DNA from: Methylomonas koyamae
GTDB lineage: Bacteria > Pseudomonadota > Gammaproteobacteria > Methylococcales > Methylomonadaceae
Direction: 5' to 3'
Assembly (NCBI RefSeq): GCF_006483455.1
Contig: NZ_PPPU01000029.1
Span: 1 to 64,000 of the forward strand
DNA length: 64,000 nt
The translations under genes and the position numbers were made by a program. The notes under the pieces were generated by a model. That model was not told the origin of the DNA. It was given only the letters and a program-made list of their open reading frames with translations, and made no database searches. Shown here piece by piece: positions 1 to 64,000 of the stretch; position 1 is the stretch's first letter, and every line of letters starts with the position of its first letter.

Positions 1-78
1 CCCTTTCCGACCCCTATCCGCTTTTAATTGAACGACATTGACTATCGTTCCGCGGCAGGGGCAAGCCCGCGCCAAAGC

Positions 79-804
79 TTATGCGAACTGCGCCGCGATT
101 TGGCTCTGGATTGTTTCCGCCATCGCCTTGCGGTCGGCGGCGTCGCGGATCGGCCGGCCGACGACGATGTAATCCGCACCGTTTTGGATGGCCTGTTCGA
201 CGCTGACCGCGCGCTTTTGGTCGTCGTCTTCGCGGTTGTCGACCGGACGGATGCCGGGGGTGATGACCAGCAGTTTGTCGCCGAGCTGTTCCCGGATCAT
301 CGCCACTTCCAGGCCGGACGAGACGATGCCGTCGCAACCGATTTGCAGCGCCCGCTTGGCCCGCGACAACACCAATTCTTTGACGTCGCATTGGAAACCC
401 AAGTCGTCCAGGTCGCCGCGGTCCAGGCTGGTCAGTGCCGTTACGGCCAGCACCTTCAGCTCGCCTTTGGCGGCGGCGGCGGCTTCCATGATCGAATCGT
501 TGCCGTGTATCGTCGCCAAATCCACGCCTTTATTGCTCAGAGCCTTGATCGCCCGGCCGACCGTGGCCGGAATGTCAAAGAATTTCAGATCGACGAAGAC
601 TTTCTTTTCGCGCGCCTTCAACCATTCGATGAAACCGAAATAATCGCCGGACATGAATAATTCCATGCCGACTTTATAAAAAATCACCGCATCGCCCAGC
701 TCTTCGACCAGGGCTTGGGCTTCGGCGATACTGGCGACATCCAGTGCCATAATCAAGCGGTCACGAACCGGAATGGGTTTTTGCGAAACGAAAGAGTTGT
801 TCAT
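79..804 (-). CDS. pyrF: Orotidine 5'-phosphate decarboxylase
   Basis: Catalyses the last step of UMP synthesis, decarboxylating OMP to UMP in the cytoplasm. The 241-residue product has the usual family length and TIM-barrel pattern. The catalytic DxKxxD array is visible as D72, K74 and D77 in VDLKFFDIPAT, and the phosphate-binding end YIVVGRPI lies near residue 215. The start gives the standard N-terminus, with RDRLIMALDV forming the first strand. The gene stands alone on the minus strand and points away from the polysaccharide locus. In the 78 bases after the stop I see only a short GC-rich dyad without a T-run. The identification is secure. Confidence 0.97.
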   Translation of the reverse strand: MNNSFVSQKPIPVRDRLIMALDVASIAEAQALVEELGDAVIFYKVGMELFMSGDYFGFIEWLKAREKKVFVDLKFFDIPATVGRAIKALSNKGVDLATIHGNDSIMEAAAAAKGELKVLAVTALTSLDRGDLDDLGFQCDVKELVLSRAKRALQIGCDGIVSSGLEVAMIREQLGDKLLVITPGIRPVDNREDDDQKRAVSVEQAIQNGADYIVVGRPIRDAADRKAMAETIQSQIAAQFA

Positions 805-1217
805 GGGGGGACGATTGGCTGGGTTAGTTCTTAAAAGCGTAAAAAATAACAGAAGAACGCTGCCAATCCTACATTTTCACCGGCATCGGTTCCCGACGGA
901 CGGGATTGTCGGCCAAGTTTGGACTGGACGGCATCACCGTTAGCGGTTATAACCTCTATCACGGACTGCCGCGAAATGGCGTTGTCCGCTTCCGTTGGTC
1001 CTCATAAAAAACGCACCCCTTATTGAGAAGGGAGCAAACAACTACAAGGAGATTGCGGTCCCAACGCCTCCCAGAACGGGGTGCGAAACCGCAAATGGCC
1101 CGGCAAGTCAGCGGCCTGCGCAGCGAGAAAAGAGCGTCCCCAGTTTATTAAGCTTTCATTAAGCCGAAATATGCCGGGTGTATGCTTCTATAATTCAGGC
1201 AGACACGTGAAGTTAAC
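805..1217. promoter_or_regulatory. Long leader between pyrF and the polysaccharide locus, with a nested hairpin and a possible promoter
   Basis: This 413-base stretch has no convincing gene. It contains a perfect 8-bp stem, CGCACCCC at 1012-1019 with GGGGTGCG at 1078-1085. This encloses a second stem, GGGAG at 1030-1034 with CTCCC at 1068-1072. A TATAAT hexamer lies at 1189-1194, about 25 bases before the first gene of the locus, but no good -35 box precedes it. If the nested hairpin were transcribed from further upstream it could act as a leader RNA. I could not match it to the c-di-GMP (GEMM), TPP, cobalamin or other riboswitch patterns I know. Confidence 0.4.
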
Positions 1218-2657
1218 TTGGCTAAAAGTATTGATATGACTCAGTATCGCCCAAAAGGATTTATCCGGCCGCTACGGCCCGAATTGCAAAGCATCAAACG
1301 TGCGACCGATACCGCGCTGATCTTCATCACGCTTTACTTGTCATTGCACGTCTACCGGGAGCCTTTCACCAAGGAATACCTGGGCTTGTTCATCGTTTGT
1401 ACCGTGCTGTTCGGTATCTTCGCCGAACACCAAGAGATATACCACGGCTGGCGCGGGGATCCGATGTTCGACGATGCGATCCGTATCTTACTGTCCTGGA
1501 TTTTTGCCTTTGCCTTGGTTGCCGGCGGCTTTTTCGTGTTCGATTTCGGATTCGAATATTCCCGCGAGGTGATGGAGCTTTGGCTGCCATTGGCGCCGCT
1601 CAGTATCATTGTTTTGCATACCTTGCGCCGCTCCGCCTTGTCCTATCTGCGCCTGCACGGCATCAACACCCGTACCTACGCCATCCTGGGCGGCAATGGC
1701 TTGGGCCGGCGGCTGAACGTTGCCTTGACCGAAATGCCCTGGCTGGGCTACCAATTCATCGGTTTTTTCGACGACCGGATCGAAAACAAGCAGCGCCGGG
1801 AACAGGAAGACATGGTCGACAACATCATCGGCGATTTCAAGGAACTGCTGGACCGGGCCAGACACGGCGAAATCGACCACATCTACATCACGCTGCCGCT
1901 ACGCGCGGAAAAACGTATCAACCAATTAGTGCAGGAACTGGCCGACAGCACCGTGTCGGTCAATATCGTCCCGGACTTTTTCACCTTCAACCTGATGCAA
2001 TCCAAACTCAGCAGCGTAAAGGGGATTCCGGTGGTCAGCGTATTCGACACGCCCCTGAATTCGTCGCTGGACGGCACCGCCAAGCGGCTGGAAGACTTAT
2101 TGCTGTGCGCGGTGATTCTGCCGCTGATCGCCATCCCGATGCTGCTGATCGCCATCGCCATCAAACTCACCTCGCCGGGACCGGTGATTTTCAAACAACT
2201 GCGTTACGGTGTTAAAGGCGAGCCGATCGAAGTCTGGAAGTTCAGGTCGATGACGGTGTGCGAAAACGGCGACAACGTCAAACAAGCCACGGCCAACGAC
2301 AGCCGGGTCACGCCGCTCGGCGGCTTCCTGCGCCGCACCTCGCTGGACGAACTACCGCAATTTCTGAACGTACTGAGCGGCACCATGTCCGTAGTCGGCC
2401 CGCGCCCGCACGCCATCGCCCATAACGAATACTACCGCAAGCAAATTCAAGGCTACATGCTGCGCCATAAAATGAAACCCGGCATCACCGGCCTGGCCCA
2501 AATCAGCGGCTGCCGCGGCGAAACCGAAACCATCGACAAAATGGAAGCCCGCATCCACCACGACCTGGAATACATCCGCAATTGGTCGGTGATTTTAGAT
2601 ATCAAGATCGTGATATTGACGATTTTTAAGGGGTTTATTGGGCAGCAGGCGTATTGA
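1218..2657 (+). CDS. Undecaprenyl-phosphate sugar phosphotransferase (WcaJ/EpsB-type initiating enzyme)
   Basis: Integral membrane enzyme that starts repeat-unit assembly by moving a sugar phosphate, probably glucose-1-phosphate, from a UDP-sugar to undecaprenyl phosphate. Several membrane segments occupy residues 30-140. A CoA-binding-like domain follows, with the nucleotide-binding turn GGNGLG at 158-163. The C-terminal transferase domain (about 285-479) carries the segment SPGPVIFKQLRYG, KFRSM, RTSLDELPQ and VGPRPH, typical of the bacterial sugar transferase family. The length of 479 residues fits the three-part WcaJ architecture. Position 1218 is a TTG; an ATG at 1236 (MTQYRPKG) is an alternative start, and neither has a strong ribosome site. 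It is the first gene of the locus. The sugar specificity is inferred. Confidence 0.92.
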   Translation: MAKSIDMTQYRPKGFIRPLRPELQSIKRATDTALIFITLYLSLHVYREPFTKEYLGLFIVCTVLFGIFAEHQEIYHGWRGDPMFDDAIRILLSWIFAFALVAGGFFVFDFGFEYSREVMELWLPLAPLSIIVLHTLRRSALSYLRLHGINTRTYAILGGNGLGRRLNVALTEMPWLGYQFIGFFDDRIENKQRREQEDMVDNIIGDFKELLDRARHGEIDHIYITLPLRAEKRINQLVQELADSTVSVNIVPDFFTFNLMQSKLSSVKGIPVVSVFDTPLNSSLDGTAKRLEDLLLCAVILPLIAIPMLLIAIAIKLTSPGPVIFKQLRYGVKGEPIEVWKFRSMTVCENGDNVKQATANDSRVTPLGGFLRRTSLDELPQFLNVLSGTMSVVGPRPHAIAHNEYYRKQIQGYMLRHKMKPGITGLAQISGCRGETETIDKMEARIHHDLEYIRNWSVILDIKIVILTIFKGFIGQQAY

Positions 2658-2666
2658 ATTGTCAGA

Positions 2667-3773
2667 TCAATGCTTTCTTAAACGGCTAAGCATTGATAAC
2701 ACGGAGCCAGTGAAAATCCCGGCGGTGTCGATAATGATGTCTCCGAGCTGGGGGCCTCGACCAGGAGCGAACAACTGCAGTACCTCGGTGGCAACGGCGA
2801 ATAAAATGGTTAATTGGACCGTTTGGAAAATAGGCGGATTAAACGGACTGCGTTTACTGGCTGCGACGCATAACAACGCAAACATCACGAAGTGGCCGTA
2901 TTTGTATTTGTCCAGCTCCGGTAACGACGTCGTGAGCTTAAAAACTCTCATTGGTTCACCGTGGTCATGTACGGCTGCCATATCCGCAGAGGACCAAAGC
3001 ATATCGCCGATGTATTCTTTGATGGCTTGAGGCATTAAAACGCCAGCCAGAATTCCAATTCCGATCACTAAAATTGCGGCCTGATTGCGGCTTTGTGCCG
3101 CTCTGCAGACTAACGGGAATGCGATCCAGAGTCCTAGGCATGTCCAAATCGCAATAAACCAGCACCGGTAGCGTTCGAATGCGATATTTGGTTTTACTTG
3201 GCGAATGCTAGGGGATTTGACTTCGAGCTGGCCTTTGGCGTGTATTAATTGAATTATTAATTGAAGTTTAGTGGTATTTTCGTTAACGCGAAAAACTCGC
3301 TCGTGGTATGTCCAATCCGATGTGCCATTTTTAGAAATCAATAGGTGGGGTTGGTTATATATTGCTTTACCAAAATGGTCGTACGCCAATAAGACTATTC
3401 GGGCAGTTTCCCAAGGGCGAGCGCCTTCGATAACGTCCAAAGTTTTTATGTAACTGCTTACATGTAGTAATGATCCTGTCGGCACAAGTGGAATCGCCTG
3501 GCTTAGGTGGATGGCGTGATCGAAGTCTGGGGCTGAGAGCGTTACACTTGGTTGCGTTGATAATCTTAAATTGGCACTGTCGCCTGAGTGAGTTCGGGTT
3601 TCTGTCGGCTGTATTTCTACGCCAATTTCTGATGGCATCCAATTCGAAAGGCCATTGCTGAAGTTTGGATCGGATAACAATTCGTTATCGAAGTAGTCGA
3701 ACTGCGGGAAGTAATTGAAAAAACAGATGGTGGCGGCGCAAACGATGAGGACGACGATGCTTCTTAATATCAT
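2667..3773 (-). CDS. VanZ-like membrane protein with an N-terminal extracytoplasmic domain
   Basis: A 368-residue membrane protein. An N-terminal anchor (about residues 1-22) leads into a roughly 150-residue extracytoplasmic part starting LSDPNFSNGLSNW. This resembles the jelly-roll carbohydrate-binding domains found at the start of secreted sugar-active proteins. Two hydrophobic segments follow near 200-250. The C-terminal 90 residues (KYGHFVMFALL, EVLQLFAPGRGPQLGDI) match the VanZ-like family, where the E-LQ and R-QLGD motifs recur. VanZ itself gives low-level teicoplanin resistance, but most family members have no known function. The gene faces the rest of the locus and ends 9 bases from the end of the initiating transferase gene. 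A role in recognising or anchoring the polysaccharide is only inference. Confidence 0.8.
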   Translation of the reverse strand: MILRSIVVLIVCAATICFFNYFPQFDYFDNELLSDPNFSNGLSNWMPSEIGVEIQPTETRTHSGDSANLRLSTQPSVTLSAPDFDHAIHLSQAIPLVPTGSLLHVSSYIKTLDVIEGARPWETARIVLLAYDHFGKAIYNQPHLLISKNGTSDWTYHERVFRVNENTTKLQLIIQLIHAKGQLEVKSPSIRQVKPNIAFERYRCWFIAIWTCLGLWIAFPLVCRAAQSRNQAAILVIGIGILAGVLMPQAIKEYIGDMLWSSADMAAVHDHGEPMRVFKLTTSLPELDKYKYGHFVMFALLCVAASKRSPFNPPIFQTVQLTILFAVATEVLQLFAPGRGPQLGDIIIDTAGIFTGSVLSMLSRLRKH

Positions 3774-3986
3774 GCTCTGGCCGTTTAATATTGCTGGTGG
3801 TAATTCTAGGTTAAGGTTGCCGGTTTTTTAGTGATTAATAATCAGTTGAATTCTTAAGTCCATTTTGCGGGATTAGGAGTGTACGATTATAAATTCCGTT
3901 CGATATTATAGCCTTATTAAGATGGGGCTGTTCATGGGTTTTGAATTAAGTCAAATGTGTTTGGTGAATGAGCTGTCGATAAAGAT

Positions 3987-5261
3987 ATGAATGTATTAAA
4001 GGGCAAGTCAGTTGGCGGCATGTATTTGTTTCCATTAGTTCTTATTTTTCTTTTAGTGGGGCTAAGCATCCTGCATACCACTCCTGGGCAGGAAAGTAGT
4101 GTGACAAATCAAATTGTCGCTTCTCTTTCTTATATCTCGGCATTGTTTATTCTTTTAAGAAATCAATGGGGATTCTTTAGTTTTGCACTAAAGCGAGCGA
4201 CGCCGTTGTTGATAATGCTGTTTTTGGCGCTGGCCTCTATAATGTGGACGGACTTTCCTCGGCAGTTGCTAACCGGTTTTGTCCATAAGCTCGGGGCGGT
4301 TTTTGTAACAATCTGTGCTGTCTGTTTATTGATAAATGATAAAGAAGCATTTTTCAGAATTCTATTAAAGATATTTCTTTTATATTTCATTGCCACAATC
4401 TTGTTCTCTTTCGTCAAGCCGGATATGGCTGAAATGCCGGCCACACTTTATGGAGAATATAGGGCTGGCCTAAGGGGGTTTACCTTGCATCCCAATACAT
4501 TGGGTGCTATTTGTGTTGATGGCGTCTGGGTTGCCATGTGCTACCTGTATTTGACAGGCGCCAAAACTAAAGCCGAAAAATTGATGGTTTATATAATGTT
4601 GACGAGTATTATTTATTGTCTCGTCAAAGCGGATAGCATGACTTCTATATTGGTTTCCTTGGCGCTCGGCTTTATAGTGTTCTGGTTAAAGTTTATTCAA
4701 TCCGGAAACAGCAGCGTAAAAGCGCTAAAAATAATGTCGGCTTTGTTTTTTTTGTTGATAAGTATTAGCGTGCTGATTGTAGTTAAGCCGAATATTTTTT
4801 CAATTGACTATTTTTTTAAGGCTATCGGGCGTAATTCTACATTTACCGGGCGGACAGAGTTATGGGAATTAGCGATGAAAGGCTTCGGTGAAAAGCCTGT
4901 ATTCGGCTGGGGGGAAGATAACCTATTCACGTTTCTCAAGTTTTACCATCAACCGTTTAGCCAGCTGCATAACGGTTATTTCGATCTTTTGGTCAGGGGC
5001 GGAGTTATTTCGGTTTTGCTATTTCTAACGATGTTGTTTCAGATTGCAAAAAGCGTACTTCGTATGTTAAAGGCAAATGAACAAAATTATATTATTATCT
5101 TGTCATTTGTTAGTGTCTGGTTGGTTCATAATGTTACAGAGGCTTCAATTTTCAAAAGCCCAAATGTATTATGGCTGTTTTTTATGTTGCTATATTTTTA
5201 CAGTATTACATGGGCTTATTACAGGAATGATGCCGGTATTGCTTCGAATAAAACGGCATAA
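3987..5261 (+). CDS. O-antigen ligase / Wzy-like polymerase
   Basis: Polytopic inner-membrane protein of 424 residues with about ten to twelve hydrophobic segments. Wzy-type proteins polymerise lipid-linked repeat units on the periplasmic face, while the related WaaL proteins ligate finished chains to lipid A core. Family signatures are GFTLHPNTLGA near residue 163 and FTGRTELWELAMKGF near 286 followed by GWGEDN, both belonging to the O-antigen ligase domain and its large periplasmic loop. The next gene is a flippase, 42 bases downstream, so the polymerase role is more likely than ligase. Polymerase and ligase cannot be separated by sequence inspection alone. AT-rich codon use compared with the housekeeping genes suggests that the locus was acquired. 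Confidence 0.85.
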   Translation: MNVLKGKSVGGMYLFPLVLIFLLVGLSILHTTPGQESSVTNQIVASLSYISALFILLRNQWGFFSFALKRATPLLIMLFLALASIMWTDFPRQLLTGFVHKLGAVFVTICAVCLLINDKEAFFRILLKIFLLYFIATILFSFVKPDMAEMPATLYGEYRAGLRGFTLHPNTLGAICVDGVWVAMCYLYLTGAKTKAEKLMVYIMLTSIIYCLVKADSMTSILVSLALGFIVFWLKFIQSGNSSVKALKIMSALFFLLISISVLIVVKPNIFSIDYFFKAIGRNSTFTGRTELWELAMKGFGEKPVFGWGEDNLFTFLKFYHQPFSQLHNGYFDLLVRGGVISVLLFLTMLFQIAKSVLRMLKANEQNYIIILSFVSVWLVHNVTEASIFKSPNVLWLFFMLLYFYSITWAYYRNDAGIASNKTA

Positions 5262-5303
5262 AAATTTCGTTTCGTATTATTAATTTTTAAAAAATATTTT
5301 GCG

Positions 5304-6830
5304 ATGGGTGGATCTAGAGTACAAAAAACCTTAAAAAACGCGAAGACTAGCTTGGTTTTTTATGTGCTGCTGCTGATTACCACATTTTTATCCAGAAGCG
5401 TCTTTATAAAGTGTTTGGGAGAAGATTTTGTTGGCTTGACAAGCGCAATGATGAATATCATGGGCTTTTTAAACTTGGCGGAAATGGGATTTTCGTCAGT
5501 TGTCGCTTTTGCGTTATACAAGCCGATTTATGAGAAAGACCAATCCGGTATTAACGAAATCGTGTCGGTGTTTGCATACATCTATAACCGTATTGGCTGG
5601 ATAATTTTGTTATGCGGTTTGGCGCTGGTTTATTTCTTGCCGGAGTTTTTTAAAGATAGCGGTTTTGAAAATCGGGTTATTTGGGCGACTTTCTTTACTT
5701 ACCTTATAACGACGCTATTGGGTTTTTTTGTTAATTATAAAGAAACATTGCTTGCCGCCGACCAGAACAATTTCATAAAGGTCAGGCTATTTAATATCGT
5801 TAAAATATCAAAAGTCGTTGTGCAAGTGCTCTGTCTTTTGTATTTGGATGGAGGCCTTTATATTTGGCTGCTGCTTGAATTTTCATTCCTGTCTGTATAC
5901 TCTCTGGTCATCAATCTAAAAATCAAAAAGCTCTACCCCGATTTGGTTTCTAGCGTTAAGTCCGGCAGAGAACTTTCCCGGCGTTACGGCTTTATTTATA
6001 CCAAGGCCAAACAGGCTTTTTTTCACAAATTCAGCGCTACTGTTTTGCAGCAAGTTACCGGGATATTGATTTATGTGTTTTCCAATTTGGCAACGGTCAC
6101 AAAATATACCAACTACACCCTGATCACGGCGTCCTTGTACACTCTGCTTAGTAGTATTTTTGATAGTACCAATGCTGCGGTGGGAAATTTGGTGGCGGAA
6201 AAAGACTCAAAGAAGATCCTGCGCGTGTTTTGGGAGCTGCAGGTGTCGAGGTATTGGATCGCTACTTGCATGGTCTATGTAACTTATACTACGGTGGATT
6301 TATTTATAGCGGTTTGGTTGGATAAGAGTTTTGTTTTGCCCGAAGACATTAAAATTGTTTTGATGCTTAACTTGTTCATTATGCTCACCCGCAAAACCAA
6401 CGACGAATTTATTAGTGCCGTTGGCTTATTCAAGGATGTGTGGGCGCCCATTACCGAGGCGGTAATCAATATTGGCGTGTCGGTCGCGGCCGGCAGTTAT
6501 TTGGGCATAGTCGGCATTCCGTTGGGCACTTTGCTCAGTCTGTTATTAATTATAGGGATATGGAAGCCGGTGTTTCTATACAGCGAGTTTATGCCGCAGT
6601 CGCTTGGGCAATACTTTCTAAGGATATTTAAGTATTTGTTTATATCGTTTTCGTCTATTGTTTTTGTAGAGCAAATTCCGCTTCATGTTCTTCCGATAGA
6701 CAATCCGTATTACGTATTTATTAATATGGCTGCACAGCGGACGCTTGAAGTATTCTTAATGTCAGGGCTCATCTATTTTGCATTGGCAGCGGAAATGCGC
6801 TCTTTCCTGAAGCGTTTCAAACGTCGTTAA
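5304..6830 (+). CDS. Polysaccharide flippase, Wzx-like
   Basis: A 508-residue membrane protein with around twelve to fourteen hydrophobic segments and a charged N-terminus, characteristic of the Wzx/MviN-like MOP exporter superfamily. It would flip undecaprenyl-linked oligosaccharide across the inner membrane. The N-terminal pattern, KTSLVFYVLLLITTFLSRSVFIKCLG followed by GLTSAMMNIMGFLNLAEMG, is typical of the polysaccharide biosynthesis subfamily. It follows the Wzy-like gene closely in the same direction, which supports a Wzx/Wzy-dependent pathway. Such proteins diverge fast, so the substrate cannot be predicted. Confidence 0.88.
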   Translation: MGGSRVQKTLKNAKTSLVFYVLLLITTFLSRSVFIKCLGEDFVGLTSAMMNIMGFLNLAEMGFSSVVAFALYKPIYEKDQSGINEIVSVFAYIYNRIGWIILLCGLALVYFLPEFFKDSGFENRVIWATFFTYLITTLLGFFVNYKETLLAADQNNFIKVRLFNIVKISKVVVQVLCLLYLDGGLYIWLLLEFSFLSVYSLVINLKIKKLYPDLVSSVKSGRELSRRYGFIYTKAKQAFFHKFSATVLQQVTGILIYVFSNLATVTKYTNYTLITASLYTLLSSIFDSTNAAVGNLVAEKDSKKILRVFWELQVSRYWIATCMVYVTYTTVDLFIAVWLDKSFVLPEDIKIVLMLNLFIMLTRKTNDEFISAVGLFKDVWAPITEAVINIGVSVAAGSYLGIVGIPLGTLLSLLLIIGIWKPVFLYSEFMPQSLGQYFLRIFKYLFISFSSIVFVEQIPLHVLPIDNPYYVFINMAAQRTLEVFLMSGLIYFALAAEMRSFLKRFKRR

Positions 6831-7164
6831 GCATAGCCATCGATAATTTTTTTGGCGGCGGCTGATTTGGTTCTGAACGAAAATGGAATATCGCTAGCCC
6901 AGCGGAAGGTTGATGGCCCGGATAAAAAGTGTGTCGCTAAAAGCAAAAAGCCGGGTGGTATTTTGCTAAACAGTGGTCGATTGGTTTGTGCTTCAATGGA
7001 GATGGTGGTGCAAGAATTCATTCGATTACGCTGGAGGACGCTAAGAGTTAGCCTTCATGCTGCGACAAGTTCAATACCAACGGATAATACGTTTGTTTAT
7101 ATGACTTGACGTGCGAAATGAGGTTATCGAATTGCATTGTTAGAGAGTCCCAAGGATTGTTCTC
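6831..7164. other. Intergenic stretch without a recognised gene
   Basis: About 330 bases between the flippase gene and the repeat at 7165. Both strands have short open frames (6852-7109 on plus, 6827-7021 on minus), but neither resembles a family I know and neither has a ribosome site. It may hold remains of a gene lost during rearrangement of the locus. Confidence 0.4.
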
Positions 7165-7286
7165 AATGTCGTTAAGTTAAGGATGGCAGGAGCGGGCCCG
7201 GCCCGCGATCAAACGCCTTCGGTCGCAGGCATGGCCTGTTTCTACAGGATGTGAACCAGCCTTGTATGCCTTAATTTAACGGCATT
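7165..7286 (-). repeat. 122-bp palindromic element with terminal inverted repeats, copy 1
   Basis: The ends are near-perfect inverted repeats: AATGTCGTTAAGTTAAGG at 7165-7182 and CCTTAATTTAACGGCATT at 7269-7286. The interior carries a long GC-rich dyad of the REP type (AGCGGGCC with GGCCTG arms). In reverse complement it aligns along its whole length with the copies at 19990-20109 and 20153-20274. It encodes nothing. Its size and ends suggest a small non-autonomous mobile element. It sits between the flippase gene and a glycosyltransferase gene. Confidence 0.85.
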
Positions 7287-7320
7287 GGGGTTGCTCTAGG
7301 TTATTTTTCGTAAATTGTAT

Positions 7321-8322
7321 ATGAACACTACTGAAAGTTCGGTCCCGGTCTCAGTTATCATCCCGGCATATAACATAGACCGATATGTATTGGAATGTAT
7401 CGATTCATTATTGTCGCAAAATATAAGTCCGTACGAGATTATTGTGGTCGATGACGGTTCTACTGATAACACCAATGAGGTCCTTCGTCAGAAATATGGC
7501 GATAATCCGCTAGTTAAAATATATAGGCAGGATAATAAAGGCGCAGGCGAGGCAAGAAACTTCGGTTTGTCTGTTGCTGGCGGCGATTTCATATTTTTCT
7601 GCGATTCGGACGACGTGGTACAGGCCGGTTTTTTTGCCGAATTTAGAGATCGGTTAATTGAAAATCCAGGGATGGAAATGTTCTGCTTTAGTTCTGAGCT
7701 GTTTTTTGCGAACCAAAAAACCTTTCCAAAAATTACCCATCACGAAACCGGTTGGCTAAAAGAAGGAAAAATCGCGGTTAGGGATTTATTACTTGGAAAT
7801 AATTACACCTCTGCCGCTTGGACTTATATTGTCAGTCGGCGCATTCTGGTGGACAACCAATTATGTTTTTTGGGCAGGGTCCACGAAGATCACAACATTA
7901 CAATGTTGGCGTACTTGTTGAGCAAAGAGGTTTTTAGAACGGCTCGAGTCTATTATTCTCAGCGCGTCAGACCGGGGTCGTTAACTCGGACCAGGCATAA
8001 ATTCGATTTCGGCGGAAGAATCAATGCCATGCAAGGCGTTATCGCCCTGTTGGGTCGGGAAGGTTTCCGCTCTGATCCGGATTGCCTGACAATTAAAACG
8101 AAGTACGTCAATTCCTCGTTAATTTTTTTGGTTGATGCCTGTGCCGAGTCTTATGCGGTTTTGCCTTCTCCGGTCAGAGATGAGTTAAGGAATTTTCGGC
8201 ACAACCACAGTTACTCGTTCAAAGAGCGTTTTTTGCTCGCGTGCCCGGTACTCTATTTTTATCTCAAAAAAATCCGCTTGTGGTCAAAGCGCCTATCCGA
8301 CAGGGGTAAAAGCGATGGCTAG
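7321..8322 (+). CDS. Glycosyltransferase family 2
   Basis: Transfers an activated sugar to the growing lipid-linked repeat unit on the cytoplasmic face. The GT-A fold is clear: VSVIIPAYNIDRYVLECIDSLL near the start, IIVVDDGSTDNT near 40-50, NKGAGEARNFGL near 75-85 and the metal-binding FFCDSDD near residue 94. The C-terminal third is less conserved. I prefer the ATG at 7321 over the TTG two codons upstream. The repeat copy ends about 35 bases before the start, so the promoter may lie in or before it. Donor and acceptor are unknown. Confidence 0.92.
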   Translation: MNTTESSVPVSVIIPAYNIDRYVLECIDSLLSQNISPYEIIVVDDGSTDNTNEVLRQKYGDNPLVKIYRQDNKGAGEARNFGLSVAGGDFIFFCDSDDVVQAGFFAEFRDRLIENPGMEMFCFSSELFFANQKTFPKITHHETGWLKEGKIAVRDLLLGNNYTSAAWTYIVSRRILVDNQLCFLGRVHEDHNITMLAYLLSKEVFRTARVYYSQRVRPGSLTRTRHKFDFGGRINAMQGVIALLGREGFRSDPDCLTIKTKYVNSSLIFLVDACAESYAVLPSPVRDELRNFRHNHSYSFKERFLLACPVLYFYLKKIRLWSKRLSDRGKSDG

Positions 8323-8426
8323 TTTTGTAGTGCCTCGCTCGGTTCGCCGCGCGTTTCCCGGTGCTTTTGGCTGCGGTTAACTTAAATTTGCGCCTGGCGG
8401 GCGTATGGATATATCGAAGGGAAAAA

Positions 8427-9542
8427 ATGACAAAAATCGTCGCAGTCTACCGAACCGCTTATCCGCTTCCATCTGAAGCGTTCATTCCCAGTCAATTGCT
8501 CGGTTTAAAGCGTTATCAGCCTTTGGTGTGGTGTCGCGATTTTCACGGTTCGGATAATCCGCAGATAAAAGTTAAGTCGGTTTTTGCGGACAAACCGGCA
8601 TCGGTTTGGCGCAAGGTATTGTTCACATTCTTTGGTATAGCCGGCTTCAAGGATGACGTGCAGTTGGTTCATGCTCATTTCGGTCCGGACGCAGCGATGA
8701 TTTTGCCGCTGGTCAAGCGAAGTAACTTGCCCTTGGTCGTTACGTTTCATGGTTTCGACGCCCAGCAGTCGCGCTGGTCGATGTTGAAGTCCAAAACAAT
8801 TTCCAACTGGTTGTTCTTGTTGCGCGAAAAAATGATTTATCGATATGCCTCGCGGATTATTGCTGTCTCGGCTTATTTGCGGGAGTGCCTGATTCGGCGG
8901 GGATGTCCCCCTGATAAATTGATCGTTCATTACATAGGCGTTGACACCGCGAGATTTAAGGTTGATTCAGCGGCCAGAATCCCGAAGCGACTTGTGAATG
9001 TCTCGCGGCATGTCGACTGGAAAGGGATTGATACCATACTGCGCGCCTTGCCGCAGTTGATTGTGCAATATCCGGATTTAGTTTTGGTACAGATCGGTTC
9101 CGGTCCGGATACTCGCCGCCTCCAGCAATTGGCGGTCGAGCTTGGCGTGTCCGAACATGTCCATTGGCGCGGTGCGTTGCCGCATGAGCAGGTGTTGGCG
9201 GAGTTGCGGCAGGCGTCGGTTTACGTGCACGCTGCCAGAACAGACGAAAAAGGGCAAACCGAAGCCTTCGGTATCGCTTTGATCGAAGCCCAGGCTTGCG
9301 GAGTGCCGGTTGTCGCTACTCGTTCCGGGGGCATACCTGAGGCGATGTTGGAAAACCATACCGGATTGCTTTTCGAAGAAAACGACCATGCTGCGTTGGC
9401 CGCCCAATTGGATAGTTTGTTGTCCGATGGCGCCAGATTGGATTTTTTGGCACATAACGCACGCGAATTTGTGGTTAGTCGATTCGATATTAATGTGCAA
9501 TCTGCCAAGTTGGAAAATATCTACGACGAAATAGGCAGCTAG
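8427..9542 (+). CDS. Glycosyltransferase family 4
   Basis: GT-B fold retaining glycosyltransferase of 371 residues. The N-terminal domain has VHAHFGPDA near residue 80 and VVTFHGFDA; the linker reads SAYLRECLIRRG. The C-terminal domain shows NVSRHVDWKGIDTILRA and the EX7E donor-binding motif in EAFGIALIEAQACGVPVVATRSGGIPE near residue 278. I chose the ATG at 8427 because AAGGGA stands a few bases before it. An upstream in-frame start at 8361 adds 22 residues not expected in the family. It is part of the polysaccharide locus. The substrate is unknown. Confidence 0.93.
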   Translation: MTKIVAVYRTAYPLPSEAFIPSQLLGLKRYQPLVWCRDFHGSDNPQIKVKSVFADKPASVWRKVLFTFFGIAGFKDDVQLVHAHFGPDAAMILPLVKRSNLPLVVTFHGFDAQQSRWSMLKSKTISNWLFLLREKMIYRYASRIIAVSAYLRECLIRRGCPPDKLIVHYIGVDTARFKVDSAARIPKRLVNVSRHVDWKGIDTILRALPQLIVQYPDLVLVQIGSGPDTRRLQQLAVELGVSEHVHWRGALPHEQVLAELRQASVYVHAARTDEKGQTEAFGIALIEAQACGVPVVATRSGGIPEAMLENHTGLLFEENDHAALAAQLDSLLSDGARLDFLAHNAREFVVSRFDINVQSAKLENIYDEIGS

Positions 9543-9581
9543 CGCGCTGCTATGGATAATTTAATAACGGAGGAAATTCTG

Positions 9582-10919
9582 ATGTCATCGGGAAATGTAA
9601 TGATCGAGCAGGCCGCAGTAGTCAAGCCGGATTCTGAATATAACCCAAGTTTGTCAGCCTTTCTGGATTTTGCCCGCTGGGTTTCGGCGTTTTTGGTATT
9701 GCTGACGCACTTGAATAACAGAATGTTTTTGACCCTGGATAAAATTCCTGCGGATGATAGAACATTAGTTACCTACCTCTGGGGGTTTGTCACTGGGTTT
9801 GCTCACTGGGGCGTCGTTATCTTTTTCGTATTGAGCGGATATTTAGTGGGTGGTCCGGTTTTAACAGGTTGGTGAAAAACTCTTTTTGGCTTTGAATGAC
9901 TCTATATTTAGTGACGATGAAGCCGATTTCCTACTAAATGTTGGTTCGATTGAGCAAAATTAGCGTCTCAAATATGGTTTTTCACCAACCTGTTAAAGCA
10001 CGTACTGGCGAATAGGCCGTTTAATTTGACAAAGTACTTTGTGGCGCGCGTTACGCGCATATATTTGGTACTGATCCCTGTGCTATTAATTGGTAATGCT
10101 TTCGATTACATTGGCATGGCGATGTTTCCGAATTCTGAAATTTATGCGGAACACCTGGCGAAATTAAGGCACCAAACCGATTTGGACTTCAAAATGTCGA
10201 TTGTAGGTTCTTTGTTTAATTTGCAGAATTTGTTTGTCGATACCCTGGGAACCAATGGCCCGCTGGAAACGTTAGCCAATGAGTTTTGGTACTACGTGAC
10301 TTTTCCGTTGCTATTGTCACCGCTTTTGTTTCGCAGATCTTTCAAATCCTGGAGTCTGTTTATTGTCGGTGTTGCTTTATTTGCTTCAATGTCGTTCGCA
10401 TCAAAATGGCATTTTGTCGGATTTATATTATGGTGTATTGGTGCCGGATTTTCGGTTCTGGCAAAAAAACCGGTAATTAAATCCTCTTTTTGGGCGTTGG
10501 CTGTTTTTTTAGCAGCATTAATTGGAATTCGGGTTGGGGTAAGAGCTAACGTTATTTTTGGCTCTTTCGGTTTTATTTTCGAGATTATCGTGGCCTTGCT
10601 GTTTGCGAATTTATTGTGGTCGTTGAAATATCATCCGGCTAACTGGCGTCTGTTACATTGGGACGGTCATAGTAAGTTGGGGGGATTTTCATATTCGTTA
10701 TACGCCGTTCACGTGCCATTGCTTATGTTGTTGTGTGCGGCAATGAAAAATCATTTTGGGTTTGGCTGGCACGATATACCTAAAAGCGTTAACCAGTTTG
10801 TTGCGGCTCTTTCATTGGTTACGGTATCGCTATCCTTTGCATGGTGTTTGTCTTTGCTTACGGAGCGGCATACTTATCGTGTAAGAAGCTTTGTGAATGG
10901 GCTGTTTGTTTCAAAGTGA
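9582..10919 (+). pseudogene. Acyltransferase family 3 gene interrupted by a miniature transposon
   Basis: The two halves encode one integral membrane acyltransferase of the OafA/NolL kind, which would O-acetylate or otherwise acylate the polysaccharide. The first part (9582-9863, preceded by GGAGG at a proper distance) carries FLDFARWVSAFLVLLTHL and IFFVLSGYLVGGPVL. The second (9996-10919) continues KHVLANRPFNLTKYFVARVTRIYLVLIPVLL and later GFSYSLYAVHVPLLML. Between them lies the element at 9864-9993. Removing 132 bases restores the frame exactly and gives a protein of about 401 residues. As it stands, translation stops at a TGA inside the insert after GGPVL. A TTG at 10026 could start the second half, but a working enzyme is unlikely. 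Confidence 0.9.
9864..9995. mobile_element. 130-bp miniature inverted-repeat element with TA duplication (IS630/Tc1-like MITE)
   Basis: Perfect 17-bp terminal inverted repeats, ACAGGTTGGTGAAAAAC at 9864-9880 and GTTTTTCACCAACCTGT at 9977-9993, flank an AT-rich core without coding capacity. The bases TA occur on both outer sides (9862-9863 and 9994-9995). Taking one TA copy plus the element away re-creates an intact reading frame. The TA target is the hallmark of IS630/Tc1-mariner transposases, so a transposase of that family probably moved it in trans. No such transposase gene is in the window. Confidence 0.9.
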
Positions 10920-10962
10920 GCTTATTATATTTTTTCAGTAGTTACATTCGACAAGGTAATTT

Positions 10963-12108
10963 ATGAGGGTGTTGATATTCCAGCCTATGCTGAAGCAATA
11001 TAGAGTTCCATTGTTCGAAAAAATGGAGCGATTGCTCGCTGAGCAAGGACATGAGCTTAGAGTGGTTTCAGGTTCTCCGCCGTTAAACGATCAACGTAAA
11101 GGCGACAATATTTTGGAGTCCAAAGGTTGCTGTATTGTCGAGCGAAGTTTATGGTTGTTTCGAGATAAACTGCATTTTCTGAATAATGCGGTTAAGCATA
11201 TTTTATGGGCTGACTTTGTAATAACCGAGCAAGCAAACAAGCATGTACATAATTATTTATTGATGGGATTGCGTTTATTTGGCATTAAACGCTTCGCTTA
11301 TTGGGGCCATGGGCAGAATAGACAGGGAAATCCAAATAGTTGGCGGGAACGGATGAAAAAGCGATTGTCGGTGCAATGCGATTGGTGGTTCGCGTATACC
11401 GATGGTGTCGCTAATTATGTTGCTGGCTTGGGATATCCTAAAAGCAAGATTACTGCACTGAATAACAGTGTCGATACTTCCGCTTTCAAACAACTCTTAG
11501 CCGAGATTGATGAATACGAAATTGCGAAATTCAAGTCGAGTCTGGGTATACAAGCACTGGATAAAGTCGGTATGTTTTGCGGCAGTTTGTACGGCGAAAA
11601 AAAATTGGAGTTTTTGCTGCGCTCTTCTGTTTTGATTCGGGAAAGCGTACCGGATTTCGTGCTGTTGATAATAGGGGATGGTCTGGACAAGCCCTTGGTT
11701 GAGAAGTTTGCCGAGAATTATCCATTTATAAAGTATTTGGGGCCGCTGTTCGGACGGGAAAAGGCGGTGGCATTCAAATCGTCGCACCTGTTTTTATGTC
11801 CGGGCTTGGTTGGATTGGCAATATTGGATGCTTTTGTCGCATCACTGCCTTTGCTTACCTGCGATATTCCAAACCATAGTCCGGAAATTGAGTATTTGGA
11901 AAATCAAGTCAACGGCATAATGACGCGAGCCAGCGAGGATGAGTATGCGGGCGCCGTTAGCGAAATATTCGCCAATCCAAAGCGCTTAAATGCTCTCCGC
12001 GAGGGGGCTGATTCGAGTTCGACGCGTTTTTCTATAGAAAATATGGCGTTGAATTTTGTTAACGGAATTTGCGGTTATTTTAATACCCTCGGTGGTCATT
12101 CAGTTTAG
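10963..12108 (+). CDS. Glycosyltransferase family 4-like
   Basis: A 381-residue GT-B protein. The N-terminal part (MRVLIFQPMLKQYRVPLFEKM) and AYWGHGQNRQG near residue 110 resemble a branch of GT4 enzymes found in polysaccharide loci. The C-terminal donor domain shows MFCGSLYGEKKLEFLLRS, LLIIGDGLDKPLV and YLGPLFGREKAVAF, then LSCPG-like text at LFLCPGLVGLAILDAFVASLPLLT in the place of the usual EX7E segment. The Glu of that motif is not evident, so the family assignment rests on the fold. AAGG precedes the ATG. The gene lies 44 bases after the broken acyltransferase gene and 11 bases before the next gene. Confidence 0.82.
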   Translation: MRVLIFQPMLKQYRVPLFEKMERLLAEQGHELRVVSGSPPLNDQRKGDNILESKGCCIVERSLWLFRDKLHFLNNAVKHILWADFVITEQANKHVHNYLLMGLRLFGIKRFAYWGHGQNRQGNPNSWRERMKKRLSVQCDWWFAYTDGVANYVAGLGYPKSKITALNNSVDTSAFKQLLAEIDEYEIAKFKSSLGIQALDKVGMFCGSLYGEKKLEFLLRSSVLIRESVPDFVLLIIGDGLDKPLVEKFAENYPFIKYLGPLFGREKAVAFKSSHLFLCPGLVGLAILDAFVASLPLLTCDIPNHSPEIEYLENQVNGIMTRASEDEYAGAVSEIFANPKRLNALREGADSSSTRFSIENMALNFVNGICGYFNTLGGHSV

Positions 12109-12119
12109 GGATGGGTGAG

Positions 12120-13022
12120 ATGAAAATTCTAGTTCTGAATTTATATTTCGGAAAAAAGCCGGACTATTTCGATTTTTTTGTTCACACTTGCGGCGTGAAT
12201 CCTGCAATTGATTTTCTGTTTTTGGTCGATTTTGAAGTGGATTTTGAACTTCCGGCGAATGTAAAAATCGTCAGAACATTTTTTGCGGATGTGGTTGAAA
12301 AGTTTCAGTCCTTTTTTGATTTTCCTCTGGCGTTGGACTCTCCGTACAAACTGACCGATTTTCAACCTGCTTATGGTGAATTGTTGGCTGAGTATACGGC
12401 AGGTTACGATTGGTGGGGGCACTGCGACTTCGATATGGCATTCGGAGATTTGACGCCTGTGGTCGAGGCTATTGAGCTGAATCGGTACGTCAAGCTGTTT
12501 CGTCGAGGGCATTTGACTCTGTATTTAAATCGTTCAGATATAAATTCGATGTATAGGCAGGGTGTTGGCAATTTAGATTATAGGAATATTTTCGCTACGC
12601 GCGGTTTTTTCAACTTCGATGAAACAAACGGGATTGATAAAATATTTTCCGATTTGGATATGCCGGTTTATCGTCAGGAGATTATAGCTGATATTAGGAC
12701 GACTTCCCCTTATTTGTTTATGACCGCTCACGCCAATCGTTGGGGGCAGTATTTTGTTTGGGATAATGGGAAGCTATTTTGTGTTGATGGAGAAAATGGT
12801 AAAAAAGAATATATTTATATCCATTTTCAAAAGAGAAAGCTCGGTGAGTATTACAGTTTGTCTAATTTGCAGTCGAACAAGTTCTTGATTAATCAATTTG
12901 GGATATTTGATTTTGGTGGCATAATTCGGGTGCTGAGTTATTTTCCTAATCTAGGGCATTTGAAGCGCTTCTTTTGGCCAAGAATCGTGCGCAGAGTTAA
13001 AGGTAAATTTAAAGTTGAGTGA
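12120..13022 (+). CDS. DUF6625-like putative glycosyltransferase
   Basis: A cytoplasmic protein of 300 residues without a certain function. It opens with MKILVLNLYFGKKPDYFDFFV, and a central YDWWGHCDFDMAFGDL segment near residue 100 carries a DxD-like CDFDMAFGD motif that could bind a metal and sugar nucleotide. I believe it belongs to the DUF6625 group of polysaccharide-locus proteins, but I recall this from sequence style only. The ATG at 12120 is preceded by AGGG at a suitable distance; an in-frame ATG at 12111 is an alternative. It lies between two GT4 genes in the same direction, so a role in sugar transfer or modification is likely. Confidence 0.65.
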   Translation: MKILVLNLYFGKKPDYFDFFVHTCGVNPAIDFLFLVDFEVDFELPANVKIVRTFFADVVEKFQSFFDFPLALDSPYKLTDFQPAYGELLAEYTAGYDWWGHCDFDMAFGDLTPVVEAIELNRYVKLFRRGHLTLYLNRSDINSMYRQGVGNLDYRNIFATRGFFNFDETNGIDKIFSDLDMPVYRQEIIADIRTTSPYLFMTAHANRWGQYFVWDNGKLFCVDGENGKKEYIYIHFQKRKLGEYYSLSNLQSNKFLINQFGIFDFGGIIRVLSYFPNLGHLKRFFWPRIVRRVKGKFKVE

Positions 13023-13096
13023 TTTGAGGCTTATAGTTGGTCGCGCTGAGGTGTTTTGGTCTATAGGCTATCCATTGGGTTCGTTTAGGAAATATT

Positions 13097-14257
13097 ATGA
13101 AAATATTCATCGCGCATAATCGTTATCAACAAGCCGGCGGTGAAGATAATGTAGTTGAGGCTGAGACCAATCTGCTTAGGAATAATGGTCATGAAGTTTA
13201 TCTATGGGCCGTTGACAACAAAGATTTGCCAGGTGGATTTAAAGGCAAGGTGGAAACGGCGCTAAACACGACGTATTCGCCGCGTTCTAAATTGCGGGCT
13301 CGGGATTTATTCCGTGAGTTTCGGCCGGATGTCGTGCATGTCCATAACTTTTTCCCTCAGATTAGTCCTTCTATCTTCGATGCCTGTCGTGACGAGAGTG
13401 TGCCGGTGGTGCAGACTTTGCATAATTACCGGTTGATTTGTCCGGGCGCGATGCTGATGCGAAACGGTAGTATCTGCGAAAAGTGTATCACCGGGTCTCC
13501 TTATAATGCGGCTTGGCATTCGTGCTATCGGGGGTCCAGGCTGGGTAGTTTCGTGGTTGCACATATGGTGGCGTATCACCGTAAAGCCGGCACCTGGGCC
13601 GATAAGATTGATCGTTTTGTCGCGTTAACCGAGTTTGCAAAAAGCAAATTCGTTGAGGCAGGTTTTCCATCGGATAGGATTGCAGTTAAACCTAATTTTA
13701 TCGTCGATCCTCTAGCGAGCGGGGGTGTTGCGAAAAGTCATACAGATCAATTCGGGTTATTTGTTGGTCGGATCAGCGAAGAAAAAGGTGTCACTACATT
13801 ACTTAATGCTTGGGCTCGCCTTGAAGGTAAATGGCAGTTGAAAATGGCTGGCAGCGGGCCATTGGAAGCGCTGTTAAGGGAGCGCGTCGGTGTTGAGCCG
13901 CTGGGCAGGCAAAATTCAACAGAAGTCAGTCAGTTAATGCGGGCCGCGCATTTTCTGGTGTTGCCGTCGGAATGGTATGAAGGTTTTCCCTTGGTTTTGG
14001 TAGAGGCTTTCGCACACGGACTGCCTGTTTTGGCTTCGAGACTTGGGAGTATGGCCGACGTTATAGAGGATGGGGTAACCGGTTTATTGTTTGAACCCGG
14101 CAATTCCGACGACATGGCGCAAAAAGCTAGATGGTTGTTTGAAAATCCTGAGCAATCTCGACTGTTTGGTGAAAATGCCCGCCGCCGGTTTTTAGAAAAA
14201 TATACGGCAGAGATTAATTACGAGCAGCTAATGAAAATTTATCGTTCTGTTTGCTAA
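13097..14257 (+). CDS. Glycosyltransferase family 4
   Basis: GT-B retaining glycosyltransferase of 386 residues. The N-terminal domain has HNRYQQAGGEDNVVEAE and DVVHVHNFFPQISPSIFDAC near residue 80, then QTLHNYRLICPGAML with a small cysteine cluster (C-EKCITG) seen in one GT4 branch. The donor domain shows LFVGRISEEKGVTTLLNAW and the EX7E motif in EGFPLVLVEAFAHGLPVLASRLG near residue 300. It is the last plus-strand gene of the central block and converges with the beta-helix gene. The substrate is unknown. Confidence 0.93.
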   Translation: MKIFIAHNRYQQAGGEDNVVEAETNLLRNNGHEVYLWAVDNKDLPGGFKGKVETALNTTYSPRSKLRARDLFREFRPDVVHVHNFFPQISPSIFDACRDESVPVVQTLHNYRLICPGAMLMRNGSICEKCITGSPYNAAWHSCYRGSRLGSFVVAHMVAYHRKAGTWADKIDRFVALTEFAKSKFVEAGFPSDRIAVKPNFIVDPLASGGVAKSHTDQFGLFVGRISEEKGVTTLLNAWARLEGKWQLKMAGSGPLEALLRERVGVEPLGRQNSTEVSQLMRAAHFLVLPSEWYEGFPLVLVEAFAHGLPVLASRLGSMADVIEDGVTGLLFEPGNSDDMAQKARWLFENPEQSRLFGENARRRFLEKYTAEINYEQLMKIYRSVC

Positions 14258-14334
14258 TGCAATCTGGTTTTGCCGGCTGCTTTAGTGTTTAGTATGGTAT
14301 GGACACCTCTAGGGTTTGTGAAGTTAGAGATGGT

Positions 14335-16410
14335 CTATTTACTTATCAATCCGATATCTGATGGCAAGACTTCAAAGCCAATTTTATCTAGTAATGTTTT
14401 GTCGCAAAAATTTGCCTGATTTCCTGTGATGCTCAGGCAAGGGTCGCCATAAATACTGCCGTGCTCGATTCCTTCGTTGACCCATTCCTGCCAAGTTGCG
14501 CCATTACGTTTTTTCGTTCTATCCGATATGTCGTAATTTAAGACAAACGAGCCTGAACTGCTCCACAATAAATTTCTTTCCAAAATATTGGTGCTTTCTG
14601 GCATTTGGTAACGAATTAATATATTTCCAGGCTTATTGGAAAGCATTACGTTTCTTCGGATGCTGTTTCCTTCCGGTAAATTATTGTTGATAATAGGCAG
14701 TGCCAATTTTGGGTATTTATCCAGCCATACAGGACTTTGAATGGGCACTTGAAACAAGCGTTTTTTGAGCTCGTCTCCGGCTGGGCGGCTGTCGACCCAT
14801 ATGGCGTAGTCGCTCGTGCTAATAATATTATTTTCAATAATATTATCTCTTCCTCCGCCCAATTGGATTGCCATCACGCCTGCATTTCGGAATATGTTTC
14901 CGATAACGTTAAACCCGCTCACCGAGTCGTCCAAGTAAACGCCTCTAACGCCGTCCGGTCTTGCGTATTTAACGAAGTTATTCGCTATATCTACACTGAC
15001 TAAGCCGTATCCGAATAAATCGTGAATGCTATTGTTTCGGATTATATTGCCTCGAAAGGTCCAGTCTCGCCCGGAATAAATGGCGCCGCAATCAGAGGCT
15101 TGTTCGCATACGTGATGAATTTCGTTTTTTTCTACTAGATGTTCGTTGCCAAACAGAAGTATTCCCGTTCCGGGGCTTTGTTCGATAAGGTTGTGCGTTA
15201 TTGAGCTACCGACACCGGAAGTCTCAATAGCAGGCGTATATGTCATCACGACTCTGCCAAAATCATGTATATGGTTGTTATGGGCTATATTGTTTGCTCT
15301 TTCCAGGGTGTTTCTGTTTCCACCGCTAAAGGTAATGCCGCCCCAGCCGGTATGGTGAATGTGGCTATTTATAACACTGATAAAACTGCTGTCTTTGGCT
15401 TCGACCGCTTTACCAGCGACATTGCTGATCTCCAAATTATCGAAACTTATATTATTGCTATTGTTTAGTTTGATAGCTGTATCTGTAGAATAGCCTAGCG
15501 AGAGGTTTTTGAAATAAATATTATTTGCACCATTGATGTTAAATATATTATTTACCGTTGAAACGGTTATTTCGTTTGGCTGTGCGCTGGTTGGAGGGAT
15601 AAAGTAAATTATTTCACTGTTGTTGTCGTAGAACCATTCTCCCGGCGCATCAAGTAGTGATTTGATATTAAGTAAATAAAATCTTCTGCCGCTTTCGATT
15701 TTGTAATTCGTATTGCTTGAAAGGCTGATTTTATTTAGGTCTGGTTCTATCGACTTAACTCCTAAGTATTGATCATGCCAGTCGTTGCCGGCCATTATGT
15801 GGATCTGGGCTTGACTTGAGTCTTTTGATAAAGTCGGTAGCGTCTCTATGCTTGTAAACTGGGTTCGCTCGTCTAGCGGTTGTCGAATGTGAGCCCAATC
15901 GGAGTTTGGCCAGCGAGCCGGATGCATGGGGCTGTTGTCTATAAATAGTTCAAATCCCGGGTTGTTGCCGCGTTGACGATAGTTTTGCGGGTATTTGATC
16001 TGGCCTAGTTTTTGATTTTTGGTTGAGCAACTCCAAGTTTTGCCGTCAGAGTTGCATTTTTGTAAGCTAATCCCGCCGCTAATTAAGGCCGGGCCATTTT
16101 CCCCCTGCCAGGTAATATTTTGTCCGGCACGTCCTGCGTCTCGCACGTCGAAGTCTAGCGACTTTTCAAGTCGATAGATTCCGCTTTGAATATGAATTAT
16201 CACAGGTTCATTGATATCGCCGCTGGCTTTTAGGTCTCTGACGGCTTTTTGCGCTCTAGCAAGTGTTTTAAAAGGGCCGTTGTTGCTTGATCTTGCTGAG
16301 CTTAGTCCATTCGCGCGGTCGTCGCCAGATGGATCTATGTAGAAGTCTTTGGAAATTCCTTTTATTGGCAATGCGATTAGAACTAGGGTTAGGGCTTTTT
16401 TTATAGTCAT
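14335..16410 (-). CDS. Secreted right-handed parallel beta-helix protein
   Basis: A 691-residue protein with an N-terminal signal peptide (MTIKKALTLVLIALPIKGISK), then DFYIDPSGDDRANGLS and GPFKTLARAQKAVRDL, the usual opening of pectate-lyase-like beta-helix proteins. From about residue 290 to 560 it has short coil repeats rich in N, I and G (for example NNISFDNLEISNVAGKAVEA and NTLERANNIAHNNHIHDFG). The fold is shared by polysaccharide lyases, C5-epimerases and hydrolases. A plausible role is cutting or modifying the polysaccharide made by this locus. It is a close paralogue of the next gene, so the pair looks like a tandem duplication. The catalytic type cannot be assigned by eye. Confidence 0.82.
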   Translation of the reverse strand: MTIKKALTLVLIALPIKGISKDFYIDPSGDDRANGLSSARSSNNGPFKTLARAQKAVRDLKASGDINEPVIIHIQSGIYRLEKSLDFDVRDAGRAGQNITWQGENGPALISGGISLQKCNSDGKTWSCSTKNQKLGQIKYPQNYRQRGNNPGFELFIDNSPMHPARWPNSDWAHIRQPLDERTQFTSIETLPTLSKDSSQAQIHIMAGNDWHDQYLGVKSIEPDLNKISLSSNTNYKIESGRRFYLLNIKSLLDAPGEWFYDNNSEIIYFIPPTSAQPNEITVSTVNNIFNINGANNIYFKNLSLGYSTDTAIKLNNSNNISFDNLEISNVAGKAVEAKDSSFISVINSHIHHTGWGGITFSGGNRNTLERANNIAHNNHIHDFGRVVMTYTPAIETSGVGSSITHNLIEQSPGTGILLFGNEHLVEKNEIHHVCEQASDCGAIYSGRDWTFRGNIIRNNSIHDLFGYGLVSVDIANNFVKYARPDGVRGVYLDDSVSGFNVIGNIFRNAGVMAIQLGGGRDNIIENNIISTSDYAIWVDSRPAGDELKKRLFQVPIQSPVWLDKYPKLALPIINNNLPEGNSIRRNVMLSNKPGNILIRYQMPESTNILERNLLWSSSGSFVLNYDISDRTKKRNGATWQEWVNEGIEHGSIYGDPCLSITGNQANFCDKTLLDKIGFEVLPSDIGLISK

Positions 16411-16496
16411 AAGCGAAACTCTAAGACGTTAAGTCGATAGCCTATATTTAATGTCCTTATTAAATATAGGCCAAGGGTCGTAGCATTAAAGCGCAG

Positions 16497-18608
16497 TTAT
16501 TGAGTTGCGCCGATGTCTGATGGGATGGCTTCAAAGGCGATGCGGTTTATAGGTGAATTAGGACATGTTATCCGTACCAAGCCGCCGGATATATCAACGC
16601 ATGGATCCTCATTGATGCTATTGGTTTCGATGCCTTCGTTAACCCAGGTATTCCAGGGCATGAAGCCTTTGCCGCTGCCACCGTAATTCAGTATTTTAAA
16701 GTCTAATCTAGTAGGGCTTTTGGGAGTCCATACAATATTGTTTCCTATAGAGTTACCGGTAAGAGGTAGAGCGTATCGCATAGCGTGGCCATTATCTTTT
16801 GTAGAGATGATGATGTTGTTTTGCATTTGAATACGCTCTGGCCACGTATCGTTCGATAACGGAGTTGTTAGTTCCGGGTATTTCTCGCGCCATATGGCGC
16901 TGGCTATAGGCATGGAGTTTAGTGTTTCTCTTAATAGTTCCCAATTGAAGCCAGGAAATCTTTGGTCGTACCAGATTGACCAATCGTGAGCTTTTATTAT
17001 GTTGTTTGCTATTGTAAGGTCGTGGCCGCCGCCGACTTGTAGAGAAATGGAGCCTGCATTTTCCAGAAGGTTGCCAAATAAAGTGAAGCCGCTTACTGCA
17101 TCATCGAGATAAATGCCCCGTGCGCCTCGTTTTAAATAATTAACAATGTTTTTACCAATATTCAAGGAATGAATATCCAGTTCATATCCGGTAAAGTCAT
17201 GCAGGTAGTTGTAGCGGACTAGATTGCCGCGATAGGTCCAGTCTCTGCCTGAATAAATGGCGGAACAGTCTGCGGATTGTTCACAAATTTTTGAAATTTC
17301 ATTTTTTTCTATTAAATGGTCGTTGCCGGTAATAGCGATAGCCATCCCGTTGCCATTTGTGATTGTATTGTTCCGGACTATAGATGCAACGCCGCCCACT
17401 TCAATTGCCGGTGAGAGGTTGAATAATTTTGTATCGTAGTCATGAATTATATTATTTGTAATTAAATTGTCCGAAGCTGTTAGTGTTGGTCTGTCTCCGC
17501 CTGTAATTGAAATTCCTCCGCGTCCCGTATGATGAACGTGGCTATTTGAAACTTCAATATTTGTGGAATTCCAGGCTCGAAGCGCCCTACCCCCTATATT
17601 GCTTATATCTATATTATCAAAGCGAACATTGTCGGTGGTGTTTAAGATAATGGCCCCATCATTGCTATGTTGAAATGTCAAATTACTAAAATGGATGTTT
17701 TTTGCGTCGTTTATTATCAACAAGTTTGATAATGAGGATATTGTTACTTCATTCGGAGCTTGATTTTTGGGGGGGATAAAGCTAACTGTGGATAGTTTGG
17801 GGCTGTAGTACCATTCTTTAGGCTGGTCTAGTGCTGCGCTGATGTTTTCCAGATAAAACTTTCTGCCCTCGCCAATACGCTGTTTTGTTGGGGAGGATAA
17901 ATCAATTCTGCCTTTGGAGAAATCGATACGCGATATTCCAATATATTCATCGTAGTAGTCGCTTCCGGCATAAATGTGGATTTGACCGTTCGAGGTTTCT
18001 CCTGAGTAGTTAGGTAGTTGTTCGAAAACGTTAAAGATACTGTTGGGATTGATGACCGATCTTACATGTGCCCAGTCATTATTTGGCCAGCGAGCAATAT
18101 TCATTCTTTCGCCATCAATATATAGATCAAATGATGGTGATTTGATTGATATTCTGTCTGTTTTTTCCGATTTTATCTTCGATAGAATCTGGGAGCTAAT
18201 GGGGCAGGATAAGGTTTTCTTGGGGTTGCTTTCATCAAATGGTTGGCAGTTTCTTAGAGAAATGCCTCCGGAAATAACGGTGGCGTCCTTTTCTCCGGTC
18301 CATAGGACTTCCTTGCCGTCTTTGCCTGAGTCTCTGTCATCGAACATTAGTGGGCTTTGCAGTTGGTATGTGCCTTTGCCAACGTGAATAGTAATAGCCT
18401 CATTTAGCTGATTGCTGGCTTTGATGTTTCGCACAGCTTGTTGGGCTCGCGCAAGGGTTTTGAATGGTCCGGTCCGATTCCAGGAGTTAACGTTCGGTGT
18501 GGAGCCATCCAACCGGTCGCTGCCGGTGGGCGATACGTAGAAATCGCGAGCGGTTGCGTTAGCGCACAAAAATAAGCAGGCCAGAAGTATCGGCGTTTTG
18601 AAATGCAT
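16497..18608 (-). CDS. Secreted right-handed parallel beta-helix protein, paralogue
   Basis: 703 residues from the ATG at 18608, which is preceded by AAGGAG (complement of 18615-18620). A longer frame to 18812 would add 68 residues in front of the signal peptide and is not supported. The signal peptide MHFKTPILLACLFLCANATA is followed by RDFYVSPTGSDRLDGSTP and GPFKTLARAQQAVRNIKA. The order of motifs matches the downstream gene: GRRFYLLN-type loop, beta-helix coils, CEQSADCSAIYSGRDWTYRGNLV near two thirds, and RGIYLDDAVSGFTLFGN. The shared cysteine pair in CEQxxDC is probably a disulfide. It is likely cotranscribed with the 14335 gene, and its role in polysaccharide processing is inferred. Confidence 0.83.
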   Translation of the reverse strand: MHFKTPILLACLFLCANATARDFYVSPTGSDRLDGSTPNVNSWNRTGPFKTLARAQQAVRNIKASNQLNEAITIHVGKGTYQLQSPLMFDDRDSGKDGKEVLWTGEKDATVISGGISLRNCQPFDESNPKKTLSCPISSQILSKIKSEKTDRISIKSPSFDLYIDGERMNIARWPNNDWAHVRSVINPNSIFNVFEQLPNYSGETSNGQIHIYAGSDYYDEYIGISRIDFSKGRIDLSSPTKQRIGEGRKFYLENISAALDQPKEWYYSPKLSTVSFIPPKNQAPNEVTISSLSNLLIINDAKNIHFSNLTFQHSNDGAIILNTTDNVRFDNIDISNIGGRALRAWNSTNIEVSNSHVHHTGRGGISITGGDRPTLTASDNLITNNIIHDYDTKLFNLSPAIEVGGVASIVRNNTITNGNGMAIAITGNDHLIEKNEISKICEQSADCSAIYSGRDWTYRGNLVRYNYLHDFTGYELDIHSLNIGKNIVNYLKRGARGIYLDDAVSGFTLFGNLLENAGSISLQVGGGHDLTIANNIIKAHDWSIWYDQRFPGFNWELLRETLNSMPIASAIWREKYPELTTPLSNDTWPERIQMQNNIIISTKDNGHAMRYALPLTGNSIGNNIVWTPKSPTRLDFKILNYGGSGKGFMPWNTWVNEGIETNSINEDPCVDISGGLVRITCPNSPINRIAFEAIPSDIGATQ

Positions 18609-19202
18609 TGGTTTCTCCTTGATTAACATGTGCGTTCGGTTGGCCAGGATGTTGGCTCTGCACGTTAACTGGGTCGATGTTTGTGAGATAAAAGTCTGTT
18701 CCTTGACCATGATGATGAAGATACGTTGAATTTGTTTCAAAATCGGGTCAGCAGAGGAATCCGTTCGTGCCTGCATCGCCGCGTACTTGCATGATTTGTC
18801 GGTTCTAATCATAACTCCTTAGTTGCAATAGATAAACCCTATTTTTTGATTTGTTTCGGAATGTAAATTGTACTATCGGGTATAGGGCGGAATTGTGACG
18901 TGGATTCCGAACGCATAACGTACATTTTTTGTCCGCTCAACTTGAGCGGTTGTGTTGCGGCCAGACGTGGTTGACATGCGAGCGATAAATGGAGATGCTG
19001 AGTAGCGTGCCCGTGTCGAGGGTGAGTGTGTTTTCGCGGAAGTTGGTGTTTTACTTTCCATGTTTTGTACGTCTACGCCGTTTTTCGATTTGGTTGATAC
19101 CGGTCGATTCGGCGGTTTTCTTTTAATCCAATCCCCTTTTGGGCGGGGCATTTCGCGCTGTTGCCTTTAAGTAGAGGATATATTGCCGATTCTGGATGCC
19201 TT
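18609..19202. other. Intergenic region between divergent polysaccharide genes
   Basis: Nearly 600 bases between the beta-helix gene and the WecG-like gene, where divergent promoters are expected. The only long open frame (minus strand, 18873-19151) has low-complexity basic and serine-rich content and no ribosome site, so I do not accept it. I found no clear promoter pair, repeat or RNA gene here. Confidence 0.4.
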
Positions 19203-19985
19203 ATGGATCAAGGTTTAATGCTTCCCAAAGCCGTTGAGGTGCTTGGGATTAATTTCCCCATGCTCTCTTATGAGAGCGCATTGCAATTATTTGAATCGTG
19301 GATAGCCGGCGGAGAGGCGCATCAAGTGTGTATTGCAAATGTGCACACAACGGTAGCCAGTTTGAGCGACCACGAACTACGCCGGATTTCCAACGAGGCG
19401 TTGTCGACAATGGATGGTTTGCCGCTGGTTTGGTACGCGAATTTGGTTCGCCAAGCCAATATCGCCAGCCGCGTGTGCGGACCGGATTTGATGCTTAAGT
19501 GCTTGGAGCACGGTCAGGCCCGAGGTTGGCGGCATTTTTTTCTGGGCGGTAAGGACGAGGTGTTGGCGGACTTGGTCAAGAATGTGCGCAGCCGTTTCCC
19601 GGAAGCCGATATTGTGGGGTGGCATTCGCCGCCGTTCCGGCCGTTATCGGAGGAAGAAGACAGGCAATTGGTCGATTTGATTAACGATGCCAAACCCGAT
19701 TTTTTGTGGGTTGGCTTGGGCGCGCCGAAGCAGGAAAAGTGGATTGCTTCGCATCTTGATCGGGTACATGTTCCGGTGCAGCTTGGTGTCGGTGCCGCCT
19801 TCGATTTTCACTCCGGCCATATCAAGCGGGCGCCGCTGTGGATGCAGAAAAGCGGTCTGGAGTGGGTTTATCGTATGGCTAAAGATCGGCGGTTGATTAA
19901 GCGCTATTTTGCGACCAACCCGGTGTTTTTGTGGCACTTTGCCAAGGATTTTTTGCTGGTCCGGATTTTAGGGAAGGCAGTTTAG
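19203..19985 (+). CDS. WecG/TagA/CpsF family glycosyltransferase
   Basis: GT26 enzyme of 260 residues that adds an amino sugar (ManNAcA in WecG, ManNAc in TagA) or another sugar to a lipid-linked acceptor at the inner membrane. The family text is plain: VCIANVHTTVASLSD, STMDGLPLVWYANL, RVCGPDLMLKCLE, HFFLGGKDEVL, PDFLWVGLGAPKQEKWI and GVGAAFDFHSGHIKRAP. The catalytic Asp corresponds to the D of MDGLPL. The ATG at 19203 is preferred over an in-frame TTG at 19161. It closes the polysaccharide locus and is followed by two copies of the 122-bp element. GC content has returned to the housekeeping level here. Confidence 0.92.
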   Translation: MDQGLMLPKAVEVLGINFPMLSYESALQLFESWIAGGEAHQVCIANVHTTVASLSDHELRRISNEALSTMDGLPLVWYANLVRQANIASRVCGPDLMLKCLEHGQARGWRHFFLGGKDEVLADLVKNVRSRFPEADIVGWHSPPFRPLSEEEDRQLVDLINDAKPDFLWVGLGAPKQEKWIASHLDRVHVPVQLGVGAAFDFHSGHIKRAPLWMQKSGLEWVYRMAKDRRLIKRYFATNPVFLWHFAKDFLLVRILGKAV

Positions 19986-19989
19986 GGGC

Positions 19990-20109
19990 AATGTCGTCAA
20001 GTTAGGAACAAACCAGCTTGTTCAAATGCTGTAGGAGCAGGCCACGCCTGCGACCGAAGGTGTTCATCGCGGGCGTGGCCCGCTCCTGCCTTAGTAAACT
20101 TAACGACAT
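19990..20109 (+). repeat. Palindromic element with terminal inverted repeats, copy 2
   Basis: About 120 bp from AATGTCGTCAAGTTAGG to AAACTTAACGACAT. The core has GTAGGAGCAGGCC followed by GCGACCGAAGG and GGCCCGCTCCTG, which can fold into one long GC-rich hairpin. It is in direct orientation to copy 3 and inverted to copy 1. It begins five bases after the WecG-like stop codon, so it may also act as a stem-loop at the mRNA end. Confidence 0.85.
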
Positions 20110-20152
20110 CGGCGGCTTTTTCATTCAGCGGGTACCTGGGGGCACTGGGGGC

Positions 20153-20274
20153 AATGCCGTTAAATTAAGGGATAGAAGGCTGGTTCACATCTTGTAGGAG
20201 CAGGCCATGCCTGAGACCAAAGGCTTATGGTCGCGGGCAGGGCTCGCTCCTAGCATCCTTAACTTAACGACATT
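20153..20274 (+). repeat. 122-bp palindromic element with terminal inverted repeats, copy 3
   Basis: Runs from AATGCCGTTAAATTAAGG at 20153 to CCTTAACTTAACGACATT ending at 20274. In reverse complement copy 1 has the same opening 18 bases and the same closing 18 bases, which makes the boundaries firm. The core hairpin arms are GGAGCAGGCC and GGGCTCGCTCC. Only 43 bases separate it from copy 2. Confidence 0.87.
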
Positions 20275-20436
20275 GGGCCTTGGGGTATTTGCTTCGACAT
20301 TGCTTAGCACGCAAGGCCCGCAACGCACACCAGTTGCTGTTACTGATTGATTGCCCAAGCATACGAAGGGGGCTGCCGTTCACGGTTCGAAGTTTGCGGT
20401 GAACGGCTTGGGTTAAGGCTTTGGAGGACGGGGGCC

Positions 20437-20916
20437 TTAATTTACTTTGATCAATTCCACATCAAAAATTAGCGCCGAGTTCGGACCGATGTCGCGGCCG
20501 GCGCCGCGTTCGCCGTAGGCCAGGTTGGAAGGGATGAAGAAGCGGTATTTGGCACCTTCTTTCATCAGCTGAACGCCTTCGGTCCAGCCGGCGATGACTC
20601 TGTTCAGCGGGAACGTGGCTGGTGCGCCGCGGCTGTAAGAGCTGTCGAATTCCTTGCCGTCAATGGTGGTGCCTTTGTAGTGAACGGTGACGTTGTCGCT
20701 GGCTTTGGGCGCTGCGCCGGTGCCTTCGGTAAATACTTGGTATTGCAGGCCGCTGGCGGTGGTGGTTACGCCGGGGTTTTTGGCGTTGTCGGCCAGGTAT
20801 TTTTCGCCGGCGGCTTTGTTTTCGGTAGGGGTGTTGGCGTTGGCCAGTGAGAACATAATAAATCCTGTGATAAATGCGATTAATGTGGCGATAACTCGTT
20901 GTTTCATAGACTTCAT
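20437..20916 (-). CDS. FKBP-type peptidyl-prolyl cis-trans isomerase, exported
   Basis: Speeds up cis-trans isomerisation of proline bonds, here probably in the periplasm. The N-terminus has a signal peptide (MKQRVIATLIAFITGFIMFSLANA). A short helical linker follows, ending near residue 55. The single FKBP domain contains GLQYQVFTEGTG, VTVHYKGTTIDGKEFDSSYSRG, VIAGWTEGVQLMKEGAKYRFFIP and AYGERGAG, with the conserved Tyr, Asp, Trp and Phe active-site residues in place. At 159 residues it resembles the short FklB/Mip type. The start is supported by CGGAG five bases upstream. It is a single gene; a 9-bp stem-loop without T-run lies beyond its stop at 20375-20407. Confidence 0.94.
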   Translation of the reverse strand: MKSMKQRVIATLIAFITGFIMFSLANANTPTENKAAGEKYLADNAKNPGVTTTASGLQYQVFTEGTGAAPKASDNVTVHYKGTTIDGKEFDSSYSRGAPATFPLNRVIAGWTEGVQLMKEGAKYRFFIPSNLAYGERGAGRDIGPNSALIFDVELIKVN

Positions 20917-21018
20917 GAATACTCCGGTAAGGTGGTGGTGCCGTTAAATTCGGGGGTGCGGTGCGGGTTAGCGCACTCCCTGGCTTGACGGAATCGGATT
21001 AATGGGGCGGCTAGTTTA

Positions 21019-21615
21019 TCAGTTTTTGGTTTCCAGCTCTTGTCGGCAGCCGGCCAGTTGCGCGTCATAGCGCAATGCGCGTTGATGGACCTTTTGCGCG
21101 GTATTCATCAGCCATTGTTTCGACAGGTAGGAATTGCGTTGGAAGCCGCCCAGCCCTTCGTGGTAGGTCAAGTAAAGCTTTTGCGCGTCCGAGGTCGGGA
21201 TGCCGAGTTTGCGGTTGCTGGTTGCGCAGTACCAGGCCACGAAGTCGCAACTGTCGGCAAAGTCTTCGCGGTTTGCCCACCAGTGGCCGGCTTGCTTTTG
21301 GTAGTCGGCCCAGGTTTCGTCTTTGGCCTGCGGATACCCGTAAGCGCTGCTCGAGCGGAACCAGGGAATAAATCCTAAAATCAGCGGCCGCGGCGGTTGG
21401 GCGTCGGCGACAAAGCTGGATTCCTGATTGATGATGGCCATTTGCACCGCGATCGGCACGCCCCAACGCCGGGCGGAGCTGAGGCTGGCTTGGTACCAGT
21501 CTTCTTTCTCGCGGAAGATTTGGCAGATGTTTTCCGGGTTTTTCGGCGGTAGGCTTGCGCAGGCCGACAAAACGGCTAAGCTTGCCAGACAAAAAAATTT
21601 GTTTAACATACCCAA
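21019..21615 (-). CDS. Lipoprotein with a transglycosylase-like domain
   Basis: A 198-residue outer-membrane or periplasmic lipoprotein: the lipobox LSACAS follows a short hydrophobic leader. The body has WGVPIAVQMAIINQESSF near residues 50-66, in which the Glu of NQESSF sits where lytic transglycosylases of the SLT fold keep their catalytic acid. SSAYGYPQAKDETWADYQKQAG and KLYLTYHEGLGGF follow, again like the SLT G-Y and Y-N(E)-G segments. It probably cleaves or binds peptidoglycan. The second Met (21609) may be the true start. It is divergent from the PilZ gene 90 bases away. The specificity is unknown. Confidence 0.82.
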   Translation of the reverse strand: MGMLNKFFCLASLAVLSACASLPPKNPENICQIFREKEDWYQASLSSARRWGVPIAVQMAIINQESSFVADAQPPRPLILGFIPWFRSSSAYGYPQAKDETWADYQKQAGHWWANREDFADSCDFVAWYCATSNRKLGIPTSDAQKLYLTYHEGLGGFQRNSYLSKQWLMNTAQKVHQRALRYDAQLAGCRQELETKN

Positions 21616-21704
21616 TCAGAATTCATTAAAAATACATAAGGTCTTTCGATCGTGTTCAGGGCTTGGCAGCCCAGTAAAACATGGCCTGAGACAAGGATTA
21701 ACAC

Positions 21705-22337
21705 ATGTTCGCCACCGAAAACCGCGCCTATCGAAAAAGCCTTGCTAGCCACGGACTTTTGTACCTAGGTCAAGAAGAGCATGAAATTTTGGTGCTTAAT
21801 CTTTCGATCACCGGTGTGCTGACGCTGTTAAAGGTCAAGCCCTCGTTTGCCGGCATCAAGGACATTTTCAGGGCCTTGCAAGTTTCGCCTATCGTCGACT
21901 TTTATCTGCCTGAAATCAACTTGGCTGGCGAAGCCGAAGTGGTCAGGGCTGAGTCGGTCGATGCCGGATTTCAGATTGCGATCGAATTCCGCAATCTAAC
22001 TTACGATGTCGATAGCTTGCTCTATAGGCGCCGAGCGTATCGGAAGAGCATTTCTGCCGCCGGCCATATCGTGTTCAACGACACCGATTATGCGTTCAAT
22101 ACCGAGAATGTGTCGATAGACGGCATCATGATTCGCATGTTGGGCAGGATAGAGGTCGAGGAAGGCACGGTTACCAGCTTCGATTTTCAGGAGCTCGGAG
22201 AAGAAGGCGAGGCCAAGGTGGTGTGGGTGGAATATGACGATATTTCCACGCTGATGGGTTTGCAGTATTTGCACTTGCGTCGGGGCGAAATCGTTGGCGT
22301 GCCCAAATTTAGCCAGCCGATTCGGAAGTCGGCGTAA
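21705..22337 (+). CDS. Tandem PilZ-domain protein (c-di-GMP receptor candidate)
   Basis: A soluble protein of 210 residues with two PilZ-like halves. The second half has the complete c-di-GMP signature: RRRAYRKS near residue 108 for RxxxR and NVSIDG near 138 for (D/N)xSxxG. The first half repeats the layout in degenerate form, with NRAYRKSLASHG near residue 7 and NLSITG near 33. Such proteins link c-di-GMP levels to motility, pili or polysaccharide output. The window has both a polysaccharide locus and type IV pilus motors, but a partner is not indicated by the sequence. The gene converges with the L,D-transpeptidase gene. Confidence 0.85.
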   Translation: MFATENRAYRKSLASHGLLYLGQEEHEILVLNLSITGVLTLLKVKPSFAGIKDIFRALQVSPIVDFYLPEINLAGEAEVVRAESVDAGFQIAIEFRNLTYDVDSLLYRRRAYRKSISAAGHIVFNDTDYAFNTENVSIDGIMIRMLGRIEVEEGTVTSFDFQELGEEGEAKVVWVEYDDISTLMGLQYLHLRRGEIVGVPKFSQPIRKSA

Positions 22338-22387
22338 GCTCGGCAGGTACTCCGGGGTGAAGCGGCTCGAGCCGTAGCGCTTTTCGC

Positions 22388-23731
22388 TCAGTTTTTCGCC
22401 GCTCGTCTGGGGGCGAGCGGTGTCACGTCCATATCAAAATTCTGCTTGATGCGTTGGGCAACAATTTTGACCTCTTTTTTGTTTTTCAGCGGTCCGACCA
22501 CGACTTGATAATTGCCGTCTTTGGCGACCTTGTGCGCTGGGATCGGCGGGCCTTGGTGATTTAACATCGCGGCCAGCTTTTGCGCATCGGTTGCGTTGTC
22601 GAATACCGCCGCTTGAATGGCCCAGTCGCTATCGCTTAACTCCGACGGGATCGGTTGGCCGAATAGCTTGTCCGGGCGGGCTAACGGAATGGCGTTGGCG
22701 CGCAACTCCGCTAGGTCCGGGCTGCCGGCCAAGACTGGCGTGGCAATGCCGTCGGCGCGCCGCAGAATAAGGTCGGCTTTGCTCCAGTCGATCTCGGCAC
22801 CTTTAGCTGCGGCAAGTTGTTGAAGCTTCTTGCGAATGTCTTTTTGCAGCTGCTTTGTTTGTTTCTCCCATTTGTCCAGTGGCGGATGCGCTTCCAGATA
22901 CAGCATGTCGTCGCGCCACGCTGCCAGATAAGGCTGATGGACGATATTGACCGGCGTGCCGATCTCGACCTTGCTGAACAGGGTTTCGATATCTTCCGGG
23001 TAGAGTTGCACGCAGCCGTGGCTGACTTGCATGCCGATGCCGTAGGGCTTGTTGGTGCCGTGGATCAGGTAACCGCTGAAGCCAAGCGGCATGGCGTAAT
23101 CGCCTAGCGGGTTGTCCGGCCCGGAGCGGACTACTTTGGGCAACGGCGTGCCTTGCGCTTGATGTTCCCGTTGGATCGATGCCGGTACGGTCCAATCCGG
23201 ATTGGCTTTCTTGGCGACGATCTGGGTTTGCCCTAGCGGCGTGTGCCAGCCTTGACGACCGATGCCCACCGGATAGGTCAGCACGCTGTTGGTCGCGTTT
23301 TTCGGGAAATAAAACATGCGCATGTTGGCCAGGTTCAGCACGATGCCCTTGCGCGGGGCGTCCGGCAGAATGAAGCTGAGCGGCAGCAACACGTTCTGGC
23401 CCGAGGACAACGTCCAGGGATCGACGCCGGCATTAGCGTTGGCGATGTCGTTGAAGCCCAGGCCGTAGTGGCGGCCGATGTCGGACAGCGTGTCGTTTTC
23501 GGCGCTGGTGATGCTGGCCAACTCGCCGACCATGTTTTGGCCGGGACTCAGGCTGAATTCGTGTATCGGCAGGTCTTCGGCTTTGCTGTTCCAGACGATG
23601 GTTTCCGGCTCGGGCTGCTGGAATATCTGCAAGCTTTGGCAGCCGGACAGCAATTGGCTCAATAGCAGCGCCGAGACGGCTAACGCTTTGGGCGATGCGA
23701 TGCTGTTTGGCGTGGCGGCGGGTCGAGTCAT
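22388..23731 (-). CDS. L,D-transpeptidase lipoprotein with LysM and SPOR domains
   Basis: Cross-links peptidoglycan stems or attaches proteins to them. A lipobox LLSGC ends the signal peptide (Cys31). A LysM-like segment with ENDTLSDIGRHYGLGFNDIANAN covers about 75-115. The YkuD catalytic domain spans about 128-260 with LIHGTNKPYGIGMQVSHGCVQLYPED, which holds the conserved His and the catalytic Cys of SHGCVQL. A C-terminal SPOR domain (about 365-445, DWAIQAAVFDNATDAQKLAAML) should bind denuded glycan at the septum. The 447-residue length is longer than E. coli ErfK/YbiS because of SPOR. It could act at division sites. Confidence 0.92.
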   Translation of the reverse strand: MTRPAATPNSIASPKALAVSALLLSQLLSGCQSLQIFQQPEPETIVWNSKAEDLPIHEFSLSPGQNMVGELASITSAENDTLSDIGRHYGLGFNDIANANAGVDPWTLSSGQNVLLPLSFILPDAPRKGIVLNLANMRMFYFPKNATNSVLTYPVGIGRQGWHTPLGQTQIVAKKANPDWTVPASIQREHQAQGTPLPKVVRSGPDNPLGDYAMPLGFSGYLIHGTNKPYGIGMQVSHGCVQLYPEDIETLFSKVEIGTPVNIVHQPYLAAWRDDMLYLEAHPPLDKWEKQTKQLQKDIRKKLQQLAAAKGAEIDWSKADLILRRADGIATPVLAGSPDLAELRANAIPLARPDKLFGQPIPSELSDSDWAIQAAVFDNATDAQKLAAMLNHQGPPIPAHKVAKDGNYQVVVGPLKNKKEVKIVAQRIKQNFDMDVTPLAPRRAAKN

Positions 23732-24081
23732 GTGTCTGTTAAATGTTCAAAATCAGGTGTTTGACACTAAACGATGCAAATTAAAGTCAGATGAGGTGGC
23801 GATTAAGAGCGAATTAAGATGAATGGATCTAACTCTAAACGTTAGAATATTTCTATAACTTTTTATTATAAAAGTAAAATTTATTTTTCATGTTGCGGTG
23901 ATTTGTTTGATGCGATGACGTGGTGATGCTGGCTTGGCGGTGTAGCGGCTTGAGGCGGCCGGCTGTGTGGCCGCTTGGTTTGCGGGCAACGTTTGTCGGG
24001 CCGGCGCAGGATAAAGGGCTTGAGCGGTAGCGAATTCGCAGTAAACTACTCGGTTATTACCTATTTGATCCGGAGTTCTGC
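23732..24081. other. Intergenic region between the L,D-transpeptidase and mrp genes
   Basis: 350 bases with a conspicuous AT-rich centre (about 23835-23890) that could hold divergent promoters, and a 6-bp GC dyad at 23955-23974. I see no gene, repeat or confident promoter pair. Confidence 0.4.
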
Positions 24082-25173
24082 ATGGCGAGCATTGACAAGG
24101 CGGTTGTCGAAAATTTACTGAAAAGTTTCATCGATCCGAATGTCGAAACCGACTTGGTTTCGGCTAAATCGGTCAAGAAGATCGGCGTGGAAGGCCAAGA
24201 TGTCAGCGTGGCGATCGAACTGGGTTATCCGGCCAAAAGCTATCAGGAAGAATTGCGCGAAGCATTGACGCGGCGCCTGCAGGCGCTGCCCGATGTGGGC
24301 AAAGTCGATGTTGTGGTCAACGTCAATATTGTGTCCCATTCGGTGCAAAAGACGCTGAAACCGTTGCCCAACGTAAAAAACGTTATCGCCGTGGCATCTG
24401 GCAAAGGCGGCGTCGGCAAGTCCACCACCTCAGTGAATTTGGCCTTGGCGTTGGCCGCCGAGGGCGCCAATGTCGGTATTCTCGATGCCGATATTTACGG
24501 GCCGAGCATTCCGACCATGCTGGGTTTGTCCGGTAAACCGGACAGCGAGGACGGCAAAATGCTGAAGCCGAAGGTCTCCTTCGGCATCCAGACCATGTCC
24601 ATCGGGTATCTGGTCGATCCGGACCAGCCGATGATTTGGCGCGGGCCGATGGTGACCGGCGCGCTACAGCAGTTGCTGACCCAAACTCAATGGGACAGCG
24701 TGGATTATCTGATTATCGACCTGCCGCCGGGTACCGGCGATATTCAACTGACGCTGGCGCAACAGATCCCGGTCAGCGGAGCCGTGGTCGTCACCACGCC
24801 GCAGGACATCGCGCTGATCGACGCTCAGCGCGGTTTGGGCATGTTCGAAAAGGTGAATGTGCCGATTTTGGGCCTGGTTGAGAATATGAGCATGCACATC
24901 TGCAGCAATTGCGGCCACGAAGAGGCGATCTTCGGCCAGGGCGGCGGCGTGGCGATGGCGGCGAAAAACAAAGTGGATATGCTTGGCGCGTTGCCCTTGG
25001 ATATCCATATCCGGGAATATGCCGATAGCGGCCGACCGTCGGTGGTGGCCGATCCGGACGGGCGGCCGGCGCAAATTTATAAGGCAATCGCCCGCAAAAT
25101 GGCCGCCAAATTGGCAATGCGGACCAAGGATTACAGCGGCCGTTTTCCGAATATTGTGATTCAGAATACTTAA
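24082..25173 (+). CDS. apbC: Iron-sulfur cluster carrier ATPase Mrp/ApbC
   Basis: Cytoplasmic P-loop scaffold or carrier that delivers Fe-S clusters to apoproteins. An N-terminal MIP18-like (DUF59) domain covers about residues 1-90. The deviant Walker A GKGGVGKSTT starts near residue 107, and LDADIYGPSIPTMLG and DYLIIDLPPGTGD follow. The cluster-binding CxxC is present as CSNCG near residue 273. The length of 363 agrees with the family. The start codon follows CCGGAG at a good distance. The gene ends with a clear rho-independent terminator and converges with proB. Confidence 0.96.
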   Translation: MASIDKAVVENLLKSFIDPNVETDLVSAKSVKKIGVEGQDVSVAIELGYPAKSYQEELREALTRRLQALPDVGKVDVVVNVNIVSHSVQKTLKPLPNVKNVIAVASGKGGVGKSTTSVNLALALAAEGANVGILDADIYGPSIPTMLGLSGKPDSEDGKMLKPKVSFGIQTMSIGYLVDPDQPMIWRGPMVTGALQQLLTQTQWDSVDYLIIDLPPGTGDIQLTLAQQIPVSGAVVVTTPQDIALIDAQRGLGMFEKVNVPILGLVENMSMHICSNCGHEEAIFGQGGGVAMAAKNKVDMLGALPLDIHIREYADSGRPSVVADPDGRPAQIYKAIARKMAAKLAMRTKDYSGRFPNIVIQNT

Positions 25174-25181
25174 GCTGGTGT

Positions 25182-25217
25182 CAGGCCGGCTTGGCGACTT
25201 TGCCAATCCGGCCTGTT

Positions 25218-25219
<2 letters not shown>
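25182..25219 (+). terminator. Rho-independent terminator after mrp
   Basis: CAGGCCGG at 25182-25189 and TTGGC pair with GCCAA at 25202-25206 and CCGGCCTG at 25208-25215, followed by TTTT. The stem starts eight bases after the mrp stop codon and overlaps the end of the convergent proB gene. Confidence 0.8.
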
Positions 25220-27387
<2,168 letters not shown>

Positions 27388-27401
27388 CTACCGGTATAAA
27401 C

Positions 27402-27431
27402 AAAAAAGCCCCGCTATGAAACGAGGCTTTT
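27402..27431 (-). terminator. Terminator hairpin between rpmA and obg
   Basis: Read on the minus strand, AAAAGCCTCG and CGGGGCTTTTTT form a short GC stem followed by six T residues. It lies about 30 bases after the rpmA stop and 18 bases before the obg start, so it may attenuate transcription into obg and proB. Confidence 0.75.
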
Positions 27432-27462
27432 CGGGTCGAATGTGCCAGGGCACAATCGGGAT

Positions 27463-27720
27463 TTACGCTGCTGCAATACTGACGTATTTGCGGTTTTGCG
27501 GGCCTTTTTCAACGAAAACCACTTTGCCGTCGGCCAATGCGAACAGGGTGTGGTCTTTGCCGATGCCGACGTTGTCGCCAGCGTGGAACTTGGTGCCGCG
27601 TTGGCGAACCAGGATGTTGCCAGCTTTTACGACTTGGCCGCCGAAACGTTTGACGCCCAGTCGTTGTGCGTTAGAGTCGCGACCGTTGCGGGTACTACCG
27701 CCTGCCTTCTTGTGAGCCAT
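27463..27720 (-). CDS. rpmA: 50S ribosomal protein L27
   Basis: Small basic large-subunit protein whose N-terminus reaches the peptidyl transferase centre. The 85-residue sequence [20 protein letters not shown] followed by [22 protein letters not shown] is unmistakable. It lacks the cleavable N-terminal extension of Firmicutes. It follows rplU by 18 bases. Confidence 0.99.
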
Positions 27721-27738
27721 GTTTTATCCTCGGATAAG

Positions 27739-28050
27739 TTATGCCGAAATGCCGGTGATTTGCACTTCTGTGTAATATTGACGGTGCCCCATTTGTTTCA
27801 TGTGGTGCTTACGTCTTCTGAATTTGATGATTCTGACTTTTTTGTGGCGGCCTTGAGAGACAACGGTCGCGGTCACTTTGCTGCCTTGAACAAAAGGCTG
27901 ACCTACTTTTACAGAGTCGCCTGATTGCACCATCAGCACCTTGTCGAACTCTACGCTGTCGCCCGCGCCTAATTCGAGTTTTTCTATTTTTAAGGTAGTA
28001 CCCTCTGCGACACGATACTGTTTACCACCTGTTTGAATTACCGCATACAT
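27739..28050 (-). CDS. rplU: 50S ribosomal protein L21
   Basis: Binds 23S rRNA in the large subunit. 103 residues from the ATG at 28050: [20 protein letters not shown] is the standard start, and a longer frame to 28110 adds 20 residues not found in the family. The C-terminal [21 protein letters not shown] is typical. The promoter lies just upstream (28096-28124). Confidence 0.98.
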
Positions 28051-28095
28051 CGGCGTAAGCTCCATCAAGCATAATCTGTTAAAAGTGAACAGCAG

Positions 28096-28124
28096 ATTAT
28101 ATTTTTTCACAAGGCTTACGTCAA
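28096..28124 (-). promoter_or_regulatory. Sigma-70 promoter for rplU-rpmA
   Basis: On the minus strand TTGACG (28119-28124) and TATAAT (28096-28101) are separated by exactly 17 bases and lie about 45 bases before the rplU start. Both boxes are near consensus. Confidence 0.8.
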
Positions 28125-28176
28125 ACCTAAATTCCTGATAGGAAGGTTGCGGCTCTTTCGCGTTGGTCGGGTACTA

Positions 28177-28205
28177 TTGACACTACCTACGAATATTCAT
28201 AGCAT
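28177..28205 (+). promoter_or_regulatory. Sigma-70 promoter for ispB
   Basis: A consensus TTGACA at 28177-28182, a 17-base spacer and TAGCAT at 28200-28205. Transcription would start near 28212, about 40 bases before ispB. It is divergent from the rplU promoter. Confidence 0.72.
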
Positions 28206-28253
28206 GACCGGCTATTTACGTCACGCGTCGACAGGCGATTAGCCCAATATTTC

Positions 28254-29258
28254 ATGATAGCTAAAGTTTCTACGCCAGCTTCAGCCCCGATAGATTTCGA
28301 TTCGATTAAAAATTTAACCACCGCCGAGACTCAGGCGGTTGACCGGTTGATTTTAAACGAACTGAGCTCCGATGTTGTGCTGATCAATCAAATCGGCCAT
28401 TACATCATCGGTAACGGCGGCAAGCGGTTACGGCCGATGTTGCTGTTGCTGGCAGCAAAGGCTTTGGGACAGGTCGACGAGCGCCACTTGATACTGGCGG
28501 CCGTGATCGAATTCATTCACACCGCGACCTTGCTGCACGACGATGTGGTCGACGAGTCCGAGTTGCGGCGCGGTAAAGAATCCGCCAATGCGGTGTGGGG
28601 TAATGCAGCCAGCGTCTTGGTCGGCGACTATTTATATTCCAGTGCGTTCGAAATGATGGTGCGGACCGACAACATGCGGGTGATGGCCATCATGTCCAAG
28701 ACCACTACCGCAATCGCTGAAGGCGAGGTATTGCAGTTGTTGAACTGCAACAACCCGGAGACCAGCGAAGCCAAGTACCTGGAAGTGATTGCCCGCAAAA
28801 CGGCGATTCTATTCAGCACGGCCACCCGGTTGGCCGCCGTGGTTTCAGGCGCGGATGCAGCGACCGAAGAAGCCTTGGCGATTTACGGCCAGCAACTGGG
28901 TGTGGCGTTTCAGTTGATCGACGACGCCCTGGATTACAAGGCCAATAGTGAGGAGCTGGGTAAGAATCTTGGCGACGATCTGGCCGAGGGCAAACCGACC
29001 CTGCCGCTGATTTACGCCATCCAACACGGCGACCAGCGTCAGTCGCAAATCGTGGTCAATGCGATCCGGCAGGGTTCGCGCGAGGCGTTCAATGACGTGT
29101 ACGAAGTCGTAAAAGCGACCAATGCGATCGAGTATACCGAGCAGTGTGCCGAACGCGCGGCTGGGCTGGCTATTGCCGCTCTGGATTGTCTGCCGGATTC
29201 GGAGTACAAACAAGCCCTCGAAGCGCTGGCGCACTTTTCGGTGCAACGTAGTCATTAA
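28254..29258 (+). CDS. ispB: Octaprenyl diphosphate synthase (trans-polyprenyl synthase)
   Basis: Extends farnesyl diphosphate with IPP units to the side chain of ubiquinone. Both aspartate-rich motifs are present: LLHDDVVDESELRRG near residue 93 (FARM) and QLIDDALDYKAN near residue 219 (SARM), with GGKRLRPML near 57. The 334 residues match IspB. Divergence from rplU-rpmA is the usual E. coli-like arrangement. The exact chain length (C40 or other) is not readable. It overlaps the convergent small gene by four bases. Confidence 0.95.
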   Translation: MIAKVSTPASAPIDFDSIKNLTTAETQAVDRLILNELSSDVVLINQIGHYIIGNGGKRLRPMLLLLAAKALGQVDERHLILAAVIEFIHTATLLHDDVVDESELRRGKESANAVWGNAASVLVGDYLYSSAFEMMVRTDNMRVMAIMSKTTTAIAEGEVLQLLNCNNPETSEAKYLEVIARKTAILFSTATRLAAVVSGADAATEEALAIYGQQLGVAFQLIDDALDYKANSEELGKNLGDDLAEGKPTLPLIYAIQHGDQRQSQIVVNAIRQGSREAFNDVYEVVKATNAIEYTEQCAERAAGLAIAALDCLPDSEYKQALEALAHFSVQRSH

Positions 29259-29668
29259 CCCTCTTCGGCTTCTTCCGCCAGCGTCAGCAGTTGCTGGATG
29301 TTTTCCGTCAGCGTTGCGTACAACGTCTCCGACTTTTCCAGGAGCTGTTGAAAAAAAACGCCGATTTCACCTTCCTCCAGATTGGTCTGCGCGGCAAATA
29401 TGCGCTCTTCCAGCAGGCTGATCGAGTCCATATCCACAAAATCCGCTAACCGGGCCAATTCCGCGGACTGAGCCAGCGTTGCCGCCGCTTCGGTTTTATG
29501 GGCGGCGGAAATCTGTTCGGCGATTTTAGCGGCGCAATCGCCCATTTGGCTGGCGGTTTCGAACAAGCCTTGTAGCAAATCCAAGTCTGCGCACAGAACC
29601 ACCAATCGGTCTGCCGTGGTTTGGATTTCGGCCAATAAGCGTTTGCTGCGTTTTTTTATCGATTTCAT
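29255..29668 (-). CDS. Small helical protein translationally coupled to recD
   Basis: A 137-residue, acidic, probably all-helical soluble protein of unknown function. It is rich in A, L, E and Q (for example AAATLAQSAELARLADFV and LTENIQQLLTLAEEAEEG) with a coiled-coil look and no signal peptide. Its ATG overlaps the recD stop by one base (TGATG), so it is translated with recD. No catalytic motif is seen. A partner or regulator of RecD is conceivable but is pure inference. Confidence 0.7.
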   Translation of the reverse strand: MKSIKKRSKRLLAEIQTTADRLVVLCADLDLLQGLFETASQMGDCAAKIAEQISAAHKTEAAATLAQSAELARLADFVDMDSISLLEERIFAAQTNLEEGEIGVFFQQLLEKSETLYATLTENIQQLLTLAEEAEEG

Positions 29669-31305
29669 CAGTTTGGTCCGGAAGCGTAAGCCTGCAATTT
29701 TGCGGCCAGACCGCTGTGTCTGGTAACCCGGTGGCCGACGCAGGCATTGAAGATGGCTTGGTCGGCGCTGACCGCCACCGATTGCTTGGCGCGGGTGATC
29801 GCCGTGTACAACAGTTCCTTGCTCAGCACCGGATTCACGGCGTCGGGTAACGCAATCAAGATGTTTTCAAACTCCGAGCCTTGGCTTTTGTGGATCGTCA
29901 TCGCAAATACTGTCTCCCAGGGCGGCAGCCGGGCCGGTAACACTTTACGGAATTGCTCGCCGCGCTGGAAAAATACCCGGAGCTGGCTGCCTTGTTCAGG
30001 GTCGCTCAAGCATAAACCGATGTCGCCGTTGTACAACTGCATGCCGGCGTGGTTGGCGGTAATCATGATGGGTTTGCCGGCGTACCATGTCGAGCCGGGC
30101 CGGATTTTGCCCCGGTTTGCCAGCTCCAGTTCTACCCGCCGATTAATCTCGCCGACCGAGTTATGGCCGCGCTGATTGCTGCAAAGCACCCGAAAGCGGT
30201 TGAAGGCGGCGAAAATTTCCGTCGGGTCGTAGCCGTTCGGAATCGCCTGCAGGTATTCGGCATAATTTTCGATGATCCAATCGATCGGATCGCCGGTTAG
30301 GCGTCTAATCGGCGGGCTTGGCTCTTGCAGTAGTTGCCAGGCTTGATCCGCATCCTGGCAGTTCACGGCGACGGCGAGTTGTTTGATGCGGCCTTGAAAC
30401 CGATGCGATTTTTGTAGTTCCACCGTGCGCTCGGCCAGGCCGGCGGCTAGGTCGGCCAAGACCGAGCCGGATTCGACCGAGGCCAGCTGGTCTTTGTCGC
30501 CCAGTAAAATCAGACGCGATCCTGGTTTAAGCGCATCGACCAATTTGCTCATTAACGCCAGATCGACCATCGAGGTTTCGTCCACCACCACCACATCGTA
30601 AGGCAGCGGATTTTCGGCGTCGTGGCGGAAATACGGCGTCGGCGGCTTGGCGCCGAGCAGTCGGTGCAGCGTGTGGGCTTGTTCCGGAATTCCGTCTTTC
30701 AATTCGTCGACGCAAGCCAGGCCGGGTTTGTTGGCGACAATCGACTCTTGCAGGCGCATCGCGGCTTTGCCGGTGGGTGCGGCCAGGGCGATATGTAACG
30801 CTTGGCGACTGGTTTCCAGCAATAGGGTCAAAATTTTCAGCACCGTCGTGGTTTTGCCGGTTCCGGGGCCGCCGGTAATGATGCTCAGGGCCTGACTAAC
30901 CGCCGCTTGCGCTGCGGTTTTTTGCCAATCGATTTCGTCGCCTTGGCTTTCGAAATAGCGGTCGAGGCTGGCTGCGAGATGTCCGGTATCGAATTTTTGT
31001 CGGGCCAGTGCCGCAAGTTGCCTTGCCAGGCGCTCCTCGTAATGCCAATAGCGGTGCAAATACAGGCGCTCGGTTTCGGCAATCAACGGTGTGGCTTTGC
31101 CGGTGGAGGCCAGGCCTGAGGCCATCACTACAGCCATGTCCTCCGCGTCGATCGCGATGCAGCTATGGCCGGCGCCTTGTTGGGCCGATAACTGCAGCAG
31201 CAAGGCTTCGAAGCGGTTTTTTTTTGCCCCGCTCAAGCGGCTGCGTTCGGCGAGGAAGCGGGCGAATCCGCGATCGAGGTCGGTAAAAGTTGGTTGGTCG
31301 GTCAT
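29668..31305 (-). CDS. recD: Exodeoxyribonuclease V alpha subunit RecD
   Basis: 5'-3' helicase of the SF1B type, normally part of RecBCD for double-strand break repair and degradation of linear DNA. The Walker A motif SIITGGPGTGKTTTVLKIL lies near residue 145, followed by LAAPTGKAAMRLQESI, VVVDETSMVDLALMSKLVDAL (Walker B region), LGDKDQLASVESGSVLADL, and the C-terminal VFAMTIHKSQGSEFENILIALP and LLYTAITRAKQSV. At 545 residues it is somewhat shorter than the E. coli protein. I prefer the Met at 31305 (MTDQPTF); 31338 is an alternative. recB and recC are not next to it in this window, which is unusual for gammaproteobacteria. Confidence 0.93.
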   Translation of the reverse strand: MTDQPTFTDLDRGFARFLAERSRLSGAKKNRFEALLLQLSAQQGAGHSCIAIDAEDMAVVMASGLASTGKATPLIAETERLYLHRYWHYEERLARQLAALARQKFDTGHLAASLDRYFESQGDEIDWQKTAAQAAVSQALSIITGGPGTGKTTTVLKILTLLLETSRQALHIALAAPTGKAAMRLQESIVANKPGLACVDELKDGIPEQAHTLHRLLGAKPPTPYFRHDAENPLPYDVVVVDETSMVDLALMSKLVDALKPGSRLILLGDKDQLASVESGSVLADLAAGLAERTVELQKSHRFQGRIKQLAVAVNCQDADQAWQLLQEPSPPIRRLTGDPIDWIIENYAEYLQAIPNGYDPTEIFAAFNRFRVLCSNQRGHNSVGEINRRVELELANRGKIRPGSTWYAGKPIMITANHAGMQLYNGDIGLCLSDPEQGSQLRVFFQRGEQFRKVLPARLPPWETVFAMTIHKSQGSEFENILIALPDAVNPVLSKELLYTAITRAKQSVAVSADQAIFNACVGHRVTRHSGLAAKLQAYASGPN

Positions 31306-31420
31306 GGGGCAATACTTGGATCGGGTGCCGGTTATCATAGCAATTGCATTGCAGCTGGCGACAGGAAATAAAACCTATTGTTTTATAAGATTTTTGCCGC
31401 TACCGGGGCGTTAACCGAGC

Positions 31421-31449
31421 TTGCAATTGCCCTAATTATCATTTAACTT
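31421..31449 (+). promoter_or_regulatory. Putative sigma-70 promoter of thiC
   Basis: TTGCAA at 31421-31426 and TAACTT at 31444-31449 with a 17-base spacer. The start of transcription would fall near 31456, immediately before the TPP riboswitch. The boxes are only moderate matches. Confidence 0.45.
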
Positions 31450-31463
31450 ACCGACCCACCTAA

Positions 31464-33466
<2,003 letters not shown>

Positions 33467-33477
33467 GCGTTGTCTCT

Positions 33478-33502
33478 GCAGTCGCCGGTCTCCGGCGGCT
33501 GC
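33478..33502 (+). other. GC-rich stem-loop after thiC
   Basis: GCAGTCGCCGG and CCGGCGGCTGC pair with one mismatch around a three-base loop, 11 bases after the thiC stop. There is no T-run, so it is either an mRNA-stabilising end or a weak terminator. Confidence 0.4.
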
Positions 33503-33563
33503 CTCCCTGCATTGATCGCCTGCTGCTGTCTAGTCGGCCGTTTGCCGACACCCTGCGTCGAGT

Positions 33564-33592
33564 TTGGATAAAATCCTTACTTCATCTATATT
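33564..33592 (+). promoter_or_regulatory. Putative sigma-70 promoter of the pilB operon
   Basis: TTGGAT at 33564-33569 and TATATT at 33587-33592 are 17 bases apart, about 40 bases before pilB. This would drive pilB-pilC-pilD-coaE-zapD-yacG. Confidence 0.45.
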
Positions 33593-33634
33593 TGCAGCAC
33601 AAAGCTGCAGTAAAACCAATCTTGACCTTTTTTC

Positions 33635-35350
33635 ATGGCGACAGCACCTTCCAACATTCATTTCAGCGGTCTGGTTAAGTGCCTGATTCAGAAGGGGCTG
33701 CTGACTGAAGAGTCGGCAGCGACCTGTTTACAGGAGGCGCAAAAGCGCAAACAGGCGTTCATTAGCTATTTGGTCGAACACAAATACGCGGATAGCAAAA
33801 CCATCGCCACGCTGGCGTCGGCCGAGTTCGGCGTGCCGTTTTTCGATCTGGACGCGATCGATCCCGCGTTTCTGCCGATCAAAATGGTCAGCGAAAAATT
33901 GATTCGCCAGCACCACGCCTTACCCCTATTTAAACGCGGTAACCGTTTGTTCGTCGCGACGGCCGACCCGACCAATTTCCAGGCCCTGGACGAGATCAAG
34001 TTCCACACCCGGCACAATACCGAAAATATTCTGGTCGAAGAAGACAAACTGATCAGAATGATAGACACGGCGCTGGAAGCCGCGGATACGTCGATGAAGG
34101 ATCTGCTCGACGACGATCTGGACAACATCGATATTTCCGCCGGCGACGAAGCCAAGCCGGCCGAAGACGCTATGGGTTCGGATATCGACGACGCGCCTAT
34201 CGTCCGCTTCGTGAATAAGATTTTGCTGGATTCGATCAAGCGCGGCGTATCGGATATTCACATGGAACCGTTCGAGAAGCGGTTCCGCATCCGCTTCCGC
34301 GCCGACGGCATACTGTCGGAAGTGGCGAGTCCGCCGGTCGGTATCGCTAATCGGATCATTTCCCGGCTGAAAGTCATGTCCAAGATGGACATCGCCGAAC
34401 GGCGGGTGCCGCAGGACGGCCGGATCAAGATGCAGATCTCGAAAAACCGCGCCATCGACTTCAGGGTCAACACCTGTCCGACCTTGTTCGGCGAAAAAGT
34501 GGTGTTGCGGATTCTGGATCCGACCAGCGCCCAGATCGGTATCGAAAAACTCGGGTTCGAACCGGAACAGCAGAAAAATTTCCTGGATGCGATTCATAAA
34601 CCCTACGGCATGGTGTTGGTCACCGGGCCGACCGGTAGCGGTAAGACGGTGTCGCTGTATACCGGCTTGAATATTCTGAACAGCGTCGAAACCAATATTT
34701 CCACGGCCGAAGACCCGGTAGAGATCACCGTAGAAGGCATCAACCAGGTCAACGTCAACCCTAAAGCCGGGTTGACTTTTGCCGAAGCGCTCAAAGCATT
34801 CTTGCGGCAGGACCCGGACATCATCATGGTCGGCGAGATCCGCGACTATGAAACCGCCAGTATCGCCGTCAAAGCAGCCCAAACCGGGCACTTGGTGTTG
34901 TCGACGCTGCACACCAACGACGCGCCGCAGACCATCAACCGGCTGGTACAGATGGGGATCGAGCCGTTCAATATCGTCTCGGCAGTTTTGCTGATTATGG
35001 CGCAACGTCTGGCACGGCGTTTGTGCGAGCATTGCAAGAAGGAAATGGATTACCCGGAAAGTGCGCTGATCTCGGCCGGCTTCAAAAAGGAAGAACTTGG
35101 CACTTTCAAAATATACGGTCCGGTGGGCTGCGAGCATTGCAATAACGGCTACAAAGGGCGGGTCGGTATTTACCAGGTGATGCCGATCACCGAAAAAATG
35201 CGGGCCTTGATCCTGCGCGGCGGCAATGCGATGGAGATGGCCGAATTGTCCCGCAGCGAAGGCATCAACGATTTGCGCACCTCCGGCTTGTTGAAAATCC
35301 GTCAGGGCATCACCTCGCTGGAAGAAATTGACCGCGTCACCACGGAATAA
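33635..35350 (+). CDS. pilB: Type IV pilus assembly ATPase PilB
   Basis: Hexameric cytoplasmic motor that powers pilus extension. An N-terminal MshEN-type region (about 15-150), which binds c-di-GMP in some homologues, precedes the GspE/PilT ATPase core. Walker A GPTGSGKTVS is near residue 331, the Asp box FRVNTCPT-like segment lies before it, and Walker B DPDIIMVGEIRD is near 393. The tetracysteine zinc site is complete: CEHCKKEMDYPESA followed by GPVGCEHCNNGYKGR. The 571 residues equal the family norm. No strong ribosome site precedes the ATG. It is followed after two bases by pilC. Confidence 0.97.
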   Translation: MATAPSNIHFSGLVKCLIQKGLLTEESAATCLQEAQKRKQAFISYLVEHKYADSKTIATLASAEFGVPFFDLDAIDPAFLPIKMVSEKLIRQHHALPLFKRGNRLFVATADPTNFQALDEIKFHTRHNTENILVEEDKLIRMIDTALEAADTSMKDLLDDDLDNIDISAGDEAKPAEDAMGSDIDDAPIVRFVNKILLDSIKRGVSDIHMEPFEKRFRIRFRADGILSEVASPPVGIANRIISRLKVMSKMDIAERRVPQDGRIKMQISKNRAIDFRVNTCPTLFGEKVVLRILDPTSAQIGIEKLGFEPEQQKNFLDAIHKPYGMVLVTGPTGSGKTVSLYTGLNILNSVETNISTAEDPVEITVEGINQVNVNPKAGLTFAEALKAFLRQDPDIIMVGEIRDYETASIAVKAAQTGHLVLSTLHTNDAPQTINRLVQMGIEPFNIVSAVLLIMAQRLARRLCEHCKKEMDYPESALISAGFKKEELGTFKIYGPVGCEHCNNGYKGRVGIYQVMPITEKMRALILRGGNAMEMAELSRSEGINDLRTSGLLKIRQGITSLEEIDRVTTE

Positions 35351-35352
35351 TC

Positions 35353-36570
35353 ATGGCAAAACAAGAAGAGCAGATCGAATTCAATTGGGACGGTTTCGAC
35401 AAACAAAACCGGAAAACCAAAGGCACTATCAGTGCCAAAAGCGAAGTGATCGCTCGCGCCGAGCTGCGGCGGATGGGCATCCGGGTGATCGGCATCAAAC
35501 CCAAGGCGAAACCCTTGTTCAGTCCGCGGGTGCAAAAAATCACGCCGGGAGATATTGCCGTTTTTGCCCGCCAATTGGCGACCATGCTGGCGGCCGGCGT
35601 ACCGCTGGTGCAGTCGTTCGATATCATCGGCAAGGGCCACGACAACGCCAGCATGTCGGAAATGCTGTTGTCGATCAAAGCCGACGTCGAGGGTGGCGAT
35701 ACGCTGGCGCAAGCATTGGGCCGCAAGCCGCTCTATTTCGACGCCTTGTTTTGCAATCTGGTCGAAGCCGGCGAACATGCCGGGGTGTTGGAAACCTTGT
35801 TGGACAAAATCGCGACTTACAAGGAAAAGACCGAGTCTATCAAGAAAAAAGTCAAGAAAGCGTTGACCTATCCGGTGGCAGTATTGGTGGTGGCGTTTAT
35901 CGTTACCGCGATTTTGTTGGTGTTCGTGGTACCGGTATTCGAGGACTTGTTCAAAGGCTTCGGCGCCGATTTGCCGGCGTTCACCAAATTCGTCATCGAT
36001 TTGTCGGCCTGGGTACAGGAATGGTGGTGGGCCGTGGTCGGCGTGCTGTTTGTCGCCGGCTACACCTTTACCTACTTTAAAAAGCGCTCGAAGGCATTCA
36101 ACCATTTTCTGGATCGGACTCTGTTGAAAATACCGGTGGTCGGTATGATTCTGCAAAAATCGGCCATCGCCCGCTTCGCCAGAACCCTCTCGACCATGTC
36201 GGCCGCCGGCGTGCCGTTGGTCGAAGCCTTGGTTTCGGTGGCCGGCGCGTGCGGTAACATCTTGTTTTACGAGGCGGTGATGAAGGTGCGCGACGACGTC
36301 GCTACCGGCCAGCAATTGAAGTTCGCCTTGGAAACCACCGGCATATTTCCGAATATGGTGGTACAGATGGTGGCGATCGGCGAAGAATCCGGTTCGATCG
36401 ACGCCATGCTGGACAAGGTCGCCGACTTTTACGAGGAAGAGGTCGATAACTTGGTCGACAACCTGAGCAGTTTGATGGAACCTATCATCATGGTGATCTT
36501 GGGGATTTTGGTCGGCGGTTTGATCGTGGCGATGTATTTGCCGATCTTCAAATTGGGCGCCGCTATCTAA
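35353..36570 (+). CDS. pilC: Type IV pilus inner-membrane platform protein PilC
   Basis: Polytopic platform that transmits PilB and PilT motion to pilin. Two T2SF domains repeat the same pattern: FARQLATMLAAGVPLVQSFDIIG near residue 73 and FARTLSTMSAAGVPLVEALVSVAG near 276. Each is followed by hydrophobic segments, the last being IIMVILGILVGGLIVAMYLPIFKLG. The 405 residues are typical. It begins two bases after the pilB stop, so translation is coupled. Confidence 0.97.
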   Translation: MAKQEEQIEFNWDGFDKQNRKTKGTISAKSEVIARAELRRMGIRVIGIKPKAKPLFSPRVQKITPGDIAVFARQLATMLAAGVPLVQSFDIIGKGHDNASMSEMLLSIKADVEGGDTLAQALGRKPLYFDALFCNLVEAGEHAGVLETLLDKIATYKEKTESIKKKVKKALTYPVAVLVVAFIVTAILLVFVVPVFEDLFKGFGADLPAFTKFVIDLSAWVQEWWWAVVGVLFVAGYTFTYFKKRSKAFNHFLDRTLLKIPVVGMILQKSAIARFARTLSTMSAAGVPLVEALVSVAGACGNILFYEAVMKVRDDVATGQQLKFALETTGIFPNMVVQMVAIGEESGSIDAMLDKVADFYEEEVDNLVDNLSSLMEPIIMVILGILVGGLIVAMYLPIFKLGAAI

Positions 36571-36629
36571 CCTGTTGCCGGTTCCGGCCTGTTACGGGCG
36601 GCGGACCGGCGAGTCTTTGCTGTTTACCT

Positions 36630-37496
36630 ATGTTGTTTAATGTCTTAGCTCAATCTCCCGGTTTTCTGGCCGCAAGCGCTTTACTACTCGGCTTGCTGGT
36701 CGGCAGTTTTCTGAATGTGGTGATTTACCGACTGCCGCTGATGATGCAGGCTGCGTGGCGGCGCGAGTGCCGCGAATACCTGGAATTGCCGGCCGAAGCC
36801 CCGGGCGAGCGTTTCGATCTGTTATTGCCGGCTTCGCACTGCCCGGCTTGCAAAGCCGAAATCAAAGCCTATCAAAACATCCCGGTCCTGAGCTATGTGC
36901 TGCTCGGCGGCAAATGCGCCAACTGCGGTAGCAAAATCGGCTGGCGCTATCCCTTGATCGAGGCATTTACCGGCCTGTGTTCGGCGCTGGTCGCTTGGCA
37001 ACTGGGTTACGGCTGGGCGCTGGCGTTGGCGTTGCCGTTGACCTGGTGTCTGATTGCACTGAGTTTTATCGATATGGATCAGCAATTGCTGCCGGACTCG
37101 ATCACGCTGCCTTTGGTCTGGCTGGGCTTGCTGCTCAGCGTGTTCGGCATTTTTGCCGACAGCCGCGACAGTATCGTCGGCGCGGTAGCCGGTTATTTAA
37201 GCTTGTGGAGCGTCTACCACGGCTTTAAATTGCTGACCGGCAAGGACGGCATGGGTTACGGCGATTTCAAATTACTGGCCGTATTCGGCGCCTGGCTGGG
37301 CTGGCAATATTTGCCGTTGATAATCTTGTTGTCTTCCCTGGTCGGTGCGGTGATTGGCGTCGCGATGATCGTGTTCTGCCGGCGCGATGCGGCCAAGCCG
37401 ATTCCGTTCGGGCCTTATCTGGCTATGGCCGGCTGGCTGGCGCTATTGTGGGGTGAGCAAATGAATGCTTGGTATCTGCGGCTTGCAGGTCTGTGA
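36630..37496 (+). CDS. pilD: Prepilin peptidase / N-methyltransferase PilD
   Basis: Cleaves the prepilin leader and methylates the new N-terminus in the inner membrane. The N-terminal methylase domain has the tetracysteine motif CPACKAEIKAYQNIP and KCANCGSKIGW. The two catalytic aspartates are in SFIDMDQQLLPD near 150 and in the GxGD-type segment GMGYGDFKLLAVFGAWLG near 210. 288 residues, family-typical. Its substrate pilins are not in this window. Confidence 0.97.
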   Translation: MLFNVLAQSPGFLAASALLLGLLVGSFLNVVIYRLPLMMQAAWRRECREYLELPAEAPGERFDLLLPASHCPACKAEIKAYQNIPVLSYVLLGGKCANCGSKIGWRYPLIEAFTGLCSALVAWQLGYGWALALALPLTWCLIALSFIDMDQQLLPDSITLPLVWLGLLLSVFGIFADSRDSIVGAVAGYLSLWSVYHGFKLLTGKDGMGYGDFKLLAVFGAWLGWQYLPLIILLSSLVGAVIGVAMIVFCRRDAAKPIPFGPYLAMAGWLALLWGEQMNAWYLRLAGL

Positions 37497-37499
37497 CCG

Positions 37500-38111
37500 A
37501 TGTTGAAAATCGGTTTGACCGGTGGCATCGGCTGCGGCAAAACCACGGTATGCCGTCTGTTTGCCGACTTGGGCGTGCCGGTGGTCGATGCCGATTTGAT
37601 CGCCCGCCGTTTGGTTGAACCGGGCGAGCCGGCCTTGCTGGCCATCGTTCAGACATTCGGTGCCGACATGTTGAAAACCGACGGCAGCCTGGATCGGCCC
37701 AAACTGCGCGAGGCGATCTTTACCGATCCGGAGCAAAAGCGACGGCTGGACGCCATCATGCATCCGCAGGTATACGCCCGCATCGCCGCCGATGTGGCGG
37801 CATTGCAGGCCGATTACTGCCTGATTGCGGTGCCGTTGTTGCTCGAATCTGAAAATCCTTATGTTGTGGACCGGATCCTGGTGGTAGATTGTCCGCAACC
37901 GCTGCAGATCGAACGGGTCGTAACCCGGGACAAACTCAGCGCCGAACAGGCGCAGGCCATCGTGGCCAGTCAGATATCGCGGCCGGAACGGCTGGCCCGC
38001 GCCGACGACGTGATCGACAATAGCGCCGGGCCGGAGCTGCTTGCAGAACAGGTTAAAAGCCTGCACAATTCCTACATTTTTTTAGCCACCGCCAGGACAC
38101 CACCGGCTTGA
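37500..38111 (+). CDS. coaE: Dephospho-CoA kinase
   Basis: Last step of CoA synthesis, phosphorylating the ribose 3'-OH of dephospho-CoA. P-loop GLTGGIGCGKTT at residues 5-16, DADLIAR near 31 and RVVTRDKLSAEQAQAIVASQ in the lid. The gene starts three bases after pilD and its stop overlaps the TTG start of zapD. pilD-coaE linkage is widespread in gammaproteobacteria. Confidence 0.97.
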   Translation: MLKIGLTGGIGCGKTTVCRLFADLGVPVVDADLIARRLVEPGEPALLAIVQTFGADMLKTDGSLDRPKLREAIFTDPEQKRRLDAIMHPQVYARIAADVAALQADYCLIAVPLLLESENPYVVDRILVVDCPQPLQIERVVTRDKLSAEQAQAIVASQISRPERLARADDVIDNSAGPELLAEQVKSLHNSYIFLATARTPPA

Positions 38112-38881
38112 ATACACAAATAGTCTACGAATTCCCGCTCAACGAACGAATTCGTGTGTTTATGCGCTTGGAGCAGCTCTTTCAACAGCTCAGCCATTTC
38201 ATGTTGGGCGCTTCGGTTTTCGACAAACGCGCCGCCATCTCCGTCTTGTTGGATATTCTGACCATCTTCAGCCGCAGCGATCTTAAATCCGAATTGATCA
38301 AAGAATTGGACCGCCACACCAAAGTGTTGAACCAATTGGCCCATAATCACGGCGTCGACGACGAAAAACTGCAGGAAATTCTGGCCGACTTGAATCAGGC
38401 CAGCCGCAATTTATACAGCGCCAACGGCAAGATCGGCATCAGCGTGATGGAAAGCGATTTGTTTCAGAGTATCTCGCAGCGTAATTCGATACCCGGCGGC
38501 AGTTGCTCGTTCGATCTGCCGGCGTTTCATTACTGGTTGGAACAGGACGAAGCAGAGCAGCAGAAAGATCTGGAGCGTTGGACCCAACCGTTTGTCGATA
38601 TCCGGGTTGCGATCGACCTGATTTTAGGCTTCATCCGTCAAAGCAGTATTCCAACCCCGGAGCTTGCCAAAGCCGGTTTTTTTCAACTGGCGCTCGACAA
38701 CAAAAACCATCCGGTGCAGTTGCTGCGCGTGGCTTTGCAACCTGAGCAGCGCTGTTTCGCCGAGATCAGCGGCGGCAAACACCGCTTCAGCATCCGCTTC
38801 ATGATCCCGTCGGCCGATGAAAACCGGCCGTGCCAAACCCAGGACGATGTCGAATTCCATTTGACCCGCTGCATGTTCTGA
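38108..38881 (+). CDS. zapD: Cell division protein ZapD
   Basis: Bundles FtsZ protofilaments at the Z-ring. The 257-residue protein begins [24 protein letters not shown], the standard ZapD opening, and continues [21 protein letters not shown] and ending HLTRCMF. The start is TTG at 38108, overlapping the coaE stop (TTGA). Its stop shares one base with the yacG start. Presence in the pilD-coaE-zapD-yacG run is diagnostic. Confidence 0.96.
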
Positions 38882-39096
38882 TGGCCGCGCAGTCCCCGCC
38901 GCAAGTCGCCTGCCCGACCTGCCGTAAACCTGTGGCCTGGGTTGCCGCCGAAAAATTCAAACCGTTTTGCTCGGAGCGCTGCAAGCTGATCGACCTCGGC
39001 GATTGGGCCACCGAAGCGCACAAGATTCCCGGTCCGCCGGTTTGGGACGACGAAAACCCCGACCTGTCGAACCTGGATGACGGTCAAGCGGGTTAA
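38881..39096 (+). CDS. yacG: DNA gyrase inhibitor YacG (zinc protein)
   Basis: Small zinc protein that binds GyrB and inhibits gyrase in E. coli. The CX2C-CX3C zinc site is plain in [11 protein letters not shown] and [15 protein letters not shown]. From the ATG at 38881, which overlaps the zapD stop, the protein has 71 residues; a frame from 38830 would add 17 residues inside zapD and is rejected. Confidence 0.95.
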
Positions 39097-39195
39097 CACA
39101 CCCGTTGCTGAGTCTGACTGCGGCCCGATATGAGGTGGCTGCAAAGCTCGGACGTGATAGTCAACAGCAATAAGGGATTTTGTCGAGAGGCCGCT

Positions 39196-40134
39196 TCAAG
39201 CCAAAAAGCCGCTGATGCCGGCTATACCCTGGGCACCGGCGGCTTGCGCCCGCACCAAATCCTGCCGGCTCAAACCGCCCAAGGCGAACACCGGCAAGTT
39301 GGCGTGTTCCAGCAGTTCGCTAAAGCGTTGCCAGCCCAATGGTGGCGTATCGGGGTGCGATGCGGTCGGCATGACCGGCGCCAACACCGCAAAATCGACT
39401 CCAATCGCCAGCGCGTGGCGCAGCTCCGTTGAATTGTGGCAAGATGCTGCGACCCAGCGCATTCCGGGCGGACGTCGATCCAGTCTTATTAAGGCCCGGC
39501 TGCTCAAATGGATGCCTTGCGCCTGACTAATATCCAAATCCAGATCGGCATTGACCAGCACCTCGACGGCATGGTGCCGGCATTGCTGCAATACCCGTTC
39601 GAGCACGGTTTGTTTGTCGTTCGCGCTTAGGGTTTTGGCCCGGAATTGCACTAATTTGACGCCGTTGTCGATGATGCGTCGGCAATTGGCGATGACCGTT
39701 TCCGCGTCCGGACCTTCCAGGATGGCGTAATACGCCGGCAGCCGGGCGGCGGCGATGATAGGCAGGTTGGCGGCCGGAAAGGTGAAGTCGGAAAGCTGGC
39801 CGGCGCTAACCCATTGCATGGCCTGGCCTTCGCAGGGCCGGGCTTCGCCGCTGAACGAGTTGACGTTCCAGACGTCCAGCAACACCCGGCGGTCGCCGTA
39901 ATCGTGGCGGATTTTGATCAAAGGCTCGGCAGCGGCGACCCGAATCCCGACCTCTTCCTCCAGCTCCCGCGCTAGCGCCTGCAACACAGGCTCGCCGGGT
40001 TCCAGCTTGCCGCCGGGAAACTCCCACAAGCCGCCCTGGTGCGCGTGTTGTGCGCGTCGGGCGATCAGTATCCGACCGGCCGTGTCGCGAACGACGCCGA
40101 CCGCGACGTGAACCACGTTATTTGGCTGGAGCAT
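39196..40134 (-). CDS. Nudix hydrolase fused to a thiamine-phosphate-synthase-like domain
   Basis: A two-domain cytoplasmic protein of 312 residues. The N-terminal half is a MutT-type Nudix hydrolase with the full Nudix box GGKLEPGEPVLQALARELEE plus EVGI near residues 40-62, likely to hydrolyse oxidised dGTP. The C-terminal half (about 130-312) is a ThiE/TenI-like TIM barrel with LVQFRAKTLS, GIHLSSRAL and AVLAPVMPTASHPDTPPLGW. Such fusions are common next to argJ in gammaproteobacteria and annotated as MutT/thiamine phosphate synthase. Whether the ThiE half still makes thiamine phosphate is not shown. It follows argJ in the same direction. Confidence 0.93.
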   Translation of the reverse strand: MLQPNNVVHVAVGVVRDTAGRILIARRAQHAHQGGLWEFPGGKLEPGEPVLQALARELEEEVGIRVAAAEPLIKIRHDYGDRRVLLDVWNVNSFSGEARPCEGQAMQWVSAGQLSDFTFPAANLPIIAAARLPAYYAILEGPDAETVIANCRRIIDNGVKLVQFRAKTLSANDKQTVLERVLQQCRHHAVEVLVNADLDLDISQAQGIHLSSRALIRLDRRPPGMRWVAASCHNSTELRHALAIGVDFAVLAPVMPTASHPDTPPLGWQRFSELLEHANLPVFALGGLSRQDLVRAQAAGAQGIAGISGFLA

Positions 40135-40142
40135 GGGCGGAA

Positions 40143-41357
40143 TTAAGTGCGGTATTCGGCGTTGATTTTGACGTAATCGTAGGAAAAATCGCAGGTCAAC
40201 ACCTGTTCGCTGGCCGAGCCGCGGCCCAAACGCACCGTGACGTCGATCTCCTGCTGGCTCATGACCCGCTGGCCGTCCTGTTCGGTGTAAGACGGCGCGC
40301 GGCCGCCGTTTTCGACGATGCAGACCGTACCCAGGTAAATCTCGATTTTCTCCAGCTCCATATTTTCGACCCCGGCCCGGCCCACGGCAGCCAATATCCG
40401 GCCCCAGTTCGGGTCGCTGGCGAAGAACGCGGTTTTGACCAGCGGCGAATGGGCAATCGTTTTTGCCACTTGCAGCGCTTCGCCGCTGTCGCGGGCTTGC
40501 TCGACGATGATGCGCATCAGCTTGGTGGCGCCTTCGCCGTCGCGAATGATCAATTCCGCCAGCCGTTTGCAGACCGAGGCCAAGGCTGCGCTGAACGCCG
40601 CCAGATGCTCGCTGCCGGGCAAAATCTCCGGCGCGCCGCTGCAGCCGCTGGCCAATACCACGCAGGCGTCGTTGGTCGAAGTATCGCCGTCGACGGTGAT
40701 CCGGTTAAACGATTGCTCGACCGCCGCATTCAGGCACTCTTGCAACAGACCCTGCTCGATTTTGGCGTCGGTGGCGATAAAGCCCAGCATCGTCGCCATA
40801 TTGGGCTGGATCATGCCGGCGCCTTTGGAAATGCCGGTAATCGCGACCGGATGGCCGCCGATGTCGAGCTTCAACGAGGCGCCTTTCGGAAAGGTGTCGG
40901 TGGTCATGATTGCCCGCGCCGCCCGGTCCCAATGCGATTCGGCCAAATTGGCGACCGCGGCCGGCAGCGCCGCCGCCAGTTTTTCCACCGGCAGCGGTTC
41001 GCCGATCACGCCGGTCGAAAACGGCAGCACTTGCTGCGCCAGCGCATCCACTTCTCCAGCCAGTCCGGCGCAGCAGGCAAAGGCATCCTGCAAGCCTTGT
41101 TTGCCGGTGCCGGCATTGGCGTTGCCGGAATTGACCAGCAGCCAGCGCGGATTCATCGGCAAATGCGCCTTGGCGACCTGTACCGGCGCCGCGCAAAAGG
41201 CGTTTTGGGTGAATACCGCCGCGCAACTGCCGCCCTCGGCCATTGCGATGACCAAGATGTCGTCGCGCACGGTTTGTTTGATGCCGGCGTTACTGGAGCC
41301 GAGTTTGATGCCTTTTACGGCATACATTTCAGGAAATGAGGTGTCTCCGACTGCCAT
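40143..41357 (-). CDS. argJ: Bifunctional ornithine acetyltransferase / N-acetylglutamate synthase
   Basis: Recycles the acetyl group between N-acetylornithine and glutamate in arginine synthesis. The precursor self-cleaves before the nucleophilic Thr in KGAGMIQPNMATMLGFIATD near residue 190, giving alpha and beta chains. N-terminal VFTQNAFCAAPVQVAK and LVNSGNANAGTGKQG, and C-terminal DPNWGRILAAVGRAG, also match. The 404 residues are standard. It is followed after eight bases by the Nudix-ThiE gene. The upstream side is the repeat island, so its usual neighbour (secA in many relatives) has been displaced or is absent. Confidence 0.97.
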   Translation of the reverse strand: MAVGDTSFPEMYAVKGIKLGSSNAGIKQTVRDDILVIAMAEGGSCAAVFTQNAFCAAPVQVAKAHLPMNPRWLLVNSGNANAGTGKQGLQDAFACCAGLAGEVDALAQQVLPFSTGVIGEPLPVEKLAAALPAAVANLAESHWDRAARAIMTTDTFPKGASLKLDIGGHPVAITGISKGAGMIQPNMATMLGFIATDAKIEQGLLQECLNAAVEQSFNRITVDGDTSTNDACVVLASGCSGAPEILPGSEHLAAFSAALASVCKRLAELIIRDGEGATKLMRIIVEQARDSGEALQVAKTIAHSPLVKTAFFASDPNWGRILAAVGRAGVENMELEKIEIYLGTVCIVENGGRAPSYTEQDGQRVMSQQEIDVTVRLGRGSASEQVLTCDFSYDYVKINAEYRT

Positions 41358-41393
41358 TTTTTACCTTGTTAGACTGATTAACTAATTTTGTTG

Positions 41394-41665
41394 TGTCGCT
41401 ATCGCGACGAATATTTTAATGTCGGTTCGCGGACCGACAACCGCGATACTTTCTTTTGCGTCGCCAAAAGAAAGTATCCAAAGAAAAGGCGACCCGGACG
41501 CCGCTTATTCCCTGTGCTTCTCGCTTTTGGCGAGGGTTTTCGGAAGGGCTATCCTTAGCCCTCCGAAAACGAGCGGCATCCATGCCGCTCCCCTATCGGG
41601 CTTATCTCGCCAAAAGCTGCGATGCTCGGCGCGGCATACGGGAACAAAACCATCCCGGAATTTAG
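41394..41665 (+). repeat. Multi-hairpin repeat, copy A
   Basis: About 270 bases made almost wholly of stems: GTCGCTATCGCGAC; TGTCGG/CCGACA; ATACTTTCTTTTG at 41446-41458 with CAAAAGAAAGTAT at 41465-41477; an outer stem GCTTTTGGCGAG at 41523-41534 with CTCGCCAAAAGC at 41606-41617. The outer stem encloses GTTTTCGGAAGGGCT at 41536-41550 with AGCCCTCCGAAAAC at 41557-41570, and GAGCGGCAT with ATGCCGCTC at 41571-41590. Copy B has the same architecture with different stem sequences. Open frames that cross it are not genes. Confidence 0.88.
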
Positions 41666-41704
41666 ATGCGCTTGCTGGAATCAACCTTAACTCGACAATC
41701 AAAC

Positions 41705-41784
41705 GTAGGGTGGGCAATGCTTTTTTGCCCACCATGTTATGTCGACAACTATAAACCCGCGTGGGCACAAACAGCCGTGCCCAC
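41705..41784. repeat. Pair of short palindromes between repeat copies A and B
   Basis: Two perfect hairpins: GGTGGGCAA at 41709-41717 with TTGCCCACC at 41725-41733, and GTGGGCAC at 41761-41768 with GTGCCCAC at 41777-41784. They share the GTGGGCA core and look like a separate REP-type family. Confidence 0.7.
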
Positions 41785-41799
41785 CGGGCTTTAAATTTG

Positions 41800-42068
41800 T
41801 GTCGCTACCGCGACGAATATTTTAATGTCGGTTCGCGGACCGACAACCGCGATACTTTTCTTTGCATCGCCAAAGAAAAGTATCCAAAAGAAAGGCGACC
41901 CGGACGCCGCTTATTCCCTGCGCTCCTCGCTTTCGACGGGGATCGACAGAAGGGGCTCCTGCCCCTCTGTCGATGTGCGGCATCCCTGCCGCACCCCTGC
42001 GGGCTGTTCCCGCCGAAAGCTCCGGTGCTCGGCGCGGCATACGGGACAAAACCATCCCGTAATTTGGC
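41800..42068 (+). repeat. Multi-hairpin repeat, copy B
   Basis: Same order of stems as copy A. The first about 130 bases are nearly identical, including ATACTTTTCTTTG at 41852-41864 with CAAAGAAAAGTAT at 41871-41883. The distal part keeps the fold with other bases: GCTTTCGACGGG at 41929-41940 with CCCGCCGAAAGC at 42009-42020, ATCGACAGAAGGGGC at 41942-41956 with GCCCCTCTGTCGAT at 41961-41974, and GTGCGGCA with TGCCGCAC at 41975-41994. The bulged A in the second stem is kept in both copies. Confidence 0.88.
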
Positions 42069-42104
42069 AAGTAATTTACACACCACAGCCTTTTGTTCAA
42101 CCCT

Positions 42105-42202
42105 CGTAGGGTGCATTGGCGATAGCCGTAATGCACCGAACAATCGAAGGACAACATGCGGCGCAATACGGCTCCGCCTATTGACGCCCTACGGATTGCA
42201 CC
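42105..42202. repeat. GTAGGG-type palindromic repeat
   Basis: Starts CGTAGGGTGCATT and ends GCCCTACGGATTGCACC. The two halves are head-to-head GTAGGGtgca / GTAGGGcgtc units with an inner GGTGCATT/AATGCACC dyad. Repeats of this wording are frequent in many gammaproteobacterial genomes. Confidence 0.65.
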
Positions 42203-42319
42203 TTGCCGCTTTAGAAAATTTTATTATTTGCCTATTTACACCGTAGCCTCGATGTCGTGAAACGGAATCGAGCGATATAGTGTTTCGCTTTTTCAAGATC
42301 CCACTACGTTTTATCGCGG

Positions 42320-43312
42320 TTACTTGCTTATTTTTGTGTAATGTTTGTCGAATTCTTTCTGAATGTTAGGGTTATAAAAAGTCTTTTTCCCGCCATTTGG
42401 GTTTTTGGGGTTTAGAAGCCTTTCATAGGCAAACTTACTATCTTGTTCTAACTTTTTTCTTATCTTGTGATAACTAGCATTCATTTTGAAGTCAGTATAT
42501 CGCTTCGATAATCGAGTGCTTAGGATATCGTAATCCCAAGGATACTTATCGGTGAAGTCTTCTTCCGATAAAAACACAGCTGTGGCACTTGGGTCATTAG
42601 TAATTTGAACTGGCAAGCCTGATGTGCTTTTTACTTTTTGAAATTTAACATCAATTCTTAGTGTCAAATTGTAATCACCAATACTTTTGCCGTCATAAGA
42701 TTCCTCTGTCTTCTTTATGTATTCCAAAACCTTTTTTTCGCTGGCATTAAGTAAAACACCAGGAACTTCGTTGAAATTTCTAAAAAAAGAGAGCGGCATC
42801 AAGTAAAAATTATATCCAGATAAAACATCTCCAAACCAAGAAGAAACCAAATGGAGGTAGTTTTGAAGAGATGCGCTACCTAATTCTTGGATTTTCAAAG
42901 ACAACAACATGTCTTCGTTGACAAAGTGTATGGAGTTATCCCTGATTTCTGTAAGTGCAGTTAGATTATCGTTTACCGCTTTATCTATCTTTACCCCGTA
43001 TTCTTCGGTGACAATTCGGTACGCTTCAAACAGATTAATAGATAAGGGGTTTCCTGAGCGATTTGTTTTGGGGCGTTTTTTAGATGACTTCTTTCCGGTT
43101 TTAAGGATTTTATGTTCCATTGCATAAAGCGAAGCCAATTTGTTGCTAGCTAAGTTAAGAACTTTCGCTTTTAGAAGTAGCTCCCAAGCGTTAATACAAA
43201 GAACAGAAAAAGTCTCCTCTCGGTATTTAAAGTCTGGCTTATTGTATATTTCAATTGCTGACAATATTGCCGCGATTGATTTTTCTAACATTAACCGAGA
43301 TCGTGATTTCAT
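42320..43312 (-). CDS. DUF3644 protein with HEPN-type RX4H motif
   Basis: A 330-residue soluble protein, strikingly AT-rich compared with its neighbours. The N-terminus (MLEKSIAAILSAIEIYNKPDFKYREETFSVLCINAWELLLKAKVL) matches the DUF3644 family as I know it. Near residue 130 the segment EIRDNSIHFVNED has the spacing R-x4-H of HEPN ribonucleases, with a polar residue after the Arg. The C-terminal part (PNGGKKTFYNPNIQKEFDKHYTKI) has the look of a DNA- or RNA-binding tail but no known motif. No MNT-type antitoxin gene is adjacent. It is alone between structured repeats, consistent with horizontal transfer. A defence or toxin role is inference. Confidence 0.8.
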   Translation of the reverse strand: MKSRSRLMLEKSIAAILSAIEIYNKPDFKYREETFSVLCINAWELLLKAKVLNLASNKLASLYAMEHKILKTGKKSSKKRPKTNRSGNPLSINLFEAYRIVTEEYGVKIDKAVNDNLTALTEIRDNSIHFVNEDMLLSLKIQELGSASLQNYLHLVSSWFGDVLSGYNFYLMPLSFFRNFNEVPGVLLNASEKKVLEYIKKTEESYDGKSIGDYNLTLRIDVKFQKVKSTSGLPVQITNDPSATAVFLSEEDFTDKYPWDYDILSTRLSKRYTDFKMNASYHKIRKKLEQDSKFAYERLLNPKNPNGGKKTFYNPNIQKEFDKHYTKISK

Positions 43313-43404
43313 GGAATCAGTTTATAGAATTTAACAGGTGACTAAACGATTTTTGTATATTATTCCTGATCAGTTAAATAGGTTTTTACTATCACGACAG
43401 TTTT

Positions 43405-43725
43405 CCTCCCGTATGCCGCGCCGAGCACCGGAGCTTTCGGCGGGAATAGCCCGTAGGGGTGCGGCAGGGATGCCGCACATCGACAGAGGGGCAGGAAGCC
43501 CCTTCTGTCGATCCCCGTCGAAAGCGAGGAGCGCAGGACAAATCGGCAGGATAGCCGATTTGCATGCATTGCACCCGTAGGGCGAGGCACATGGATGTGC
43601 CGAGTGAGCTAAGCGGCGTCCGGGTGGCGTTTCTTTTGGTGACTTTTCTTTGGCCAAACAAAGAAAAGTTACTCGGCTGTCGGGCCGAGACCCGACATCA
43701 AATCAAGCCGTCGCGATAGCGACAC
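43405..43725 (-). repeat. Multi-hairpin repeat, copy C (inverted)
   Basis: In reverse complement it runs from GTCGCTATCGCGAC (43712-43725 side) through TGTCGGGTCTCGGCCCGACA and the CTTTTCTTTG/CAAAGAAAAG stem to the same distal stem group as copy B (ATCGACAGAAGGGGC, GTGCGGCA, GCTTTCGACGGG). Between the proximal and distal halves it has about 75 extra bases with CGGCACA/TGTGCC and AAATCGGC/GCCGATTT hairpins and a GTAGGGCGAGG segment, which looks like a nested repeat insertion. Confidence 0.85.
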
Positions 43726-43735
43726 AACCAAAAAC

Positions 43736-43960
43736 TCAACCCACTTCCAAAACAATCACATACTCCCCATCACCCGCACGAGTCTCCAACACCTGATGCC
43801 CATTAATCCGACACCAGGCCGGAATATCCTGCATCACCCCTGGATCGGTGCATTCCACGGTCAATACGTCGCCGTGCTGTAAAGTCTTGACCTTGTCCTG
43901 GGTGCGGATCACCGGCAACGGGCACAACAGCCGGCGTGCGTTTAACGTGAATTCGCTCAT
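43736..43960 (-). CDS. TusA-like sulfur carrier protein
   Basis: A 74-residue protein of the TusA/SirA fold, which passes persulfide sulfur between proteins. The signature is LCPLPVIRTQDKVKTLQHGD, with the acceptor Cys in RRLLCPLP near residue 13. The start ATG at 43960 overlaps the stop of the PP-loop gene by four bases (ATGA), so an upstream Met at 43969 is less likely. Coupling suggests that it gives sulfur to, or takes it from, the neighbouring enzyme. Confidence 0.88.
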   Translation of the reverse strand: MSEFTLNARRLLCPLPVIRTQDKVKTLQHGDVLTVECTDPGVMQDIPAWCRINGHQVLETRAGDGEYVIVLEVG

Positions 43961-45000
43961 ACGAACCACTCCTCGGGAATTTGCTCGGCTGCCAACGGCG
44001 TTACGAAAATATTACGTTCGGCCCCGGCGCGGTCGCGTATCGTCACTTCGACTTGCTCGGCGTCGCGGCCCTGGCCGTAGCGGGCCAGGATTTGCCCGGC
44101 CAAGGCCAAATCGTCTTCGCCGACTTCGCCGTCGATCAGCACCAACGGTCCGCGGTGGCTGGTGCAATGCATGCTGACGAACTCTTTTTTATAGCCGCTC
44201 ATGAAGCGGGCTTCGCCATCCTCGCGGGCGACGATGATTTTGAAATGCGGGCGGGGGCGAATATGGCGGCCGACCTTCAACAGCATGATGTCGTCCAGAT
44301 CGTAGTCGCGCTTGCCGCGGGCCTGCCACAGGTCGGTCAATTTTAAGGAATAACTTTCGTCGGTTAGGAAGCAGCAGCCGCCGGCCGGTTGGGCGTAGTC
44401 GGCAAAACCGAATTCTTTGGCCAAGCTCATTTGCGGTTTGCGGGAGCGGCCGCTGAAGCCGAACATCTTGTCGCGGCTGATCCAGCCCTCGCGTTCCGGC
44501 AAGGTGGCCGGCAGATTTTGCGCCGACAGCGGCCGCACCAGCAGGTCGTCGGCGCCGGATTCGGCGGCGACGATCGGCATGGTCTGCTTGCGTTGCGACA
44601 TCGGCCGTTGCCCGACCACTTCGCCGGTGATGATGAAATCGAAGCCGTTTTCCTGCATCCACTGCTTGGCCTTGTTGACCATGAAGATCTTGCAGTCCAG
44701 GCACGGGTTCAGATTGGCGCCGTAGCCGTGTTTGGGGTTCAGCAGCACTTGTTTGTATTCTTCGATGATATCGATGATGTGCAGCTTGATGCCGAGTTGT
44801 TCGGCTACCCACAGTGCGTTGTTACGCTTGACCTTGTCGGCATCCTGCTTGCGGATGGCGTGGGTGTGGCCTTCGACGCAAAATCCGGTAAAGAAGTTGA
44901 TGCCTTCGACATGGATGCCCTGGTTCATGATGGTCTGGCAGGCTAGCATGGAATCCAGGCCGCCGGAAATCAGCGCCACGGCTTTTCGTTGTTGACTCAT
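43957..45000 (-). CDS. PP-loop thiouridylase-like protein with C-terminal NFACT-R-like domain
   Basis: A 347-residue cytoplasmic protein related to MnmA/ThiI ATP pyrophosphatases. The PP-loop SGGLDSMLA is at residues 13-21. A CX2C pair, NPCLDCKIFMVNKAKQWM, lies near 100, followed by FIITGEVVGQRPMSQRKQTM. A second Cys pair is in PAGGCCFLTDESYS near 205. The C-terminal 110 residues (DDIMLLKVGRHIRPRPHFKIIVAREDGEA) resemble the NFACT-R (DUF814) RNA-binding domain. It is often annotated as a tRNA thiouridine-modifying enzyme, but it is distinct from canonical MnmA. The coupled TusA-like gene supports sulfur transfer to an RNA. The exact substrate is unknown. Confidence 0.8.
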   Translation of the reverse strand: MSQQRKAVALISGGLDSMLACQTIMNQGIHVEGINFFTGFCVEGHTHAIRKQDADKVKRNNALWVAEQLGIKLHIIDIIEEYKQVLLNPKHGYGANLNPCLDCKIFMVNKAKQWMQENGFDFIITGEVVGQRPMSQRKQTMPIVAAESGADDLLVRPLSAQNLPATLPEREGWISRDKMFGFSGRSRKPQMSLAKEFGFADYAQPAGGCCFLTDESYSLKLTDLWQARGKRDYDLDDIMLLKVGRHIRPRPHFKIIVAREDGEARFMSGYKKEFVSMHCTSHRGPLVLIDGEVGEDDLALAGQILARYGQGRDAEQVEVTIRDRAGAERNIFVTPLAAEQIPEEWFV

Positions 45001-45168
45001 AACGGGGGGGAATTAACGGAAAAAACGCAGCATTATACTGCGGATTAGGCGTTCAGGGTTAAGCCGAATGCGGCGACGGGCTGTAAAAGCCCACAGATAA
45101 CAAGGGCTTGCGAATGTGTCGGTTGCCGTACGCCGGGGTGAGTGCGAGCGGCGAACAGATGGCCTGGG

Positions 45169-45801
45169 CTATGGCTGCCAAACTTGGGCGTCGTAATAAC
45201 GGATCAATTCCGCCGTATTATTGATTTGCAATTTGCCGCACAGCCGCGATTTGTAAGTGCTGACGGTTTTGTTGCTGATTGCCAGTTCCTGGCCGATTTC
45301 GGTAATGCCTTTGCCGTTGGCCAGCATTTGCAGAATTTGAAACTCGCGGGCAGACAGTTTTGGGTGAGGTTTCGATTCCGGGGCTACTATGTCGGCAAAG
45401 GCCAATTTTTCGGCCAGCTTCGGGTCGATAAAGCGTTGGCCGGTTGCGACTGCGCGGATGGCGGCCATCAGCGTTTCCGGATCGCTGTCTTTGGTCAGGT
45501 AACCTTTGGCGCCGGCCCTCAACGCCAGGCTAACGATTTGCAGTTCGTTGTGCATGCTCAACACCAGCACCGGCAGCGTCGGGAACTCCCGCCGGATCCG
45601 GCTTATCGTTTCGCAGCCGCCCGGGCCGGGCATGTTCAAATCCAGCAGAACCAGGTCTACTGTGCAGCGCTGCAGGCAGTCCAGCAGTTGTTCGCTGTTT
45701 TCGGCTTCGCCGCCAATTTCGATGTCCGCGTTCAGTGCGAACAATTGTTTGAGCCCGCTACGCACGATGGCGTGGTCGTCGGCTATGAGCAGTCGAATCA
45801 T
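45169..45801 (-). CDS. NarL/FixJ-family response regulator
   Basis: A DNA-binding regulator of 210 residues. The receiver domain (1-120) has the acidic pair RLLIADDHAIVRSG, the phospho-acceptor Asp in DLVLLDLNMPG near residue 54, and the conserved Lys in GYLTKDSDPETL. A LuxR-type HTH follows (KLSAREFQILQMLANGKGITEIGQELAISNKTVSTYKSRL). Its ATG overlaps the kinase stop by four bases, so the pair forms one two-component system. The targets are not evident. Confidence 0.95.
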   Translation of the reverse strand: MIRLLIADDHAIVRSGLKQLFALNADIEIGGEAENSEQLLDCLQRCTVDLVLLDLNMPGPGGCETISRIRREFPTLPVLVLSMHNELQIVSLALRAGAKGYLTKDSDPETLMAAIRAVATGQRFIDPKLAEKLAFADIVAPESKPHPKLSAREFQILQMLANGKGITEIGQELAISNKTVSTYKSRLCGKLQINNTAELIRYYDAQVWQP

Positions 45802-48419
45802 AAAAGGTATCTGTTGGGGGTGGCCGGAACCCGGACCCGAATGGTCGTGCCCGTGTCCGGGTTGCTGAGGAATTCGCTTGTGCCGCCCAGCATAATGGCG
45901 CGTTCCTGGATGCCGATCAAACCGAACGATTGGGCTTTCCTGGCGTCCGATGCAGCGAATCCCCGACCGTTATCGCAAATTTCCAGGTAGTAAAAGCCGG
46001 GCTCCATGGCGATGCGAATTTTAACCTTGTCTGCGCCGGAATGCTTCAGGACGTTGGTCAGCGACTCCTGGACAATGCGGAATAACGCCGTTGCGCATTC
46101 TTCGTCCATTTCCGGGCCGTTGTCGGGATGACTGAAATCGCAGGCAATGCCGGATTGGTCGGAGAATTTTTTGATGTGCCATTGCAGCGCCGGCACGATG
46201 CCCATTTCAAGCGCCGACGGCCGTAAGGAGGTCGCCACGTCGCGGGTGACTTCTATGGTTTTGTCCAATAACAGCATCGTATCGCGAATTTTCTCGGCCA
46301 GTTCGGCGTTGCCCTCGGCGAACCGCAGACGCATCAGCGAGATCTGCATGCGCAGCGCGGTCAGCATCTGGCCGAGTTCGTCGTGGATCTCGCGGGCGAT
46401 ACGCCTGCGCTCCTCTTCGCGGGCTTTTTCGCGGCGGGCGTAGAGTTGCCGCAATCGGGAGCGGGAGTATTCCAGGTCGCGTTCGATTTCTTTCAGCTCG
46501 GTAATGTCTTGCGACGTACCCACCGCGCGCAGAAACCGGCCCTGGCTGTCGAAGTCGAGTTCGGCCCGTTCCCGCAGCCATTTGAGCTGACCGTTGACCA
46601 GAATGCGGTGCTGGATATCGTACGGCGCGCCGTTCATCGCCGCCTGCCAGGCTTGGTCGATAAAAGCCCGGTCGTCCGGATGCACGCAGTCCAGGAAATG
46701 TTGGTAGGTGACGGCGGCCCCGAGCGGAGTGCCGAATATCCGGTAATTTTCGTCCGACCAATGCAAGGTGGTGCGGTCGGCGTCCAACCGCCAACTGCCC
46801 AGATGAGCCTGTGCTTGGGCGTGGGCCAGATGGGCTTCGCTGTCGCGTAAGGCGTTCTCGATGGTTTTGTAGCGGGTTACATCGATGTTAACGCCGACGA
46901 TTTTTTGCTGCTCGCCGTTCGGGCCGCTGCCGACGATGGCGGCGGCCTGGATGTAGCGCAAACTGCCGTCGTTTTGGCGGCGGATGCGGAATTCCCAATG
47001 TTGTTCCCGCCTGTCGTGAATCAACTTGCGCAGTTTGGCCTTGCAGCGCGGCAAATCTTCCTGGACTACCAGTTGCGCCCAAGCCTCGTAATCGATCGGC
47101 GTGCCTTGGGCGATACCGAACATCTGATACATGCGCGGGTCCCAGTCGGCTTGACCGCTGCCAATGTCCCATTCACAGATGCCGATGGCCGAGGCCTGGG
47201 TTGCCAGCCGCAAGCGCTCGCTGTAGTTACGCAAGGTATCTTCCGCGACGCGTTGTTCGGTAATGTCTCTGGCCAATCCGGTGGTGCCGAGCACTTCGCC
47301 GCTTTCGCCGATCACCGGCGATTTGATCGTTTCAGTCCAGGTTTCGCGGCCGGCGTCGAACGCGCGTTCGGTGAGCTGGATTTGACGACGGTTCTGCATG
47401 ACCTCCCGGTCCACTGCCAGATAATGTTCGGCCAGTTCGCGCGGCCAGATGTCGTAATCGGTAATACCGTCTAGCGCCTGTAGCTCTTTGATGCCGACCG
47501 CCTGCAACCAATGCTTGTTGGCTTGCAGGTAACGGCCGTCGCGGTCTTTCATCCAGGCCAGGAACGGCAGGTTGTCGTATATCGCCCGCAGGCTGGCGGC
47601 CGATTCGCCGATCCTTTTTTGGGCAGACTTCAATTCGGTGACATCGGTCACCAGTACGAAAAAACCGTTGACCCGGCCGTCGCCGTGATCGGGCAGATAG
47701 GCCGTCTGGGTGTAGCGCTCCCTGCCGGAAACATCGACGATGGTGCGTTCGAAAAACTGGGGTTCTCCGGCTAAAACTGCTTCCAGATAGGGTTGGTTCA
47801 AGCCATACAATTTATCGCCGATCACGTCGCGGATGTGCTTGCCGAGCATGCTGCTCGGCGTAAAACCGAACCACTCCTCGTAGGCCGTGTTGCCGAATCG
47901 GTTGTGCAGATTCCGGTCCCAGTAACCGATCATGGCCGGCATGTGGTTTAGAACCGCACTCAAATTCGGGCTGTGCTCCAGCACTTCGGCCGCGGATTCT
48001 GCCGGCGCAGGGGGCGGGCTCGGCGGCCGGGACGAGAATAGTAATAAGTGGGCTTGGCCTTGCCGGCTGTCGATCCGGCGAATTTTCAGCGACAGCGGGA
48101 TCCAGGTATTGTCAGTGCTGCTCAGGTAAAGGTCGATCACGGCCGAAGCTTCGGCGGCATGCGAGCTAGCCGGCCACAACTCGTCTGCGATCAGGTAGCG
48201 CCGGGTCCAGTCTGCATGATATAGCGCCGGTTGCCATTCGCCGACCTTGGCGAGCTTGCGGCCGGCGAGTCCGAACAGCGATTCGGCGGCGGGATTGGCG
48301 TATAGGATCTGGTGCTTGGCGTCCAGCACCAGGACCGCGTCATCGATACTCGCGACAATGCCGTATAGCCAGTCGATTTCGGCATACGGGTCATTCAGCT
48401 TGAAACGAGTGTGGGGCAT
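45798..48419 (-). CDS. Multi-PAS sensor histidine kinase (NarX-like HisKA_3 type)
   Basis: Cytoplasmic kinase of 873 residues without an obvious membrane segment. Five PAS-type units follow one another, roughly 13-125, 145-262, 275-390, 402-520 and 528-645. The later ones end in the PAC-like phrases VTDVTELK, LARDITEQ, VNIDVTRYK and TSQDITELK. The dimerisation domain has the phospho-acceptor His in REIHDELGQMLTALRMQISL near residue 677. A HATPase_c domain follows with VQESLTNVLKHSGA and CDNGRGFAA near 816, then FGLIGIQERAIMLGG. It transfers phosphate to the regulator downstream. Soluble PAS arrays commonly sense redox, gases or light, but no cofactor residue is certain. Confidence 0.94.
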   Translation of the reverse strand: MPHTRFKLNDPYAEIDWLYGIVASIDDAVLVLDAKHQILYANPAAESLFGLAGRKLAKVGEWQPALYHADWTRRYLIADELWPASSHAAEASAVIDLYLSSTDNTWIPLSLKIRRIDSRQGQAHLLLFSSRPPSPPPAPAESAAEVLEHSPNLSAVLNHMPAMIGYWDRNLHNRFGNTAYEEWFGFTPSSMLGKHIRDVIGDKLYGLNQPYLEAVLAGEPQFFERTIVDVSGRERYTQTAYLPDHGDGRVNGFFVLVTDVTELKSAQKRIGESAASLRAIYDNLPFLAWMKDRDGRYLQANKHWLQAVGIKELQALDGITDYDIWPRELAEHYLAVDREVMQNRRQIQLTERAFDAGRETWTETIKSPVIGESGEVLGTTGLARDITEQRVAEDTLRNYSERLRLATQASAIGICEWDIGSGQADWDPRMYQMFGIAQGTPIDYEAWAQLVVQEDLPRCKAKLRKLIHDRREQHWEFRIRRQNDGSLRYIQAAAIVGSGPNGEQQKIVGVNIDVTRYKTIENALRDSEAHLAHAQAQAHLGSWRLDADRTTLHWSDENYRIFGTPLGAAVTYQHFLDCVHPDDRAFIDQAWQAAMNGAPYDIQHRILVNGQLKWLRERAELDFDSQGRFLRAVGTSQDITELKEIERDLEYSRSRLRQLYARREKAREEERRRIAREIHDELGQMLTALRMQISLMRLRFAEGNAELAEKIRDTMLLLDKTIEVTRDVATSLRPSALEMGIVPALQWHIKKFSDQSGIACDFSHPDNGPEMDEECATALFRIVQESLTNVLKHSGADKVKIRIAMEPGFYYLEICDNGRGFAASDARKAQSFGLIGIQERAIMLGGTSEFLSNPDTGTTIRVRVPATPNRYLL

Positions 48420-48577
48420 GGCGTCCGCCGCATTGTAAAAGACGCAAGGATAGACGAGTAAGCGGTGGCGATGGCAAAGATTTTCCGGACTAATTCGTGG
48501 CGGCCAATCGTCTCGGCCTTCACATGTCCGGCTGTTGACCTAAACTTTGAACATTTTTTAACGCGAGATTGGCCGGT

Positions 48578-49732
48578 ATGGAATTTAGAGACTATTTGAA
48601 AATCCTGGTGCAGCACGACGGTTCCGATTTGTATTTGACGGCCGGCGCGCCGCCGGCCGCCAAATTCCAAGGTACCTTGAAGCCGTTGGAAAACGTCAAG
48701 CTTACCCCGGAGCGGATCAAGCAAATCGCCGACAGCGTGATGGACCACGAGCAACGCGCCAGTTTCGAGCACGTGCCGGAGATGAATCTGGCCATCACTG
48801 AAGAGGGCATCGGCCGGTTCCGGGTCAATATTTTCAAGCAGCGCAATTGTTATGCCTTGGTGATCCGCAACATCAAGGTGGATATCCCGAATGCCGATGT
48901 TTTGGGTCTGCCGCAGATTTTGAAAGACAAAATCATGGAAAAGCGCGGCCTGATTTTGTTCGTCGGCGGCACCGGCTCCGGTAAATCGACTTCGCTGGCG
49001 GCCTTGATCGATTACCGCAACAGCAATTCGTCGGGCCACATCATCACCATCGAAGATCCGATCGAATTCGTGCATCCGCATAAACGCTCGTTGGTCAATC
49101 AGCGCGAAGTCGGGGTCGATACCCTAAGCTACGAAGACGCCTTGAAGAATACGCTGCGTCAGGCGCCCGACGTGATTCTGATCGGCGAAATCCGCAGCCA
49201 GGAAACCATGGAGCATGCGTTGGCCTTTGCCGAAACCGGCCATTTATGCCTGTCGACCTTGCATGCCAATAACGCCAACCAGGCGCTGGACCGGATCATC
49301 AACTTCTTTCCGGAAGAGCGCCGGCCGCAATTGTTGATGGATTTGTCTTTGAATTTGCAGGCCTTTGTCTCGCAACGCCTGGTGCCGACCATAGAAGGCA
49401 AGCGGGTGGCGGCGATCGAAATTCTGTTAGGTACCAAACTGGTCAGTGATTTGATCCACAAGGGCGACATTCATGCCATCAAGGAAGCGATGGAAAAGTC
49501 GGAAAATATCGGTATGCAGACCTTCGACAGCCATCTGTTGAAGCTGTACAAAAGCGGCGTGATTTCGCTGGAAGAAGCGATGCGCAATTCCGATTCGCCG
49601 AACAATCTGAAACTGAAAATCAATTTGAGCGAGGGTTTGGGTTCGGCTACCAAACAAACCGGAGCGCTGGGCAGTCTGGCTTTGGAAGAGATCAGCAAGA
49701 AGGAAGGCGACGACGGCGACGAAGGCCATTGA
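48578..49732 (+). CDS. PilU-like type IV pilus retraction ATPase, stand-alone paralogue
   Basis: A hexameric PilT/PilU-family motor of 384 residues from the ATG at 48578 (a TTG at 48569 is in frame). Walker A GGTGSGKSTS is near residue 130, the Asp box TIEDPIEFVHPHKRS near 155, Walker B APDVILIGEIRSQET near 195 and the His box TGHLCLSTLHANNAN near 220. HANNANQ and an extended acidic C-terminus (KKEGDDGDEGH) mark it as PilU rather than PilT, where HTTSA is usual. A second pilU lies at 62278 next to pilT, so this genome has at least three motors of the family. It is divergent from the two-component system. Confidence 0.9.
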   Translation: MEFRDYLKILVQHDGSDLYLTAGAPPAAKFQGTLKPLENVKLTPERIKQIADSVMDHEQRASFEHVPEMNLAITEEGIGRFRVNIFKQRNCYALVIRNIKVDIPNADVLGLPQILKDKIMEKRGLILFVGGTGSGKSTSLAALIDYRNSNSSGHIITIEDPIEFVHPHKRSLVNQREVGVDTLSYEDALKNTLRQAPDVILIGEIRSQETMEHALAFAETGHLCLSTLHANNANQALDRIINFFPEERRPQLLMDLSLNLQAFVSQRLVPTIEGKRVAAIEILLGTKLVSDLIHKGDIHAIKEAMEKSENIGMQTFDSHLLKLYKSGVISLEEAMRNSDSPNNLKLKINLSEGLGSATKQTGALGSLALEEISKKEGDDGDEGH

Positions 49733-49750
49733 TGCCCCGTAGCGGCCGGG

Positions 49751-50074
49751 TTATGCCAAATCTTCCGGATTCAGGATTTTATAAATTTCGTAGGCTGGTT
49801 GTTGGTAGGGATGGCTGTCTAGCAGGGTTTGCACGGCGGTTTTGATAACGTGGTCGGCGCACACCATTTCCACCTTGTACTCGGCGACGGTTTCCAGCCG
49901 ATCGATCGCGCCTAGATACGGCTCGCTGCCGGCTAAGGGGCGAAACTGGCCCTGGCCCAGCGTTTGCCAGCAGCAGCGATCGTAATCGCCGAAACGGCCG
50001 GCGCCCTGTTCGAATAGCGCTTGCTTGATGGCTTCAACGTGGCTGGCCGGCGCGTAAAAACAAAGTTTATACAT
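49751..50074 (-). CDS. NIF3/YqfO-like protein
   Basis: A 107-residue protein with a CutA-like ferredoxin fold, corresponding to the insert domain of NIF3/YqfO proteins: MYKLCFYAPASHVEAIKQALFEQGAGRFGDYDRC and HPYQQPAYEIYKI. Stand-alone forms are widespread in proteobacteria. The function is unknown; some related proteins bind metals or small ligands. It lies 45 bases after the small membrane protein gene and may share the lexA transcript. Confidence 0.88.
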   Translation of the reverse strand: MYKLCFYAPASHVEAIKQALFEQGAGRFGDYDRCCWQTLGQGQFRPLAGSEPYLGAIDRLETVAEYKVEMVCADHVIKTAVQTLLDSHPYQQPAYEIYKILNPEDLA

Positions 50075-50119
50075 GGCGCGCCGACCTCTCCCGGTGAAAC
50101 CCGCTATCGGCGAAGCGCA

Positions 50120-50269
50120 TTAGCCGGCCGCCAGCAAAAATACGCCCCACAACACGACGACCAGCGTGATTTCCTCGATCATATTGAGTGCCGCCTGACG
50201 GTCGGCGCGAATGTGCATGGCTAATTGGTTGGCTTTTTGGTCTCGCATATGGACTGATTGGCGCGGCAT
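50120..50269 (-). CDS. 49-aa single-pass membrane protein downstream of lexA
   Basis: An open frame below the usual size cut-off. It has a very good ribosome site (GAGGAAA, complement within 50271-50279) seven or so bases before the ATG at 50269, and it starts 12 bases after the lexA stop. The N-terminal 28 residues are polar and basic (MPRQSVHMRDQKANQLAMHI). One transmembrane helix ends the protein (ITLVVVLWGVFLLAAG). It must be cotranscribed with lexA and so is expected to be SOS-regulated. The position equals that of sulA in Pseudomonas (lexA-sulA). The size and topology recall the SOS division inhibitor SidA of Caulobacter, but no sequence similarity is claimed. The function is unknown. 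Confidence 0.72.
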   Translation of the reverse strand: MPRQSVHMRDQKANQLAMHIRADRQAALNMIEEITLVVVLWGVFLLAAG

Positions 50270-50281
50270 AAGGTTTCCTCG

Positions 50282-50911
50282 TTAGTGGTGGTGGGTGTAA
50301 CTCCGCATTTGTCCGACCAATACGCCTTGGATTTCCACTTGCTCGGGTTTGTAGCGCAGGGCCTGCATCGTGGAATTGGCGGGTATCAGCAAGGTTTCGT
50401 GCGGATATTGCTCGATGAATTTCAATGTGGCTTCGGTCTTGTCGACCAAGGCCACCACAATCTCGCCGTTACGGGCGTGGCTGCGTTGTTCGATGACGAC
50501 CCAGTCGCCGTCGAAAATACCTTCCTCCAGCATCGAATCGCCTTTGACCTGCAACACATAACAGGATTTTCCGGTTTTCAACTGTTCCGGCACTGCCATG
50601 TAGGCGATGTTTTCGATGGCTTCGATCGGTTTGCCGGCGGCGATGTATCCGACGAAGGGCAATAGCTCGGATGGCTCGCTCGGCTTGGTCATGGCCTTGG
50701 CGTATTCGGTCAAACGGATGCCGCGCTGTTTGCGCTCCGGTGCTTCGACCAAATTGGCGTCGATCAACGCCTTGATTTGGCTGTGCAGCGAACCGCGCGA
50801 TTTCAAGCCCATTGCCGCGCAGAGTTCCTCCAGCGTTGGCGGATGGTTGAACTGTTCCTGGTTTTGCAGCAGGAAGTCGAAAATTTCTTGTTGTTTACGG
50901 GTAAGGTTCAT
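50282..50911 (-). CDS. lexA: LexA repressor
   Basis: SOS repressor that self-cleaves when RecA is activated. 209 residues from the ATG at 50911; an upstream Met at 50950 lies inside the operator and is rejected. The winged-helix domain (1-68) begins MNLTRKQQEIFDFLL. Its recognition helix reads KSRGSLHSQIKALIDANL, closer to the SKSGIH type of alphaproteobacterial LexA than to the E. coli SPNAAEEHLKAL. The cleavage bond is in YIAAGKPI near residue 91, the catalytic Ser in GDSMLEEGIFDGDWV near 128 and the Lys in DKTEATLKFIEQ near 163. The promoter is covered by four 11-bp half-sites. Confidence 0.96.
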   Translation of the reverse strand: MNLTRKQQEIFDFLLQNQEQFNHPPTLEELCAAMGLKSRGSLHSQIKALIDANLVEAPERKQRGIRLTEYAKAMTKPSEPSELLPFVGYIAAGKPIEAIENIAYMAVPEQLKTGKSCYVLQVKGDSMLEEGIFDGDWVVIEQRSHARNGEIVVALVDKTEATLKFIEQYPHETLLIPANSTMQALRYKPEQVEIQGVLVGQMRSYTHHH

Positions 50912-50912
50912 T

Positions 50913-50967
50913 TTTGTTCTGTATTTGTTTTGTAAAAATGATATATGCAAAACAAATGCAAAACAAA
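50913..50967 (-). promoter_or_regulatory. lexA: lexA promoter/operator: four 11-bp half-sites in 55 bp
   Basis: Read on the plus strand, TTTGTTCTGTA (50913-50923) and TTTGTTTTGTA (50924-50934) are direct repeats. After an 11-bp spacer, TGCAAAACAAA occurs twice in perfect tandem (50946-50956 and 50957-50967), as the reverse complement of the first pair. On the minus strand TTGTTT and TATCAT with a 17-base spacer could be the promoter, lying wholly inside the array. Each pair fits the direct-repeat GTTC-N7-GTTC type LexA box (here GTTC/T-N7-GTTT). The E. coli CTG-N10-CAG box is absent. LexA binding is inferred. Confidence 0.75.
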
Positions 50968-51492
50968 CTATTTTTTCAGTTCACGCGAAATGTTAACTTT
51001 GTAGCAAATCCAACCTAAAATGCCGCGACCGGTGTCGGCCAAATTGTCGCAAAGACTACAAAAAGGTGTCGCTATACCCGCGAACACGCCGGAATTGCAC
51101 CAGCTTGGATCGCGCTTGCCCGTTTTTGGCACTATCGCCGTTTTTCGGTTCGGAATCGGATCGATCGCCGGCCGGAAAAGCGTATAGCGCTGCATGCTCG
51201 GCGGGTCGCAGGTATGGTTCGCAGCCGAATTCGCGTGTTGCGATCAGGTTCCGGTCACACTGCGCGGAAATGTTTTTAACGACAAAGCACCGCCCGCGAG
51301 CGGTGCTCAGGCCAGGTAAAACGGGTGTTTGGCGCTGTCGGGAAAGCCGACGGCGTGAAATTGTTACGATAATGTGCACCAATTAGGCAATTGGACTGAA
51401 ATTTGCATGAATAGGATAAACAATCGACGCCTAAGCTAGTCGGCTGTTTTTCCGCCGCAGTCGCGGCTTGCATCCTCATCGGGGGGCCTATC
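50968..51492. other. Intergenic region between lexA and ftsH
   Basis: About 525 bases with no recognised gene. Open frames on both strands (for example 51056-51382) lack family resemblance and ribosome sites. A perfect 8-bp stem AGCACCGC/GCGGTGCT stands at 51286-51307; on the minus strand it is followed by TTTGTCG, a weak terminator at best. Promoters for ftsH are expected here but none is convincing. The ftsH start is preceded by a run of six G. Confidence 0.4.
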
Positions 51493-53400
51493 ATGAAAAA
51501 ATTTCTCATCCCGCTGTTCGTCCTGGCCGGTATCGCAATTGCACTGTTTGCCGCTTTCGATCCGACCTCTTCCGCCTATCACAAGCAAAACGACGAGTCT
51601 TACTCCGACTTCATTCTCGACGTCCGTAGTAAATCGGTCGCCGAGGTTGTGATCGACGGCCGTTCTATCCGCGGCCGACGCCATAACGGTAGCGAATTCA
51701 GCACCTACAACCCCGGCGATATGCGTATGATCGACGACTTGCTGGAATATGGCGTCAAAATCAAGGTTGAAAGGCCGGAAAACGAAATGAGTTTTCTGCA
51801 AATTTTCTACTCTTGGATTCCGACCCTGTTGTTGATTGCGGTATTGATTTATTTCATGCGTAAGCAGCAAATGGGAGCCGGCGGCCAAAACGCTTTCGGC
51901 AAAAGCCGCGCCAAATTAATGACGGAAGATCAGGTCAAGGTACGTTTTGATGACGTTGCCGGCGCCGAGGAAGCCAAACAGGACGTGGTGGAATTGGTGG
52001 ACTTCTTGAAAGACCCCGGTAAATACGAAGCGCTGGGCGGCAAGATTCCGCGCGGCGTATTGATGGTCGGCCCTCCGGGTACCGGTAAGACCTTGATTGC
52101 CAGAGCCATTGCCGGCGAGGCGGGTGTCCCGTTCTTCTCGATCTCCGGTTCCGATTTCGTCGAAATGTTCGTTGGCGTCGGCGCTTCGCGTGTCCGCGAC
52201 TTGTTCGAAAACGCCAAGAAGCGGGCGCCGTGCATCATTTTTATCGACGAAATCGACGCGGTCGGCCGCCAACGTAGTTCCGGGAATATGGGCGGAGCAG
52301 AAGAACGCGAACAAACCTTGAACCAATTGTTGGTGGAAATGGACGGTTTCAACGGCAATGAAGGTATTATCGTCATCGCCGCCACCAACCGCGTCGACGT
52401 ATTGGACAAAGCCTTACTGCGGCCGGGGCGCTTCGATCGCCAAGTGCAGGTCGGCTTGCCGGATATCAAAGGTCGCGAGCAAATCCTGAAAGTACATGCC
52501 GCCCGGGTGCCGCTGGCTGCCGATGTCGATATCAATGCGTTAGCTCGCGGTACCCCCGGATTCTCCGGGGCCGAGTTGGCCAACCTGATCAACGAAGGCG
52601 CTTTGTTTGCCGCCCGCAACAACCAGCGGGAAGTGACCATGAACGACTTGGACAAGGCGCGCGACAAAACCATCATGGGCGCGGAAAAACGCACGATGAT
52701 TATGGGCCGCGAAGAACTGTTGATGACAGCCTACCATGAAGCCGGTCACGCCATCGTCGGTCGGCTGGTGCCGGAGCATGACCCGGTCTATAAAGTCAGC
52801 ATCATGCCGCGCGGCGGCGCCTTGGGCATCACCATGTTCCTGCCGGAACGCGATCAATACAGCGCCAGCAAGGAAAAGCTGGAAGGCCAGATTTCCAGTC
52901 TGTTCGGCGGTCGGATCGCCGAGGCGCTGATTTACGGCAAAGACAAAGTCACTACCGGCGCCTCCAACGATATCCAGCGCGCCACCCAATTGGCGCGAAA
53001 CATGGTGACCAAATGGGGTTTATCCGACCGCTTGGGGCCGATGGATTGCGGCGACAGCGATAGCGGCTATTTCGGGCCGCAGGCCAAGCCGATGTCGGAA
53101 CAGATGGCTTTATTCGTCGACAAAGAAATCCGGCGGATGCTGTCCAGCAATTACCACCGCGCCGAAACCATCCTGAAGACGCATATCGATATTTTGCACA
53201 ACATGGCTCAGGCCTTGCTGGATTGGGAAACCCTGGATAAGGGCCAGATCGATCAATTGATGAGCGGCAGAAAACTCTCACCGCCCAAGGTGGCGCCGGA
53301 TAAGGCAAAAACCAACAAAACCAATATCGGATGGGGCGAGCCGGTCGGACCGCTACCGAACGGCGTCCCGGCGCTAGGCAGGACCCCGTTCCGGCATTGA
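51493..53400 (+). CDS. ftsH: ATP-dependent zinc metalloprotease FtsH
   Basis: Membrane-bound AAA protease degrading misfolded membrane proteins and regulators. An N-terminal transmembrane helix (about 5-22) and a second one (about 103-120, [16 protein letters not shown]) flank a short periplasmic domain. The AAA domain has Walker A GPPGTGKT near 197, Walker [15 protein letters not shown] and the SRH region [20 protein letters not shown]. The zinc site is HEAGH near 415. The 635 residues are typical. The usual ftsJ-ftsH pairing is not seen, since ftsJ is not upstream, so this may be a second FtsH copy or a rearranged locus. A strong bidirectional terminator follows. Confidence 0.97.
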
Positions 53401-53422
53401 TTTAGAGGGAAGTCCGGACATA

Positions 53423-53458
53423 AAAAAACCGGTATCGGTGCACCGATACCGGTTTTTT
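53423..53458. terminator. Bidirectional rho-independent terminator between ftsH and petC
   Basis: An A-run leads into a perfect palindrome whose arms are CCGGTATCGG and CCGATACCGG, followed by TTTTTT. It serves ftsH on the plus strand and petABC on the minus strand. Confidence 0.9.
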
Positions 53459-53475
53459 GCGGTCTGGCGGAGCGT

Positions 53476-54198
53476 TTAGTGCACGTCTTTCCAGTATTCC
53501 TTTTTCAACAGGTAGGCCAAGACGATGAACATCAAGATAAAAAACAACACGTATTTACCCATTTGTTGCCGTTCCAGTTGTACCGGCTCGCCGACGTAGA
53601 CCAGGAAATTGACCAGGTCGTTGACCAATTTGTCGAACTCTTTCGGCGACAATTGACCCGGTTGTTCCAAGTGCAGGCCGGTTACCATCTCCTGGCCCTC
53701 AACTTTGTGGATTTCGGCCGCTTGGCTGCCCTGCAATTGCCAGAACACATTGGGCATGCCCACATCCTTGAACACTGCGTTATTCACCCCCAACGGTTTC
53801 GATGGATCGTTGTAGAAGCTGCGCAGATAGCTGTATAGCCAGTCGGCGCCGCGAGAGCGGGCGATCAGCGACAAATCCGGCGGCGTGGTGCCGAACCATT
53901 TCTCTGCATCGTGCGCATTCATTGCCGAATGCATCTGATCGTAGATGCCGGCGCCCAACGGCGCGACGTTTTTCAAGATTTCCGCTTCGTCCAGTTTCAA
54001 ATCCAGCGCGATACGTTTGTAACGGATATGCTTGGCCGAATGGCAGCCCAAGCAGTAGGTCACGTAATGTTTCGCACCGCGTTCCAGTGATTGGATGTCG
54101 CTCAGATCGATGTCGGCGCTGTCCAGTTTGATGCCGCCGCCGCTGGCCAGCACGTTGAAAGGCAGCAAAAACAAAAGAGTGTAGAGTGTCTTTTTCAT
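53476..54198 (-). CDS. petC: Ubiquinol-cytochrome c reductase cytochrome c1 subunit
   Basis: Electron carrier of the bc1 complex in the periplasm. A signal peptide (MKKTLYTLLFLLPFNVLAS) precedes the haem-binding motif CLGCHSAKHIRYKRI near residue 50. DLSLIARSRGADWLYSYLRSFY follows. A C-terminal anchor (YVLFFILMFIVLAYLLKKEY) fixes it to the membrane. 240 residues, as expected. It follows petB by three bases. Confidence 0.96.
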   Translation of the reverse strand: MKKTLYTLLFLLPFNVLASGGGIKLDSADIDLSDIQSLERGAKHYVTYCLGCHSAKHIRYKRIALDLKLDEAEILKNVAPLGAGIYDQMHSAMNAHDAEKWFGTTPPDLSLIARSRGADWLYSYLRSFYNDPSKPLGVNNAVFKDVGMPNVFWQLQGSQAAEIHKVEGQEMVTGLHLEQPGQLSPKEFDKLVNDLVNFLVYVGEPVQLERQQMGKYVLFFILMFIVLAYLLKKEYWKDVH

Positions 54199-54201
54199 GG
54201 C

Positions 54202-55599
54202 TTAGTCCAGGCTCTTTTTCAGGTTCTTTGCAAAACGAATCAGCACGGCTTGAATACCGGACCAGTTCGGGCCTTTTTTCGGAATCGTACCGCCCAAATT
54301 ATCGGGAACCTGACGGACCTCCACCACTTCTTCGATCAATGCCTTGACGGCCGGAATCCGGTCTTCCAGCGTCGGTTGCGGAGTCAGATGCTCCGGTACC
54401 GGCTTGGTTTTTTCCCAGCGGGTATATAACGGCATCAACAGGAAGAAGCCGAAATAAACCGCAGTTAGTACCCGGGCTACCATTGTGGCGCCGGGGGTGG
54501 CTGGTTGCGTACCCAGATAGCCCAGGCCCACGAAGGCGATGACGAACAACAGCACCGCTTTTTTGAACAGGCCGCCACGGTAGCGGATGGATTTGACCGG
54601 GCTACGGTCCAGCCAAGGCAGCATGAACAGCACGACGATGGCGCCGCCCATGGCGATGACGCCGGCGAACTTATCCGGTACCGCACGCAAAATTGCGTAG
54701 AACGGGGTGAAATACCAGACCGGGGCGATATGTTCCGGCGTTTTTAAAGGGTCGGCCGGAATGAAGTTGGCGTGCTCCAGGAAGAAACCGCCCATTTCCG
54801 GCATGTAGAAAATTACCGTGGCAAAGAAGAACATGAACACGCCGGCGGCCATGATGTCTTTAACGGTGTAATACGGATGGAAGGGTACGCCGTCGACCGG
54901 GTTGCCTTTCCAGTTCAGGTTTTTCTTGATCTCGACGCCGTCCGGGTTGTTAGAGCCCACTTCGTGCAGTGCGACGATGTGCAGGAATACCAGGATCAGC
55001 AACACCAGCGGCACGGCAATGACGTGAAAGGCGAAGAAGCGGTTCAACGTCGCATCGGAGACCACGTAGTCGCCGCGTATCCACAGCGACAATTCGTCGC
55101 CGATCACCGGAATTGCGCTGAACAGCGAGATGATTACCTGTGCGCCCCAGTAGGACATCTGACCCCACGGTAGCAGATAGCCCATGAAGGCTTCGGCCAT
55201 CAGGCAGACGAAAATCAGCATGCCGAAGATCCAGATCAGTTCGCGCGGTTGCTTGAACGAGCCGTAAACCAGACCGCGGAACATGTGCAGATAGACCACG
55301 ATGAAGAACGCCGAGGCGCCGGTGGAGTGCATGTAGCGCACCAGCCAACCCCAGTTGACATCGCGCATAATGTATTCGACCGAGTCGAACGCCAGTTTGG
55401 CGTCCGGTTTGTAGTTCATCGTCAGCAGAATGCCGGTGACGAACTGGTTGACCAGTACCAGCAGCGCCAGCGAGCCGAAAAAGTACCAGATATTAAAATT
55501 TTTCGGCGCGTAGTAATGCGCCATGTGTTCGTTCCACAAATCGGAGAGTGGAAACCGCTCCAACAGCCAGTCGCTGTATTGATTCATTTTTTGCTTCAT
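54202..55599 (-). CDS. petB: Ubiquinol-cytochrome c reductase cytochrome b subunit
   Basis: Membrane core of complex III with quinol oxidation and reduction sites. Haem b ligands are in GASAFFIVVYLHMFRGLVYG and AFHVIAVPLVLLILVFLHIVALHEVG, and the Qo-site PEW-like segment lies in PVWYFTPFYAILRAVPDK. The 465 residues include the fused C-terminal half plus an extra tail of about 60 residues (PEHLTPQPTLEDRIPAV and following) that is predicted to be cytoplasmic. It overlaps petA by four bases. Confidence 0.96.
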   Translation of the reverse strand: MKQKMNQYSDWLLERFPLSDLWNEHMAHYYAPKNFNIWYFFGSLALLVLVNQFVTGILLTMNYKPDAKLAFDSVEYIMRDVNWGWLVRYMHSTGASAFFIVVYLHMFRGLVYGSFKQPRELIWIFGMLIFVCLMAEAFMGYLLPWGQMSYWGAQVIISLFSAIPVIGDELSLWIRGDYVVSDATLNRFFAFHVIAVPLVLLILVFLHIVALHEVGSNNPDGVEIKKNLNWKGNPVDGVPFHPYYTVKDIMAAGVFMFFFATVIFYMPEMGGFFLEHANFIPADPLKTPEHIAPVWYFTPFYAILRAVPDKFAGVIAMGGAIVVLFMLPWLDRSPVKSIRYRGGLFKKAVLLFVIAFVGLGYLGTQPATPGATMVARVLTAVYFGFFLLMPLYTRWEKTKPVPEHLTPQPTLEDRIPAVKALIEEVVEVRQVPDNLGGTIPKKGPNWSGIQAVLIRFAKNLKKSLD

Positions 55600-56195
55600 G
55601 CTGCTTTAGCCTCGCTGTCTTCGCCGATGACGATCAGATTGTCGGTTTCATACCGGTAGGGCGGAATTTCCAGATTGGTCGGCGCGGGTACGCCGCGGAA
55701 TACGCGACCGGCCAAATCGAACCAGGAGCCGTGGCAGGGGCAGAAGAAACCGCCTTTCCAGTCGTTACCCAAATCGGCGGGGGCGATTTCCGGGCGGAAG
55801 GTGGGCGAGCAGCCCAAATGAGTGCACAGTCCGATCGCGACAAAAACTTCCGGCTTGATCGAGCGCACCGAGTTTTTGCTGTTCTCGGGTTGGAGGGATT
55901 CGTTGGACACCGGATCGGCCAGTTTGCTGTCCAGCGTGGCCAGCGTCGTCAACACTTCCGGAGTACGGTTCAGGACCCATACCGGTTTGCCGCGCCAAGC
56001 CACCCGGATCAATTGGCCGGGCTCCATTTTACTGATGTCGACCTCGACCGGTGCGCCTGCTGCCATGGCTTTGGCGCTGGGCTGCATTTGCGAGAGGAAG
56101 GGCACCGCCAGATAACCGGCACCCACGGCTCCAACCACCGACAGCGCCGAGGTCAGAAATTGGCGCTTTGACGTATCGACGCCTTCTTGATTCAT
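55596..56195 (-). CDS. petA: Ubiquinol-cytochrome c reductase Rieske iron-sulfur subunit
   Basis: Carries the 2Fe-2S cluster that takes the first electron from ubiquinol. A Tat-type N-terminus (SKRQFLTSALSVVGAVGAGYLAVPFL) forms the membrane anchor. Cluster ligands are in CTHLGCSPTF and CPCHGSWFDLAGRVFRG. 199 residues, standard. The ATG follows AGGAG. It is the first gene of petA-petB-petC. Confidence 0.97.
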   Translation of the reverse strand: MNQEGVDTSKRQFLTSALSVVGAVGAGYLAVPFLSQMQPSAKAMAAGAPVEVDISKMEPGQLIRVAWRGKPVWVLNRTPEVLTTLATLDSKLADPVSNESLQPENSKNSVRSIKPEVFVAIGLCTHLGCSPTFRPEIAPADLGNDWKGGFFCPCHGSWFDLAGRVFRGVPAPTNLEIPPYRYETDNLIVIGEDSEAKAA

Positions 56196-56326
56196 AAAAC
56201 ATACTCCTGTTGCGTGACGATGTATTTTTTAGAGCTACATCAATTTTTATAATTGTCCGGCAAATATACCTTACTGGCCGTGTTTATTGAAACTGTTATT
56301 GCGCGGGGGCTGCGGCGCTTATCGGC

Positions 56327-57406
56327 CTAGGCCAGCGCGGCATTTAGGGCCTGCAAAAAGGCCTGGTTTTCCTGAGGTTTGCCTATCGTCGCCCGCAAGC
56401 AGTTTTCCAGCATTCCGCCCTGCGGGGACAGGTTCTTGATCAGAACGCCTTGCTGCTTCAAACCGGCAAAGACCGCATCCGCCGGTTTAGACAGTGTGCG
56501 GAATAAAATGAAATTGGCCGCGCTGGGGTAAGCTTTGACCGAATCCATGGTTTGTAAGGCCTGCATTACAATGCCGCGCTGTTCGCGGATCAGTTGGGTT
56601 TGGTCCAATAGAAACTGCGGATGGTCCAACGCAAAACATGCAGTGGCCTGGGTCAGGCAGTTGATGTTGTAAGGCAGCCGGACTTTGTTCAGTTGTGCCA
56701 GCAAGGCTGGCGGGCCGGCCAGAAATCCCAGCCGCAAACCGGCCAGGCCCAGTTTGGAAACGGTGCGCATTACCAATAGATTGTCGTGTTGCGGCAACTG
56801 TTCGATGAAGCTGGCGTCGGCGAACGGCGCATATGCCTCATCCACCACCACCAGGCCCGGCGCAGCGGCCAGGATCGCTTCGATAGCCGCCGGATCGAAC
56901 AGATTGCCGGTCGGATTATTGGGATAGGCCAGGAAAATCACGGCCGGTTGTTCGGTTTCGATGGTGGCCAGCATCGCTGGCAAATCCAGATCGAAGCTTT
57001 CTGCCAATAACGGCACGCCGCGGTAGCGCAAACCCAGGCTGAGGGCGATTTGTTTATACATAACAAAGCCGGGCTCGGGCGCCAATACGGCAGCCGTATT
57101 GGGCAGGGCCATAAGCAGGATTTGAATGATTTCGTCGGACCCGTTGCCGAGCAAAATGGCGGAGTCTTCCGGGATGGCGTTGCTGCGGCGTAGCGCTGCG
57201 GCCAAGTCCTTCGCTTCCGGATCCGGATAGCGGTTCAGCGGACAGGATTTCAGATGCTCCAGCCAGGTTTGTTGGATTTCATCCGGCCATAAATAGGGGT
57301 TTTCCATCGCGTCGAGTTTGATGTAATTGCTGGCGTCGGCGACATGATACGCCGACAGCGCGAGGACTTCGCGGCGGAATAGGGTTTCGAGCGGTGGGAG
57401 CGGCAT
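56327..57406 (-). CDS. hisC: Histidinol-phosphate aminotransferase
   Basis: PLP enzyme of histidine synthesis that converts imidazole-acetol phosphate to histidinol phosphate. The start at 57406 gives MPLPPLETLFRREVLALSAYHVADASNYIKLDAMENPY; an upstream start at 57457 adds 17 unlikely residues. LLGNGSDEIIQIL and VVDEAYAPF are cofactor-binding segments, and the Schiff-base Lys is in RTVSKLGLAGLRLGFLAG near residue 220. 359 residues, class II aminotransferase-like. It stands apart from other his genes in this window. Confidence 0.95.
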   Translation of the reverse strand: MPLPPLETLFRREVLALSAYHVADASNYIKLDAMENPYLWPDEIQQTWLEHLKSCPLNRYPDPEAKDLAAALRRSNAIPEDSAILLGNGSDEIIQILLMALPNTAAVLAPEPGFVMYKQIALSLGLRYRGVPLLAESFDLDLPAMLATIETEQPAVIFLAYPNNPTGNLFDPAAIEAILAAAPGLVVVDEAYAPFADASFIEQLPQHDNLLVMRTVSKLGLAGLRLGFLAGPPALLAQLNKVRLPYNINCLTQATACFALDHPQFLLDQTQLIREQRGIVMQALQTMDSVKAYPSAANFILFRTLSKPADAVFAGLKQQGVLIKNLSPQGGMLENCLRATIGKPQENQAFLQALNAALA

Positions 57407-57686
57407 AGTGTTAAATCCGGCGGCATTGGAACGGGCGGCGGTTGGTCCTGGTTGCAAGCAGGCGGCCGCGGGGCAAAAAGTCGGCGGATTTTAACAAAGC
57501 GAGGGACGAAAGCGTAACCTTGCAAACCAGCCATCCAGCGTCCCCGTTGACGCGAATCGCCTGCTTCACTGCAGGCAAATCGGCGCGCGAATTTTAACAC
57601 CGCATTGCTGCGCTCGCAAAGCCGGCTTGCTCAAGAGTTCATGAGGTGTTTGCGGCTGCAAACGTCTATTTCAAACGGCGCTCACT

Positions 57687-59198
57687 TTAACCGCAATACA
57701 CTTCGTCCTGTTCGATCAGAAACAACACCCAGGAAAATTGGCCGGTGCTGATTTTGCTGCCGCAGTAACCGCATTCGCCGCTTTGGCCCATGTTGTCGGC
57801 CGGCGCGCCGCAGCTGGGGCATTGGCTCAGGCTGTAGGGTTTTTCTTGGCGCTCCTTACCGCTACGGCGGACGAAGGTCCAGTATTCTGAAAAACGCCTG
57901 AGCGATGTTTTCGAACCGCCGACGATCTTGCCGCCGGCGTCTTCGGTGTAGTCGTTACAGGCGGCGAAGATGCGTACCGTGATGGCCTCGTAAAATTTGT
58001 CGCTGTCGATTTTCGCCAGCACGATTTGCTCGATACGCAGATGCTCCAGTCGGTTGAACCAGCCGCGTTCGACATACATTTTCTGCCAGAAGGCATTGGT
58101 TTCGTAAAGCCGGTCCGATAACAGGTGCCGCGCGGCCTGCCAGTCGCGCCGGCTCCAGTGGCCGTATATCGCCGCAAAATAATTGCGTACCTCGTCGTTC
58201 TCGAACGGCAACCAGAATTGCTGCCACTCGGCGATGCCGTAACGCTGCTGCCAGCGGTTCATCTGTTCGATCAGGTCGGCTTGCTTGACCGTGATGGCTT
58301 GCGTGCCCTGTTCTTCGGCGTACGCCGCCAGTCCTGCCACAGCCGGCGCCGCATGGGTGGCGACCACGACCCGTTTGCCCAGGCACCACTGCGCGTCGCC
58401 CTTTTGCACGCTGGCGCCGCAATAACTGCAGACGCCGGCGTCGGTGAAATGGGCCGGCGCGCCGCATTGCGGACAGTTCACGCTTTGTATTTTCTCCGGT
58501 TCCCCCGATAACAGGCCTTTGCGCCGGTAAAACTGCCAGCGCTCGACCACGGCATAGCGCGAACGCTGGTCCTGCAAATCCAAGGTGTAATTGGCGTCGA
58601 ATTCGACGGTAATCGTGTCGGTATCGCTGCCGGCAGTGCCGATTTCCAGCCAACGCAGGCTGTTGACGACGATTTCGCTGACGGTCCAGGGTTGCGAGCG
58701 TTGGAAATGGCCTTGCAACTCGGTGCTCAAGAACGGCGACAGGTAGCTGAACTCCGGCTTGGTCGAATATTCGTAGAATTTGCAGTAGAGCGAATGGGCG
58801 AAATCCAAAAACACCACCGCGGAGAAATTGGCGTCGGCCTGTTTCAATGCCGCGATTTGCTCGGCAATGCTTTGTTGGCGTTGGGCGCGGTATTGCGCCG
58901 GCGGGGCCGTCACCATGCTCCTAGCCCCGGCTTGGCTGCGAAGCACGATGATAACAATCACGACGATGATGATGAACAAAATCAAGGCTTCCAGTGACGA
59001 CATCGGATGGGCGCTGCCGGACGAGTTGCCGGAGCTGTCGTGCGTGCTCCAACTGGAGCCGGAATGCGACCAGCCGCCGGAGCTGTGCGAACTCGACGAA
59101 CTGTGCGAGCTGCTGGAATGACCGCCGCCAGGCCGGGCCGGCAACGGTGGAGAAATGGCCAGACCGGCCAGCGCCAGGAGCAATAGCCACTTTTTCAT
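57687..59198 (-). CDS. Tim44-like membrane protein with zinc ribbons
   Basis: A 503-residue membrane protein from the ATG at 59198; the longer upstream frame overlaps the TPM gene and is rejected. A signal-like helix (MKKWLLLLALAGLAISPPLPA) is followed by a Ser/His/Gly-rich stretch, then a long hydrophobic helix (LEALILFIIIVVIVIIVL) near residue 75. Two Tim44-like (NTF2-fold) domains follow, each ending in a CX2C zinc ribbon: CPQCGAP and CSYCGA near 250, CPSCGAP and CGYCGS near 480. The ribbon-after-domain duplication is obvious. Its start overlaps the TPM gene stop by four bases. It probably forms a membrane module with the TPM and SPFH proteins, by analogy to Bacillus YdjG/YdjH/YdjI. Confidence 0.82.
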   Translation of the reverse strand: MKKWLLLLALAGLAISPPLPARPGGGHSSSSHSSSSSHSSGGWSHSGSSWSTHDSSGNSSGSAHPMSSLEALILFIIIVVIVIIVLRSQAGARSMVTAPPAQYRAQRQQSIAEQIAALKQADANFSAVVFLDFAHSLYCKFYEYSTKPEFSYLSPFLSTELQGHFQRSQPWTVSEIVVNSLRWLEIGTAGSDTDTITVEFDANYTLDLQDQRSRYAVVERWQFYRRKGLLSGEPEKIQSVNCPQCGAPAHFTDAGVCSYCGASVQKGDAQWCLGKRVVVATHAAPAVAGLAAYAEEQGTQAITVKQADLIEQMNRWQQRYGIAEWQQFWLPFENDEVRNYFAAIYGHWSRRDWQAARHLLSDRLYETNAFWQKMYVERGWFNRLEHLRIEQIVLAKIDSDKFYEAITVRIFAACNDYTEDAGGKIVGGSKTSLRRFSEYWTFVRRSGKERQEKPYSLSQCPSCGAPADNMGQSGECGYCGSKISTGQFSWVLFLIEQDEVYCG

Positions 59199-59818
59199 AA
59201 GTCGATATCCAGCCGGTCCGGCAGTTCGTTGATGTCGCCAGCGCGCACCGGCAGGTAGCGGGCGAACGCGGCAGCCGTTTTTTCCAGCGCCTGCAGCAGA
59301 CACTGTTCCGGTTGGCGCTCGGCGAAGATCCGGTCGAACTCGCTTTGCAATTCCTGCCATATTGCAAGCGGGATGGCCAGCTCCAAGCCGCGGTCCGGCA
59401 ACAGAAACACCCGCCGTTCCAGCAACGAGCAATACACCAGAAAGCCGGTTTTGTCCCGAGTATGTTGAATCCCGCCTTTCTGGAAAATGGCTCTGGCCAT
59501 GATTTCGACGCGCTTGTCCCGTGTCGACCGCCTGACGCTGCAGCGTTTGACCGCCGGCAGCGAACCGACGCCATAGGCGAGCGCAAACATCGCCAGCGGC
59601 GCGTAATAGACCAGCCAATTCTCGAAATAAACCGGCGCGTACATTATCAGGGTGAAAGCCAACCAGGCTGCGGCCAAGCCCCATAGCAACGGTACCGAGG
59701 CATAGTCGCCGGATCGGGCGCGAAACACCACTACCGCTTCGGCCTGCGAGCCGTTTTCCAGGTTTTTGATCGCGTCCCACAGCCGGCTTTGGTAGGCCGG
59801 CGCCAAATACTGTTTCAT
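59195..59818 (-). CDS. TPM-domain membrane protein
   Basis: A protein of 207 residues from the Met at 59818 (MKQYLAPAYQSRLWDAIKNLENGSQAEAVVVFRARSG). It opens and closes with halves of a TPM domain (YgcG/Psb32 family: AIKNLENGSQAEAVVVF; GIQHTRDKTGFLVYCSLLERRVFLLPDRGL) around two membrane segments (WGLAAAWLAFTLIMYAPVYF and LVYYAPLAMFALAYG). TPM proteins act in membrane-protein quality control or photosystem repair in other organisms. It is coupled to the Tim44-like gene by a four-base overlap. Confidence 0.82.
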   Translation of the reverse strand: MKQYLAPAYQSRLWDAIKNLENGSQAEAVVVFRARSGDYASVPLLWGLAAAWLAFTLIMYAPVYFENWLVYYAPLAMFALAYGVGSLPAVKRCSVRRSTRDKRVEIMARAIFQKGGIQHTRDKTGFLVYCSLLERRVFLLPDRGLELAIPLAIWQELQSEFDRIFAERQPEQCLLQALEKTAAAFARYLPVRAGDINELPDRLDIDL

Positions 59819-60025
59819 GGGCTTGTTCCAGCTTGATCTATACTCAGAGTTGCCGCTTGGCACTTCTAATAGCCTCGGTTGCGGCCGGGGCATGGCAAAT
59901 CCGTTCTGCGGCTAAGTCTAGTCGTTTTGCAGAATGGTGTTGTTCACCGGGAGTGTGCCGATCTGATGGCGGCGGTGGCGCGACGCGCCATCCGAGACCC
60001 AATTCAAAATCCACAGGAGACTCTC

Positions 60026-61048
60026 ATGGGACTTTTCGACGGTTTGCAACGCCAATTGCGTTCGGTCATCGAATGGCAAAATCCGGCGCCCAATGCGCTG
60101 TTCCAACAATGGAGCGACAACGGCGACGAAATCAAGAACGCCTCGACACTGATCGTCGGCCCCGGCCAGGGTTGCATTTTCGTCTACCGCGGCAAGGTGC
60201 AAGCGGTATTTGACAGCGAAGGCTCCTACAACCTGCAAACCGATAACATCCCGTTCTGGACCACGATTGCCAGCTTCATGCAGTTTTTCGAAAGCCAGTT
60301 CAAGGTCGGGATTTATTTTTATCGCAAGACTGTGATTCTGGATCAGAAATGGGGAACCAGCTCGCAGATCAAATATCTGGACCCGACCTACAAATTCCCG
60401 GTCGGTTTGAGAGCTTTCGGCAATTACAGTTACCGTTTGGCCGAACCGGCGCAGTTCTTCGTCAACGTGGTCGGCGAGCAAAACCTGTTTACCACCGACC
60501 AATTGCGCAACGTGATTGTCGCCCGCCTCAGCCAGCCGTTGGCCGATTTTCTGGCGACCAGCCGTTTCGGTTATCTGGATATCGACACCAACCGCGAGGA
60601 AATCGCCGCCGGCGTGCTGCAAAAATTATTGCCGCAGTTCGCCGATCTCGGTTTTACCATCACCGATTTTCGGATCGAAGGCACCGACTTCGACGAGGAA
60701 ACCCTCAAGCGCGTCAATCGCATCGCCGATATGACCGCCGAGGCCCAGGCGGCCAAGGAAGTCGGTCTGGATTACGCCCGGATCCAGCAACTGGAAGCGA
60801 TGCGGGAAGCCGCCCGTAACGAAGGTGGCGGCGCCGGGGTCGGAATGGGCTTGGGCGCCGGCATCAGTTTTGGCCAAAATCTGGCGCAAGCGATGAACAC
60901 CCCAGCCGCCGCATCGCCCGCGCCCGCCCAGGCAGCGGCAGCCGACCCGATGGAAAAACTGGCGCAACTGAAGAAAATGTTCGAGGCGGAATTGATCACC
61001 GCCGAGGAATATGCGGAGAAGAAGAAAAGCATTCTGGAGGGAATCTAA
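60026..61048 (+). CDS. SPFH-domain protein with C-terminal SHOCT domain (YdjI-like)
   Basis: A 340-residue protein from the ATG at 60026, which follows AGGAGA. The SPFH/virion-core-like domain (about 20-260) contains NGDEIKNASTLIVGPGQGCIFVYRGKV and KTVILDQKWGTSSQIKYLDP. A helical stretch follows (MTAEAQAAKEVGLDYARIQQLEAM), then a Gly/Ala-rich linker and a SHOCT motif at the end (DPMEKLAQLKKMFEAELITA, with EEYAEKKKSIL). B. subtilis YdjI has this domain and works with membrane partners YdjG and YdjH. Here the divergent TPM and Tim44-like genes fill those places. A PspA gene is not next to it. Confidence 0.88.
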   Translation: MGLFDGLQRQLRSVIEWQNPAPNALFQQWSDNGDEIKNASTLIVGPGQGCIFVYRGKVQAVFDSEGSYNLQTDNIPFWTTIASFMQFFESQFKVGIYFYRKTVILDQKWGTSSQIKYLDPTYKFPVGLRAFGNYSYRLAEPAQFFVNVVGEQNLFTTDQLRNVIVARLSQPLADFLATSRFGYLDIDTNREEIAAGVLQKLLPQFADLGFTITDFRIEGTDFDEETLKRVNRIADMTAEAQAAKEVGLDYARIQQLEAMREAARNEGGGAGVGMGLGAGISFGQNLAQAMNTPAAASPAPAQAAAADPMEKLAQLKKMFEAELITAEEYAEKKKSILEGI

Positions 61049-61223
61049 TGCCGTCGCCGCGCTAGCGCTCAACGCCCGCCGGTGGGCCGGCAAAATCCGG
61101 CCGAGTCTCCTGCGGCAAACGGCTGTCTGAAGACTCTGCCCCGGAAAAATCGGCTTTGCCGGCTGCCAGTTTCCGGATGTGTACTATTCTTGGCAGCGAC
61201 ATTTTCACCATTGAGAATCGACC

Positions 61224-62261
61224 ATGGATATCGCCGAACTGTTGACGTTCTCCGTCAAGAATAAAGCTTCCGACTTGCACCTTTCCGCCGGCTTGCCGCC
61301 GATGATCCGGGTGGACGGCGATATTCGCCGGATCAACATCCCGGCCCTGAACCACAAGGAAGTGCACGCGCTGATTTACGACATCATGAACGACAAGCAG
61401 CGCCGCGATTACGAGGAGTTTCTGGAAACCGACTTTTCGTTTGCCTTGCCGGGGGTGGCCCGGTTCCGGGTCAACGCCTTCAATCAGGATCGCGGTGCCG
61501 GCGCGGTATTCCGGACCATTCCGTCGAAAGTCTTGACCCTGGAAGAGCTGGATGCGCCCAAGTTTTTCCAGGAGCTGTGTACCAAGCCGCGCGGTTTGAT
61601 TTTGGTGACCGGACCGACCGGTTCCGGTAAATCCACCACGTTGGCGGCGATGATCAACCACATCAACAACAACGATTACGCCCACATCCTCACGGTCGAA
61701 GACCCGATCGAGTTTGTCCACGAAAGCCAGAAATCGTTGATCAACCAGCGCGAGGTGCATCGCGATACGCTGGGTTTCAACGAAGCCTTGCGCTCGGCCT
61801 TGCGGGAAGACCCGGACATCATCCTGGTCGGCGAGATGCGCGATCTGGAAACCATTCGTCTGGCGCTGACTGCGGCCGAAACCGGCCACTTGGTGTTCGG
61901 CACCTTGCACACCACTTCGGCCGCCAAGACCATAGACCGGATCATCGACGTGTTCCCGGCGGCCGAGAAAGACATGATCCGGGCCATGTTGTCCGAGTCG
62001 TTACAGGCGGTTATTTCGCAAACACTGCTGAAGAAGGTCGGCGGCGGCCGGATCGCTGCGCATGAGATCATGGTCGGTACCCCGGCGATCCGCAACCTGA
62101 TCCGCGAAGCCAAGGTGGCGCAGATGTATTCGGCGATTCAGACCGGGCGCAAGGACGGCATGCAGACGCTGGACCAAAACCTGAAAGAGCTGGTCGACAA
62201 GGGCCTGATTACCGCCAAGGCGGCGATGACTCGGGCCGTCAATAAAGACATGTTCCGCTGA
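61224..62261 (+). CDS. pilT: Type IV pilus retraction ATPase PilT
   Basis: Hexameric motor that depolymerises pili. N-terminal SDLHLSAGLPPMIRVDGDI, Walker A GPTGSGKSTT near residue 131, Asp box TVEDPIEFVHES, Walker B DPDIILVGEMRDLET near 200, and the His box TGHLVFGTLHTTSAAKTIDR. The C-terminal AIRNLIREAKVAQMYSAIQTG carries the AIRNLIRE motif that is essential for retraction in PilT and lacking in PilU. 345 residues, standard. It is followed by pilU after 16 bases. Confidence 0.98.
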   Translation: MDIAELLTFSVKNKASDLHLSAGLPPMIRVDGDIRRINIPALNHKEVHALIYDIMNDKQRRDYEEFLETDFSFALPGVARFRVNAFNQDRGAGAVFRTIPSKVLTLEELDAPKFFQELCTKPRGLILVTGPTGSGKSTTLAAMINHINNNDYAHILTVEDPIEFVHESQKSLINQREVHRDTLGFNEALRSALREDPDIILVGEMRDLETIRLALTAAETGHLVFGTLHTTSAAKTIDRIIDVFPAAEKDMIRAMLSESLQAVISQTLLKKVGGGRIAAHEIMVGTPAIRNLIREAKVAQMYSAIQTGRKDGMQTLDQNLKELVDKGLITAKAAMTRAVNKDMFR

Positions 62262-62277
62262 TGAACGAGGAGGCCTG

Positions 62278-63411
62278 ATGGACTTTACCGCGCTATTGGC
62301 ATTGATGGTGGAAAAACGGGCGTCGGATTTATTCATTACCGCCGGGCGGCCGCCGTCGATGAAAGTCAACGGCAAAGTCGTCGAAGTCTCGAAGACGTCA
62401 CTGAACAGCGAACAAACCCTGAAGCTGGTGCTCGGCATCATGTCGCAACGCCAGCGCGACGAATTCGAAAATACCAAGGAATGCCAATTCGCGTTAAGCG
62501 CGCACAGTCTGGGCCGGTTTCGGGTCAGCGCCTTCACCCAGCGCGATTCGGCCGGCATGGTGTTACGCCGGATCGAAACTACGATTCCGACTGCGGAAGA
62601 GTTGCATCTGCCGCCGGTGTTGAAAGAATTGATCATGCACAAGCGCGGCTTGGTCATGTTCGTCGGTGCGACCGGCACCGGTAAATCGACCTCGCTCGCG
62701 GCCTTGATCCGCCACCGCAACGAGAACAGCAGCGGCCACATCATTTCCATCGAAGATCCGATCGAGTTCATTCACCCCCACCTGGGCTGTATCATTACCC
62801 AGCGCGAAGTGGGTCTGGATACCGAATCGTTCGAAGTCGCTTTGAAAAACACGCTGCGTCAAGCGCCGGACGTGATTTTAATTGGCGAGGTCAGGACCCG
62901 CGAGACCATGCAACACGCGATAACCTTTGCCGAGACCGGCCACCTGTGCGTCTGTACCTTGCACGCCAACAACGCCAACCAGGCCATAGACCGCATCCTG
63001 CACTTTTTCCCGGAAGACATGCACAGCCAGTTGTTCATGGACTTGTCTTTGAATTTGCGCGGCATCGTCGCTCAGCAATTGATTCAGCGCGCTGACGGCA
63101 AAGGCCGTTATCCAGCCATCGAAATTCTGTTGAATACGCCGCTAGTCGCCGATTTGATTCGTAAGGGCGAGGTGCATAAATTAAAAGAATTGATGAAGAG
63201 CTCGCGCGAGCATGGCATGCAAACTTTCGACCAGGCGCTTTACGATCTGTACACAGCCGGTAAAATTAGTTATGAAGATGCTCTGCACGCTGCCGACTCC
63301 CGCAACGAAGTCCGCCTGATGATCAAATTGGGCGCCGAGAACGTCAATTTCGAAACCGCCGGCATGACGTTGGCCGAGAGCGACGAAGATGGAGGCAGCC
63401 TTTATAAATAA
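62278..63411 (+). CDS. pilU: Type IV pilus retraction ATPase PilU
   Basis: PilT-dependent accessory motor. N-terminal KRASDLFITAGRPPSMKVNGK, Walker A GATGTGKSTS near residue 131, SIEDPIEFIHPHLGC, Walker B APDVILIGEVRTRET near 198 and TGHLCVCTLHANNANQAIDR. The PilT AIRNLIRE segment is replaced by PLVADLIRKGEVHKLKELMKS. GGAGG stands before the ATG. The 377 residues are family-typical. Close kinship with the stand-alone gene at 48578 suggests a duplication. Confidence 0.97.
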   Translation: MDFTALLALMVEKRASDLFITAGRPPSMKVNGKVVEVSKTSLNSEQTLKLVLGIMSQRQRDEFENTKECQFALSAHSLGRFRVSAFTQRDSAGMVLRRIETTIPTAEELHLPPVLKELIMHKRGLVMFVGATGTGKSTSLAALIRHRNENSSGHIISIEDPIEFIHPHLGCIITQREVGLDTESFEVALKNTLRQAPDVILIGEVRTRETMQHAITFAETGHLCVCTLHANNANQAIDRILHFFPEDMHSQLFMDLSLNLRGIVAQQLIQRADGKGRYPAIEILLNTPLVADLIRKGEVHKLKELMKSSREHGMQTFDQALYDLYTAGKISYEDALHAADSRNEVRLMIKLGAENVNFETAGMTLAESDEDGGSLYK

Positions 63412-63429
63412 ACCCCGGATTTAGCCGTT

Positions 63430-64000
63430 TTGCCAGACTTAGCCACACCGAATTCGATACTCAAATTTGCCGCTGCCGCAGCGTTGGCCGCACTACTATT
63501 CGGCTGTGCTTCCGAGCCGCCGCGTAGCCAACTGGGAACGTCGGCACCGGTCAAACCCAATCCGCCCAGCCAATCGGTCAAGGTCCAGCCCGACCTTAGG
63601 CCCTATGCCAGCATCGGCGGCTATCGGGCCGCTGCGATCAGCGGCGATTACGCCGCTTATCCGGCATTGGCTCAATTTATCGAGCAGATGGTGCAAAAGC
63701 ACGGCTTCGATCGGGAATATTTGAACGGTCTGTTCTCGCAAGCCAAACGCAAACAATGGACCTTGGATTATCTGGCCAAGTCCGACCAAGGTTTAAAAGG
63801 CAAGCCCAGCAAAGGCGGCTGGACCCGTTACCGTTCCCAATTTCTGGATGCCCGCCATATCGATGCCGGCGTCGCGTTTTGGCGGACGCACCAGGCCGCT
63901 TTGCAGCGCGCCAGCCGGCAATACGGCGTTCCGGCGGAATACATTCTCGGTATTCTGGCGGTGGAAACCACCTTCGGCGGCTTCGTCGGCAATCACCGGG
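63430..64000 (+). CDS. mltB: Lytic murein transglycosylase B-like lipoprotein (cut by window end)
   Basis: Only the first 190 residues are present. A TTG at 63430 is the only usable start I see; it opens a leader ending in the lipobox LLFGC. Then comes a Pro-rich linker and the MltB domain: FIEQMVQKHGFDREYLNGLF, RARHI-like DARHIDAGVAFWRTHQAALQRAS, and YGVPAEYILGILAVETTFGG with the catalytic Glu in VETTFG. It cleaves peptidoglycan glycan strands from the outer membrane. It begins 18 bases after pilU. Confidence 0.88.
   Translation, partial: MPDLATPNSILKFAAAAALAALLFGCASEPPRSQLGTSAPVKPNPPSQSVKVQPDLRPYASIGGYRAAAISGDYAAYPALAQFIEQMVQKHGFDREYLNGLFSQAKRKQWTLDYLAKSDQGLKGKPSKGGWTRYRSQFLDARHIDAGVAFWRTHQAALQRASRQYGVPAEYILGILAVETTFGGFVGNHR

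Follow-up and report, generated by a model that had tools for sequence, protein, structure and literature searches.

Folded repeats in inverted pairs bound exchangeable cargo genes in Methylomonas

The window analysed here is a 64,000-nt stretch of a Methylomonas koyamae contig (NZ_PPPU01000029.1), in which three copies of a folded repeat lie between argJ and tusA around a gene for a candidate phage-defence protein. Copies of this repeat have a covarying fold and mostly stand as inverted pairs with their 5' ends outward; some relatives have empty argJ-tusA sites, and unrelated cargo lies between orthologous flanks. Most pairs read within the genus have one to few genes between their ends. With slightly better than even confidence, we interpret the repeats as folded ends, acting at the DNA level, of TIRtron-like cassettes that are linked to RAYT and serve as gene-exchange platforms, the enzyme and the mechanism being ones that we infer.

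Repeat copies at the argJ-tusA locus

Copy A (41392..41662, + strand) is folded into at least six stems, with model position 1 at 41392 and its outer end beside argJ. Copy B (41798..42064, +) stands in tandem to A as the left boundary of the cargo, while copy C (43399..43726, −) is inverted and forms the right boundary, its outer end beside tusA. The unit length of the three is roughly 270 nt, and C carries an insertion of ~58 nt (43548-43605). Covariance model matches extend over 41388-41662 for A (300 bits) and 41794-42064 for B (289 bits), and the two copies are 89% identical across their first 158 nt. The cargo is a DUF3644 protein of 330 aa (42320..43312, −; Pfam PF12358, 175 bits), which PADLOC assigns to the phage-defence candidate PDC-S19 (491 bits). 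Pfam and synteny identify the edges of the insertion site as argJ on the left (40143..41357, −; ArgJ, 491 bits) and tusA on the right (43736..43969, −; TusA, 77 bits). The interval given in the initial annotation, 41394..42068, is too narrow, the unit running from 41392 to 43726. Inverted pairing, enclosed cargo and turnover at fixed sites lay outside that annotation.

Stem 3 of copy A (41445..41478, +) reads GATACTTTCTTTTG...CAAAAGAAAGTATC, and the stem-3 region was the query of our exact-pattern scan. The multibranch, cloverleaf-like domain of A (41523..41617, +) has a closing stem, 41523-41534/41606-41617, around three hairpins. In the corresponding domain of B (41929..42020, +) the stems are substituted, and the closing stem 41929-41940/42009-42020 has one mismatch. 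The spacer between A and B (41663..41797, no strand assigned), as read from the sequence, contains a GTAG-tagged palindrome at 41705-41733 and a GTGGGCAC/GTGCCCAC palindrome at 41761-41784, with a terminator-like hairpin at 41709-41733. These two palindromes and a third at 42106-42137 are short, belong to other families and lie between or beside the copies; the first and third start with GTAG. Similar short palindromes flank some repeat copies elsewhere in the genome from which the window comes (hereafter the home genome).

Fold and covariation

All stems quoted for A and B in the initial annotation are present in the sequence, both bulged A's are real, and so is the shifted C-G pair of the ATACTTT stem, the shift consisting of two double substitutions. 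Pairing is kept between the copies as claimed, except that B's GCTTTCGACGGG/CCCGCCGAAAGC has one A-C mismatch. Against 200 dinucleotide shuffles, copy A folds with z = −8.1 as DNA and, as RNA, with z = −8.3 on the + strand and −9.5 on the − strand.

Covariation was measured on an alignment of 22 of the at least 41 home-genome copies; of the other 19, three were nearly whole and the rest were fragments, contained inserts or lay at contig ends. RNAalifold found 73 pairs in the 22 copies, giving a repeat model of 264 nt, 73 pairs and 10 helices, in which three hairpins at the outer end are followed by a multibranched domain whose closing stems enclose three hairpins. Across the 73 pairs, 97.9% of cells are paired, and two-sided changes affect 34 pairs (179 cells), compared with six cells changed on one side only. 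The covariation score of these copies was 0.313 against a shuffled mean of 0.100, was reached by none of 500 shuffles and was lost when the partner was shifted by 1-3 columns. Of the five measures, only that of further pair types was less clear (54 vs 48.9, reached by 12 of 500 shuffles). A covariance model, whose construction had been suggested earlier, was searched against the home genome and relatives and found copies in both. Outside the genus (63 matches at 37 loci), two-sided changes occur in 68 of the 73 pairs (885 cells; 0 of 500 shuffles), in an alignment that was fitted to the model and hence leans towards it. The proposed selection on a folded nucleic acid is supported by very strong covariation.

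Mutation rather than selection could also yield such a pattern, if template switching between arms (quasipalindrome correction) copied one arm onto the other; one-step copying predicts the observed 179 double vs 6 one-sided changes. However, the multibranch closing stems, with arms ~70-130 nt apart, covary too (helices 5-7), and the model has matches in at least 62 of 222 sampled class genera. Both observations argue for function, and we consider arm copying improbable as the source of the covariation.

DNA, RNA or protein

The claim that selection does not act on protein withstood inspection of the 22 copies, which have no conserved reading frame: at most seven are open in any single frame, and home-genome copy lengths of 269-278 vary modulo 3. 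We therefore rejected a protein-coding repeat. Because the copies contain chance open frames, they may often be annotated as small hypothetical proteins and overlooked.

The home-genome alignment contains 1525 Watson-Crick, 47 G-T and 19 A-C cells. Among cells changed from the commonest pair, 180 are Watson-Crick, 5 are G-T and 19 are A-C. RNAs under selection usually retain many G-U pairs. That fewer changed cells are G-T than A-C speaks for selection on DNA or on both strands over RNA, and makes RNA less likely; the set from outside the genus shows a weak contrast in the opposite direction (92 changed G-T vs 69 A-C).

A structured RNA would mean that the repeats are transcribed and act as bidirectional terminators or mRNA-stabilising ends, with the cargo incidental. 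This would suit the good folding of both strands, the 12 terminator-like hairpins in 41350-43740 (3.4 in shuffles) and the position of several outside-genus pairs between convergent genes (L306, L307, L309 and L316). It is at odds with the full Watson-Crick replacement by which home-genome copies change, and with Rfam 15, where the repeat has no match at the gathering score and thus belongs to no known RNA family; its best sub-threshold match is RsmW, at 25.5 bits of the 52 needed. We therefore regard an RNA function as quite improbable. The only Rfam match in the window at the gathering score is an unrelated TPP riboswitch (31460-31565, +; 71 bits).

Inverted pairing of the repeats

The home genome contains at least 41 repeat copies or fragments, with 40 of 51 candidates scored in the main search. 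Neighbouring copies within 5 kb of each other are oriented +/− in 13 cases, −/− in three, +/+ in two and −/+ in one (n = 19), a +/− bias with p = 8e-5 against 25%. In this orientation the 5' ends point outward, like those of terminal inverted repeats. At loci outside Methylomonas, neighbours within 5 kb among the matches listed were 24 +/−, two −/+ and one +/+ (n = 27; p = 5e-12), as counted by hand at stem-3-pattern loci, a few of which share one genome. All but one of these 24 +/− pairs, again among the matches listed, are less than 530 nt apart.

An ORF of at least 100 aa is enclosed by 9 of the 13 home-genome pairs and by 49 of all 57 mapped pairs, the other eight having no ORF of 100 aa. 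These 57 +/− pairs are not an unbiased count, since regions were picked for known pairs; nearly all of the second set of 20 regions were chosen for pairs already seen. In the inner half, partner repeats scored 0.82 (n = 28 of the 57 pairs) and same-genome non-partners 0.74 (n = 38), but the values scatter and we draw little from this likeness.

Other arrangements were also seen. In five home-genome regions (L036, L037, L039, L043 and L048), repeat copies are interrupted by ~70 nt near model position 63, so that a break recurs where stem 3 begins. Three same-direction copies ~2 kb apart form an array-like arrangement at L318:2274-6606, where a ribbon-helix-helix/PIN pair and other small ORFs lie between the copies.

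Cargo turnover at argJ-tusA and other fixed sites

We read 30 argJ loci, that of the home genome included, from the 37 genus genomes with argJ. Half of them (15/30) are empty, with argJ directly beside tusA, and the other 15 begin with a repeat; the empty sites that the initial annotation had proposed to look for in related strains thus exist. Fourteen of the 15 occupied sites were read through, the one in G011 ending at a contig edge, and each of the 14 has cargo framed by inward-facing copies. The empty argJ-tusA spacer is 20-117 nt long, and what remains of it to the left and right of the insertion totals 23-58 nt at 12 of the 14 occupied sites. No obvious target duplication was seen at these junctions when diverged spacers were compared by eye.

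The cargo differs strongly among genomes, with a cargo homologue common to only 3 of the 91 pairs among the 14 genomes. In G007, a same-species genome used for comparison with the home genome, the flank and repeat pieces that align at argJ match at 95-99%, with unrelated cargo between them: a PDC-S14 gene takes the place of DUF3644 while flanks and repeats are kept. A stretch that extends to slightly beyond the stop codon of the window cargo (42211..42328, no strand assigned) is 80% identical to the repeat-to-cargo-stop stretch of G007.

Other fixed sites show similar turnover. Sites 7 and 10 each have cargo shared by 1 of 10 genome pairs, sites 12 and 34 each by 0 of 1, and site 35 by 1 of 3. 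Cargo common to 10 of 15 pairs was found at site 27, which had been chosen for its RAYT; this sharing is presumably due to the RAYT, because the second genes are of unequal length and begin differently. Sites 5, 8 and 11 have repeat pairs without cargo in both genomes. The total of 37 sites is too high, since the grouping left argJ cassettes unmerged.

These data also bear on an integron-like mode of exchange, in which a putative recombinase would recognise the folded strand and the unit would be one gene plus one repeat. In 13 of 14 genomes the argJ cargo points the same way as the operon, as such a unit would predict, and multi-gene arrays occur, namely the direct array of L318 and the L119 cassette, which holds an EcoRV-type restriction-modification system and another gene. 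Neighbouring copies, however, are mostly inverted rather than direct, and no recombinase candidate was noticed among the cassette genes, integrases not having been specifically searched for. We regard this mode as highly improbable.

Exchange breakpoints

Across genomes, the tusA-side repeats at argJ (11 of 14 full length) resemble one another through the inner half at 0.89-0.95, compared with 0.66-0.75 for repeats at other loci. The contrast is smaller for the argJ-side repeats, whose inner bins reach 0.79-0.85 vs 0.73-0.77. Repeats at sites 7 and 10 are locus-specific into the inner half, like the tusA-side repeats at argJ.

Breakpoints between the home genome and G007 were read in the 10 of 20 home-genome regions for which the G007 counterpart was fetched. 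The tusA-side repeat at argJ and the repeat at C20/L211 are retained in full. At site 12 one repeat is whole and the other is kept only at positions 1-63, while at site 7 one repeat is kept to ~215 and the other is replaced from its outer end. One break at L046/L213 falls outside the repeat, and the left repeat at argJ is a mosaic. Breakpoints therefore lie mostly in or at the edges of repeats, and we do not claim a single fixed crossover point. Exchange solely by crossover inside the repeats is not general, as the tusA-side inner halves are locus-specific and the inner part differs at site 12.

Breakpoints as variable as these are what plain homologous recombination would give, and they therefore count against a RAYT-based model. 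In such a scheme the repeats would be old, dispersed, REP-like structured elements (terminators or nucleoid sites) between which cargo is replaced by a RecA-type process with no dedicated enzyme. The argJ mosaic, the partial repeat at site 12 and the presence of DUF3644 elsewhere without repeats (see below) all fit it. Homologous recombination alone nevertheless leaves unexplained the inverted-pair bias (13/19 and 24/27), the insertion into the short argJ-tusA spacer, and the locus-specific inner halves of the tusA-side repeats at argJ and of those at sites 7 and 10, where the cargo differs. We judge it unlikely as a full account.

Cargo genes

We scanned 76 cargo proteins, comprising 74 ORFs of at least 100 aa and two from L119, together with 76 control proteins that were hand-picked from 349 flanking ORFs and look like housekeeping genes. 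At 1e-5, Pfam found 27 families in the cargo and 110 in the controls. The eight Y1_Tnp members in the cargo are not a frequency estimate, as the set includes regions chosen for RAYT.

Six of the ten cargo proteins submitted singly to PADLOC gave a match. Besides the DUF3644 protein of the window (PDC-S19), these were two from G007, a DUF4357 protein (PDC-S14) and a KAP NTPase (PDC-S20), an OLD-like ATPase nearest to HEC-04, and an EcoRV-type restriction enzyme and methylase from G024. A NACHT protein had no PADLOC match; it matched SNaCT11 and had a sub-threshold HEPN. The controls matched 12 PADLOC families, mostly weakly, with a best hit of 6e-32 to mad3. Much of the cargo is without a family or known role, so that the term "defence cassette" would overstate its content. 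In class genomes chosen for pairs, some pairs hold small genes.

Two cargo families lie inside repeat pairs at unrelated sites. The NACHT gene is within inverted repeats in both the home genome and G012, with 79% protein identity, and tblastx found no similarity between the flanks of the two loci (~1.1 kb left, 0.9 kb right). A membrane-like family of 188 and 175 aa is likewise 79% identical between different sites in the home genome and G001. The idea that cargo always travels with the repeats is contradicted by DUF3644. In a 201-genome sample, homologues 77-88% identical were found in four other genera (L446, L447, L448 and L449) and in no other genome of the home genus, and no repeat lies within 1.5 kb of the gene in these four genera. 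Transfer by another route is therefore likely for this gene.

RAYT transposases

RAYT transposases recur as cargo (NF047646 REP_Tyr_transpos, 200 bits). We fetched 20 RAYT regions, nine of them candidates (six with a repeat known nearby and three by RAYT match alone) and eleven controls. Each of the ten C6-type RAYT genes in these regions is flanked left and right by repeat copies, although in one case the two copies point the same way and some of the copies are incomplete. Five of the ten are in four regions without repeats known beforehand (L194, L195, L196 and L202). Among the eleven control regions, eight have no copy, two have one copy and one (L202) has a pair. The C6-type RAYT of the home genome keeps DHLH and YIHYNP, which we take to be the HUH and tyrosine motifs (compare PMC6006769). 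RAYTs of a second type are found in G007, in one cassette with the KAP gene, and in G012, immediately downstream of the NACHT gene; the G012 match falls slightly short of the Pfam cut-off. Among the 53 ORFs of cargo that had not been selected for RAYT, two are clear RAYTs and one is a distant relative found by blastp only.

C6-type RAYTs (at least 60% identity) occur in 18 of 37 genus genomes, with a further 99-residue fragment in G014. At least five repeat matches were found in all 18 genomes with a C6-type match and in 13 of the 19 without, a weak link (Fisher p = 0.02, or 0.09 counting the G014 fragment). The genomes G003, G010, G013 and G019 are rich in repeats and lack a C6-type RAYT but have other RAYTs. 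Strict dependence on the C6-type is thus unsupported, several repeat-rich genomes being without it, and no RAYT turned up among the loci fetched from other genera. A RAYT is, on sequence grounds, the best candidate for the mover of the cassettes.

Distribution

The covariance model has matches in at least 44 of 101 family genomes, at least 70 of 274 class genomes (in at least 62 of 222 genera) and at least 35 of 249 phylum-sample genomes, the last in part the same genomes as in the class sample. These are lower bounds, as the model was scored on 7-19 candidates per genome in all three samples. Ten of the 35 phylum-sample matches are weak and belong to one family outside the class. Among the matches listed, hosts of the stem-3 pattern include Aeromonas, Dyella, Lysobacter, Burkholderia, Acidovorax, Polaromonas, Silvimonas, Actinobacillus and Aggregatibacter; no repeat match was found in E. 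coli genomes.

We also considered a phage or plasmid element and rejected it: there was no match in 50,697 phage records and no exact stem-3 pattern in viral contigs, and plasmid records gave only five short matches, all to the stem-3 region. A possible distant relative lies in the dapF-DUF484 gap of Pasteurella multocida (L156:3998-4430), whose two ends carry the stem-3 hairpin and an A/T-rich hairpin resembling it, respectively, and which has an inverted inner motif.

Proposed mechanism and significance

The initial annotation had left a mobile element, an RNA and a recombination platform as options. A combination of mobile element and platform fits best, given the inverted pairs around exchangeable cargo, the empty sites and the same cargo found elsewhere, while RNA is less likely. 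In the cassette model that we favour, the fold would act in single-stranded DNA or as an extruded cruciform and would be recognised by a HUH tyrosine transposase of the RAYT family, which some cassettes would carry as cargo and which could act in trans for others. The transposase would spread repeat pairs, whether or not they enclose cargo, and no target duplication would be visible afterwards. An occupied site would then become a platform, where cargo may be replaced by recombination that mostly breaks within the repeats or at their margins; the site would cycle through accessory genes, including anti-phage candidates. Counting against the cassette model are the weak C6 link, the repeat-free control regions and the lack of RAYT in loci fetched outside the genus, as well as DUF3644 without repeats, pairs without ORFs and the short pairs outside the genus.

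More tentatively, and at somewhat less than even probability, the repeats may mark a cassette system that is widespread in Gammaproteobacteria (beta included) and differs from integrons and IS elements, with ssDNA-fold ends, long-lived swappable platforms and a RAYT-type HUH mover. Such a system would have the multibranched fold at both cassette ends, often carry anti-phage cargo and sometimes RAYT itself. If so, environmental Proteobacteria would have a chromosomal route to gain and exchange accessory and defence genes without phage, plasmid or integron, paired folded repeats would offer a sequence-based handle for finding new defence genes, and the RAYT family would gain a possible role beyond copying small palindromes.

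Comparison with known systems

No description of this repeat family, its fold or its cargo exchange was found in the literature searched, which excluded subscription papers and preprints. Integron cassettes have folded single-strand recombination sites (attC) and small cargo, form arrays and include defence genes. The repeats resemble them in all these respects, but they form inverted pairs instead of one site per cassette, and their sites are dispersed rather than gathered on one platform. Integron cassettes have directly oriented sites, one per gene; neighbouring copies of the repeat are mostly inverted (13 of 19 in the home genome, 24 of 27 in other genera), with one direct array, in L318.

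Mobile insertion cassettes (MICs) are passenger genes bounded by inverted repeats, most copies lacking a transposase, and their ends match a known IS. The cassettes described here likewise have passenger genes between inverted repeats and mostly no transposase. They differ from MICs in being folded along most of the repeat length, and no obvious target duplication was visible by eye at the argJ-tusA junctions.

The REP/REPIN/REPtron system, reportedly a subject of Bertels and Rainey in 2011, is also extragenic folded DNA with inverted doublets and a RAYT link, according to Quentin et al. 2018 (PMC6006769). REPs are palindromes of 20-40 bp, most of them tagged GTAG or CGTC (PMC3733652). The repeats here are far longer, multibranched and often bound genes, and the model of 264 nt and 73 pairs is no 20-40 bp hairpin with a GTAG or CGTC tag.

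The nearest published description is the TIRtron (PMC3733652; discussed in PMC6006769). According to Di Nocera et al. 2013 (PMC3733652), the TIRtron or TIRYT likewise has a RAYT-family transposase between long inverted repeats, which are also a dispersed family and often dimers; a TIR motif GGGGWSAS is reported for many TIRtrons, and in the sections consulted the transposase is the sole cargo mentioned. The ten C6-type RAYT genes described above show this TIRtron layout, each standing between repeat copies. By eye and with no formal scan, the nearest match to this motif at our inner ends is GGGGAGAA, one base off. The window cassette carries DUF3644 only and no transposase, which makes it TIRtron-like and not a TIRtron. 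Further differences from TIRtrons are that the repeat is ~270 nt long with at least six stems, covaries strongly and has matches across many families of the class, and that the repeats mostly bound non-transposase genes, with cargo turnover at fixed sites. We file the repeat family as a variant of RAYT-linked terminal-repeat elements.
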